A DNA stretch of 64,000 nt from Eriocheir sinensis (taxonomy: Eukaryota; Arthropoda; Malacostraca; Decapoda; Varunidae). Below the pieces are notes generated by a model that worked only from the letters and a program-made list of their open reading frames with translations, had not been told where the DNA came from and did no database searches. The position numbers and the translations under genes are program-made. The stretch lies in the NCBI RefSeq assembly GCF_024679095.1, contig NC_066509.1, positions 22,258,479 to 22,322,478 on the forward strand, written 5' to 3'. Shown piece by piece: positions 1-64,000 of the stretch (positions within the stretch are counted from its first letter, which is position 1; the number at the start of each line of letters is the position of its first letter).

Positions 1-1000
1 AATAGGTCGAGGGTGCCGATGGCTGCCAAAGGTGCAGTAGACTTTAGTTCATCAGATTAAGGGTTAGGTCCTCAGTCCAACACAGTTGGCCTGTAAGCTT
101 CCAAAACCTATGAAAAACTACGAAAAACTATCCAAAAACTACGAAGATTCCTGGTAGAGCTAGAGCTAAAAAATGCTGGCAGAGATGCATATAGACCTGA
201 GTTCATGCAGATTTAAGGGACAGTTCCTCGTCCCAACACAGGGTGTTATTCAGCTTCGAAAAACAAAGAAAAATACCCCAAAACACGACAATTCCTGGTA
301 AAACGTTTGGTGATCAGAAAAATCAAACAAATTTAAGGAAGTTGTGCAGGAACTTTAGCACCACGCGCTTAGTAAACAACCTGACCATTACGGAGAGCAC
401 AGGTTGGGTCAGTCTGGTCTGGCCGCTTACATGAACGCTGGAATTGGATTGTGAAATTAATTCTAGACGTAAAGGAAAATGATGTGGCTGTTGGCGATCA
501 CGAAAAAGTGCTGCAGTGTTTCCGGGAGGGTTCAGAGTTAAGGATCGGGTGGGGGACTTTAGCGATACAACAAGAAACTAATATCATTCTTATGTGGCTG
601 TCGGGAAAGAATTTAAGTTATAGGAAGGAGGAAACACAGACGAAGGTTCGATGTTCTTCAGTCTACCAGTAAAAGGGATAAAAGAAAAAAAATATATTGG
701 TAAACTCTTGCAAGTTGAAGGGCATTAGGGATGAGTTAGGGCATAAGTTTTGCGGAGTGAGGTAGCGGAGGGGAGGGAGGGGGGAGGTGACGGGACGCAG
801 ATGGCACGTTGAGAAGAACAGTTGCCATGGAAATAGCGATAGAAGACACGCAGCAAGGGAACCAACGACCTAACGAAAATATTAAAAAAAAGTTAAATCA
901 GAAGCAAGGAAAAGTGAAAAGGAAGAAAAAGAAGAAGCAGACGAAAAAAAGAACATACGAATAATTTAATGAATGAAACTGTTGATAAATAAATTATTAA
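1..1000. repeat. Gene-poor segment with a diverged 155-bp tandem duplication
   Basis: Two copies of a block beginning 'cagattaaggg' (53) and 'cagatttaaggg' (208) both run through 'ccaacacag' to 'attcctggta' and are clearly diverged. The rest, to about 1000, has short ORFs (for example 451-672) with no motif I recognise, then purine-rich DNA. No gene is supported. Confidence 0.5.
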
Positions 1001-1206
1001 ACAAGTAAATAAGTGAATAATGATAATAACGACTAATAAGGATAGTAATAACAACCTAAACTTCTCCCATCATCTCATCCTCCACTATTTTCCCTTCTCT
1101 CCTTTCCTCCTCCTTCCCTCCCTCCTCCCCCTCCGTCCCTTCCTTCACCTCTGTTCATCCGTCTTCTTCCTCCCTCCTGTCAGTCTGGCAATCACCACCT
1201 CCTGTT

Positions 1207-1512
<306 letters not shown>

Positions 1513-1539
1513 AAATCGATGAAATGTATGATCTTCCCA

Positions 1540-2648
1540 TGAGTATGTATCCTCCTCCTCCTCCTCCTCCTCCTCTCCTATTCTTCACCCACCACATTCT
1601 CGTTCTTCCTGTCTTCACCTCCCCTTCTTCCATCTTTTTCTTCCTCTCATGCACTCCTTTTTTTTCCTATTACTTCTTCCTTGCACCCTTCATTCCTACT
1701 CATCTGTATTACCATTCCTCGTCATCTTCCTCCTCGTTCTTTGCTGATTCATTTATTCAGTGAGTCAGTCAGTCATTCAGTCGTTCATTATGGGATCAGT
1801 TTATTCCCTATTCCTACATTTAGTGCACCAGATATGTTAGTCTTTAATATTTTTTTTTTTTTTACTTCTATTTGTGAGTAGATATTTTCAGTCCCCGTTA
1901 TTTGTTTTACTACTTTTATTACTATCACTATTCCTACTGCTACCAGAAATCTTATAAATATATATACTCGTATAACACCATTTGTAAGATCTTTGTCTCT
2001 ACCGTCATTACTATATATTTTCATTTATATTTAACTTGGGTTTGTTTTTATTTTTTCAACATCCTCGTCCCTCATATTTAGCCTCGTATCCTTCCTTCCT
2101 TCCTCCTCATCTTTTTTTACTTGTTTACCGCCTTCACGCACTCTCTTCCCTTTATGTTTTTATTTGCAATCCTCGTCACTTCTTTCGTTCTTTTACTAGC
2201 TTCCTTCCTCTTTATCTTCTTTATTTCCTCATTCCTCTCTCCTACTTTTTTTGGCTTTATGTCCTTATTTATCCTTTTTTGCTTTTCTTCCTTCCTTTCA
2301 TTCTTCCATCCACTCTTGCTATCTTTCTTCTTTCCTTCCATTTCTCCTTCAATTCCTTTCTACCTCGGCCGGTCTTTCATTACTCCTCTGCCTCGGTCTT
2401 TCCTCCCTCCATTCTGTAATATTTGCCTCCATTACTTCACACTTTCCTCTCTTCTTCCCCTCCTTCATTCACGCATCATTTTTTAATTCCATTTTTTATC
2501 TTTCCATTCTCTGCGCCATAAGGTCGTCAGGGTACACGTCTACTCTAATGATGAGAAGAGTTGATTGATAAGGAAGTTGTAGTTTATATATATTTACCGA
2601 TGATGGACGCTGATTAATATCCATCAGGACTCACCTGTGGACGCGGCC

Positions 2649-2704
<56 letters not shown>

Positions 2705-3160
2705 ATTTTTTATGTTTTTATATACGTATAATATTTTTTGACTATTTTCTTTTCTTTTTCTTTTTTCATTTATATATTTTCTTGGATTTCTTATGTATTT
2801 TCTATCACTTATTTTTATATTGTTTCTTACACTTTCATCCCATTTTTATTCCTTTTCTTTCTCTTTGTTTCATTCTTTCTTGCATTCCCCTAATGATCAT
2901 TTTAACTCATCCCTGCCCTTTTTCTTACTTTGTCTTATTATATTTTCCTTTTTCCTTCGTGTTATTAATTCTTTGCACTCATGTTTTTTCTTCTTTTTAT
3001 TTTCTTCATATTCATATTTTCTTCCTCTCTTGTCTCTCCTATTTATTCTTTTTTTCTTTCCATGAAAGAGTGAATATATTTTTTCCTCATTTTAACTTGA
3101 ATGAGTGTTTTATTTTTTTCTGAGTTCCTTTCACTGAATTAGTTTTCAGTAGTTTGCTCG
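1540..3160. other. Pyrimidine/T-rich low-complexity DNA with a (GT)n tract
   Basis: About 1.6 kb dominated by CTT, TCC and T runs. All ORFs consist of F, S, L, P and I and have no domain. A clean (GT)26 lies at 2651-2702. I see no gene. Confidence 0.75.
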
Positions 3161-3214
3161 TAATCAATTCAACATAACTTTTATTTCATCATTTGTTTGT
3201 TTTGATATTTGCCC

Positions 3215-4215
3215 ATGACAGACAGACAGACAGACAGACACAAGCCCACAGAGAGACACATAGACAAACATAAACACAAACAAAAAAAGCCGACATACAG
3301 AAAACTCACTGCACATACTGAGAGACAGACATATGGACAGGAAGGCGAACATTTAAAGCGATGGACGTTTTGAATAGACAGACAAACAAGTATAAAATAA
3401 AGACAAACAGACAAATCTAACGCCTAAGAGAATATTTCAATCAGTCAGTCAGTCATCCAGCCACTCAGTCAATCAGAAAGTTATTTTTAAAAGTCGGTCA
3501 TAAGGTCACGTAGTAGGCTATTAAGTCACTCAGTCAATTAATCAATATTTCAATCAATCAGTTATTTAGTTGGTCAGTTATCCAATTGATCAGTCAGTCA
3601 ACTAAACTAATCATTTAGTCAGTCGATCAACCACTCAGTTAGTCCATCAGTCAGTCAGCCAGTCAGTCAGTCAGTCCATCAGTCAGTCAGCCAGTCAGTC
3701 AGTCTATCAGTCAGTCAGTCCACTACTACAAAAAGGTAGATTATGAGAAAATATGCCGTTCAACGTTTTTATTTATTTATTTCAGTATTTATTTACTTGT
3801 TTACTTATTTATTCATCAATCCTCCATTCATTCCTCCATCCATCCATCCATCCATTCATTCATTCATTCATATGTTCTGTTTACTTTTCCTGCCCCGGCC
3901 CACGCTGACCCTAATTCCGCAAAGTTAGCGTCAAACAGTCAGTCAGCTTTTTGTTAAGTCTGTCGGTCAGCTGGTTGAACAGCTCGTCAGTCATTAAGTC
4001 AGTCATCCAGTGGGTGGATCGGTTAGTCAATGAGTGAGGGAGAGAGTGGGTGGACCAGTCAGTCAATCAGTCAGTCAACTAGTTCGTCGGTCAGTAGGTC
4101 AGTCAGTCAGTCAGTGGATCGGTCTGTCAGGGAGTGAGAGAGGGAGTGAGTGGGTCAGTCATTCATCCATTCATTCAGTCTGCCAGTCAGTCAGTCGGAC
4201 AGTTAGTGATTGTAA
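3215..4215. repeat. GTCA/CAGT-type tetranucleotide-rich region
   Basis: GACA runs (3220-3240), scattered CAGT/GTCA tetramers (3435-3720 and 3936-4200), and CATC/CATT runs at about 3835-3870. Copies are interspersed and imperfect, so this is an old, eroded tetranucleotide array. No gene. Confidence 0.8.
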
Positions 4216-4251
4216 GAAAAAATGTTATGGCTAGAGAAAAGTTGAAGTTTG

Positions 4252-4292
<41 letters not shown>

Positions 4293-4432
4293 CACACACA
4301 TAATACATAATAATAATAATAATAATAATAATTACTACTACTACTACTGTTCATGTTCATTTTCGGTGGGCTGTTCTTTGTTTAAGTTGTATGTACGTGT
4401 TTCTTTCCCATGATCACGTGCATATGTGCGCG

Positions 4433-4474
<42 letters not shown>
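4252..4474. repeat. Microsatellites (ATT)n, (AAT)n, (ACT)n, (CA)n
   Basis: (ATT)n 4252-4291, (AAT)n about 4308-4332, (ACT)n 4333-4350, (CA)n 4433-4474. Confidence 0.95.
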
Positions 4475-4477
<3 letters not shown>

Positions 4478-4735
4478 TAGCCTCAGTACCCCTCATTGCA
4501 TGTTTCATTGGACGCGAAAAAGTCCAGTTTATTAAATTCTCCACACGGCCGTAACTCAATTGGCTCCGCCGTTCATTCAGAGATTAATTCCCGCCCAAAA
4601 CTATTTCTCGTAAATCCTGAACATACATCACAGCCATTTGCCGCGGCTGCCACGCATTGAAAGACTGTAATGGACCATGCGGCATAGGAAGAGTTTGGGA
4701 AGGATGGACAGACAGGGAAGGTGATATTAAGTAAC

Positions 4736-5070
<335 letters not shown>

Positions 5071-5291
5071 TAACCAGTACCACTATCACTACCATCGCTA
5101 AGAGCATATCTATCATCATCATCATCATTATCAGCCCCCTACCATCACTACAAACAACAGTAACAACAAGGACACCACTATTGCAATCAGATGGTATTAA
5201 GATCAAATGCGGGAATATTTAACAAAAGAAATAATACTACATTTCATTCTCATATTTGCAGGTAAAGGAGAGAAAACGTATGATTTTAACT

Positions 5292-5905
5292 GGAGGAGGA
5301 GGAGGAGGAGGAGGAAACATGGAAACATGGAAAGAGGAAAGGCAAAGGCTATTGGCTCATTACGAGGTCGCTGCCTGCTTTGTGATTTATCCGTTTCCGA
5401 CCGCCACTTGGGCTTGCAGAGGAGGAGGAGGAGGAGGAGGAGGAGGAGGAGGAGGAGGAGGAGGAGATGTAAGGAAAGGAAGGGAATAAAGATGAGCAGA
5501 AACAGGATCGGGAGGAAAAGGAGAAAGAGAAGCAGGTGAAGGGAGAGGAGGAGGAGGAGGAAGAGGAGGAGAAGAAGAAAAGAGAAAGGAGAAAGGAGGA
5601 TGAAGGGAAGAGAGAGACAACGAGGACGAGGAAATGGAGGAAGTAAGTGGGAGCATCAGAAGGAGGAGGAGGAGGAGGAGGAGAAGAAGAAGAAAAGAGA
5701 CAGAAGAAAGGAGGATGAAAGGAAGAGAGAGACAACGAGGACGAGGAAGTGAAGTAAGTAAGTGGGAGCATCAAAAGGAGGAGGAGGAGGAGGAGGAGGA
5801 GGAGGTGGAGGAGGAGGAGGCCCTCGGGAGACAGGTGGATATCGTGTAAGGTAATTGCTTTGAAAAATTTCAAGGATTGGCGGAGTTTAAAGGTGGTGGA
5901 CGCCA

Positions 5906-5992
<87 letters not shown>
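5292..5992. repeat. (GGA)n clusters and (GA)n tract
   Basis: GGA runs at 5292-5314, 5419-5466, 5540-5570, 5661-5682 and 5777-5820, then an uninterrupted (GA)n at 5910-5992. A purine block containing 'gaaagagaaag...gagaaggagg' is repeated between GGA runs at about 5580-5640 and 5690-5760, so the area grew by local duplication. Confidence 0.9.
5316..5420 (-). mobile_element. CR1-like LINE 3' tail fragment
   Basis: The stretch has two tandem 'gaaacatg' octamers, 'ggctcattacgaggtcgctgcc' and 'gggcttgcag'. It matches, with many changes, the 3' end of the minus-strand CR1 copy at 18410-18530 ('ggctcataacaaggctgcc' and 'tggcttgcag'). Short 8-bp tandem repeats at the extreme 3' end are typical of CR1. 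Only about 100 bp remain and no reverse-transcriptase codons are visible. Confidence 0.6.
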
Positions 5993-5993
<1 letters not shown>

Positions 5994-6590
5994 AATTGTC
6001 GAATAATATTTAGCTTACATTTTGTCATTCTTCACTAATCTGCGTTTTTGTTTCCTTTCTTTAAATTCATCAAATGGAGCAATCCGTTTTGTCTCCCTTC
6101 TTTCTCTAACTATCAAATGGAGCAATTATTTTTTTTTTCTTTCACAGATTTGCTTCTATTGTTCTTTTTCTTTTTGAAACACTTCAGTTGTTAGGCTAAT
6201 GTGTCTTGTTTATTTACAGCATTTTCTTTGTTTTCTTTCGCCTTTCTTTGGCACTTTTCCTTTAATAAATGCTCACTAATATACTGCCATTTGTCTTTGT
6301 TTATTGCAAGTTTCTTACAGCTTTGTTGATGTGTGTTTCTTTTTACATTACCAAATACTGTCTTTGATATGTGTTGTCTTTCTTTTTGTGGCTCTGTACT
6401 TTTACTTCTATACAAACTGTATATGTCGCCATCTCTCCTCACGTGCTTCTGTTTATTAATAATTGTCACACACGTTATCTCCTTCTCCTGTAATAGTTGT
6501 CCTGTGTGGTCTGCCTCGTCGGTCAGCTGATCCTGGGTGATTACCTCAGTGTCGCGGAGCTCACTAACGATGCCTTATTAACACTCTTCA
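5993..6590. other. AT-rich intergenic DNA
   Basis: AT-rich, with the phrase 'atcaaatggagcaat' twice (about 6068 and 6112). A 92-codon minus ORF at 6191-6469 has no recognisable motif or codon bias. No gene is supported. Confidence 0.5.
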
Positions 6591-6595
6591 GACCC

Positions 6596-6855
6596 AGTAA
6601 ATCCTTCCTTGCTTCATTACTCACAAGAATAACAAATTATTTATGTTTATATTGATTTTTCACTCACACATCCTTTTCATGCTTTTTTCATATTGATTGT
6701 TTATTTTCTAGTATAAGCGAATAGTAAATCTAGTAAATCCTTCCTTGCTTCATTACTCACAGGAATAACAAATTATTTATATTTATATTGATTTTTCACT
6801 CACACATCCTTTTCATGCTTTTTTCATATTGATTGTTTATTTTCTAGTATAAGCG
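6596..6855. repeat. Recent 136-bp tandem duplication
   Basis: Copy 1 is 6596-6731 and copy 2 starts at 6732; both run from 'agtaaatccttcc' to 'gtataagcg'. Only a few bases differ ('cacaagaa'/'cacaggaa', 'ttatgttta'/'ttatattta'), so the duplication is young. Confidence 0.95.
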
Positions 6856-7310
6856 GAGGCTCTACTTTTCAGTGTGTTTAAGTCCTTCAATACCACACAG
6901 TCATTAATTTTACCACATCGATTTTTTTTTTATCTCCAAATATAAACATGATTGGTTTTGCTATTGATTTTTTTTTTTCATTGCTACTATCATTTTTTCT
7001 TTCGTTGATGGATGCAAGCGGAGCGCGGCCACTGAATATATTTCCGTTCAGAAGTATGAATGACGCTGCGCCGTGATGGAAAACTACATGTGAAAGCCTC
7101 AACTAGTAAATGTGTAGTGTTGGGCGCTGGGTGAAGGGAGGCTGTGAGGGGGGGGGGGGGCTGCGGGCTGGCGTGCGATGGGGGGGTTGACACGGTGACT
7201 GAGAGGTGAAGAAACAGGGTAGGAAGGAGGAGAAAGTAGTGTGAGGTGGGTCAACAGGCTTGCTGGGAGGTGGATAAACAGAGTGGTCAATAAATGCTTA
7301 ATTACTTGCT

Positions 7311-7315
<5 letters not shown>

Positions 7316-7349
<34 letters not shown>

Positions 7350-7400
7350 GTGTGTGTGTGTGTTGTGTTGTGTTGTGCTGTGTTTGGGGGGGTGCGTGTT
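7316..7400. repeat. (TG)n microsatellite upstream of the acidic-repeat gene
   Basis: (TG)n at 7316-7346, then interrupted 'tgtgt'/'gttgt' runs and G-rich sequence up to about 7425. It lies about 100-180 bp before the ATG at 7498. Confidence 0.9.
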
Positions 7401-7497
7401 TTTATGTGAGGGGGTGGGGGGCTGCCGCTACCATCTGCTATTGGCCTAGCTTGCCGCAGCTTCCTTCTCTTTGAAGTCACTCAACAAAAACATTTAA

Positions 7498-9055
7498 ATG
7501 GCAACCAAAACCTTCCGCAAAGAGGAGATCCGACGTGCCGTCTACGGCACTTGCTTGGTGGATGCGCCCGTGGGCGGGTGCAGCGTGGAGGCCGCGCCCA
7601 TCCGGGTGACGGTCAGCGTCCGCCGGCGCCGCGGGTGCTGGGGAGGCTGGCTGGCGCCTGGAGGAGTCGGCCGCGTTGTCCTTCGTCGACAGGCCGCGGG
7701 CCCCCTTCTTATCCAACGCCTTCCTGGACCTGGAGCACGTCTTCCGGTACAGCAGCGAGGCGGACGCGGACGCAGCGCAAGTTAAGATCTGTCTGACGCT
7801 CCTTAGCGGCCAGACGCGCGTGGCCAAAGTGGGCCTGGAAGACTTCCTGGGCCAGCTGATGCAGAGCGGCCGCCCAGAGTGCTTCACCCTGTACGTCTAC
7901 GAGGGGAAGGTCGCCCTGCTGCAGACCCGCCAGCCATCTCCGGAGGTTGTGACGGAGTGGCTGTTTGACGGAAGGGGAAATGACGCCCACAAAGGGTCAA
8001 CTTACAAGGACCGTGCCTGCTATGACCCCGAGGTCACTGTGATAGACAATTGCCAAGAAAAGATGGACCCCAGTGACTCGGAAGAGAGTGCATGGGAAAC
8101 CCCTGAGAATGACGCACAGGAAAGTGCATGGGAAACCGCCGAAGAAGACTCAGATGTGAGTGCATGGGAAACTCCCGAAGAAGACTCAGATGTGAGTGCA
8201 TGGGAAACTCCCGAAGAAGACTCAGATGTGAGTGCATGGGAAACTCCCGAAGAAGACTCCGATGTGAGTGCATGGGAAACTCCCGAAGAAGACTCAGATG
8301 TGAGTGCATGGGAAACTCCCGAAGAAGACTCAGAGGTGAGTGCATGGGAAACTCCCGAAGAAGACTCAGATGTGAGTGCATGGGAAACTCCCGAAGAAGA
8401 CTCAGATGTGAGTGCATTGGAAACTGAAGAAGACACAGAGGAGAGTGATAACTCAGGCGAGGAGAGTGGACTTAACACTGCTGAAGACACAGATAAGGAG
8501 AGTGGATGGGAGTCTGACGATGAAGGCTCAGAGGAGAGGGTGGCTGACGAGGACACGGAGGAGAGTGGAGGGGAGGCTGATGACAACACAGAGGAGGAGA
8601 CTAGATGGGAGTCTGAGGACGAAGACTCCGAGGAGGAGAGTGAACGGGAGACTCCCGGAGACTCGGATGAGAGTGGATGGGAGACTCTTGAAGAAGACGC
8701 AGAGGAGGAGGCTGGGCGGGGCAATGCTGAAGGCACAGAGGAGCGTGGCGGCGGCCGCAGCTTCCTGGCGAGGCTGGGGGCGGCGTGGCGGCACAACCGC
8801 CTCGCCCTGCTCCTGGCCGCCGCTGCGGTCTTGGTCTCGCGGGTGCCACTCGCTGACCCTGACGAGTGGCGGTGGGGCGGCGGCGGCGGGGGGCCCCAAG
8901 ATTGTGTTACTGTTGCATTTCTCATTCTTATTTACAACTCTTATCTATTATCCTACCGGTACAATTTTTCTACGTACGTACAAACAGAATGGGAAGTAGT
9001 AGTAGTAGTAGTGGTAGTAGTAATAGTATGGGGCGGGATGATGGGGTGGCAATGA
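7498..9055 (+). CDS. Uncharacterised acidic-repeat protein with C-terminal hydrophobic segment; one frameshift
   Basis: I do not recognise this protein. An ORF from ATG 7498 (MATKTFRKEEIRRAVYGTC...) has GC-rich coding bias for about 45 codons, then loses sense near 7630. The bias resumes in the next frame (open from 7610) and runs to a TGA at 9053-9055. The second frame holds three parts. First comes a globular-looking part of about 130 residues, including FLDLEHVFRYSS and FTLYVYEGKVALLQ. Next is an acidic region of about 220 residues with a tandem 12-residue unit SAWETPEEDSDV (8128-8420) and diverged ESGWE-type units. Last is a basic then hydrophobic segment (RLGAAWRHNRLALLLAAAAVLVS) that could be a membrane anchor. 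After about 8880 the frame enters a G run and an AGT microsatellite (poly-Val), so the true end may be earlier or spliced. The shift needs one base change near 7620-7645, so it could be a consensus error, a short intron or real damage. The long minus-strand ORF here is a shadow of the repeat. Confidence 0.6.
8128..8425 (+). repeat. 36-bp coding minisatellite (12-residue acidic repeat)
   Basis: About eight near-identical 36-bp units encode SAWETPEEDSDV. The unit length is a multiple of 3, so copy-number change keeps the frame. Differences between units are single bases (tca/tcc, gat/gag), which shows recent homogenisation. Diverged ESGWE/SEE units continue to about 8700. All three frames of both strands are open through it. 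Confidence 0.95.
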
Positions 9056-9059
9056 AGTG

Positions 9060-10020
9060 GTGATGGGGCTGGAAGGAGTAAATTGATAGGGGTTTAATTT
9101 GGATGTGACGAGTTGTTGAATGGTTAGAGGGTTGGTGGGCTTGTCAGTCGACGTGGTGGGTTGACGTGGTGGCTGGGAGGTTGTGATGGGTCTGGAAGAA
9201 GTGCGTTAATATGTGTTTCATTTTGAGGTGACGGGAGTTTAGAGGTTTGGAATAGTTGAGAGGGTTACAGAGTGGCGTTTAGAAATGGTCCCAGTCAGAT
9301 TGATAGGATTTTAGGCTGGTAGGAGTTTGGACATGACATTCCAAGGGATTTGGGCTGATAAGAGCTTCATTAAAGTTAACCTGACAGTGTAACTCGATTT
9401 ATAGTTTGGCATTATATTGGTGGTAGTGTTATTAGACGAATTAGGGGGTGAAGTCAGGGTCAAGGTGATTGGAGAATAATGAATTTACAGGAGATTTGGG
9501 CAGACAAGAGCTAAAGGTTGACCTGATAGTGCAAGACCTTGGACCATATTGGCTGAAGGGTTGCTGGCAAGAAAGATGAAAGAAAATCAGGCTGAAGTAC
9601 ATGTTGTTGGGGGTTTAGTTCGGCAGAAAGTTAGACATGATTGACAGGAGATTTAGACAGACAAGAGGCTTAAGTTGACCTGACTGTAAGATCATATTGG
9701 TTGAAAGGTTGGTTGACAATGGGAAAGAGGTTGAGGGGGAAGGGCTGTAGTTTGACAGAAGTTTAGATCACCGTAAATATTAAACAAAGCGTCGACAAGG
9801 GATTAAGTTTAGCATGATAACAGCATGTGTTAGGAAGGGTGTTGGAATCAGATTAACCACAGAAAGATTGTGTGTGTCGAGTAAAGGTTAAGAAGAGCTG
9901 CTCCAATGGGGCTTTAGGTTAAGAATAGCCAACGAGACTCCAAATAAGACGAAAAAATATCAAGTGTGTTTTGTTATTTAGTTAGCAGGAAAATGAGTGA
10001 ACGTAAGACTAAAAAAGCTT
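9060..10020. repeat. Degenerate repeat region around 'ggagattt...agacaagag...ttgacctga'
   Basis: Loosely repeated phrases recur, such as 'ggagatttgggcagacaagag' (about 9490) and 'ggagatttagacagacaagag' (about 9648), each followed by 'ttgacctga', and 'catattggttgaaaggttg'. This looks like an old tandem array with copies of about 150-165 bp. No ORF of note. Confidence 0.5.
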
Positions 10021-10033
10021 CGTTAACACTACT

Positions 10034-10072
10034 TTAAACAACAACAACAACAACAACAACAACAGTAATAGC

Positions 10073-10115
<43 letters not shown>

Positions 10116-10116
10116 G
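10034..10116. repeat. (CAA)n microsatellite
   Basis: Interrupted once by 'gtaatag' near 10065. Confidence 0.95.
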
Positions 10117-10436
10117 CTTCTCACCTCCCTCCTCCGCCACCTCAGAGTAATGATACATTGCTCTTCATCCTCCTTTTCCTCCCCCTTCCTTCCTTCCCAT
10201 CTCCCCACCACCCTCCCCTTCCCCATCCATCTCCTATCGCCTCCCTCCTCCCTTCCTTCTCTCCGTCCCTCTGCCCCTGCCTTGCTCTCCCATTCCCTCC
10301 CCTCCCTCTCGTTTTATCTCTTCCTCCTCCTCCTCATCCTCCTCCTCTTCCATCGCCTCATTTTTCACAGCTTGGCAGTCATAAATCCCATGAGGCAAGG
10401 CAGCCGATGTCACGGGGTCAAAAGGCATGTGTTATT
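10117..10436. other. Pyrimidine-rich spacer
   Basis: C/T-rich with no gene; it ends in 'cacggggtcaaaaggcatgtg' just before the (TTA)n tract. Confidence 0.6.
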
Positions 10437-10855
<419 letters not shown>

Positions 10856-11160
10856 TGGAGTTGTTGTAAACATCCTTTCATCCCCAATATTTTAGTTTTG
10901 TTTTTCCTTATTTTTACTTTCACATTTTTGTTGATCTATCTCTATATCTGTCTTTATCTTTATCGGTCTATCTTCCTTTTAACAAGATTATCCTTTGGTC
11001 TTCTTTTTGCGTTGCCTTCACTATGTCATTTTTGTTGTTATTGTTATACATATTTATTCACTTATTTATGTATTTATTCATATTTTCGTTAAGTTAGCTC
11101 GTTAATTACCTAGCTATATAATTACTCTGTCAACCATTTACCAATCTCCTCATGACAGCA

Positions 11161-11326
11161 TTTCTCACACGTACAGAGGCAGCGAGCGGCGGACGAGGAG
11201 AGCCATCTTGAGGGGGTTAGCGGAGGGGGACAGGCGGGGCAGCCTCACACCTCACACCTCCCTCCCTCCCTCCCTCCCTCCGTGATGCAGTGTTTCGGCG
11301 CCACACAGACACGCTGCTTCGGCCGG
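11161..11326 (+). CDS. Candidate first exon with tiny coding start and perfect splice donor
   Basis: A GC-rich island (11160-11330) in AT-rich DNA ends with an ATG at 11285 opening 14 codons (MQCFGATQTRCFGR). These run straight into GTAAGT at 11327, a consensus 5' splice site. A (CCCT)n run (11261-11281) precedes the ATG. The exon ends in phase 0, as do the candidate exons at 33297, 36921 and 38934, so it could belong to the same gene. That link is inference, and a non-coding or unrelated exon is possible. Confidence 0.35.
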
Positions 11327-11349
11327 GTAAGTACTTGAGGCTCTGTTCT

Positions 11350-12660
11350 GTTCTGTCCCGTGCTTGTAAAGGCTGTAGCAGGAAGGTTGAGGGCGAACCG
11401 TTGCTGTGCGGAAGAAAGGATGAAAGGAAGGATTGGTTATAGCGGTACTAGTGGTTGTTGTTGTCGTGCTGGAGCAGATGATGTAGTAATACTAGTCGTG
11501 GTGGCGGTGGTGGAAGTAAAGGTAGTGGTAGGAATCGCAGAGTTGTGTTGTTCTTGGTTATGTCACCTTTCCTGCCAGTCTCGGTCCACACAAGATTGCA
11601 TGTACCCAAGGTCATTTTTACTGCTAAACATCTTGCATGTAATACACATAATGTCGTTGCTGCGTCGCTCCTAGAAAATCCTCCCCATCCTCCAGGAAGC
11701 CACACACGTTGTCCCTGGAACAGCTTGACAGGCCCAGTACCTATAACGTGTTCACCAGCATGACTGAGCCCGTTCTCGGCGTCTGGTGTCTTAAGACAAT
11801 GGGGGAGGCGAAGAGATGAAAGGGAATAGGGAAAAGAGCAAATATGAAGGGGCAGTATAAAGGGAAGATTCAATTAGAGGGAGGTGATAAAGGGTTTAAC
11901 TTATTTTGTCTTAAGACACTGTTAAAAGAGAGATTAGCTTAAATAAATTAGGTTGTAGAAGTTATTAGCACGCAGAAGTAATGAACGTTGAAAGCTGAAG
12001 AAGGTGAAGAAGAGAAGGAAGGAAAACAAAAATGCGATGAGAGGGAAAGAGAATAAAAGTTAGGAGAAAGGAACGGAGGAAAAATTATAACGCACGAAGA
12101 AAACAACAAGATAAAAAAGAAAAGGAGAAAAATGGACAAAAAGTACGGAGTAAATGAAAAAGGAAAGAAGAAAAAAGCAAAACGAGAGGAAAGGAGACTA
12201 ATAGTTATGAAAAAGGACTGGAGGAGAAACTATAACTGAGAAGAAAAGGAAGAGAAAAAAGAAAAAAGGTGAAAGTGGACAAAAAATACGAAGTAAAGAA
12301 AAAAAGAAAAAAACAAGTAACACGAAATAAAAGAGAAAGGAAGAGCTAAACAGTGAGCCACACGCCCACACCACACGCCCACACCACACGCCAGGACCAG
12401 CGAGGGTGTGGAGCATGAACCACAATGATCCATCACTAACCAGTACGATCCCAAAACCTTCCCTGCTCGATAAACACACTAACTCTGATACACGTGTTTG
12501 CCATTACAGTGTCTCCGTACTCTGTGGCTGGCTCTGAGGGAACCTGAAGTGCGTGTTGGGCACTTAAATATTATAGGAGCGCCTCTTAAGACTTTTTCTG
12601 CGCCTTAAGTGCCGCCCATGTCGAGAGTTGGAACCTAAATCACGACTGACGGATCCCACG
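11350..12660. other. Intron-like or intergenic DNA, purine-rich in the second half
   Basis: 11820-12360 is strongly A/G-rich (GAAAAGGAG-type). The stretch 12360-12400 holds three copies of 'cacacgccca'. No gene is supported. Confidence 0.5.
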
Positions 12661-12677
12661 CGTGATTCTGGTCCTCG

Positions 12678-12860
12678 GCACGCGATGACGTCATGAACAG
12701 CACTTACTTGTACCCATATCTCGGCCACGATCTTTTGAGTAGTAGTAGTAGTAGTAATAGCAGTCAGGGAAGTAGTAGCAGTAGTGGCAGGCTAAGGGCA
12801 CGCGATAACGTCATGAACAGCACTTACTTCTACCCATATCTCGGCCACGATCTTTTGAGT
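12678..12860. repeat. 120-bp duplication carrying a CRE-like TGACGTCA palindrome
   Basis: 'gcacgcgatgacgtcatgaac' at 12678 recurs at 12798 with one change (taacgtca), and identity continues through 'cttttgagt'. The copies are separated by AGT repeats. The first contains the 8-bp palindrome TGACGTCA (12686-12693); the second has lost it. Regulatory use is speculative. Confidence 0.85.
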
Positions 12861-13059
12861 CGTAGTAGTAATAGCAGTTAGAGGAGCAGTAACAGTAGCA
12901 GAAGTAGTAGTAATAATAGTAGTGGTGGTAATTATAGAGAAGCACGAGCATGTGAAGGGCAAGAAAGGTCGCGGCGAGGGGGAGTAATAACGCGCGGGCA
13001 GGACAGGAAAAGCTCCCCTGCCAGGCCACGTCAGCGATGCCCCGCAGCTGCCGGAGAGT

Positions 13060-13670
13060 GATATTCCCGCAATGGGCGAGCACCCGCCGCCGCCACCCTG
13101 CCGCCGCCCTGCCATCACCCTGCCATCAACCTCCCACACATCCTCCACTCCCTCTTCCACCCCTGCCATCCATCCCTCGCTCCATCTCCTACTCTGCCAG
13201 ATATGGAACTACCAACTTCCCTCTCCACATCCCCTGAAACCACCCTGCCACTCATCCATCACTAATCCACCTCGTCACACTGCCACCTCTTCATCTTCCA
13301 CCCTGCCAAGTATTCACACACCTACCCCCTCTCCCCTACCACTGCCAACCCTGCTATCACTTCACCCATCCACCCTGTTTTCCATTTTCCATGCCACTTA
13401 CGACCCTTCCACCTTTCCACCCACCCTCTCACCTTAGCCACCTCCCCCTGTGACTCTTCCACCTTTTAACCCTTCCACCAAAACCTTCACTCCACCTCCT
13501 CCCGCCATCCTCAACCACCCCCTCCCTTCCACCACCCTGGCACCCACTCCCCAACCCCACCCTGCCTCCCACTCCTCTCCCTCGCAAGTCAACTGCCACA
13601 ACCTCCCCCGCCATGCCTCCCCCTTCCCTCCCCTCCCTCCCCTGCCAGAGCCGCCTGCATGTTCCCTGAA
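13060..13670. repeat. C-rich degenerate array of CCACCCTGCCA-type units
   Basis: 'ccaccctgcca' and 'cctgccatca' phrases recur irregularly through about 600 bp of C/T-rich DNA. Overlapping ORFs in several frames are Pro/Ser-rich and have no domain. Confidence 0.65.
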
Positions 13671-13721
13671 TGATGAATATTCCTGTAAAATGTTGAAAAA
13701 TGTGCAAACCATCAGGGGCCT

Positions 13722-14474
<753 letters not shown>

Positions 14475-14859
14475 TTGTGGTAATTGATATCGGCATTTAC
14501 ATCCAGTGGGCAGGAACACTGGAGGGAGAGAATAACAAACGTAACGGGAAGGAAAGTGAAGAGTGGCGGAAGTAAGAACAGCGACGCGCACGTGAGGACG
14601 AGCGGGGAGAGGGGAGGAGGGGGAGAATGTTAACACGCTGAGGTGATCAAGGTTGAAAGCCGAAGAGGGAGAAGAAGAGAAGGAAGAAGGAAAACCAGAA
14701 CAAGATAAGATGGAAGGCGGGTAATAGTTAAGAGAAAGGCTTAGAGGAAAAGTTGTAAAGAAAAATAAGAAAAGAGGAAGAGATACAAAAGAAAAAAATA
14801 ACACAAAAAAAGGAACTGAAAAACACGAAATTAAATTAAACGTTGTTTTTGAGCTCCAA

Positions 14860-15070
14860 AGCCGTTTGCAGACTGCTGGTTTACTGGCATCCGGCGAAGC
14901 GATGCAGTGCAGGCATTGGGACGAGTTTTTTTCTCGAACCGAGTCGTCCGCCATTGGAACAACTTTCCCTTCAGAGGTAGTTAACGCGAAAACGATTAAA
15001 GCTTTAAAAATCGCACCGACCATTACTTTTTTGCTACAGGAGTGAACTGAATGTTCTTTGCTCCGTTCCG
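14860..15070 (+). pseudogene. CR1-like LINE ORF2 3' remnant
   Basis: Reading across two frames gives IGTSFF, SNRVVRHWNN and PSEVVNAKTIKA. These match the C-terminal end of the CR1-like protein at 18563 (DIGRSYFSNRVVRHWNSLP; AEVVSAETINSF). A frameshift between ...NNFP and PSEVV and a stop make it dead. About 60 codons remain, ending near the 'gagtga' at 15041. Confidence 0.7.
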
Positions 15071-16280
15071 TGGGTCGGTGAAGCAGGAGCCTCGCTACAC
15101 GCCTACAAACTCTCTCCTGCCCGCTCTGCCACGCTTTCATCTTTCCATCTTTCCTCCTCTTACTCAAGGTAAAGAGAAGGGGAGGTAGGTTCAAACCGGC
15201 CGCTCCGCGCAGGGTGTGACGTCACGTGAAATTAAGTTGTGGTAGAGTAGATACCGCGCGCTTGACTGCCGTATATGGTCGGCCGCTGGCCGCCATACTG
15301 GTACGGCAAATATTAGCACTGACGTCTAAAGAAACGTGTAAATTTAAAGTTAAAGAGAATGACAGGTAGCCTGGTCTATACTGAGTGATGGAAAAGTAAG
15401 GTCTGCGACCAACATCTAATTTTATGCCTGTGTTTATTCCTTTTACGGCACGTGACGACTACACACAGAGCCAACAGAATCTGCTCGAGATTAAGTATTT
15501 TTTTATATTACATATTTCCATCCATTTCTTTCTAAGTTCTTGATCTCTTAGCAGCCGATGAAACCGTATATTACTGTTTCCTTTCACTGAAACTGATCGA
15601 CAACCGCGTACAATACAAATAGTTGGCATATAGAAAGAAAATACACTTTAGCGAAGTTTCCCATTAAGTGAGTGAGGAGCTCAGGTCAGGAGGCTGGTGC
15701 TCGCGAGACTGACCTCTCTTCCACGCCTGGACCCCTCAGTCCTTCTTTCACCTGACGTCATGCGCAGGAGACAAATTTTGGTACTCCCCCCCCCCCCCCC
15801 CTGGTGAACCTACCTCCCATTCTCTTTATCTTGCTCCTACTCATCATCATCGCGGGGTTCGAACTTCCGCCTGCCTGGCCGCCAGCACGTTAATTAGTGG
15901 CTACAGGTGAGCGCCGGTCAGGTGAAGGGACAGGACAGGCGGCCAGCAGGTCAGGTGGCGCTGATTGGTGCTCTGTCTGCCTGTCTTGCTGTCATAATTA
16001 TCGGTCCGTTTTTTTTTTGTTCTTTTTATGTCTGTGCCTGTTTCTCCTTTTTTATGTTTGTCTTTTCGCTCATCTGTCTGTATCTGGATCTGTCTGTCTG
16101 ACCGTCTCTCTTTCCGTAGTACTGCTTTTTTTTTTATCTATCTACATATTTTCTCTTTCCTCACAATTGCTTTTTCTTTTTGTTCTTTCTTTCGTTCCTT
16201 TTCTTTCTTTATTTATTTATTTCCTTTTCCGTTCGACTCGTAATCATCTCTCTCAAATTATTATGTCCGTGAGTAATTCC
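15071..16280. other. Intergenic DNA with a poly-C run
   Basis: No coding bias. A C(14) run lies at 15787-15800. Single GC-rich patches at 15200-15320 and 15690-15770 have no ORF. 15960-16260 is T-rich. Confidence 0.5.
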
Positions 16281-16553
<273 letters not shown>

Positions 16554-16984
16554 GTTTGGGTATATTAGTTTCTCTCTAAAAAGCACACCTGTACACGGGC
16601 CGGTAATTAACCCTCCTCGCCTGCCCTCCGCCTGACCGCCGGACGCGGGAACAAAAGCAACAAGGAATTAAATCGCCCGACAGCATCAAGAGCGGCGAGG
16701 GGAGGGGTGAGGGGAGGGGAAAGAACCTGAAGACGCGCAGCATGGATCAGAGTGTAATTAAGGACCTAAAGACAGGAAAATAAATAGTGGTGGTAGTAGT
16801 AGTGGTAATAGTAATATAGTAGTAGTAGTAGCAGTAGTAGTAGAAAAAAAGGAGGAGGAGGAAGAAGAGGGAAAGGGAATTAAAGTTAAAGGCATAGAGA
16901 ATAACGTTTAAGATGTGCAGTGTGTGTATGTCTGGCAGTCTAATTGAGATGAGAGAATGTATATGTAGCAGGGGCGGTGACGGT

Positions 16985-17390
16985 GGAAATGAGAACATGA
17001 AAACATGGAAAGACGGGCAACAGCAAGCCTATTAGCTCATTTCGAGGTTACCCCCCCTGGGCCCTACATGCACATCGGTGCCTGCCGAACATAATTATCA
17101 GGTCTCCTCGGTACGGATACGTTCGGTTCACTCCTGACGCAACAAAGAAACAGTCGATGTGATTTTTAAAGGAGTTGGTTGTTTCCTCACTGTATTTTGA
17201 AGGAAAGTTCTTCCACTGACGTATCGCCTGGATAGTCTGACCGGTGTTTCTAGTTCTTGGGTTGAGTTGGAGTCGAAAACTGGGAGCGATCGACGTTACT
17301 GAACTTAAGGTATTGGAAGATGTGAATCAAATATTCTCGTGAGCGTCTCTCTTCCAACGTAAAGACCAGTTGCTTGAGTCTTTCAGTGAA
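16985..17390 (-). pseudogene. CR1-like LINE 3' end (minus strand)
   Basis: Minus-strand codons read LKQLVFTLEERRSREYLIHI, then QYLKFSNVDRSQFSTP, as in the intact copy at 18563 (LNLFTLEKRRLRGD, YLNKLSNVDHSKLF). The 3' tail at 16985-17100 carries 'aacatg' octamers and 'ggcaacagcaagcctattagctca', shared with the other CR1 tails here. At least one frameshift breaks the C-terminus. Confidence 0.75.
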
Positions 17391-17632
<242 letters not shown>

Positions 17633-17639
17633 TAATGTA

Positions 17640-17907
17640 CAAGGCACACAACCTAAACACCCCCCACCTGGCAGCTCTCAAGCTCCCTGCGCCCCCAGCC
17701 CCCATACACTCCACCCGAGCAGCACCCCACAGACAGGAACAAGTGGCTGTACCCTTCTCCAGGACGGAACACCACTTCCGCTCCTTCCAGCCCCGCTACA
17801 GCCGCCTGTGGAACCAGCTTGTTAGCCACACCGACCTCCACCATCGCGCGTCACTTCAAGACTTCAAGCGGGAGGTTAACAGCTGGATCAGGACTTCTAG
17901 GCAGTAG
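17640..17907 (+). pseudogene. Probable LINE reverse-transcriptase C-terminal tail
   Basis: An open frame to a TAG at 17905 ends with FRSFQPRYSRLWNQLV and then SLQDFKREVNSWI. The F-x-P-x-Y-x-x-LWN-x-L ... FK pattern is the usual extreme C-terminus of LINE ORF2 proteins. The preceding part (from 17635) is Pro/His-rich. No catalytic domain remains, so it is a 5'-truncated copy or a fragment. The clade is uncertain. Confidence 0.5.
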
Positions 17908-17988
17908 TTCAATGTGTCTTGTATGTAGCTATAGATAGATGAAGCTTAAAACCTTCAACTTTAGCACAATATTCTGAAAGCCCTGTTA

Positions 17989-18409
<421 letters not shown>

Positions 18410-18416
<7 letters not shown>

Positions 18417-19655
18417 ACATGGAAACATGGACTAGCAGGCAACAGAAAGCCTGTTGGCTCATAACAAGGCTGCCTGCGTTCAGTGATTTAATCAATCCCT
18501 TTGCCATAGGAGTGGCTTGCAGGGAAGGATTAAAGCACTTATGTACCTACTCTTGGGAACGTTCAGTTCACTCCCGATGCAGCAAAGTGGCGATCAATGC
18601 GTTTCTTGAAGGAGTTGATGGTCTCTGCGCTAACCACTTCTGCAGGAAGGCTGTTCCAGTGGCGAACAACTCTGTTCGAGAAATAACTCCTGCCGATGTC
18701 GGTATTGCATCGCTTTGCTTGAATTGTTTTTCCGTTTTTTCTTATTCTCAGGTTAGTTTGTAGCGTGAAGAGTTTGGAGTGATCAACGTTGCTGAGCTTG
18801 TTCAGGTACTTAAAGACTTGTATCATGTCTCCCCGCAGTCGTCTCTTTTCCAACGTGAAGAGGTTGAGTCGCTCGAGTCGCTCTTCATAGGGCTTCGTCC
18901 TCAGTGACGGTATCATCTTCGTGGCGCGGCGCTGTACTCTCTCAAGTAATTCAATGTCTTTCCTGTAATTAGGAGACCAGAATTGCATGGCGTATTCCAG
19001 GTGGGGCCTTACCAGCGAATTATACAAGGATAACATAACTCCTGGCATCTTGTATTCGAAGTTCCTCGATATGAACCCAAGCATTGTATTGGCTTTCTTA
19101 CAGGCGGATTTGCAGTGTTTTGTTTGTTTCAAGTCACTGCCGATGGTGACCCCGAGGTCTCTTTCTTTTTGCACTACATGTAGTGGTTTGCCACCCGTGT
19201 GGTATGTGTGGTTGGTGTTTCTGGATCCGATATGCATTACTTTACATTTGGTAGTGTTGAAGGACATCTGCCATTTTTCTGACCACCGAGTGATCTGGTC
19301 CAAGTCTCTCTGGAAAATTTCGCAGTCTGCCGTCGTGAGGGCCTTCCCATCCACCTTTGTGTCGTCGGCAAATTTTGAAAGATTGGATTTTAATCCTAGT
19401 TCTAGGTCGTTGATATATATGATGAAAAGTATGGGTCCCAGCACTGACCCCTGTGGCACTCCACTTGTGACCGAGAGCCACTCGGAGGCCTGTCCGTTGA
19501 GTACAACTCGTTGTTTTCTTCCAGTGAGCCAGTCTTTGATCCACGCTGTCAGATTGTCGCCTAATCCCGCCGACTTAAGTTTCTTGAGGAGTCTTTCGTG
19601 TGGCACTTTGTGAAAGGCTTTCTGGAAGTCTAGATATATAACATCACTCTGGATA
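18410..19655 (-). pseudogene. CR1-like LINE, 3' half of reverse transcriptase (interrupted by DNA transposon)
   Basis: A long minus-strand frame (stop at 18563-18565) reads upstream to 19655. In order it shows YLDFQKAFHKVPHERLL (RT block A), GVPQGSVLGPILFIIYINDL (block B), KFADDTK (catalytic FADD), ERDLGV, and the C-terminal HWNSLPAEVVSAETINSFKK. This is the classic CR1 ORF2 order. The 3' tail (18412-18430) has tandem octamers related to CATGTTTC. The start at 19606 is only an artefact: the frame continues to 19655, where the 7-kb transposon breaks in. Across the insertion the frame continues into the 26700-27050 segment. Confidence 0.92.
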
Positions 19656-20222
19656 TATTGCAGGAGCTAGCAGGGATTTATATAACATCTCAAGTACAAA
19701 AGGTTTGGGTGTTGCAATCATTAGTATACCCCTAGGAGACCACCGTTTGGTGATTCTTAAGTTCTGATTTTGGTGCGTTTAATAGGGGGCGCTCTTGAAA
19801 CCCCCCCAAAAAATGAATTTAAATTACACTTTTGAGTACATTGATAAAATTAGTGTCAAAAGTTTCGGTTTTACAGCCTGATTGCAGATAAGGCATTCTT
19901 AAATACCTAATTTGGTGCAAAGTCCATTTAAGAACGACCTAAAGATGGCGGTACTGTGACATTTAAATCACATGTTGAGTACATTGCTGAAACTTGGTAG
20001 GATTGTTTATCAGGACCTACAGATCAAGAATTAATCATTCTTAAGTGACAAATTTGGTGCAAAGCTCATTTAAGAACGACCTAAAGGTGGCGCTTCATAT
20101 GACGCGTTGAAGTCACTTCTCAAGTACATGTATGAAACTTGGTTAAATAATATTTTGGACCTTACTTATCAAGGATAGATAGTTCTTATATGATGACTTT
20201 GGTGCAAACCTCACTTAAGAGC
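19656..20222 (+). repeat. Left terminal inverted repeat of transposon copy 1
   Basis: This matches 26136-26699 inverted, with only scattered substitutions ('ggatttatataac' versus 'ggatttacataac'). Inside it, 'tttggtgc' recurs at 19769, 19911, 20053 and 20208, so the arm is built of tandem modules of 142, 142 and 155 bp. Each carries 'catttaagaacgacctaaag' or a variant and 'gtacat...tgaaacttgg'. Confidence 0.93.
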
Positions 20223-21238
20223 GGTCTGATGGTGGCACTCCTGATGTCATTGAATATTGACCATTTTGGGTAGTCCTAAGAAAAAGAAAAAAAGATTTTC
20301 TTCATAAAGTGTATTATAATCAAAACTGCAAATACATAACATACAGAACGTTGATACTGGTTATCATTTTAATGAAACATATTTTCCTCTGGAGTTATGG
20401 GACAAATATTCTGCAAGTTCTAAGGAAATTAAAGTAATGAATGTTATTTCCATATCAAACATTCAATTGCATGATTCTGATGCTAAAAGAGGATTTTGGT
20501 AAATTTAATTGATGGGGCACAGAATTACAGACCATGAGATAAGCATGTGAACATTTAACATTTTTAGTAAAATAAAGAGGATGAGCACTTCATGCCTGTT
20601 TAGTCCAAAATATACAGGATTACATCTCTCCTAATCATAGGCAAAGGCCTATAAAATAACAAGCATGTCTACACGAAATTAGGATTTATTATGAATATTT
20701 TAAATCAAAGTATGTCATGCTAATGTGTCATTTTCGGCAAAAATCTGTCTCAACTTGAGAATTGCTCAAATTACTAATTTTGACTAATTACAATATGACC
20801 CCAAGTCACTTTCTTATTTGAAGATTCTGTTGCCTACCCTTGGACTGTGTGAGGGTAGGATTATCTGAAATTATGATACAAGTTCCAGGTTTTGACACAT
20901 CTTTCCATATTGCAATTTCCAGTTGGACAAGTAGCACTACCCTGCCATTGGAACTCAGGATGTTAGCTTATATAAAGTCTGACTCACCTAGACAAAGCAA
21001 AGCTACATTTCCCAGCAGGTGATTATGAAATTATAATTTGATGGCTTGTTTACCCTCTCAAAAAAATTGTACATTTACTCTAGTTATGTATTGTGGGCAT
21101 GTGACTGTCATAGTAGATAATTACCGGTATTATAGAATTCCAAAATGCTGATGAGTCTGTATGTAAACAAGATCAAATCTGCCGATTAATACAAACAATG
21201 AAATTATCATACTCAGAATCTTCCAAATGTGTCAACGT
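20223..21238. other. AT-rich non-coding interior of transposon copy 1
   Basis: About 1 kb between the left inverted repeat and the 3' end of the nuclease frame. No ORF. It presumably holds the 3' untranslated region of the minus-strand gene. Confidence 0.6.
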
Positions 21239-22597
21239 CTAGTCATCCTCATCAGAACCAATTTCTTCATCAGATGATGCAACCTGCATATCAGCTTCTG
21301 CCTCTTCCTCGATTTCTTGTAGTTCTGATTCTTTTGGGATCAGACTGTCTGGGAGCTGCTCTCCATAAAACCAAATCAGTTTATACTCGCCGCCAAGTAA
21401 TTCCCAACCATCTTCTTCTGTTGGATGCTGTTCAAGATGTTGTTGATCTGCAGCCGCCCACATCTTTGCAACGAATGATGCACGCTTTATGTGGGCACTG
21501 ACTTCATCTTCACATGGTGCGAATCCACTGGCATCAATGCCGATCAAGTTGGAAAACAGACATTTTCCTCGCTTTGGTCCATAGACTATCATGAACTTCT
21601 GAAACCTGACCTCGCCAAGGCTTTTGTTCTTGTTTGCACCATAGATATCTGCAGTGAAACTAAAGAGGGTGGCTTTGGTTGCATCAGAAACAAGTGCTTC
21701 CCTTGTCATATTTGTGAAAGCATGCTGGTAGTCAGGTGTTTTCTCAAGCAGCTTGAATGGTCGTACTTTGCCTTTTTTTACAAAGGATGAAGTGTAATCT
21801 GATCCAGTAAAGGCATGAAAAGCAGGTAAAGCTGCACAAAGCTCTGATCCAAGCTCAGAATGGATAGCAGTTAAACTTAAGTACCGGCGGCTATTCTTTG
21901 CTGCTGTTCCAACATCCATCCAAAGTTTGCCCTTGAACTTGTTGCAGTGGTACAGGAGTATCACAGCTATGTCTGTGTCGGATGCTCTGACTACAATTTC
22001 GCTGCTGGCATTGTCACAAAATAATGAATGAAGACAGATTTTTGTGTCGGATTCTTCATGGTCATTGATTAAACTCTGAACAGCTGTGCGTTCTATCACT
22101 CCCTCCTGGACTTTAAAACGGTAGCATTCACCCGGGACATCTAGAATGACTTCATGGTGACCGAGAATGTCTACATAGCAGGGATCTTGCCATTCTTTGG
22201 CGAGAAACTGAGGCAGCTGCTTTTTGAATGATCTTGAGTTGAGAGCATCATTTAAATCTCTTGGAACTCGTCGCTGCTCAGGCCCAGTGATGACGAAAGT
22301 TCTGCAGTCAGCTCCTCTTCTGTTCCTTTCAGTGTCTTTTATGGATGGTTGTGGGTAGTCATCGAAGAGGATGTGGACTGACTTGGCTGGGGTTCGAAGG
22401 GATTGTAGAAGAATGCTCCTGGCGAGTCCCCCATAGGTTGGCGGCAGGTTTCCAGGCATGCTGTGCAGAAGAAACTGTCCATCTATTATGCAAGCATCGA
22501 TGGCTGTTGGTTTGCCATGATCTTTTACTCGGGCTTCCAAGATTCCAAACAATGCACTTTTATCTGTTTTGGCCATTACTTCATCTGGACTGGCCAT
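21239..22597 (-). CDS. C-terminal FEN1/XPG-like nuclease part of transposon protein (copy 1)
   Basis: A 452-codon frame ends in an acidic tail (SSDEEIGSDEDD) at TAG 21239-21241. It has the acidic pattern of the FEN1/XPG branch of the PIN nuclease fold: ACIIDGQ (D39), HILFDDYPQPS (D79-D80), HEESDT (181-185), ASDTDI (206-209) and TGSDYTSSFVKKGK (from 264). The last resembles the FEN1 'GSDY...G.G' metal-binding and helix-hairpin-helix junction. It aligns along its whole length with residues about 470-927 of the copy-2 protein (SVVDGGC, HEEADT, SSDTDV, TGCDFTSAFNRLGK). The ATG at 22595 is probably not the original start: homology to copy 2 continues upstream in another frame, so the full protein was much longer. 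Confidence 0.8.
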   Translation of the reverse strand: MASPDEVMAKTDKSALFGILEARVKDHGKPTAIDACIIDGQFLLHSMPGNLPPTYGGLARSILLQSLRTPAKSVHILFDDYPQPSIKDTERNRRGADCRTFVITGPEQRRVPRDLNDALNSRSFKKQLPQFLAKEWQDPCYVDILGHHEVILDVPGECYRFKVQEGVIERTAVQSLINDHEESDTKICLHSLFCDNASSEIVVRASDTDIAVILLYHCNKFKGKLWMDVGTAAKNSRRYLSLTAIHSELGSELCAALPAFHAFTGSDYTSSFVKKGKVRPFKLLEKTPDYQHAFTNMTREALVSDATKATLFSFTADIYGANKNKSLGEVRFQKFMIVYGPKRGKCLFSNLIGIDASGFAPCEDEVSAHIKRASFVAKMWAAADQQHLEQHPTEEDGWELLGGEYKLIWFYGEQLPDSLIPKESELQEIEEEAEADMQVASSDEEIGSDEDD

Positions 22598-22599
22598 AG

Positions 22600-23440
22600 T
22601 CAGTGGTACTGAGTAAGTGGATATTGCAGAACATGCTGCATATCAAGCTGCTTCTTGGTAGCAAGAACAAGGAGCCGACCAAACAGATTGCGTGTACCTA
22701 TGAGAGCCGCCACTTTATTGTTCCTCGCTCTGCGATTTTTTCCACATCCATCTTCAAAAGTCATAAATTTCTCCTTCTTGATGGGCCGCTCAGTTTTGGG
22801 GTCCTCTTTACATGACTGAATGAATTCCTGGTGTCTTTGTTTCCCTTTGGTAGGTACTCCCAGCAGGCTTTTCTTGATGTCTTCCTGGCAACCTTTCCAG
22901 TGCTGATGTTGTACAAAGTTTCTGGAGCAAGGTTTTCTTGGAAAGGATTATTGGTGTTGCAAATCTGTGTGATAATCTTCTGAAGGTCCGCATTATCCTC
23001 TCAATTCTTCTTGGGTGTAGTTCAGTTGCAATGTCTTCTTTTGTAATCAGTCCAGTCATTTCTAGTAGACTTGTGATGAATGAGGCTCTTGTGGCTTTCG
23101 TGACCATCCATCGCAATCTTGCCGAATAATCGTTCGTAAAGCTTGTGATTCCAGTCATCCGAGAAGCAGCATCTGCATTGATTGTCTGTTCCAGAGTCAG
23201 GTCAACTGGCATCCGACTGAAATCAGTATCTGTTATCCTAACACTGAAACACCCACTATTTAGAATGGCCTCAGCCCAGGATGGGTGTCATCAACATTTA
23301 GCAAATCCAGTTGGTACTTGGTCAGCCACCGTGAATAGTTGATGTGGCCAGTGGCGAAGAACAGATCAATGATTGGTGTCAGGGTGGAGATGAATAACCC
23401 CAGATCATTGGTCCGTATTGCTTTTTCTAGCCGGTGAAAA
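22600..23440 (-). pseudogene. Middle part of transposon protein (copy 1), frameshifted
   Basis: The 22808-23212 frame reads PVDLTLEQTINADAASRMTG, matching AVDLTLEQTVNKDAPSPMRG in copy 2. Further stretches (RATKMQ-like blocks, DMQHVLQYPLT versus DLQHILAFPIT) lie in other frames. Several single-base shifts break it between 22610 and 23440, where copy 2 is continuously open. No catalytic motif is recognised in this portion. Confidence 0.75.
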
Positions 23441-24147
23441 TGTTGATGTAGCCGACGTACATCATCCAGAACTGTGCTGTGACTCCATGAACACCAGAGA
23501 GGGTTGCTTGTGTGAACTCATCATATTGCTTGGCACAATTCCTGAAGAGGTCTGTTCCGATGACTTGACTGAGGTCTTCCTCTGCTCCAGGGATTTCATT
23601 GGTTGGCACCTTTGACATCAAGGTCTGGATTCCTTCCCAATATAATTTTTCTGGAGAAATGCCTGGAAATGCAATACTTCAAATCCAAGTGCAAGGAGAG
23701 GGTGGATTCTTTGCATCTGTTGAAGTGCTTTCCAGATATCAGGCCATTCAAAGAACCATGAGCTATCACCTCAGTTTCTGTCAATATAGACATCCCTCCT
23801 GATTCTGCCACCAATTTTCCTATTGCCTTGAAAAATGCCATCTCAATGTGGAAGGCACCCATCATGATGAAGATAGTATCAAATCTTGGAGATTCAGTGG
23901 CCTGTATCTGCATAGCTGGTTTTGCAGCATTAAGGTCATACGTCACAACTCCATAATCCTGATGGCATTCTTCAGCACACTTCTGTGTTGTAACCAGGGT
24001 GTGACGAACAACTGACAAACTGGTGATTGGTTCTTTCAGGTTTGGCATGTAGCGGACCTCTTGTTTAGGAAGTTTATCCTTGTAAAACAGGGAGTTGAAG
24101 CCAACCCACATAGGAACAGCATCTGCATCAAGCGCATGGCTCATCAT
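23427..24147 (-). pseudogene. Transposon protein (copy 1), 'FHIEMAF' region
   Basis: Two frames (23596-24147 and 23427-23621) cover the homologue of residues 1-200 of copy 2: FIMMGAFHIEMAFFKAIGK versus IILLGNFHLEMAFYAGIGT, and EFTQATLSGVHGVTAQFW versus YLQNVMDGQHGSTAAYW. The G-x-FH-x-EM motif is a hallmark of a widespread invertebrate transposon protein family I know from cnidarian, echinoderm and crustacean genomes. The ATG at 24147 overlaps the stop of the previous frame by 4 bp. In the third frame, just upstream codons read AKDLDYVWMMSHALD, so one indel near 24165 caused the break. Confidence 0.78.
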
Positions 24148-25220
24148 CCAAACATAATCCAGATCTTTTGCTCGTCTTGTACTTTATCTTCTGGAAAGGC
24201 GAATACATCACTATTCGCGTAATGGAATCTTGTCATCTTGGGGACACCAAAATATGGTTCTATGGATCCATCAGACACAGTGAGAGACCGCTTCTTCTTG
24301 GTCTTCTTCACACCTGCTGTGCTTTTTCCAATTACATCATCACTTGCAGCTACTATGCTCTGGTCAGGACCAGAAGAAACAAGATTTTCAACTGGTATAT
24401 TCTGGTACAGTATACCCATGGTGTCATGAAGAGTGTCACTCCCAGATAGTGTCTGTGTCAGCTCATCAAAATTGTCGAAAGCCAGTCCCATAGGAAGCCC
24501 AGGTATTGTATCCTCAGGACAAGCTTTTTCTCTGCCCTTCAGTGCCTCGGCTGTGGCAGTTTCCAGTTCTTCTAGGCAACTATAGTTAACACAGTGTCCA
24601 AACCTGTTCATAACCTGCACCAACTTCTTGCTGCCTGTGATAGATTTGAGAGCCATTCCAAGGGTAATATGCTTTGGTGGTTTTGCTCTCCCTCTTTGCA
24701 CGATGTAAAGGGCATCTTGGCTGGAGGAATCAATCCGCCTCTGTACTCGCTTCCCACAATCCTCTGCAATTTTTCCAGTGTATAGCACACGGAAAAATAA
24801 CTTAACAGCTTCTGGTGTTGTGGTATCGCCATCCTCAGTTTGACAGTTTGACAGTTTGACTGTAAGAGCATTGGAATGATGGAAATAGAAGTACCGCCAG
24901 GGTTTCACCTTAGAATCATGTAGAGTTGGATTCTCAGGAAGATCTTTCCTAGGTGCATTCAACAGGTCTTTGCGGAGTTGAAGGGCAGCTTTGGTCAGGA
25001 TTCTTTCCTCAGACTCTGAGTAGTCAAAGGCTACTCGAACAGAATCATCAGCAATTTCAGAATTGTAAAGAATACTACCCAGCTTCCTACCTGCTGGACA
25101 TTGCACTTTGATTTTTGACCCAAACTTTCCTGTTAGGTTTCTTGAGAGACTAGACTTTTGCATCGGTGTCTCATCGGCACTGACACAGAAATCTACATAA
25201 CGGTCGTATAAAGAAGTCAT
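24144..25220 (-). CDS. N-terminal half of transposon protein (copy 1) with DNFD motif
   Basis: A 358-codon frame whose counterpart is absent from copy 2. Near residues 246-270 it has LAFDNFDELTQTLSGSDTLH followed by DTMGILYQN. This DN-x-D ... TLSG-x-x-T-x-H ... GI-x-x-Q signature recurs in the same widespread invertebrate family. The aspartates are candidates for transposase catalysis, which is inference. Upstream codons in another frame (GEKRAELMTSLYDRYVD) show that the ORF once continued N-terminally and is cut by an indel near 25240. Confidence 0.75.
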   Translation of the reverse strand: MTSLYDRYVDFCVSADETPMQKSSLSRNLTGKFGSKIKVQCPAGRKLGSILYNSEIADDSVRVAFDYSESEERILTKAALQLRKDLLNAPRKDLPENPTLHDSKVKPWRYFYFHHSNALTVKLSNCQTEDGDTTTPEAVKLFFRVLYTGKIAEDCGKRVQRRIDSSSQDALYIVQRGRAKPPKHITLGMALKSITGSKKLVQVMNRFGHCVNYSCLEELETATAEALKGREKACPEDTIPGLPMGLAFDNFDELTQTLSGSDTLHDTMGILYQNIPVENLVSSGPDQSIVAASDDVIGKSTAGVKKTKKKRSLTVSDGSIEPYFGVPKMTRFHYANSDVFAFPEDKVQDEQKIWIMFG

Positions 25221-25960
25221 TAATTCTGCTCGTTTCTCACCAATAACAACTTTCTCAACATAATAATGGATGTTTGTAATGGAAACTGCTGATTTCTGTT
25301 CATTGTCACTAGTCTTTGAAGAAATTCTTCCAGCTTTAAGAAGGTAAGCGCTCTTGCAAGAATGGTGGTACTTGTGTCCTTTGATACGAGGTCACCGCTA
25401 ATGACTTTCGATAGAACCTGCTGATCCTGCAGAAGTTTAGCAGCTTCTAGAATCCTTTCTGTCACTGTTAATACCATATTGTCACCGAGGTATTCAAAAG
25501 TCCCGTCCTTTTTCTTTTTCTTTCTGAATTGCAGAATATACATAGGGAGGTAGTAGATGAGCAGATACATTATCCTTCACTGTTGTGGTCGGAGTGGATG
25601 ACCGAAGGTGTGGTGAACACCTCTCGGCAGAAGGTGTTTTGGACTGTATTGCAGTGAAACTTTGATAACATGACACATGGTATCCTTCAGTCTCTGCAGG
25701 ATTCTCTGGTAACTGACAACTACATCATAGTACAATGATGTGCGAAATTGAGGTTTCTCACGCCTGCTTGTTGCAGCGGACTTAACAACAGACCAGGTTT
25801 TCTCATTAAACGACAGAACGTCAGTTCGAGGTTTCTTGGAGAGTTTCTTATCTTTGGATCTGTGGAGGATACACTCTGACCTGGGCGACATCAGTAATAG
25901 AAGGTGTAGGCTCCATTTCCAGTCTGAAATAAAAGGGGTAATCCTAAGAACTAGGTCCAC
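25220..25960 (-). pseudogene. N-terminal zinc-finger-like region of transposon protein (copy 1)
   Basis: Three frames cover this part. They contain SECILHRSKDKKLSK, later YHVSCYQSFT, then basic EKEKGRDFEY-like sequence. The C ... H-x-x-CY-x-x-FT arrangement resembles the Cys/His N-terminal module of the family. Frameshifts at about 25500 and 25700 break it. It may be the true N-terminus; 'agtctgaaataaaagg' near 25920 gives no clear ATG upstream. Confidence 0.55.
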
Positions 25961-26135
25961 ACATAAGTTATCATTATGTCACTTTCCAAATCATGTTAAT
26001 GGGAATAAAGGGGAATTTTGAAATAGGGTTTTCTCCTACCTCCATGGTTATATCGAATGATATAAAAATTTTCTTATTCTTACACGACTAATTTAACCAC
26101 CTGCATACCCTGCTTGATTTTACCTTCAATCCAGT

Positions 26136-26699
26136 CTTAAGTGAGGTTTGCACCAAAGTCATCATATAAGAACTATCTATCCTTGATAAGTAAGGTCCAA
26201 AATATTATTTAACCAAGTTTCATACATGTACTTGAGAAGTGACTTCAACGCGTCATATGAAGCGCCACCTTTAGGTCGTTCTTAAATGAGCTTTGCACCA
26301 AATTTGTCACTTAAGAATGATTAATTCTTGATCTGTAGGTCCTGATAAACAATCCTACCAAGTTTCAGCAATGTACTCAACATGTGATTTAAATGTCACA
26401 GTACCGCCATCTTTAGGTCGTTCTTAAATGGACTTTGCACCAAATTAGGTATTTAAGAATGCCTTATCTGCAATCAGGCTGTAAAACCGAAACTTTTGAC
26501 ACTAATTTTATCAATGTACTCAAAAGTGTAATTTAAATTCATTTTTTTGGGGGGTTTCAAGAGCGCCCCCTATTAAACGCACCAAAATCAGAACTTAAGA
26601 ATCACCAAACGGTGGTCTCCTAGGGGTATACTAATGATTGCAACACCCAAACCTTTTGTACTTGAGATGTTATGTAAATCCCTGCTAGCTCCCGGACTA
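26136..26699 (-). repeat. Right terminal inverted repeat of transposon copy 1
   Basis: This is the inverted counterpart of 19656-20222 with the same tandem modules. Homology ends at about 26136 ('cttaagtgaggtttgcacc'). The outermost bases, read inward, are TAGTCCGGGAGC. Confidence 0.93.
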
Positions 26700-27055
26700 A
26701 TATGATTATCCCAGTTTTCATAGATACCTTGGAAGAAGTCCAATAAATTGGAAATTATGTTGTTGTCTTCAAGGAACCTAACGAGATTGTCTCTGATGAT
26801 ATTCTCGAGGATTTTTCCAGCCACTGAGGTCAAGCTGATTGGTTTGTAGTTTAGGGCCACGCTTTTGTCTCCCTTTTTGTAGATAGGTGTTACATTCGCT
26901 TGTTTCGAGTCTTTTGGGACTTTGTTTTGTTGTAGTGACAGATTGTAGATGGCGGTGAGTGGCTTGAGGATTTGCTGCTTGAGCTCCTTTAGCAGCCTGG
27001 GTGACAAGTCGTCGGGTCCGGTGGACTTGTTTGTCTCGAGGTTGTCTAGGAGAAG
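26700..27055 (-). pseudogene. CR1-like LINE, 5' part of reverse transcriptase (continuation of 18410-19655)
   Basis: The minus-strand frame reads TGPDDLSPRLLKELKQQIL, then VTPIYKKGDKSVALNYKPIS and LTSVAGKILENIIRDNLVRF. These are the CR1 finger motifs SPGPDG ... PIFKKG ... NYRPISLTS. Next comes NNIISNLLDFFQGIYENWDN; the usual QHGF...RSCLTN block between IIS and LLDFF is missing (small internal deletion). It begins abruptly at the AGT/GGA microsatellite (27055), so the endonuclease and ORF1 are absent. Confidence 0.9.
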
Positions 27056-27056
27056 G

Positions 27057-27318
27057 AGTAGTGGTAGTAGTATTAGTAGAAGGAGGAGGAGGAAGGAGAG
27101 GAGAACGAGGAAGAGGAGGTGTTGTTGTTGTTGCTAACTCTATTTATCTATTTTGTTATTTTATCTATATCTATTGTTATGTTATCTATTATTTTGTTAT
27201 CTATTTCTTTAGTTTATCTATTCCATTTACTCATTATCATTATTGTTGTAGCTGTTGTAGTTAATGATAGTGTTATTGTTTTTCTTTATTCAATCTGTTC
27301 CCTCCTCGTCGCGCCAGG
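27057..27318. repeat. (GTA)n/(GGA)n then T-rich DNA
   Basis: Short AGT and GGA runs (27057-27118), (TTG)n and (TTAT)n-type sequence to about 27300. No gene. Confidence 0.7.
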
Positions 27319-27357
27319 TGGCCGCGCTGTGCCGGCGCCGGCGCTGCTAAATCTCAG
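27319..27357 (+). other. Possible short exon between good splice signals
   Basis: A GC-rich 39-bp block follows 'ctgttccctcctcgtcgcgccag' and ends 'aaatctcag' followed by GTGAGT, a strong donor. In phase 0 it contains TAA; in one other phase it reads WPRCAGAGAAKSQ. It is not phase-compatible with the 11285-11326 exon, so it is either part of another transcript or fortuitous. Confidence 0.25.
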
Positions 27358-27402
27358 GTGAGTCAAGACGTGTTTATTACCTGCGGGAATTATACACCTG
27401 GG

Positions 27403-28078
<676 letters not shown>

Positions 28079-28129
28079 CTCTTGGGAAAAGGTTGGTGCT
28101 TGCATAATATTATATTTACCAAAACATTC

Positions 28130-29478
<1,349 letters not shown>

Positions 29479-29649
29479 TGCACGTTTTTCTTTTTTCCTT
29501 CGTTCCACCTTATTTTTTTTTTTAATCTTTATTGCGTCAGGTAAGTTGAGGGAAAGGAAAGGAGTGTAATCTTGCCTGCAATCAGCGAGTCTCCGTGTTC
29601 CTCAGGTGTAAAGTGTTAGGAAAGTTTATCTCGCTCCCCGTTGATTCCA

Positions 29650-30390
29650 TTTGATGTGTTCTAAGTGTCTCCTCGTGCTCTTCCCGCCCTCTCTTTCCCC
29701 TCTTCCTCGTTCCTGTCCATGCCTTTTTTTCTTGCCTTGCATTTTTCCTCATTTTTTCCCGTCTCCCTCTCCTTCTCTCGATTCCTTCTTCCTTTCCTTC
29801 TCTCTTTTTTCCGCTCCAGTGTTCTGTCCTTCCAACTTTCCCCTCTCGATTTCTCCTTCTCCCCTCTCCCTTTCTCTTCCCCCCCTCTTTTTCCTTCCTC
29901 TTATTCCTTACCTCTTCTTCTCCTCTCTTGGTCCCTACTCTCTCCCATCCCTCTCTGTTTTCCTCTCTCCCTTATTCTCCTCGTTTTCACCTCTCGCCTC
30001 CCTCTCCTCTGCATACTTATTCCCCTTTCCTTTCTTTTTCCCCTTTGCTTATTTCCGCCCTCTCAATTTCCTCTTTCCCTCTCTCCCCTATTCTCCTCGT
30101 TTTCACCTCTCGCCTCCCTCTCCTCTATAGACTTATTCCCCTTTCCTGTCTTTTTCCCCTTTGGCTGTTTCCACCCTCTCACTTTCCCCTTTCCCTCTCC
30201 CTCTCTTTCCTTACTTTTCCCCTCAACCCTTTCATCTTTTTTCCCACTTTCCTTCCCTTCCCTCTCCTTCATTCCCAGTCTCTTTTTACTCCTCTTCCTC
30301 TCTCGTTCCCACTCGCTCCCTCTCCCTTTTTCTCATCCTCCTCTATTTCTCTCTCTCTTTTACCCTCTTTTTTTCCACTCCTTTCTCGCA
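29650..30390. repeat. Polypyrimidine tract with 117-bp duplication
   Basis: About 740 bp almost purely C/T on the plus strand. The block around 'tcgttttcacctctcgcctc' (29981) recurs at 30098 and extends through 'cttattcccctttcct'. ORFs are Ser/Leu/Pro-rich shadows. Confidence 0.85.
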
Positions 30391-31930
30391 GTGAATAGGT
30401 ACCAGGTATTAATCGGGGGTTGTGTCCCGTCTCCTGGGATCTGTTCCCTTCTCCTATAATTCCTTCCCCTTCTGTCTCTCTCCGGCATATGACCACAGAT
30501 GTTGCGCCGACTAAACGAAACTTTCCTTTCCAACCTCCTCCTCCTCCCCATTTTCTTCCGTCTCCTAGTTTCTTCACCATCGCCGCCCCCATACTGCCTT
30601 TTCTTAATCAAGGGTACAGCAAGAAGGGGAAGTGGGTTAGTGGGGGAGGTACAGGCGGGGAAGAAGGGGAGACAGCAGGGGCGTAGAGTTGTATAAGAGC
30701 ACGCCTTACTCTTCATCCTTAAGCTACACAACCGTCACGTCACTCCCTCTTGTCCAGTAGCAGGTGCAGCTGTAGCCGGCCTGTTGCCTACACCCCGCGA
30801 GCCCTGCCCTGACACACTCCCCTTGGCCATGTTCACCTCTGCAGGGCTCGTCCACAGCCGTACAAGCACAGTGCCGGTCTCTCTCCTCCCTTACTGACCC
30901 CTTTCGGCTCTTCTCTGCGGCTCCGAGGGTTGGCGCTGAACAGGAGGAGGAGGTTGTGATGGTTGTGTAGTGTGAGAATGGCGAGCAGTAAGTTATTATG
31001 AAGGAGGAACAGGAGGAAGAGGAGGTAATGAAGAAACTTGGATGAAGAAAAGGAGGAGAAAGAAGTAGTAAGGTGATAGTTGTGTAGTTTGAAGAGCAGC
31101 AAGCATGAAGGAGGAAAGAGAGGAGCTAAATGAGGAACCAGAATGAGGAAGAGGCGAGTGATAGCTAAATAGTTGGAAAAGGAGGAGGAGCAGCAGCAGA
31201 AAGATGAATACTTAGGAAGAACAGACACCAGAAGACCTGACGGTCTATGGGGAGGGTGTCTGTTTGCTACTACTTCTAATAGTAATATACGTGTGGTAGA
31301 ACAGGATAGATGAAGGCTGAAGGAGGTAATTAAGAAACAAGGAAGAGGAAGAGGTGAAGTGATAGTTACGTAGTTGAAGAGAGAAAAAGGGTTATTAGGG
31401 AGGGAGTGGGAGGAGGAAGTAATGATAGTTATGTAGTTGAAGAAAAAGAAAAAAAAGGAGGAGGAGAGGAGAAGAGAACAGTTGTCAGTCAAGAAGGGAA
31501 CCCGGCGTGTGAAGGCTGTGGGGACGGTGTGGAGGCAGCGGAGACACTTGTCGTTCAGGTGACGGTGAATGTCGTGCACTGTGGTTAAGTTAAGGCTGTG
31601 AATCTGTGTTGAGGCTCGGGAGCGATGTTTTCAGGGTCAGGATATGTTTCAATGTTAGTATCTGTGTGCATTGTTTACTTATATCCTAACCAGCCGAACT
31701 CGTTCCAGCCGTTCCTGTGGTCCACATCCACCCAACAGCTTCCTCTTCTGTACCTACATTAGGATAGTACATTTCCGTCTAATGCTCTTTTAGATCCGGA
31801 TCTGGATAAATAATGCGCAGGGCTCCTTCCAGGGGCATAACACGCATATTTTGTGTTGGCTGTGTCGGGGAGCTGGAGGTGCAGGGAGGGACGTGGATCA
31901 AGTGTAACTGTTAGTGTTGGTGTGTTGTGG
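30391..31930. other. Low-complexity DNA, purine-rich with a degenerate 'gtgatagttgtgtagtttgaag' motif
   Basis: Between 31060 and 31450 the phrase 'gtgatag(t/c)t...tagttgaag' recurs about four times within GGAG-rich sequence, suggesting an old array. The stretch 30830-30930 is GC-richer and follows an acceptor-like 'cacctctgcag', but I find no convincing exon. Confidence 0.45.
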
Positions 31931-31933
31931 TGA

Positions 31934-32380
31934 CTAGTGAGTGTGTATTTGTTTTCTGAATGCGTCTATTGTACCGCAGTCTAAAATCTGTTGAAGGAGG
32001 CTTTTCCAGTCACGTATGGTGCATGGAAAGTACGAGTGCTTGTATGCGTCAGTGTTAGTGTGATATGTTTGGTATTTATGGGTGTGTTTGTTACGAGTAC
32101 GTTCACTGTTTGCCTTGTGTAGGTATGTGTGTGGATCAATGTCAATGTGAGTGTTAGTGATCTTGTACATAAGTGCAAGTCTGTGTGCTTGTCTGCGCAT
32201 GTGAAGAGATTCCATGTTTATCTGTTGTTTGATCCGTGTTGTGATTCCAGGCGTTCCAGTGTTATTATTTGTAATGAACCTTGCCGCCTTGGTGTTGATT
32301 TGTTCTACCCTATCAATGTGTCTGTGTGTGTAAGGATCCCACACCGAGGAGCAGTATTCCAGCTGCCATGTCGTTAATTA
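31934..32380 (-). pseudogene. LINE reverse-transcriptase C-terminal fragment (jockey/L2-like)
   Basis: The minus-strand frame reads VWDPYTHRHIDRVEQINTKA, ARFITNNN, NMESLHMRRQAHRLALMYKI, YFPCTIRDWKSL and GTIDAFRKQI. The order W-x-P ... IE/VE..Q..AARF ... L..RR...RL...YKI ... FP.TI..WN.L ... F+..I is the C-terminus of jockey/L2-type ORF2. Catalytic RT is absent, so the copy is 5'-truncated. Confidence 0.8.
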
Positions 32381-33180
32381 CCTGCGTATTCTCACCAGTT
32401 CAAATGATTCCACCTATTTTCAAGAGGTTCGTTTTCACATCCACCCATTAGCGTCCTCTTGGCATTCCGCCTATTGCTCATCCACCTTAGTAGTAGTTTG
32501 TCAGCTCGCCATGGATGGCATTCCTCCCCTGCTCCCCACCTGGTCCACATCTTGCGTTACACCTCCACATCCACCCACTAGCACCCTCTGATGTCACTCC
32601 ACTTGTGCAATGCCATTCCTTTCCTGCTTTGTATAATCCGCCAAGCCCTAACCTTAAAATTCCACCTCCACAATAATCATGTCCACCCATTCCACCTAAA
32701 ATTTATCTCCACCTAAAATTTATTAAAGCCTATTAAACGTTCAGTCCACCATTCCACTCGCGATCTTTCCTTAAACTCTTCCATCTGTTTTCTGCCATCC
32801 TTTGTCTCCTAGTGCACTAAAACCTTCCAGGTCCACCTCTCCCTTCAGTCTTGCCTCCACTCTTGGTGTTCCACTCCCCTATTGTTAGTATCCATTGTTA
32901 TATTATAGCTTACCTGTTTTTCCACTTGCCTTACCTAGCATATATTTTTCCCTATGCCATATTACATTGGCTGCATTTCTTCACCTGTTCCAGCCACACA
33001 CACACACGTTATATTTTCCCTATGCCATATTACATTGGCTGCATTTCTTCACCTGTTCCAGCCACACACGTCCTCACAATTTTTTTCCCATTTCTTATTA
33101 CAATATGAATAACTCAAATTTGACAAACTCTTCGTCGCCCATTTCCTGACCTTTTAATTTCCTTCCAGATCAGTTTAACA
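32381..33180. repeat. C/T-rich DNA with a 68-bp tandem duplication
   Basis: 'tccacatccaccca(c/t)tagc' recurs in 32440-32590. A block 'ccctatgccatattacattgg...cctgttccagccacacac' is duplicated with a 68-bp period (about 32947 and 33015). No gene. Confidence 0.75.
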
Positions 33181-33296
33181 CGTGCAGGCCAGCACAGCAC
33201 AAACCTGTCTCCACGTCCAGGCTAGTGCTGCTGCTGGAGTGAGGGCCATTAGGCTGGTGCTGTGCTCGGCACTGTCCTCACAGCCTCTGCCTCCAG

Positions 33297-33443
33297 GACT
33301 CCCCGGTGCATCGCTGGCCCTGGGCCACAGCCAAAGCCTCGCAGCAGAAGCACTGGTGCCCTGCAGGCTGCTTGGCCTGGGAGGACCAGCAGCAGCAGGC
33401 TGCCAATGCTGTGAAGATCAAGATAACCACCACCACCTTGCTG
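33297..33443 (+). CDS. Candidate internal exon of unrecognised gene (49 codons)
   Basis: GC-rich block preceded by 'cctctgcctccag' and followed by GTGTGTGT, open in phase 0 on both sides. It reads DSPVHRWPWATAKASQQKHW, then CPAGCLAWEDQQQQAANAVK and KITTTTLL. Codon third positions are G/C-rich, as in the exon at 38934. Four Cys/Trp-rich turns suggest a folded extracellular or zinc-binding region, but I recognise no family. The donor is weak and the Q/T runs are simple, so confidence is moderate. Confidence 0.4.
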
Positions 33444-33611
33444 GTGTGTGTTGAGGCTTTGTTCCTTTTTCTTTACTATGCAAGGAAGAATATGTTGCTC
33501 GCTCTCAAGCATCAAGGTTGGTCAAATGCAAGAGAATACAGAGATTTTAGGGAAACATTTCCGGTGCTGCTCTGAAGTCATGACCATTTTCACTTCATTT
33601 CAAAGTGCTGC

Positions 33612-36899
<3,288 letters not shown>

Positions 36900-36920
36900 A
36901 CGCCCCTGCCCGTGCTGCAG

Positions 36921-36965
36921 CCCTCGGCCTGTGACCTCACCCTCATGAACTGCTCCGACGTGAAG
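36921..36965 (+). CDS. Candidate 45-bp exon of unrecognised gene
   Basis: Preceded by 'cccctgcccgtgctgcag' and followed by GTGAGG; reads PSACDLTLMNCSDVK in phase 0. It joins in phase to the exon at 38934 (DHLVNVLL...). Only 15 codons, so the call rests on splice signals, codon bias and phase agreement. Confidence 0.5.
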
Positions 36966-37080
36966 GTGAGGAGAGCAGAGGTGTTAGTGTTTGTTTCTGT
37001 CCCATTCTTTTTATCCTCTTCACTTGAGTGTCTCTGGAATGCGAGACGGTTCGCCGGCGTGCCACTTCGCCGACGGGCTC

Positions 37081-37114
37081 GGGACGGTTCGCCGAGTTTT
37101 CGGCGAACCGTCCC
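37081..37114. repeat. Hairpin gggacggttcgccg / cggcgaaccgtccc
   Basis: A 14-bp perfect stem with a 6-base loop, built from the same CGGTTCGCC motif as the flanking inverted ends. Confidence 0.95.
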
Positions 37115-37720
37115 ACGGTCAATGATTATACGGGCCATTCCTACAGCCTGAGAACTAGGAAAAAAAAGTGTGCTCGATTGTTCAAAATCCGTAACTGATG
37201 CCTCATACCATAGGCCTACATGCAAATATTTGTCATTTTTTCCTACGTAAAATTTTGGTTTGAGTTAAGTATCACTATTCCTACTGTACCTGGCCAGAAG
37301 TTAATATATTCGTGGATGGGTAAAAATAAGTTTTTTCCATCACCCAGGAATTACTTGTTCGTAAGGATATAAAATAAATGGAAATGATAATGGTGGTAAG
37401 AAAGCTTGTTGGTGACGTCTGCGAGCGTGAGGGAGGAGGAACGAAGCAGTGTTATAAGAGACACTGGGCAGGGTTAGTCCGCTTCCCAGTGAAAAGTATC
37501 CCGCCCCGCGCATGACTTCTTTTGTTATCCAGCGGCCGGGGTCAGGAGGCAGAAGCCAGGTCAGTCCGACCATGATCTTCCCAGCGTTAAGAGCAAGGAA
37601 GTCCGAGCCACTCCGCGTTCCGGTGGTTTATTGTTCGGTGTATGGATGTTGATCTGACCAGGGGCAGAAAGTAAAGCACTGTACGTTTACCAACGACGTT
37701 GACGAGATCCCATAACTGTG

Positions 37721-38026
<306 letters not shown>

Positions 38027-38374
38027 TTTGTGTATGCGCGCGAATATGCGGGTATGGCAAGTCTTCCATAGTTACCCCTCCGGTCCACGTTTTCTTTTTA
38101 GTATACTTTGATCTATATTTAGATTTTGACCCTGCCTTCCCTACCCTCTTCCCCCTACTGGGTAACAATGCACGAAAAATAAAATAATTTTATTGGTATA
38201 AAAATGAGTTTCTAAACGGTATCGGCGAACTGGCACACCGGCGAAACGTCCTGCTTCCTCTCTCTGAACTATCTCTTATTTTTCATATTCGTGTCTGCTC
38301 ATTATGGGGACTTGTTTGTGTGTATATCTGTTTTTTCTTCCCCTTGATGCCCCTTTTATTGATCTCTAAAAATA

Positions 38375-38418
<44 letters not shown>

Positions 38419-38594
38419 GATAAGTCTGGTATAGTTTTGATTCAGCCACCTCTGTGTGTCTCCAACTACTGTAATGTCATGGTGGGAAAGGACAGAGGCA
38501 TTGTCTGTGTTTGCAGCCCCTCCTGCTGTGTCCTCCTGATTGCCTGGACCTCCCCTACACAGGAAACAGAGGGAGGCACCTACATGCGTTTATT

Positions 38595-38933
38595 GCTGGA
38601 CAGCATGATTCTACTCTCACATGATAACTTCTTCGATGTGATGCCAGAGAGTGAAGATGCAGGCTAACTCTTGCATTACGTAGTTGGGCAGCTTGACTCT
38701 ACTCCCCTTTTTTACCCTCACATATGATTACTTGGTCAACATGCTGCCAGGGAGCGAAGATGCAGGCTAACTCATGCATTACAAAGCTGGACAGCATGAT
38801 TCTATTCCCATTTTTCACCCTCACATATGATTACTTGGTCAACATGCTGCCAGGGAGTGAAGATGCAGGCTAACTCTTGTGCTATAAAGCTGGGCAGCAT
38901 GACTCTACTCACCTTTTTCACCTGCATTCACAG
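38595..38933 (+). repeat. Tandem copies of a splice-acceptor/exon-start segment
   Basis: Units start with 'gctggacagcatgattctac' at 38595, 38683, 38786 and 38889 (periods 88, 103, 103). The last unit runs into the real acceptor and the exon at 38934. In the upstream units the equivalent of 'cacag|GATCACTTGGTGAACGTG' reads 'acatatGATTACTTGGTCAACATG', and the acceptor AG is lost. Each dead unit continues to 'gaagatgcaggctaactc', giving a stop (DYLVNMLPGSEDAG*). Confidence 0.85.
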
Positions 38934-39101
38934 GATCACTTGGTGAACGTGCTGCTGAAAAGTGGAAAGTGTGACGGGTGGTGGCGGACAAGATCGTTGG
39001 CCCACTCCACCTTGGCCATCCACTTCTACCACGAGTTGGCCCACCAGACACTCCACACCAAGGTTAACAAGGCCATCAGTGTGCTCCAGGCATACTTCAA
39101 G
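38934..39101 (+). CDS. Internal coding exon of unrecognised gene (56 codons)
   Basis: Preceded by 'acctgcattcacag' and followed by GTTTGG; phase 0 at both ends. It reads DHLVNVLLKSGKCDGWWRT, RSLAHSTLAIHFYHELAHQ, TLHTKVNKAISVLQAYFK. Third positions are mostly G/C and the sequence looks like packed amphipathic helices. With 36921-36965 it would read ...NCSDVK-DHLVNV.... I do not recognise the family. This is the best-supported host exon in the window. Confidence 0.65.
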
Positions 39102-39515
39102 GTTTGGCTTTACTCCCCTTGTTGTTCTGGTGGTGTAGTAAGTGTGGGTCAGGGATGTTGCAGGCTTCAGTTCTCCTTTTTTCCTCCTTCCTCACTCCTA
39201 ACCTCGATGTCCTTATTCTCTTCTTCTTACTCTCCATCCATTGTCTCGATCACTCCTCATTAATCAATTTCTTCCTGCCTCCTGAACTCCCTCCTTCTCT
39301 TCTTCCTTTTTTACCATCTGCTTGTCCGACTCTCCATTTTTTGTTCAGTATGTCATCTAAAAGGCAAAATTGGTTACTTCCCTCCTTCCCTCTCTATCCC
39401 AGCATTCCAGCCCAGTTTTCCCTTCCTCTCTCCCTCCCTCTTCCTCTCTCTATTATCCTTCATTCCTTAATAGCATGTCAGTTTTTGTTTGGCAGTTTCT
39501 AATCACGTATTCTCC
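39102..39515. other. Intron-like C/T-rich DNA
   Basis: Pyrimidine-rich after the donor of the 38934 exon. No gene. Confidence 0.5.
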
Positions 39516-39903
39516 ATTGCTGTGCTGCATTCCATGTCTACGCCTCTGATGCACATGACAGAGTTGGCAGGACAATACTGTTCCTTATTCTCCTCTTGAC
39601 CTCCATGCTCACACTTTTTCCTTTCATAACTCTCCCCAATGCACCAACCACCTGTCTGCCCTTCACTGCTCTTTCCCTCACCTCACCTTTCATACAGCCA
39701 TGCTTACACTAAACAGTCCCTGAATATTTAAACTCAGTAACCTCCTCCATTCTCTCTTCCCCTAACCCTTTCCTACACTGTGTTGTACCCTCTGCTCTAA
39801 CTGTGTACGGCTTTGCCAAATCAATGACCTGTTCCCTCGGCCTCTCAAATACCATAACCTTACTCTTTCCAGCATTCACTCTCTGCTTCCTCCTCTTACA
39901 CAG
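39516..39903 (-). pseudogene. RTE-type LINE fragment (RT thumb/C-terminal region)
   Basis: The minus frame reads NAGKSKVMVFERPREQVIDL, RAEGTTQCRKGLGEERMEEV and TEFKYSGTV. After a frame change come VKGRQVVGALGRVMKG and RRIRNSIVLPTLSCASE. The N-x-GKSKVMVFER ... F-x-YLG motif order is typical of a LINE family common in fish and crustaceans. It is cut at 39903 by the L2-like element. Confidence 0.75.
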
Positions 39904-39962
39904 TAGTGAGTCGCCGCGCGGGTTGGACGTGTTGCGCCGTGCTCGCGAAAGCGCTGAGTCGA

Positions 39963-40500
39963 CAAAACTCGACATGGCCGGCCGAGCCAAGAACTCGGTG
40001 GAGTTCTGTTACGTTTGTGCGGATCCCACAGGCGATAAGTAGATAGGGTGCTGTCTGTGCCCTAAGTGGTGTCATGTGAAGTGTGCTCATCTGTCTGGAA
40101 TTAAGTCGGAGAATATATCTAAAGTAAATTGGATTTGCAACCCATGCCTTCATAAAGCATCTCTGGCTACCAAAATTGTGGAAAAAAATGGAAGAATTCA
40201 AGTTAGAATTATCTAAGGAAATATCAGAAGTGAAACGAGAAGTTGAGTTACGAGCGGTCAGCGTGAAGGAGGAGCTGGGGGAGGTGGCTCAGGATGTGGC
40301 GGACGTTTTGCAACGGGCTGAGCATGTGGAGTCAGCAGATGCAACTTGGGCTGTCACCAAACGTAAGAGGAAAGTTAAGAAGAATTTACTTGTTGTCAAG
40401 GCCTCCGAACAAGATAAAAAGGCTACAGAGTTGAAACGTGAAGTTTCTGAAGCATTACATGGCATCTTAACACTAGTATCGAAAACAAGACTTTCCCTGA
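39963..40500 (+). pseudogene. LINE ORF1 remnant: PHD-type zinc finger plus coiled coil
   Basis: From ATG 39972 (AGRAKNSVEFCYVCADPTGD), a stop, then IGCCLCPKWCHVKCAHLSGI and NWICNPC: the C4HC3 spacing of a PHD finger. A one-base shift leads to a charged helical stretch (EFKLELSKEISEVKREVELR) likely to form a coiled coil. PHD-bearing ORF1 proteins occur in several LINE clades. A stop at 40039 and a frameshift near 40170 make it non-functional. Confidence 0.75.
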
Positions 40501-41930
40501 GAGTGAGAAAGCGGCGATCGTGAAACATATCGTTAAAGGTAGACTGAACCCACAGTGTTTAAGTTACTTTAGACCAGTATCCAACTTGACGTTTCTATCT
40601 AAGATACTTGAAAATGTGATCTTAAATCAGCTAATGGAGCATTTGCTAAAGGTGCAGGCTTTACCGGATAATCAGTCTGCCTACAAGAGGCTTTACTCAA
40701 CTGAAACTACTCTCTGTTCGGTGGTAAACAATTTGCTTGTGCTTATGGATGAAGGGAAGTGTGGTGTTCTGATTTTGTTAGACTTGAGTGCTGCGTTTGA
40801 CACGGTGGAGCACAGTCTATTGCTTCAGGATTGTAAGAATACTGGAATTGAGGGTGGCGCGCTGGATTTGCAAGAGTTACCTTGAGAACATAACTTACTG
40901 TGTGCAAATAGGTAAATCATTCTCTACTCATAAACTTTTGCACAGAGGAGTCCCCCAGGGAAGTGTACTGGGTCCAATTTTATTATGTGTTTATACTATC
41001 GGTCTTTCACATTTGCTAAGGCATGAAGTTAACTTTAAACTGCATGCTGATGATACACAGTTTTATTTGTCGCTGAGTGACGTGGAAAACACTGAAGATA
41101 AGCTGAGCAGAATTATGGATGATCTTGGGAAATGGATGAATTCTAAGCAATTGAAGCTGAATGAGGACAAAACTCACTGCCTCATAGTGGGGAAGAACAA
41201 GGATCTCAGGAGGCTAGATATCTCCACTCTTCGGATAAAAGATGACACTATGACTGTAAAAAAAGTCAGTCAAAGATTTAGGTGTGATACTTGACTGCAC
41301 TCTATCATTCAAAGAACAGATCAATCAGGTGGTGAGAACGGCAGGATACCAACTGAGAAATATTGCTTTTGTCAAGAAATACCTGGATGATAAGACTATG
41401 AAGATGCTTATATATGTAATTATGTAACTAGTAAGCCGGATTATTGTATCTCACTTTATTATGGCCTTCCTAAATATCTGCTGAAGAAACTACAACAAGT
41501 TATGAACAGAGCTGCAAGGCTAATGAAGGGTCTGCCCCCCCGTGAGAGAATAACACCTGCACTTATAGACTTGCATTGGCTACCCATTAAGGCACGAAGA
41601 GTCTACAAAATATGTGTCTTGACTTATCAAGCAACGCGACTTGGTAAACCTTGATATTTGAGAAATATACTACAGGGTTTTCATTTGGACACCACCATGT
41701 CAGTGAGACACAGTACAGAACGGTATAGACTCTATGAGCCCAGGGTCAACCTGGAACTGGGTTTCAGAGCATTTGAGAAGAGTTCCCCGCGGCTCTATAA
41801 TGAGTTACCCGGGGACGTTAAGAACAGTGAAAGTCTGGCAATTTTCAAGAAAGCGCTGAAGACTCACTTATTTACTAAATCCTACGACTTGACAAAAATG
41901 AGGATTGAGGACAACTTTAGGTGCTAATAT
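40501..41930 (+). pseudogene. L2-like reverse transcriptase, frameshifted
   Basis: Motifs in order: YFRPVSNLTFLSKILENVIL, LPDNQSAYKRLYSTETTLC, LDLSAAFDTVEHSLLLQ, RGVPQGSVLGPILLCVYTIG, LHADDTQFYL (the catalytic YADD is HADD here), KLNEDKTHCLIVGK and the C-terminal LGFRAFEKSSPRLYNELPGD ... FKKALKTHLF. 'LSAAFDTVEH' and 'KTHLF' point to the L2 clade. Frame changes near 40840 and 41280 and several stops (41420-41660) make it dead. Confidence 0.85.
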
Positions 41931-41992
41931 TACTGTTATAATGTTAGCGGCCCTGTGGAGCGCTGCTACGGCGGCGGACCGGGGCCTGAAAC

Positions 41993-42197
41993 CTAATCAA
42001 CGGTAAACACCCTGTCAAACTCAAGCAGTATCCTCTGCATGAATTATCCTCCCCTAGACAAACTCTTTATGGAGTGCTTTATCACTCTGGGTCTTCACCA
42101 GTGGGTAAAAGGCCCGACATTTGTGTCCTCCGGCAACACCCTAGACATGGTCTTAACCAGCGAGAATGATAGGGTGGGTGATGTTGAGGTCTTGCCT
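41993..42197 (+). pseudogene. CR1/jockey-type LINE, endonuclease C-terminal part (left of transposon copy 2)
   Basis: Reads NYPPLDKLFMECFITLGLHQ, WVKGPTFVSSGNTLDMVLTS, ENDRVGDVEVLP, i.e. the end of the apurinic-type endonuclease. The frame resumes as NFPSCVHCPL after the transposon at 47311. It starts abruptly next to the L2-like 3' end. Confidence 0.8.
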
Positions 42198-42200
42198 AAC

Positions 42201-42722
42201 TAGAGTGGGAGCCCAGAGCATTTATTCATGTGAAAGACGGCAAAAGGTTCAACAATATTAATAATATCCTCGACCCTCATATATTACATTTCTGTATTGC
42301 TGCCGGGGTGTAGCCGGGGCTATGACCCCCAAATACCCCGTAGTAGGAGGGTGAAAAATGGCGGTTATTCATGTGAACTCCGGCAAGGTCAAAACTAGCA
42401 TACAATGGTGCACAGGACTCATCTGACGACTGAATGGAGAATAACAGTAATTTTGAGTGGGGCGTTGCCCCCGACAGCAAGATTCACTCCCAGAGCGAAA
42501 ATGACATTTAATTATGTGAAAAGCGGCAAGGCTGCAAATGGTCTCAATTAGTAGTTTGGAGTGTACTACATGCTAAATAAACAGTGACAGCTATTTTGGG
42601 TGGGGATGTGACCCCGACAGCAACCCGACCCCACTCCCGGGGAAAAATTGACATTTTTCATGTGACCAGTGCCAAGACTAGAAATGGTTTCCATGTGTTC
42701 TTAAAAGTCTCCTACACATTAA
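42201..42722 (+). repeat. Left terminal inverted repeat of transposon copy 2
   Basis: Pairs with 46635-47310 inverted. Identity is so high that the same 67-codon frame occurs on the outward-facing strand of each arm (42277-42480 minus, 47031-47234 plus). Modules contain 'ccccgacagcaacccgaccccactcccgggg'-type sequence. Confidence 0.93.
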
Positions 42723-42796
42723 ATTCACAGTGACATCAATTTTGGATGGGGATTTGACCGCAAAAGCAACCCTACGTCAAACCCGGGTAAAGAGCA

Positions 42797-42906
42797 TATA
42801 TTTATTCAAATGAAAACAATCAAGGGGAGAAATAGCTTAAAAAAAACAATGACAACTTTTGGATTTCCCCTTGATTGTGTCAGGGATATCAATTAGTAGC
42901 AGTGGC

Positions 42907-42986
<80 letters not shown>

Positions 42987-43038
42987 GTTGTGACTACCTC
43001 TGCTCCCGTGAGCAAGGAATGATGTTGTACAGGAAACC
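42797..43038. other. Small hairpin and (ATT)n tract before the transposon ORF
   Basis: 'acaatcaagggg' (about 42806) pairs with 'ccccttgattgt' (about 42867). An (ATT)n tract at 42908-42986 follows. In copy 1 the corresponding place codes for the N-terminal half of the protein, so a deletion is likely here. Confidence 0.8.
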
Positions 43039-45822
43039 ATGGTTAGAACACTTAAAGTTGCGAAAGAGATGAAACAAGACTATGCCACAGTTTCATATGA
43101 TTTGGCTGTTGCTTTGAAAGCATTTTCCATTCAAGCTCTCCAAGCCCCATTATTTGACAACCTGATAATTTTACTGGGGAATTTCCACCTAGAGATGGCT
43201 TTTTATGCAGGAATTGGAACATTTATTGCAGACTCTGGGATTGACTACTTATTAACTGAAGCTGGAATCCTGGCCACTGGATCTCTTGTAGGTTTTTTGA
43301 AAGGCAAGTTCTATAATCGCTGTACCAGGATCCATCAAATCATAGCAGCAGTTATGGAGCGAGCCTTGCTGGCCAATTTCAAGGAAACTGTGACAGAAGA
43401 AGAAGCCCTAACCTTGCAAGAAACTTTGTCTCATTCCTCTGATGATGTACAGAAAATGGAAGAAGTTGTTGATGTTCCTATCTTCAAAGACCTGCTGGTG
43501 AAGTATGAGCAATATCTGCAAAATGTCATGGATGGTCAACATGGTAGCACAGCAGCATACTGGGGGATTTATGTATACCTCATCAACAGAGTACACAGGG
43601 AACTGCAGAGAGCAGTGCGCACTAACAATGTCATGAGGTACATTCAAATCCTTCCCTATGTTATTGAGACCTTCTTTGCTCTAAATCGCCCAAATTATGC
43701 AAGATGGGGGTCTCTTTTCCTTTCAAAACTTCGACAGATGGACCCTAAAGCTTTGGATATTCTACAGGCAGGAGCCTTCTCTATCCGACGCACCAGTAAA
43801 TCCTACTCAAGATGTGCAGTTGATCTTACATTGGAGCAGACTGTTAACAAGGATGCTCCATCACCTATGAGAGGAATAACTGCTTTCAGAAACTCTGAGA
43901 GTGCCTTCAGAAGATGGTCCATTACTTTGACTCAGCGTGGTATGGCCTTATCAGAATTACGGCAACTTGTAGGCCTTCATTCGGGAGAACATCCAGCCAG
44001 TCAGTCACAGCCATGGAGAGTGAGGCGTGACAACAATGATATTGAAACCCTTGCCAGAGTCATTAATGATACCTGTAACCCATTTGCTACTCACTCACCA
44101 CATGAACTAGTCAATCTTGCAACAGGTAAAGAAGCAAAGGAAGAAACGAAAGTTTACCTTTTAAGTACACTGAAGCGTGGAGTAGACCTTCGACAGAAAT
44201 TTGAGACAGAGTGTGAAGCAGACAATTCAAGATTTCTGAAAACTGTAAAACGAGCAAAGGTGTTCAACTTTGCTACAGAAAACCAAAAGCCTCAATGTTC
44301 TGGCAAAGATAAAGCTAAGGCTAAAGCAGAAGAAGGGGTCAGAGATGTTTTTGCAAGAATTCTAGCACTGGAAAGTAAAACAAATGTCACATGTGACCTT
44401 CAACACATTTTAGCTTTTCCAATTACAGATGTGCCACTCTCCCTGGCTCATAGCGATGGAACTCCCAACAAGACAGACAAGGCATGTCTCACTAAATTAC
44501 TTGAGGGAAAACAGGACACAATTCTGACTGACATTAGTCTGCCTCCAGTCAGTGCAAGTGTGGTTGACGGTGGCTGCATTCTACATGAAACTCTACTTCG
44601 CCACAGCAAGTCAACCTATGGAACTATGGCAAGGGATTTGCTTGTCAAAGTATGCTCCTTTAGAGGGGAAGAAATTCACCTTGTGCTTGATAAGTATGTG
44701 TCCCCTTCAATTAAAGATCAGGAAAGGAAATCCCGGGGTCGAGGTAATCAACCCACATTTGTTATCAGTGGACCAGATCAAGCACAGCGGCATACTGGAA
44801 TAGATCTCCTGAAGAACAGCGCATTTAAAGAAGAATTTGCACACTTTATTGTCCAAGAATGGAGGAAGCCACATTATGGACCAATTTTGGGAAGGAAAAT
44901 TTTGTACGTGTCACATGGTGGTGAATGCTCAAGGTTCATGTTCACTGAGACAGAGGATGGTAACCAGATTCAAGTTGATGAACCAAGTCACCTACAGGGT
45001 CAGCATGAAGAAGCCGACACTCTCATTGCTTTTCATGTGAGGACGATTCACAAGGGGGCCATTATGGTAAGGTCGTCTGACACCGATGTGTTGGTTATCC
45101 TTATTGGTCTTGTAGGACGATCAGATTGCAGGTCTTTGATAATGGACTATGGTTCAGGTAATCATCGCCGTTACATCAATGTTTCTTTTATTGCTGGTCG
45201 ACTTGAAGAAAAGCGCTGTGGCATGAGCGAGGCTCTCATAGGATTTCACGCTCTTACTGGATGCGATTTTACATCAGCTTTCAACAGACTGGGAAAGGTA
45301 AAACCATTTAAGCGATTGGAAGCAATTACTGCAGAACTTCATGTAAAAGCCATGCGTTCCCTGACATCCGAAGTAGACATGATCGCTGTGACTTGCTATG
45401 TGTGTGCACTGTATGGTTTTAACACTTCAGACATTAATGAAGCAAGGTACAAGGCTTTCATGCATATGTGCGGGGGAAAGGAAGCAAATCCACTGGCGAG
45501 GATGAAGAAGATTAACTGTGCTTCCCTTCCTCCATGCTATGAAACACTTAGTCATCATATCAAGAGAGCAAATTTTGTGGCTAAAATGTGGAAAAAAGCT
45601 GATGAAGTTAATCCTACTGGTGGGGAGAGTCCAGTCAACTATGGCTGGATGAAAACTGAGAATGGTCTCCAGCCTGTATGGTTCACGGGAAATCCTGTCC
45701 CCAGCAATATAACTAAAGCTGACAGTGGGGAGGATGGGGTCCAAATCATGGCTGACGAGGATCAGGATTCAGACAGTGTATGGAGTGAGGATAGTGATAA
45801 CGGCGAGGAAGAAGACAAATAA
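43039..45822 (+). CDS. Intact 927-residue transposon protein with FEN1/XPG-like nuclease domain
   Basis: A single open frame from an ATG in strong Kozak context (A at -3, G at +4; in-frame stop about 30 bp upstream) to TAA 45820-45822. Residues 40-60 hold IILLGNFHLEMAFYAGIG and residues about 150-175 YLQNVMDGQHGSTAAYW. CAVDLTLEQTVN lies near 260, followed by a helical middle. The C-terminal half carries SVVDGGC (D near 508), HLVLDKYVSPSIKD, QHEEADT (655-661), SSDTDV (679-684) and TGCDFTSAFNRLGKVKPF (from 740), matching the acidic-residue order of FEN1/XPG nucleases. The last 30 residues are acidic. The likely role is DNA cleavage in transposition, acting in the nucleus. It lacks the zinc-finger-like and DNFD regions seen in copy 1. 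An AATAAA lies about 85 bp after the stop. It could be a truncated transposase, or a stand-alone product if those regions are supplied by another copy. Confidence 0.85.
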   Translation: MVRTLKVAKEMKQDYATVSYDLAVALKAFSIQALQAPLFDNLIILLGNFHLEMAFYAGIGTFIADSGIDYLLTEAGILATGSLVGFLKGKFYNRCTRIHQIIAAVMERALLANFKETVTEEEALTLQETLSHSSDDVQKMEEVVDVPIFKDLLVKYEQYLQNVMDGQHGSTAAYWGIYVYLINRVHRELQRAVRTNNVMRYIQILPYVIETFFALNRPNYARWGSLFLSKLRQMDPKALDILQAGAFSIRRTSKSYSRCAVDLTLEQTVNKDAPSPMRGITAFRNSESAFRRWSITLTQRGMALSELRQLVGLHSGEHPASQSQPWRVRRDNNDIETLARVINDTCNPFATHSPHELVNLATGKEAKEETKVYLLSTLKRGVDLRQKFETECEADNSRFLKTVKRAKVFNFATENQKPQCSGKDKAKAKAEEGVRDVFARILALESKTNVTCDLQHILAFPITDVPLSLAHSDGTPNKTDKACLTKLLEGKQDTILTDISLPPVSASVVDGGCILHETLLRHSKSTYGTMARDLLVKVCSFRGEEIHLVLDKYVSPSIKDQERKSRGRGNQPTFVISGPDQAQRHTGIDLLKNSAFKEEFAHFIVQEWRKPHYGPILGRKILYVSHGGECSRFMFTETEDGNQIQVDEPSHLQGQHEEADTLIAFHVRTIHKGAIMVRSSDTDVLVILIGLVGRSDCRSLIMDYGSGNHRRYINVSFIAGRLEEKRCGMSEALIGFHALTGCDFTSAFNRLGKVKPFKRLEAITAELHVKAMRSLTSEVDMIAVTCYVCALYGFNTSDINEARYKAFMHMCGGKEANPLARMKKINCASLPPCYETLSHHIKRANFVAKMWKKADEVNPTGGESPVNYGWMKTENGLQPVWFTGNPVPSNITKADSGEDGVQIMADEDQDSDSVWSEDSDNGEEEDK

Positions 45823-46634
45823 TGTGATATTTCCCTTCCTACTATACCTAAATTATTTTCAGCTGATGTAATTCTAGGTCACTTCAGCTAATTTTTCAGA
45901 ATGTAATAAAATAACATAGAACTACAATGGGTCTGCACCATAAGAGCAACAGGTTTAGATCATTATACATTCATTTCAAAATGTTCATAACAGCTGATTA
46001 AACAGGGAAAAAAATATTCAAATCTATTGTCAGCTGTAAGCAACTTAGGTCTGATACATCTTGAAATGCTTGAGACACATAAAATATGACTGTGTATGTG
46101 ATAATCCTCTAGCTTCTGATAATGTTATTAGTTAAGTATGTGCGTGGCTAATGTATTCAGTATTGTATTTGTTTTCGCAAGTTTGTGTTTTTTTTCTTTT
46201 AAGTAAGTAAAGACATTTGCTTTTTGAATTAAACTATTTAAAGTATTGTTCAGTTTCTTGATCTTCATAAATTTTAAAATCAGTAATCCAGATAAGTAAG
46301 GTACAATTGAAGCTTATCATTTAGGAATGCATTGCTGAATTTTTTTTCAATAAACATTATCATTCTTAAGATTAATGTTTTCTTATTTGTATAGTACACC
46401 TGTTTATATTATTATATTTGATTTTCACTTAATAATAAACGATTTTCACTTCATTATATCTCTTCTCTTGACTGATCTTCATGGGTTAGTGCTGCATCCA
46501 AAATGTCTGGCACTGCTCATTTAGTGTAAAAGGGACTATGTAACCTTGTTACTTTACATGCATTCATATGACATTTCTACCCCTGGGGTTGCTCCTGGGT
46601 TTCAGAGGTCCAAACAAATTTGCTTTTATTATGA
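45823..46634. other. AT-rich 3' region of transposon copy 2
   Basis: No ORF. AATAAA-type polyadenylation signals occur near 45905 and again between 46340 and 46440. Confidence 0.6.
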
Positions 46635-47310
46635 ACTCAGTGTGTAGGAGACTTTTAAGAACACATGGAAACCATTTCTAGTCTTGGCACTGGTCACATG
46701 AAAAATGTCAATTTTTCCCCGGGAGTGGGGTCGGGTTGGGTTGCTGTCGGGGTCAAAGCCCCACCCAAAATGGCTGCTATTGTTCATTTAGTGTGTAGGG
46801 CACTCCAAACGACTAATTGAGACCATTTGCAGCCCTGCCGCTTTTCACATGAAAAAATATCATTTTGGCCCCGGGAGTGGGGTCGGGTTGCTGTCGGGGT
46901 CAAATCCCCACTCAAAATAGCTGTCACTGTTTATTTAGCATGTAGTACACTCCAAACTACTAATTGAGACCATTTGCAGCCTTGCCGCTTTTCACATAAT
47001 TAAATGTCATTTTCGCTCTGGGAGTGAATCTTGCTGTCGGGGGCAACGCCCCACTCAAAATTACTGTTATTCTCCATTCAGTCGTCAGATGAGTCCTGCG
47101 CACCATTGTATGCTAGTTTTGACCTTGCCGGAGTTCACATGAATAACCGCCATTTTTCACCCTCCTACTACGGGGTATTTGGGGGTCATAGCCCCGGCTA
47201 CACCCCGGCAGCAATACAGAAATGTAATATATGAGGGTCCAGCATATTATTAATATTGTTGAACCTTTTGCCGTCTTTCACATGAATAAATGCTCTGGGC
47301 TCCCGGTCTA
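46635..47310 (-). repeat. Right terminal inverted repeat of transposon copy 2, with one extra module
   Basis: Modules of 147-152 bp recur ('gggagtgggg' at 46721 and 46873, 'gggagtgaatc' at 47020). The right arm has one module more than the left, so it is about 154 bp longer. Confidence 0.92.
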
Positions 47311-49850
47311 AACTTTCCCAGCTGTGTCCATTGTCCCTTAATTCAACAGTACTACTTTGAAAATAGTGTTGAGGTCAGTCTTGTCCATCATGTTAAGTAC
47401 TCCTGGAATAGAGGTAAATATAACAAGATAAATGAGTATCGGCAACACCCTAGACTTGGTCTTAACCAGCGAGAATGATAGAGTGGGTGATGTTGAGGTC
47501 TTGCCTAACTTTCCCAGCTGTGTCCATTGTCCCTTAATTCTACAGTACTACTTTGAAAATAGTGTTGAGGTCAGTCTTGTCCATCATGTTAAGTACTCCT
47601 GGCATAGAGGTAAATATAACAAGATAAATGAGTCTCTACAAGATACTGATTGGGATTTTGAATTTTATGACATATCTGTAGATGCTATGCTTTCAAGACT
47701 AAAGTTTATTCTTACAAACCTTATTGCTTAGGATGTTCCAGTCTCTCAAGATCGCCCCCGCCAGTTCCGTCAACACCCTCCCAACTCCCTAAAGACTACC
47801 AGGAAAAATGCCTGGTTGGCTTATAAGCTTAATAGATCAACCTATGGCAGACACTCCCAGCAGGCTGTTCTTGCCCTGGAGCAATTTAATGGGGTAAACC
47901 AGAGCTTCCGTAATTATTATGTTGCCCAACAAATAGCTTATGAGAGATCCCTCATTCATAAGATAAAGGAATCACCCAAACTATTAAAGGAATCACCCAA
48001 ACTATTACACCAATACATAAGGAGCAAAAAGATTGGTGTACCATCAATGGGTCCACTTAAGCTAGACAATGGAGAATTGACTGCGGACTGTGGTGCAATG
48101 GCTGAGATATTTGCCTCTAGTTTCAGTCTAGTGTAGGCCACCCAGGATCCAAGTACTCCCTTTCCCCATCAACGTTCACTTGCAACCATTGATAATGTGA
48201 CTATATCTCTAGAGGAAGTTAGGATGAGACCTGCTTCACTGGATGTCAATTCAAGCATGGGCCCTGATTGTCTACATCCTTGTCTCCTTAAGTTTTGTCC
48301 CGATCTGGCTACCCCTCTTCAATTAATTTTCAAGCAGTCCCTACTCCAGGGTAGGTTGCCTGTTGAGTGGAAGAAATCCAACATTGTGCCCATATTTAAG
48401 AAGGGATCTAGACATATTCCTCTCAATTATAGGCCAATTAGCCTTACTTCAGTATGTTGTAAGACTTTAGAAAGGATTATAGCTAAAGACCTATATGAGT
48501 TCATAGAAGTTACCCAGATCTTGTCTGCTGACCAGTTTGGGTTCCGTCGTGGAAGAACTGTCGACGATCAGCTCCTACTGGTATAACATGATGTAACCTC
48601 TTGGCTTGACCTGGGTGCTGTCGTTGATGTTGTCTTGTTTGACTTTAGCAAGGCCTTTGATGTTGTTTGTCACACCATTCTTATAGACAAACTAAGATAT
48701 GTGGGTGTGGGTGGTCGGCTGCTTGACTGGATCTCTGACTTTCTGACGGGCAGAATCATGCAAGTGTCAATATCGGGTGCCTCTAGCTCATCTAGCCTGA
48801 TCCGTAGTGGAGTTCCACAAGGTTATGTACTGGGCCCAATCCTGTTCCTTATATATGTCAACCACCTACCTTCACATGTTAAATCTGAGTGTAAATTATT
48901 TGCGGACGACTTCAAGCTGTATATGAAGATACGGCACAATGCCACTTAACCTTTGGCTGAAGATCTCAGTTCTCTCCAAAGAGATATTAATAGTGTCTCC
49001 AGTGTGGCTAGCTCGTGGGGGCTAAACATTAACCCATCCTAGTGTGTAGTGCTACGATGCCAGCGTGGCTCTACTGACTGGACAGCTGTGGGCTCTCTTC
49101 GGCGCTACCACCTGGATAACTCTGATCTGTCCTTGGCTGACACCCATAGAGACCTGGGAGTTCTAGTCGACAACACCCTCAAGTTTCATGCACATATAAG
49201 AACAACAGTTAATAAAGCTGCAGGATTAGCCAATATCATTCTCATATCTACTCTCTGTCGCTCCAGTAACTTTATGTTAGCCATCCTCAAGTCACACATA
49301 AAACCTTTACTAGAGTTTGGGTCAACAGTTTGGAACACTGGATACCTGGGTGACCTGCGGCTGTTGGAGTCAGTGCAGCGCCGCTGGACCAAGCACATAG
49401 ATGGCCTGGCTGAACTAAGTTATGCTGATCGTCTCAAGGCTCTTAACCTATACTCTGAACAAGGCAGATTTTTGAGAGCAGACCTCATTAAATGTTGGAA
49501 AATCTTTCATAATCAGTGTGCCATTTCTCCATCTGATCTATTTACTATCTCCCCGGTCACTACTACCAGAGGCCACAGATTAAAATTAGCCAAACCACAC
49601 ACCTCCACTGAGTGTAGACGCAGATTCTTCAGTGTTAGGTGCATTGATCACTGGAACTCCCTCCCAGACAGCGTTGTTAGCGCTGGCACAATCCAGGCAT
49701 TTAAACGGGGCCTTCACCTCTCCCTTGAACAATCACTGTTCTCATACACGGAATAATTACCTGCCTCTGTCAAAACTCATCCCATTATTAACATTGTTCT
49801 GTAACAAACTCATATCTATACACCTTGCTTAACACCTAGCTGCACATGGC
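47311..49850 (+). pseudogene. CR1/jockey-type LINE reverse transcriptase (right of transposon copy 2)
   Basis: After NFPSCVHCPL the protein reads AWLAYKLNRSTYGRHSQQA, SMGPDCLHPCLLKFCPDLAT, SNIVPIFKKGSRHIPLNYRP, ISLTSVCCKTLERIIAKDLY, FGFRRGRTVDDQLLLV, LFDFSKAFDVVCHTILIDKL, RSGVPQGYVLGPILFLIYVN, KLFADDFKLYMK (catalytic FADD) and the C-terminal HWNSLPDSVVSAGTIQAFKR. In-frame stops occur near 47728, 48133, 48584, 48948 and 49039, so it is dead. Small direct repeats inside include 'ggaatcacccaaactatta' in tandem at 47968 and 47987. Confidence 0.9.
47440..47635 (+). repeat. 196-bp tandem duplication of LINE sequence (empty-site copy)
   Basis: Repeats the LINE segment that is split as 42131-42200 plus 47314-47439 by the transposon, with about four base differences. 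This copy keeps the uninterrupted 'gcctaactttcccag'. Confidence 0.92.
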
Positions 49851-49950
49851 ACACAATTCCGCCCATTATTTTTGTACAAATCATAACGTCCTTAATTGAA
49901 CTGATGGGCTGGCGTGCCAGCAGTTGCGGGCTATCCTACTACGTATCACC

Positions 49951-51130
49951 GATATGTGAACCATGACAGTAAGTTGGGGTAGCCAACCAGGTGAGTGTCT
50001 CCTTATTCTTTGCCAGCAACACTGTATCATCAGCAAACAGTCCTGCCAGCCACCAATGACTCCTCCGTACCTCTCACTTTCAGCCTTGGACCAAGCTCCC
50101 CCAATCTGGCTTTCATTTCTCTCATATAACTGTCCATGTACACTTTAAAAAGCCATGGTGACATCACACACCCATGTCTCACTCAACTCACCATTCACAG
50201 AGGCACTCGCATCCATATAGAAGGATTGAATTCCCTCCAGCAAACGCTCTCCCACACCATATATCCTTAGAACATCCCACAGCCCCCTCCTGTCAACCCT
50301 GTCATATGCCTTCTCTGGGTCCATGAAAGCAGCAAACAGCTTCCAATCCTTCTCTAGGTACTTTTTAGCTAACATTTTGAGTGCAAATATTTGGTCCACA
50401 CAACCCCTCCCCTTTCCTAAAACCCCTTGTTCATTGCCTACACTTTTCACAGTTATTTTCTTCATCCTCTCATTCAAAACCCTTCCACACACTTTTCCTG
50501 TCACACTGAGTAGACTTATTCCCCTGGAACTATTTTACAGTCACCTCTGTTTCATTTCCCTGTGTACAGCGGCACAACAACAGCCTTTCTCCATTCCTCC
50601 GGCACCTCACCCTGTTCCCATGCTGGGTTACATATCCATAACATCCATTCCACAACTACCCCTCCTCCATACTGCAGCATTTTTGCTGTTATGCCATCAG
50701 CTCCAGGGGCCTTTAATACTTTGAGCTTCTTCATTGCCTCCTCTACCTCACCTCTCTGCACCTTCCCCTGTGGATCTGGCCGCCCCACATTGATCTTTAT
50801 TCCCACACTAGTCACTTCTGATCTCCCTCCCACACTCCCAATCATCACAAAGTGCTGCTTCCACACCTCTCCTCATTCCCTCTCACAGCACCCCGCCTCT
50901 CCTCTTCATGCTACAAATGTCACTCTTTTCCTCCCCCATTTCTCTTTTAACTTGTTTCCAGAAAAGTTTTTTTGTTCTGGTATTTGATGAACTTTTCCTG
51001 CCAAAATCCTGGTCCACTCTCCCTTTACTTTCCCTAACCAATCTTTTCACCACCATCTTACTCCCCCTGTACTTTCTCTCCCATCTCCCTCTCACCTCCT
51101 CCGTCACATTTCTCAAATATTTTCTTGTGG
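49951..51130 (-). pseudogene. RTE-type LINE reverse transcriptase (minus strand)
   Basis: Reading down from 51130: VKRLVRESKGRVDQDFGRK, GKVQRGEVEEAMKKLKVLKA, PGADGITAKMLQYGG, EVPEEWRKAVVVPLYTGK, GKVCGRVLNERMKKITVKSV, NEQGVLGKGRGCVDQIFALK, AFMDPEKAYDRVDRRGLWDV and YMDASASVNGELSETW. These are the RTE-style RT blocks (DQIF, EKAYDRVDR). The frame is broken near 50510 and 50870 and stops before the YADD block. It continues upstream in 52303-52978 across a solo LTR. Confidence 0.85.
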
Positions 51131-52302
51131 TGTAGTGCCCCCAAAACGAGCAAATAACTTCTGGACATTAATTTTCCTCTACAAACCTAGCGAGAAAGGT
51201 TCGAACCGTCGTCGGAGGATATAACCTTCCCTGCATAATTATTAGTCAGGGTAACTGGCGATCAGCGGCACGCACTCCCCCTCTCTATTCTCCCTTCACG
51301 AGGTAACCCCCGCCTCCACCGCGCTGGGCGAGGTTAGTCATCTGATACCCTTCGCCCTGCTCACAGGTAGGCGCTGTTCTCCCTGGGTATAACTTCCCAG
51401 TTAAAATTACAGTGTTCACATGATTTATAAGTGTTACGACAGGTAGTCATCTGATATCCTTCGCCCTGCTCACAGCTAACAGTGGGTGCCCACGGCACCC
51501 TTGCCGTCCCGGTGAATGGAGCAGCCAGCCCAGGAGCCATGAGACATCACCTCGCCGGCAGATAAGTCATCCCTCAATGCCTGTAACCACCTCCTCCTCA
51601 GTCATATTGGGAAGCCCCTTTTAATTTTTTTCCCCAACACACACACTAGTTAGGATGGGTGTCAAATCGTTGTGTTTGTGAGGGGTTTAGCGATCTCTCC
51701 CCCCCGTCGTGGCCTCTGTGACGCATCAAGATACGTATGGAAAAGTGCTGATGTGAGTGTCGCTAGGCGAGCTTCGTGACTGGTAGGAGGAAGGGGAGTG
51801 TTGCCGTCGCCTATATATTCATAAATGTTTTTCCCTCCCTTTTCTTTGTATGTATTGCGTTATCTTGTAATATTGGTAATAACAGAATAATGACAGGGTT
51901 GTCACTATAGAGGCTGTCCTGTCGCCGTTACAGGATAGGTTGAGGGTTAAATCGTCTTCTTCCCCCCCCCCCCCCTTCAAGGGGTGGCAGATTATTTATA
52001 AATACCCAGTGTCCTAATAAACCGAGACCATATAATGTAACTCTGTTTCCTCCCTACCCTACCTTATATTCCATGTTAATCACTTGTAGGAGTAACCCTT
52101 ACTCCCTCCTCCTTCGTGTCATAACACGCTACCAAAATTTTTTTTTCTCTTCATTGACACAGACACGAGGAGAGAGTAGGGTTGTCAGAGTAATTTAACG
52201 TTCTCTTGATTGTCTTACTCCATTCCACACCGCGAATTGGTTTCACGGTTATTTTTTTTTATTGTTTTTTGTTTTGTTTTCTTGTGAAACGCCACACACT
52301 CA
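51131..52302. mobile_element. Probable solo LTR (1172 bp)
   Basis: Begins TGTAGTGCCCCCAAAACGAG and ends ACACACTCA, with GTGG on both sides (51127-51130, 52303-52306). It interrupts an RTE-type LINE. It has no ORF, a TATA-like 'cctatatattcataaa' near 51809 and 'cctaataaaccg' (AATAAA) at about 52013, as expected for an LTR on the plus strand. A phrase 'tcatctgata(c/t)ccttcgccctgctcacag' is repeated inside (about 51339 and 51445). No partner LTR or internal gag-pol is present in the window. Confidence 0.6.
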
Positions 52303-53375
<1,073 letters not shown>

Positions 53376-53503
53376 CCCCTATCTTCCCTGTCATCCACAC
53401 CATCCTGGCACCACACCACCCATGCCTGTGATGATAGGAGTATAAAGAAAAATTGTCTTCTGATATGAATAGTCCACTGCAAAATAAAGGTCTTTCCTAG
53501 CAT

Positions 53504-54328
53504 GTTCCACCTGGTTCTCTGTCCGGTGTTAGTGTGCTCCATCCTGCCTTAGCAAAGGTTATGATTCCACCTCTCCACCTGGTTCTGTCAGGTGTTAGTG
53601 TGCTCCATCCTGCCTCAGCAAAGGTTATAATTCCACCTCTCCACCTGGTTCTCTGTCCGGTGTTAGTGTGCTCCATTCTGCCTCAGCAAAGGTTATAATT
53701 CCACCCCTCCACCTGGTTCTCTGTCAGGTGTTAGTTTGATCCATCCTGCCTCAGCAAAGGTTATAATTCCACCTCTCCACCTGGTTCTCTGTCAGGTGTC
53801 AGTGTGCTCCATCCTGTCCAAACAAAGGTTATAATTCCACCTCTCCATCTGGATATAATTCCACCCCTCCACCTGGTTCTCTGTCCGTTATTAGTGTGCT
53901 CCATCCTGCCCCAACAAAGGTTATAATTCAACCTCTCCACCTGGTTCTCTGTCTGGTGCTAGTGTGCTCCATCCTGACCCAGCAAAGGTTATAATTCCAC
54001 TTCTCCACCTGGTTCACTGTCTGGTGTTAATGTGCTCCATCCTGCCCCAGCAAAGGTAATAATTCAACCTCTCCAGCTGGTTCACTGTCTGGTGTTAGTG
54101 TGCTCCATCCTGCCCCAACAAGGTTCTACTTCCACCTCTCCACATGGTTCTCTGTCTGGTGTTAGTGTGCTCCATCTTGCCCCAACAAAGGTTATAATTC
54201 CACCTTTCCACCTGGTTCTCTGTCAGGAGTCAGTGTGCTCCATCCTGTGTCCCAGCAAAGGTTCTAATTCCACCTCTCCATCTGGTTCTCTGTCAGGTGT
54301 TAGTGTGCTCCATCCTGCTCCAGCAAAG
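53504..54328 (+). repeat. 68-bp minisatellite, segment 1 (about 12 copies)
   Basis: Unit: 'ggttctctgtctggtgttag', then 'tgtgctccatcctgccccag', then 'caaaggttataattccacct', then 'ctccacct'. Copies differ by a few percent. The unit is not a multiple of 3, so ORFs run only two to three units. Confidence 0.96.
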
Positions 54329-57090
54329 ATAAGATTAATTTATTGTCACATTGAATACGAAATACTACATGAATTTTTTTTGGCATTGAACTCATCCATT
54401 CGCTAAAAATACATATTTTGCATTAAAGATACTAAAAACAGTACGTTATTCACAATATCATACCAGTTACTACTTTTATACACTTTACTAGGTTGTATTT
54501 ATTTACAGTTAAAGTCTTTAGATGGTTGTACAGTTTTATACTCTTTGGAACAAAAGTATTTTTAAACCTACTTGTGTGTTGCATAGAGTGCTAATCTCCT
54601 GCCTGATCTAAGAAAGGTATAGTGACAGACCTGTTTCATTACATTATTATTGTACAGTTCATCTAGTGGTACAGTTTTTGCTGGGAGTCTACTTGTGGTC
54701 TTTACAATCTTCTTCAGTTTATTCTTATCTTTACATATTATTTTTCCATGCCATAATGTAATTGTGAGGCACAGGATCGATTCTACTGCGGATTTGTTGA
54801 ATAGTGATAATATTGTTTGGTCAATGTGAATGTTTTCCAGTACTCTTAAAAATGAATACGCTGTTAACATTTCTTGTAGACTTGTTGTGTATTTGAGGAT
54901 CCTGCTAGTTTGTCATCAATCATTATGCCCAAGTACTTATATTCATGAACTCTTTCAACATGTTCATTAGCTATGACAATTGGGTTAGGTACATAATTAT
55001 TTACTCTAAAATCGATTATCATTTCTTCTGCTTTCTTTACGTTAAGGGTTAAGAAATTATTGTTACACCAATCAAAAAGTTATTTATTTGACTCAAAAAT
55101 TCCCCTGAATTATCATTTCTGATTTTACCTATAATTGCAGTATCGTCCGCATACTTTACAATCGAACAGCTGCAGAGGAAGTTGCTTTTACAGTTGTTTG
55201 TATAAAGGGTAAAAAGTAGCGGTGAAAGGGCACACCCTTGTGGAGCCCCGTATTTGTGTGTACAGTGTCAGAGTTAATATGTTTTATTTTGGTGTATTGA
55301 AGTCTTTGCGAAAGATAACTACAGATCCACAGTATTAGATTACTGTTGACATTCATCTCTAGTAATTTGTTTAAGTAAAGTATGTGGCTGAATTGTATTG
55401 AAAGCGCTAATAAAATCTATAAATAGAATTATAACCTGTGAATTTCGGGTTTCTAAATGTTCGTAAGTTTGGTGAAGTAAGGATAACCCAGCATCCTGAA
55501 CATTCATACCTTGACAATAAGCAAATTGCAAAATATCTTTCAAGGGATCTATGCTTGAACAAATGTACCTCTTCACAATGTCCTCCAAACATTTCACTAT
55601 AATTGATGTTAAGGCTACGGGTCAAAGATCATTAAATTCCCTCGGGTGGTTGTTTTTGGATACTGGAATAATCTCTGACATTTTCCACACATCCGGTACT
55701 GTACTCTGATCAAGTGAAGCCTGGAAAAGTTTACGCAGTGGATCAGCAAGCTGCTCGGCACAGGATTTTAGTAGTTTAGAACCAATTTTATTGGGTCCAC
55801 TTGCTTTTCCACATCGTATCATCGCGAGTTATAATTATTCGTTCTACATTGATACCCCTAACCATTGACAAAATATTTTCACATTCAGCATTAAAATCGT
55901 GTACATCAAACCTAGCATAAAAGGAGTTCAAATAATTTATATACTGTTGACTGATTGGTGGGTCTATTGATGACCTTTTCTTTTTAGAGCCACTCAGTAG
56001 TTTTGCCCCCGTCCAAGCATCTTTTGATTTATTTGACTTAAATAAGTTTTCAATTTAAACTTTATATGACTGTTTAGCATCTAGTATTTTCCTATTTAAT
56101 TGGCTTTGTATCACTTTCCTTTGCATGCGGTCACCATTTACAAAAGTTCTCTTTTTTTTCAATCAATAATGCTTTGACATCAGAATTTATCCAGGGTTTG
56201 TTATTTGGATAAATACTCATTTCCTTAGTTGAAACAATCATGTTGGTACAAAAGTTAGTATATGAATTTAAAACATCTACATTTACATCAACATCGTTGG
56301 ACTCATTATACAACACATCCCAGTCCGTACAATCAAAACAGCCTTCAAGACTCGCCATGTGCTCATTATTCCAATCCTGCACCTTAATTTTCTCGCACGG
56401 TTTACATTTCAGAGTTTGCTTATATGTGGAAGCCAAAAACACCATTTTGTTGTCAGATTTACCTAATTTAGGCTTTTGATAAGAACGATAACCGTTCTTT
56501 ACATTACAATACATTTTATCTAAGATATTATTATCTCTAGTGGGGCAAGTTACAGTTTGCTGATACAAAGGTACATTTGGTTAGAAATTACAGTGGTTAA
56601 AATTACCCAACACTACCATGATTCCTTCAGGATTTGCATTTGCATATATATTAACACAATTTAGTAATAATTCACTTGCTATTGCCTCAGTGGCATCAGT
56701 CGGGATGTATACAGTTATAATTAGTCACATTATTAAATTCACGTGGTAGGTAAAAAGGTCTACATGCTATTACTAAATATTCCAGGTCGTCACAACAAAA
56801 AGTACTCCATCTCTCATTTATGCACACCGCCACCCCTCCTCCTTTCTGTTTCACCACGTCCTTCCTGTCTCCCCTGACTTTCGAGAAACCATCAATATTT
56901 ACTGTTCCGTCTACATCCTTGTCTTGAAGCCAGGTTTCGGTTAATGCTATGACACTACTCTCTCGGTAGTCCCTTATATATTTACAATTTGCTGCTAATT
57001 CATCTATTTTATTTCAAATTGATTGTACATTACCGAAAGTTACTGTAGGCAGTGGTGTCCTTATACCCCGATTCCTCAATCTCTCCCGCA
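54329..57090 (-). mobile_element. LINE inserted in the 68-bp minisatellite (endonuclease plus RT, degraded)
   Basis: Minus strand, from 57090: NKIDELAANCKYIRDYR, SSVIALTETWLQDKDVDGT, KQKGGGVAVCINERWSTFC, TCPTRDNNILDKMYCNV, PKLGKSDNKMVFLASTY, CTDWDVLYNESNDVDVNVD, SIYPNNKPWINSDVKALLI, CGKASGPNKIGSKLLKSCAE, VPDVWKMSEIIPVSKNNHP, ILFIDFISAFNTIQPHTLL and TLYTNN-type RT block sequence, then the C-terminal VCHYTFLRSGRRLALYATHK. The order of endonuclease (ETW, TRDNNILD, GKSDNKMV) then RT (GPNKI, FIDFISAFNTI) is clear. Stops and frameshifts are frequent. The clade is not assigned. Confidence 0.82.
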
Positions 57091-59394
57091 CTCCACCTCT
57101 CCACCTGGTTCTCTGTCTGGTGTTAGTGTGCTCCATCCTGCCCCTGCAAAGGTTCTAATTCCACCTCTCCACCTAATTCTCTGTCTGGTGTTAGTGTGCT
57201 CCATCCTGCCCCAGCAAATGTTATAATTCCAAATCTCCACATGGTTCTCTGGCTGGTGTTAGTGTGCTCCATCCTGCCCCAACAAAGCTTATAATTCCAC
57301 TTCTCCACCTGGTTCTCTGTTTGGTGTTAGTGTGCTCCATCCTGCCCCAACAAAGGTTCTAATTCCACCTCCACCTGATTCTCTGTCTGGTGTTAGTGTG
57401 CTCCATCCTGCCCGAACGAATATTCTAATTCCACCTCTTCACCTGGTTCTCAGTCAGGTGTTAGTGTGCTCCATCCTGCCCCAACAAAGGTTCTAATTCC
57501 ACCTCTTCACCTGATTCTCTGTCTGGTGTTAGTGTGCTCCATCCTGCCCCAACGAATATTCTAATTCCACCTCTCCACCTGGTTCTCAGTCAGGTGTTAG
57601 TGTGCTCCATCCTGCCCCTACAAAGGTTCTAATTCCACCTCTCCACCTAGTTCTCTGTCAAGTGTTAGTGTGCTAAACCCTGCCTCAACAAAGGTTCTAA
57701 TTCCACCTCTCCACCTGGTTTTCTGTCTGGTGTTAGTTTGCTCCATCCTGCCCCGGTAAAGGTTTAAATTCCACCTCTCCATCTGGTTCTCTGTCTGGTG
57801 TAAGTGTGCTCAATCCTGCCCCGGCAAGGGTTATAATTCCATATCTCCACCTGGTTCTCTGTCTGGTGTTAGTGTGCTCCATCCTGCCCCAACAAAGGTT
57901 ATAATTCCACCTCTCCACCTGGTTCTTTGTCTGGTGTTAGTGTGCTCCATCCTGCCCCGGCAAAGGTTATAATTCCATTTGTCCACCTGGTTCTCTGTCC
58001 GGTGTAAGTGTGCTCCATCCTGCCCCGGCAAAGGTTATAATTCCACCTCTCCACCTGGTTCACTGCCTGGTGTTAGTGTGCTCCATCCTGCCCCAACAAA
58101 CGTTATAATTCCACCTCTCCACCTGGTTCTTTGTCTGGTGTTAATGTGTTCCATCCTGCCCCGGCAAAGGTTATAATTCCATCTTTCCACCTGGTTCTCT
58201 GTCTGGTGTTAGTGTGCTCCATCCTGCCCCGGCAAAGATTATAATTCCACCTCTCCACCTGGTTCTCTGTCTGGTGTTAGTGTGCTCCATCCTGCCCCGG
58301 CAAAGGTTATAATTCCACCTCTCCACCTGGTTCTCTGTCTGGTGTTAGTGTGCTCCATCCTGCCCTGGCAAAGGTTATAATTCCATTTCTCCACCTGGTT
58401 CTCTGTCTGATGTTAGTGTGCTCAATCCTGCCCCGGCAAAGGTTATAATTCCACTTCTCCACTTGGTTCTCTGTCTGGTGTTAGTGTGCTCCATCCTCCC
58501 CCAACTAAAGTTATAATTCTATCTCTCCACTTGGTTCTCTGTCTGGTGTTAATGTGTTCCATCCTGCCCCGGCAAAGGTTCTAATTCCACCTCTCCACCT
58601 AGTTCTGTCTGGTGTTAGTGTGCTCCATCCTGCCCCAGCAATGGTTATAATTCCACCTTTCCACTTGGCTCTGTATCTAGTGTTAGTGTGCTCCATCCCG
58701 CCCCAGCAAAGGTTCTAATTCCACCTCTCCACCTGGTTCTGTCTGGTGTTAGTGTGCTCCATCCTGCCCCAGCAAAGGTTATAATTCCACCTCACCACCT
58801 GGTTCTCTGTCAGGTGTCAATGTGCTCCATCCCGCCCCAGCAAAGGTTCTAATTCCACATCTCCACCTGGTTCTCTGTCTGGTGTTAGTGTGCTCCATCC
58901 TGCCCCAACAAAGGTTATAATTCCACCTCACCACCTGGTTCTCTGTCTGGTGTTAATGTGCTCCATCCTGCCCCAACAAAGGTTATAGTTCCACCTCTCC
59001 ACCTGGTTCTCTGTCTGGTGTTGGTGTGCTCTATCCTGCCCCAGCAAAGGTTATAATTCCACCTCTCCAATTGGTTCACTGTCTGGTGTTAGTGTGCTCC
59101 ATCCTGCCCCAACAAAGGTTCTAATTCAACGTCTCCAATTGGTTCTCTGTCTGGTGTTAGTGTGCTCCATCCTGCCCCAACAAAGGTTCTAATTCAACCT
59201 CTCCACTTGGTTCTCTGTCTGGTGTTAGTGTGCTCCATCCTGCCCCAGCAAAGGTTATAATTCCACCTCTCCTCCTTCTCCTCCGTCTGGTGTTAGTGGA
59301 CTCCATTCTGCCGCAGCAAAGGTTCGAATTACACATCTCCACCTGGTTCTCTGTCTGGTGTTAGTGTGCTCCACCCTGCCCTAGCAAAGTGTAG
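57091..59394 (+). repeat. 68-bp minisatellite, segment 2 (about 34 copies)
   Basis: Same unit as segment 1. Neighbouring copies share variants in blocks (for example 'ccccggcaaagg' in 57950-58450, 'ccccaacaaagg' in 57340-57560), which indicates local homogenisation. Confidence 0.97.
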
Positions 59395-59399
59395 TGCGG

Positions 59400-59621
59400 C
59401 GACGGCCTGATGAACGAGCCTCCCATAACCCACTTAGCCAGTGGGGTACCTCTTTGGCCGACTCGGTAAGGAGTGGCTCTCCCGTCACGCTGGTCGCGGT
59501 TCAATCCCAGGCAGCCGGGGAATACCCTCACTCTTGATTAATTTATCGTGTTATTTCGATACACGCAGAGGCCGTGTTGAAATAGGAAGGATTTAGAAAA
59601 GAAGCTCGTCGGGGCATTACA
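59400..59621 (+). mobile_element. tRNA-derived SINE inserted in the minisatellite
   Basis: A 222-bp insert flanked by the 5-bp duplication CAAAG (59395-59399, 59622-59626) that splits one 68-bp unit. It has RNA polymerase III promoter boxes at tRNA spacing: A box 'tggccgactcgg' (59455-59466) and B box 'ggttcaatccc' (59498-59508). The tRNA-unrelated 3' body runs to 'gggcattaca'. Confidence 0.88.
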
Positions 59622-59626
59622 CAAAG

Positions 59627-60460
59627 GATCTAATTCCATCTCTCCACCTGGTTCACTGTCTGGTGTTAGTGTGCTCCATCCTTCCCCAACAAAGGTTATA
59701 ATTCCACCTCTCCACCTGGTTCTCTGTCTGGTGTTAGTGTGCTCCATCCTGCCCCAGCAGAGGTTATAATTCCACCTCTCCACCTGGTTCTCTGTCTGGT
59801 GTTAGTGTGCTCCATCCTGCCCCGGCAAAGGTTATAATTCCATCTCTCCACCTGGTTCTCTGTCTGGTGTTGGTGTGCTCCATCCTGCCCCGGCAAAGGT
59901 TATAATTCCACCTCTCCACCTGGTTCTCTGTCTGGTGTTAATGTGCTCCATCCTGCTCCGGCAAAAGTTATAATTCCACCTCTCCACCTGGTTCTATGTC
60001 TGGTGTTAATATGCTCTATCCTGACCTAACAAAAGTTATAATTCCAACTCTCCACCTGGTTCTCTGTCTGATGTTGGTGTGCTCTATCCTGCCCCAGCAA
60101 AGGTTGTAATTCCACCTCTCCACTTGGTTCTCTGTCTGGTGTTAGTGTGCTCCATCCTGCCCTAGCAAAGGTTCTAATTCAACCTCTCCACTTGGTTCTC
60201 TGTCTGGTGTTAGTGTGCTCCACCCTGCCCCAACAAAGGTTCTAATTCCACCTCTCCACCTGGTTCACTGTCTTGTGTTAGTGTGCTCCATCCTGCCCCA
60301 GCAAAGGTTATAATTCCACCTCTCCACCTGGTTCTCTGTCTGGTGTTAGTGTGCTCCATCCTGCCTCAGCAAAGGTTATAATTCCACTTCTCCACCTGGT
60401 TCTCTGTCTGGTGTTAGTGTGCTCCATCCTGCCCCGTCAAAGGATCTAATCCACCTCTTC
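59627..60460 (+). repeat. 68-bp minisatellite, segment 3 (about 12 copies)
   Basis: Continues the unit split by the SINE and ends at an inversion point. Confidence 0.96.
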
Positions 60461-60464
60461 ACCA

Positions 60465-61030
60465 GCAGGTGGAGAGGTGGAATTATAACCTTTGCTGGGG
60501 CAGGATGGAGCACACTACACCAGACCGCTAACCAGTTGGAGAGGTGGAATTTTAACCTTTACCAGGGCAGGATGGAGCACACTAACACCAGACAGAAAAC
60601 CAGGTGGAGAAGTGGAATTATAACTTTTGCTGGGGCAGGATGGAGCACACAAACACCAGACATAGAACCAGGTGGAGAGGTGGAATTTGAATCTTTGCTG
60701 GGGAGGATGGAGTACACTAACACCAGACAGAGAACCAGGTGGACAAGTGGAATTATGGCTTTTGCTGGGGCAGGATGGAGCACACTAACACCAGACAGAT
60801 AACTAAGTGGAAAGGTGGAATTAGAACCTCTGCTGGGGCAGGATGGAGCACACTGACATCAGACAGAGAACCAGGTGGAGAGGTGGAATTAGAACCTTTG
60901 CTGGGGCAGGATGGAGCACACTAACACCAGACAGAGAACCAGGTGGAGAGGTGGAATTATAACCTTTGCTAGGGCAGGATGGAGCACACTAACACCAGAC
61001 AGAGAACCAGGTGGAGAGGTGGAATCATAG
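60465..61030 (-). repeat. 68-bp minisatellite, inverted segment (about 8 copies)
   Basis: From 60465 the same unit runs in the opposite orientation ('aggtggagaggtggaatta', 'aaccaggtgg'). The junction 'ccacctcttcacc-agc-aggtggagaggtgg' (60451-60480) is itself a hairpin. Confidence 0.97.
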
Positions 61031-61084
61031 CATTAGCCTGAACAGGGAGGAGTATACTAACATAACAGGAGAGTTAGAGCATCC

Positions 61085-61365
61085 TAGGAAAGGCCATAAT
61101 ACTGTAGTGGGCTGTTGATGGTTAACCTGTCCGCTGCGATTGACCGGGATTCGTCCTTCTCTGGTAGCCTGGTAACATATACTCCCAGGTCTTTCTCTGG
61201 CCCTGTGATGGATAGTGGAGTGTTTCCCATGTGGTATTGGTGTGCTGGATATCCCCTCCCAAGGTGCAGCACTTTACATTTTTCTTCATTGAATTATAGC
61301 AGACACTGTTCCACTCCTGTAGCTTGGTGAGGTCTTCTGGTAGGAAATTCACAGTCAAGGGTTAA
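61085..61365 (-). pseudogene. CR1-like LINE fragment (RT thumb)
   Basis: Minus frames read KNVKCCTLG, then AHQYHMGNTPLSITGPEKDL and GVYVTRLPEKDES. This matches the CR1 stretch KCKVLHLG ... NP.H.Y.MG ... EKDLGV that follows FADD. A one-base shift separates the two parts. Confidence 0.75.
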
Positions 61366-61639
61366 ACATTGTTATATAATGCCTTTTTTTTTGCATGGGA
61401 TGTGCATTAGTACTGTATAACCCTGATGTGAAATTTGTCATGCGTGAGAGGAATGAAAAGTTGTCATGTTTGGTTGTTGTTCAGCAGTACAGTGATCAGG
61501 ATCCTCCAGCAGACCAAGCACTGGGGTGCTGGAGTGTATCTTTTTCTTTTTTTACAAGTCTTTGCCGAACTGAAGGGCTTGCTCAACAGTTATTTAGCAA
61601 GACTGAATTAGTTTCCATTCTTGTTTCCAGTGTATTCAT

Positions 61640-61855
61640 GGACACATAAAGAGGTGAAGCTTGTGGTTGTTGCAGCGCCTTTTTCTTGTTTCCACGAACA
61701 CTGTTTTCAACTTTCTTCTGCAGAGACTTCCAGCGCTGGTCCTGGCCGCTGCAAGCCTTGTTGGGTCAGTGTGTGGGAAGTCACGAAGGTGGAGTTTGAG
61801 GCGGTCGGCCTCAACCACGAGGGTGCGCATGGAGTCATTGCCATGTTCCGTTGAT
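61640..61855. other. Candidate exon, strand uncertain
   Basis: On the plus strand a very good acceptor ('caactttcttctgcag', ending 61723) precedes an open frame to TGA 61852 (TSSAGPGRCKPCWVSVWEVT, KVEFEAVGLNHEGAHGVIAM). On the minus strand a G/C-third-position-rich frame reads MRTLVVEADRLKLHLRDFPH, TDPTRLAAARTSAGSLCRRK. Both look gene-like; only one can be real. Family not recognised. Confidence 0.35.
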
Positions 61856-62093
61856 GACCTCTTGATTGATTCATGTTGGTTGATGTCTCGCTGTGATATT
61901 GCAGTAAATATTTAGTTGTATCATTTTTCATCACTGTGCATGATCTGGATATTCCCAAAGTGTTCTTGAAGTGTACTGATTGAATGTTTTGACAAGAATA
62001 TGAAAATTCACTCTTAGTTAGTAAGAAACTGTGTATGCGAGGTATTTGTTTCCATGTTATCATTTTTTATTCTGATTATTTCCTCACTCTCAG

Positions 62094-62309
62094 GCTGTTT
62101 GAGCGGCAGGCTCGCCTTGAGCCTTCCAGGGAGTGCTGGGCGGCCTGGTGCCCCGGCTGAAGGCAAGCGGCCACCCTGAGACACCCAAAGACTGGATGAC
62201 ACAAGATCCTTTGCTGGTACTGGTGGCTGAGGGCTGTGCAGTGGTATGGGCACAGGCTCAGAGCGCCCAGGTGGACCAAGGCTCTGATACTGGTGAATGT
62301 TGCTGCTGA
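62094..62309 (+). CDS. Candidate terminal exon of an unrecognised gene
   Basis: Two nested acceptors exist: 'tttcctcactctcag' (to 62093) and 'gagccttccag' (to 62129). From 62130 a frame reads GVLGGLVPRLKASGHPETPK, DWMTQDPLLVLVAEGCAVVW, AQAQSAQVDQGSDTGECCC and stops at TGA 62307. From the first acceptor another phase gives LFERQARLEPSRECWAAWCP and a stop. Third-position bias is like the 38934 exon. It might be the last exon of that gene, but nothing proves the link. Confidence 0.4.
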
Positions 62310-62400
62310 TAGATTACTGATAAGGGAACAGGCAGGGAATATAAACAAATCGGTCAATTTACCGTTTCACCCAACCAACGATTTTCTGTTGTGGTTCATG

Positions 62401-62503
62401 TTTTTCTGGTGATAGATTTAGTGAATTGCACGATTTTGTACCTCATTTCCGTCGCAAATGTCTGCTTTTCGAGTTATGCCTCTTTTCAAGTTATGCCTAT
62501 CCC
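62401..62503 (+). repeat. Inverted repeat arm (pairs with 63717-63820)
   Basis: About 103 bp containing 'cctcatttccgtcgcaaatg' and 'cttttcaagttatgcctatc', repeated inverted at 63717-63820 with about 10 changes. 'gttatgcctcttttcaagttatgcct' itself has a short internal direct repeat. Confidence 0.9.
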
Positions 62504-62820
62504 TTGCCCTAAACGATCTTGGGGACCTGTGGGAACACGGGGTTTTTGGGTGGGGGAGCATAAAATCGACTAATGCGCATTTCAAATGAGGTCGAGAAAT
62601 CAACAGAATCACATTAGAACACCAGTGTAAAGGCATAGCCTACATTGTTTTGAATGAGCGGCGGAGGCGGCCATCTTGATGTAAGCAGTGTTGCCAGCGA
62701 TCCGCTCTTGCTCTTGCTCTTGCTGTACAGGTGACCCGTTGGAGAGTCAGGCCTTCGTATCGGCACACCCTGTAAAAATAAAACAACACAAGCAGTATCC
62801 ATTACAAATCTTCCAATTCC
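62504..62820. other. Spacer inside the inverted-repeat pair
   Basis: Contains 'gcagtgttgccagcgatccgct' (about 62680), matching the repeats at 63524-63640. No gene. Confidence 0.5.
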
Positions 62821-63520
62821 CTATTTCTTGCACACCACATCTTCTATAATTCTATCATTTGCTTCATCACTCAGTCCCAGCAGCAGCAGCATCCATTCCC
62901 TCTCTGTCCTTGCAATCCTCCCATTCACATCCCAGCCCATCTCACTCAGTGCCACCCTCATCATCTCCGTCCTTTCTCCCCGGTACCTCCCACACACCAG
63001 TATCACATGCACGACAGTTTCATCCACACCCCTGTCACACATCTGACACACTTTGCTGCGGGACTCAGACCACCTGTAGTTTCTTGCATTCACATTCATA
63101 CACTGCGCTCGAGCTTGGAAGAGAAGATCACCACCCAGGCTTCCATCATACCAGCTGACACACTGCGGGGCTTCCTTTTCCCTGTACCATTCCAAAGTAG
63201 TCTTTCGCTCCATCACATGCTTCCACCTCCTCAGACCGTCACCTTTCACTGCACTGTCTATCTCTTTCTTCCACTTTCTCACATTCCATTCTAGACCCTC
63301 ACTATTTCTGTCAGTCACCTTCCATTCAAAGAAACGCCTCCCTTCCTCTCTGCTCACCCACCTGACTCGCATACCACTGTCACCAACCATTCTCATGCAG
63401 TTTTTAATCCATTTGCTCTCATGCACACTCCACAAGTAGACCTTCCGTGCCAATCTTGCGTCATCCATTCGTTCCAGTCTGACTTTGTATCTAAGGGTAG
63501 CCTTCCTAAATCTTTCCCTA
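62821..63520 (-). pseudogene. RTE-type LINE C-terminal domain with CCHC-like zinc knuckle
   Basis: The minus frame down to TAA near 62821 reads RLERMDDARLARKVYLWSVH, WKHVMERKTTLEWYREKEAP, YDGSLGGDLLFQARAQCMNV and CQMCDRGVDETVVHVILVCG. The C-x2-C-x7-H-x4-C knuckle after 'LLFQARAQ' is the C-terminal end of the LINE family whose RT and endonuclease parts lie at 49951-52978 and 39516-39903. About 230 codons are open without damage, but the RT is absent, so the copy is 5'-truncated. Confidence 0.8.
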
Positions 63521-63645
63521 AAGGGTGAGCAGTGTTGCCAACGATCCGCTATAGGTGAGCAGTGTTGCCAACGATTTGCTACATTTAGCAAAGATGGATG
63601 CGGCCACTGGCAGGTGGGCAGTATTGCCAACGAAGTGCTTCATAT
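63521..63645. repeat. Short tandem repeat of 'gagcagtgttgccaacgatccgcta'
   Basis: Copies at about 63524 and 63555, and a diverged third ('gggcagtattgccaacgaagtgct') at about 63617. The same motif lies at 62680. Confidence 0.85.
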
Positions 63646-63716
63646 CACAAGGGGGAGTTTTTCTGGGAAAATCGTTATTGAAATACCTTGGCCGAAGATT
63701 TCTAACTTTCCTAGAT

Positions 63717-63820
63717 GGGATAGGCATAACTTGAAAAGAGGCATAACACGAAAAGTAGACATTTGCGACGGAAATGAGGTACAAAATCATTCAATTCACT
63801 ACATGTATCACCAGAAAAAG
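63717..63820 (-). repeat. Inverted repeat arm (pairs with 62401-62503)
   Basis: See the partner arm. Flanks do not show a clear target duplication. The 63820-64000 end of the window holds no gene I can support. Confidence 0.9.
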
Positions 63821-64000
63821 ATAAAGAACACGAGAAAATCGTTGCTTTCGCCAAGTTCAGGAAATGAAAACCACAACAACGCATTACCTTACTGGCCATA
63901 TGTTGATGTTTTTGTGGCGCTACTGCTGCTGCTGCCTCTCCTCCCTATAAATACAGGGAAGTTTACAGTTTGGGCACCGTACTTTTAAAGGAAGGACACC

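Follow-up and report, generated by a model that had tools for sequence, protein, structure and literature searches.

The stretch of Eriocheir sinensis DNA analysed here (the window; 64,000 nucleotides of contig NC_066509.1) contains a complete DNA transposon whose exact ends are confirmed (Table 1). This is very probably a recent autonomous-type cut-and-paste transposon of a large animal superfamily, probably the AcademX lineage, encoding a single protein that combines a Cys/His region, DUF6589, and a predicted FEN/XPG-like region.

The ends are fixed by the interrupted host sequence. Fusing the flanks at 19655 and 26703 with a single ATA retained yields an open CR1 frame, IISNLLDFFQGIYENWDNHIQSDVIYLDFQKAFHKVPH, and the uninterrupted site is present in all seven genomic CR1 paralogs inspected, which represent empty sites. 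The target triplet reads ATA in six of these paralogs and ATG in the seventh (L164). The restored frame and the empty sites bear out the claim of the earlier note that a DNA transposon with exactly defined ends lies within a CR1 LINE. The host CR1 copy lacks ~42 bp, located ~50 bp from the junction, relative to 29 of the 41 CR1 rows found. We weighed two other placements of the ends and discarded both. With a 4-bp duplication (ATAT), the ends would fall out of register, and no copy or relative shows a duplication matching over 4 bp; inner-only ends, starting with GGAGC, conflict with the CR1 frame and with the other copies, according to which the outermost 7 bp belong to the element. An Rfam scan of the window at gathering thresholds gave no match.

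Table 1. Features of the transposon and its insertion site, in window coordinates.
Feature	Position	Strand	Remarks
Complete DNA transposon	19656..26699	gene on minus strand	7,044 bp; inserted within CR1 LINE
Target duplication, left copy	19653..19655	.	ATA
Target duplication, right copy	26700..26702	.	ATA
CR1 LINE, 3' part of split frame	18563..19655	-	RVT_1, E=4.9e-24
CR1 LINE, 5' part of split frame	26703..27049	-	
Left terminal inverted repeat	19656..20233	+	begins TATTGCAGGAGCTAGC
Right terminal inverted repeat	26122..26699	-	begins, read inward, TAGTCCGGGAGCTAGC
Three ~143-bp subrepeats, left arm	19894..20237	+	57-nt cores at 19894, 20036, 20181
Three ~143-bp subrepeats, right arm	26118..26461	-	cores at 26118, 26263, 26405
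Transposase-nuclease gene	21239..25916	-	~1,540 codons; 13 open pieces (12 breaks)
75-bp in-frame insertion	24840..24914	-	window copy alone among six copies
Zinc-ligand-like motifs	25356..25679	-	HxxC 25668-25679, CxxC 25531-25542, HxxC 25356-25367
Candidate DDE residues	23189..24467	-	D 24465-24467, D 23935-23937, E 23189-23191
FEN/XPG-like nuclease region (predicted)	21797..22483	-	seven acids in order
Seven acids, codons	22481-22483, 22361-22363, 22052-22054, 22046-22048, 21977-21979, 21971-21973, 21797-21799	-	

The terminal inverted repeats, put at about 565 bp in the earlier note, measure 578 nt and are 98% complementary. Between arm positions 8 and 565, the two arms of the window copy differ at two positions, while the outermost 7 bp contain three mismatches (TATTGCA versus TAGTCCG). 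Each arm carries three subrepeats that are possible transposase-binding sites. A genome search with the arms identified six copies at five loci. The earlier note had held that copies with different ends or without 3-bp duplications would speak against its proposal; identical ends and a perfect 3-bp duplication (ATA, GTA, TAC, TTA) were found at four of the five loci. The fifth, C61, has an altered right end and no duplication, and the mismatched outer 7 bp are common to the other four of the five further copies. The six copies are 99.2-99.9% alike. This similarity, together with the few inner differences between the arms of one copy, identifies the family as young and recently inserted.

Close relatives of the transposon occur in the same genome and in other animals, and the suggestion that its architecture represents a new branch is therefore not supported. 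We examined 19 related places, namely 18 loci and a second element inside the window at 42201-47310. Seven loci lacked paired repeats and one ran off the end of its stretch; these eight were left unscored, and the other 11 places had readable paired ends. All 11 display a 3-bp duplication and TAG...CTA ends, although the TAG and CTA were sought close to the repeat ends, at most a few bases away, and thus not found blindly. At four of the ten scored loci (L014, L015, L016, and L029), the repeats run 1-4 bases past these ends. None of the 92 pattern matches that a scan of viral contigs returned was confirmed as a relative.

The minus-strand gene, previously estimated at about 1500 codons, proved slightly longer (Table 1). 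Its start codon was placed at ~25916 by tblastn of P0001, an unbroken relative of 1,539 residues that is 95% identical, and it ends at a stop at 21239; one more break, beyond the 12 counted, lies near the start codon. It could be argued that the gene is a truly decayed pseudogene and the family dead, given the number of breaks and the fact that none of the six copies has a single open frame from one end of the gene to the other; the longest frame, in C1850, reaches 1,123 aa. We regard this as improbable. The breaks in the window copy are mostly single-base homopolymer deletions, and 36 of 44 single-base deletions fall inside homopolymers, which make up 19% of the bases. One locus is present twice, as C1850 and C860, and these two versions are separated by six substitutions but 16 gap columns. 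The existence of the unbroken P0001 likewise argues against decay.

The sequence motifs reported earlier, namely a Cys/His-like N-terminus, DNFD...TLSG, FHIEMAF, and an acidic C-terminal pattern, are all present and conserved. The N-terminal HxxC, CxxC, and HxxC motifs are conserved at 94-100% in the 18-23 sequences having the column, and this region is likely to bind zinc and recognise DNA. The middle of the protein, corresponding to DUF6589 (PF20231), is likely the DDE transposase core (Asp, Asp, Glu). The candidate residues, assigned by conservation, are D461, D638, and E888 in P0001 numbering; they are invariant in the 27, 29, and 30 sequences, respectively, that have the column, and the span from the second D to the E overlaps the DUF6589 match. 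P0001 scores 28.6 bits against DUF6589, above the Pfam family cut-off of 27 bits, and 25 of 30 homologs match at E ≤ 0.1. The window read-through, with its 12 breaks, gives 20.4 bits (E=2.4e-4), under that cut-off. Eight gene pieces searched separately against Pfam gave weak DUF6589 matches in two (E 0.06 and 0.016) and a chance-level match to DotZ (E 0.25), and an NCBIfam scan of two homologs gave a single chance-level match (E 0.041).

The C-terminal region is probably a FEN/XPG-like flap nuclease, as judged from sequence comparison. The FEN1/XPG family is characterised by seven conserved acidic residues in a fixed order. Seven acids stand in this order in P0001 (D1126, D1166, E1269, D1271, D1294, D1296, and D1354), each 93-100% conserved, and the FEN1 profile match is in register at the GxDY segment. 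For the profile comparison, 47 of the 120 XPG proteins listed were taken; a motif filter retained 44, of which 37 included the N-part. FEN1 was added as a profile partner because XPG alone was weak: a pattern scan gave at least 119 stretches, of which 80 (L041-L120; titles nearly all archaeal, two Chloroflexi) were used, and 51 ORFs passed the motif and length filter. On the family side, the C-terminal model recognised 43 of 91 proteins, and 37 of these were retained. The profile score was reached by none of 200 column shuffles for FEN and XPG combined, by one of 200 for FEN1, and by two of 200 for XPG; the I-part by itself was reached by none of 200. These figures favour the FEN/XPG-type C-terminus that the earlier note had proposed.

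We also weighed whether this could be an unrelated acidic region that mimics FEN/XPG in short motifs. The N-part of the match is weak, being reached by 17 of 200 shuffles for FEN and 39 of 200 for XPG. When blocks are shuffled instead, 83 of 200 trials attain the XPG score, and the XPG match is therefore local to one motif. Pfam XPG models gave no match in the gene pieces, the window read-through, or 30 family members, so that a sequence match at the family level is lacking. Apart from DUF6589, weak Pfam matches in the 30 members were to Pox_D5 (two members, best 0.012) and, once each, to Polbeta, MAGSP, NYN_YacP (0.044), and SL4P. In a PDB sequence search, the C-terminal ORF retrieved only a chance-level DEAD-box helicase (E=0.54) and the profile retrieved nothing. 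Mimicry nevertheless appears quite improbable given the complete, ordered set of acids, the GxDY register, and the lower score of nearly all column shuffles. The best match of the rest of the protein to the FEN/XPG profiles has P=0.073. If the FEN/XPG-like assignment is correct, the region differs from known FEN1/XPG nucleases in being fused to a transposase. Elsewhere in the genome, three XPG_I matches fell below the cut-off: C12, C57, C46 (19 bits). C12 and C57 were rejected as transposon copies, as inspection by eye found the motifs of the transposon family absent from both ORFs; C12 is presumably an asteroid-type host gene.

A possible reaction can be outlined from these parts. The transposase would bind the subrepeats, and the DDE centre would join the 3' ends of the element to the target at positions staggered by 3 nt. 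The FEN-like domain may cut the other strand or 5' flaps, a step that would complete excision and leave repairable ends; it probably helps to finish the non-transferred strand. FEN1, XPG, and GEN1 cut flaps, bubbles, and junctions, an activity that would also suit a domain working outside excision, trimming 5' flaps at the 3-nt gaps of a new insertion or resolving cruciforms formed by the long inverted repeats, while the DDE centre does all of the cutting. The related elements with paired ends do carry long inverted repeats, the best pairs measuring 439-1,119 nt, and we consider this alternative possible, though the less favoured of the two. The fusion of nuclease and transposase and the conservation of all seven sites fit a role within the reaction at least equally well.

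The AcademX nuclease is described as XPG-like. The Academ section of PMC10045372 presents AcademX as nuclease-bearing DNA transposons with 3- or 4-bp target duplications, and our element and its scored relatives agree with that account in the length of their duplications, 3 bp. AcademH, the other lineage within Academ in the same section, combines a helicase with 9-10 bp duplications; Pfam found no helicase in the window read-through or the 30 members, and the duplications here are 3 bp. Curated bivalve Academ elements, averaging 5,565 bp in the part of PMC10294476 that treats them, are similar in size. Kinship with Academ is thus plausible, as set against published descriptions. TAG...CTA ends and DUF6589 distinguish our elements from these accounts: neither appears in the Academ passages of PMC4455052, PMC10045372, PMC10294476, PMC9587614, and PMC10799480, and DUF6589 is not named in the literature searched. 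The absence of DUF6589 from that literature, and a likeness drawn from description instead of alignment, would suit a superfamily separate from Academ that shares only the nuclease idea and has TAG ends and 3-bp duplications. We hold this unlikely in view of the nuclease and short duplications reported for AcademX and the similar size of the bivalve elements. It is rather unlikely, too, that the DUF6589 elements (TAG...CTA ends, 3-bp duplications, 0.4-1.1 kb inverted repeats, and a single zinc-DDE-FEN polypeptide) constitute a distinct superfamily whose FEN domain makes the second-strand cut of transposition.

KolobokE, KolobokD, and KolobokP are DDE transposons with an accessory nuclease, albeit other nucleases, and the section of PMC9587614 on these groups places C/DxxH between the second D and the last E in Kolobok, hAT, P, MuDR, and Dada. 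Under our assignment of the D and E, C/DxxH is absent; the conserved motif is GxFH (GAFH; P0001 664-667). The C(2)C and H(3-4)H motifs that the relevant part of PMC12730594 places in the same interval in EnSpm/Mirage/Chapaev and Transib are also absent with this assignment, the sole Cys at least 85% conserved in the span being C712.

DUF6589, an uncharacterised family that Pfam labels as of unknown function, is now tied to transposons with known ends, duplications, and relatives, and named candidate residues are offered for both the transposase and the nuclease. The element raises a testable question, namely why a flap-type nuclease would be carried on a DDE transposase. This family, being young and having near-identical copies within a single genome, is well suited to a first test of it.

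The main element, a 7,044-bp DNA transposon inserted in a CR1 LINE, ends where the earlier note had placed it (19656-26699, with a 3-bp target duplication). This is borne out by the CR1 frame, which reopens once this interval and one ATA are taken out, and by CR1 paralogs, which are unbroken at the junction in all seven cases read, with ATA at the target in six and ATG in one. The underlying joined-flank search gave at least 41 rows (40 of 1,769 candidates scored), and 40 rows cover the junction position. The terminal inverted repeats, or arms, are 578 nt long, 98% complementary, and built with three subrepeats of ~143 bp each. Over the outermost 7 bp, the left and right ends mismatch alike in five of six genomic copies; the right end, TAGTCCGGGAGC, resembles the ends of relatives, and the left end, TATTGCAGGAGC, is the deviating one.

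The window comes from a 1.77-Gb genome, probably of a brachyuran crab, since the genome's XPG repair protein shows 83–84% identity to two proteins of Scylla (mud crabs) across the region searched. An arm search of this genome returned 12 matches, all scored, that form six copies 99.2–99.9% identical to one another, with no shortened derivatives seen; these counts are lower bounds. Two copies, C1850 and C860, have flanks 99.7–99.9% alike and are a single locus, assembled or present twice, so the six copies count as five loci. The 3-bp duplication expected of other copies is found, perfect, at four of the five loci (ATA, GTA, TAC, TTA) and is absent at C61. C61 (fetched as L013) is the sole copy of six without a duplication, and its right end is altered, reading CCCAGAACCA past GCTAGC and not TCCCGGACTA.

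None of the six copies carries the whole gene in one frame. Relative to the majority, the copies contain 6 insertions and 44 single-base deletions, 36 of which fall within homopolymer runs of at least three bases, a class that makes up 19% of bases; at eight sites, a deletion is common to two copies. C1850 and C860, one locus represented twice, differ by 6 substitutions and 16 gap columns, and the protein database holds an unbroken homolog of 1,539 aa, P0001, that is 95% identical. Most of the breaks are probably errors of a long-read assembly; against this reading, the flanking CR1 frame has none.

Searching with the read-through, the broken gene translated across its breaks, yielded 30 homologs, and a profile search at least 74. 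Judged by genus name, the hosts on record range over ants, beetles, butterflies, an aphid, a coral, a hydrozoan, and a hagfish, among others. DUF6589 (PF20231) matches 25 of the 30 homologs at E<=0.1, and P0001 scores above the Pfam cut-off. In P0001 numbering, conserved D458/D461, D638, and E888 are candidates for a DDE triad, accompanied by conserved HxxC, CxxC, and HxxC blocks. Seven further acids are conserved (D1126, D1166, E1269, D1271, D1294, D1296, D1354), in the order known for FEN/XPG nucleases. Two very divergent members, P0066 and P0091, have a Cys-rich C-terminal stretch weakly resembling tesmin/TSO1 CXC (E 3.5 and 0.67). P0061 from the hagfish Myxine glutinosa shows 62% identity to P0001 across one third of the latter. 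In a quick tree with 33% of its columns filled, P0061 groups within the window family's clade, away from the named insect proteins. Either horizontal transfer or sparse sampling could account for this placement.

To test the FEN reading, 37 C-terminal segments were made into a profile and matched to 51 FEN1 and 37 animal XPG proteins. Against the combined profile, this segment profile scores 29.9, versus a shuffle mean of 17.1, and none of 200 column shuffles reaches this value (FEN1 alone, 1/200; XPG alone, 2/200). Block shuffles reach the real score in 1/200 cases for the combined profile, 1/200 for FEN1, and 83/200 for XPG. The aligned portion is the GxDY segment, in register. When the comparison is divided into two halves, the I-part alone scores 24.7 (reached by 0/200 shuffles) and the N-part alone 16.1 (17/200; against XPG, 39/200). 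The N-terminal and central parts of the protein match FEN/XPG at best with P=0.073. The C-terminus is thus probably, but not provenly, a FEN/XPG-like nuclease by sequence, the reading being held at this level because hhalign probabilities are low (3–9% for the C-terminus or I-part, lower still for the N-part), Pfam XPG has no match in the gene pieces, read-through, or homologs scanned, and PDB sequence searches gave nothing beyond one helicase at E=0.54.

The ends, duplication, arms, and conservation are direct observations. The mechanism is inferred: the DDE core would carry out strand transfer with a 3-nt stagger, the arm subrepeats may serve as binding sites, and the FEN-like domain would act either on flaps or on the strand that is not transferred.

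AcademX is reported to combine a nuclease with 3–4 bp duplications and AcademH a helicase with 9–10 bp duplications (PMC10045372). In bivalves, curated elements of Academ have a mean length of 5,565 bp, and Academ is reported almost only from bivalves among the molluscs studied (PMC10294476). The main element is like AcademX in duplication length and probable nuclease, and does not fit AcademH. Given the D and E assigned here, it also departs from the signatures described for Kolobok, hAT, P, MuDR, and Dada (PMC9587614) and for EnSpm and Transib (PMC12730594). By comparison with descriptions of Academ, it likely belongs to AcademX, and the new branch proposed in the earlier note is not supported.

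Coordinates of further features in the window
Feature	Position	Strand	Remarks
Insertion in main element	24840-24914		75 bp, in frame; window copy only, of six; runs into TCAAACTG repeats; contains a GT...AG stretch
AC dinucleotide array	27404-28076		perfect, 336 copies; adjoins CR1
CR1-type reverse transcriptase	34140-36803		long open frame, 887 aa
Second element	42201-47310		TAG...CTA ends, AAC duplication
Arms of second element	42201-42838 and 46669-47310		88% alike over 644 columns
Open stretch of second element	43012-45822	+	936 aa; N-terminal part missing
68-bp repeat unit	53506-54328		also present here
68-bp repeat, large array	57092-60463		49 copies
68-bp repeat, following array	60466-61029		opposite orientation

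The second element in the window is a distantly related member of the same superfamily. Its coding is limited to the part matching P0001 residues 613-1538, and its protein is 74% identical to P0029, a homolog without the same N-terminal part. Among further relatives in the genome (protein search, 30 of 2,143 candidates scored), 18 loci were fetched, 11 with long paired repeats and 7 with none; one of the 11, L020, is cut off at the stretch end, leaving ten readable. TAG and CTA, looked for no more than a few bases from where the repeats end, occur together with an exact 3-bp duplication at all ten and in the second window element (11/11). A quick tree takes in eight of the ten readable loci (L019 and L026 are not included) and spreads them over five separate lineages, so TAG...CTA ends and a 3-bp duplication seem to characterise the group as a whole.
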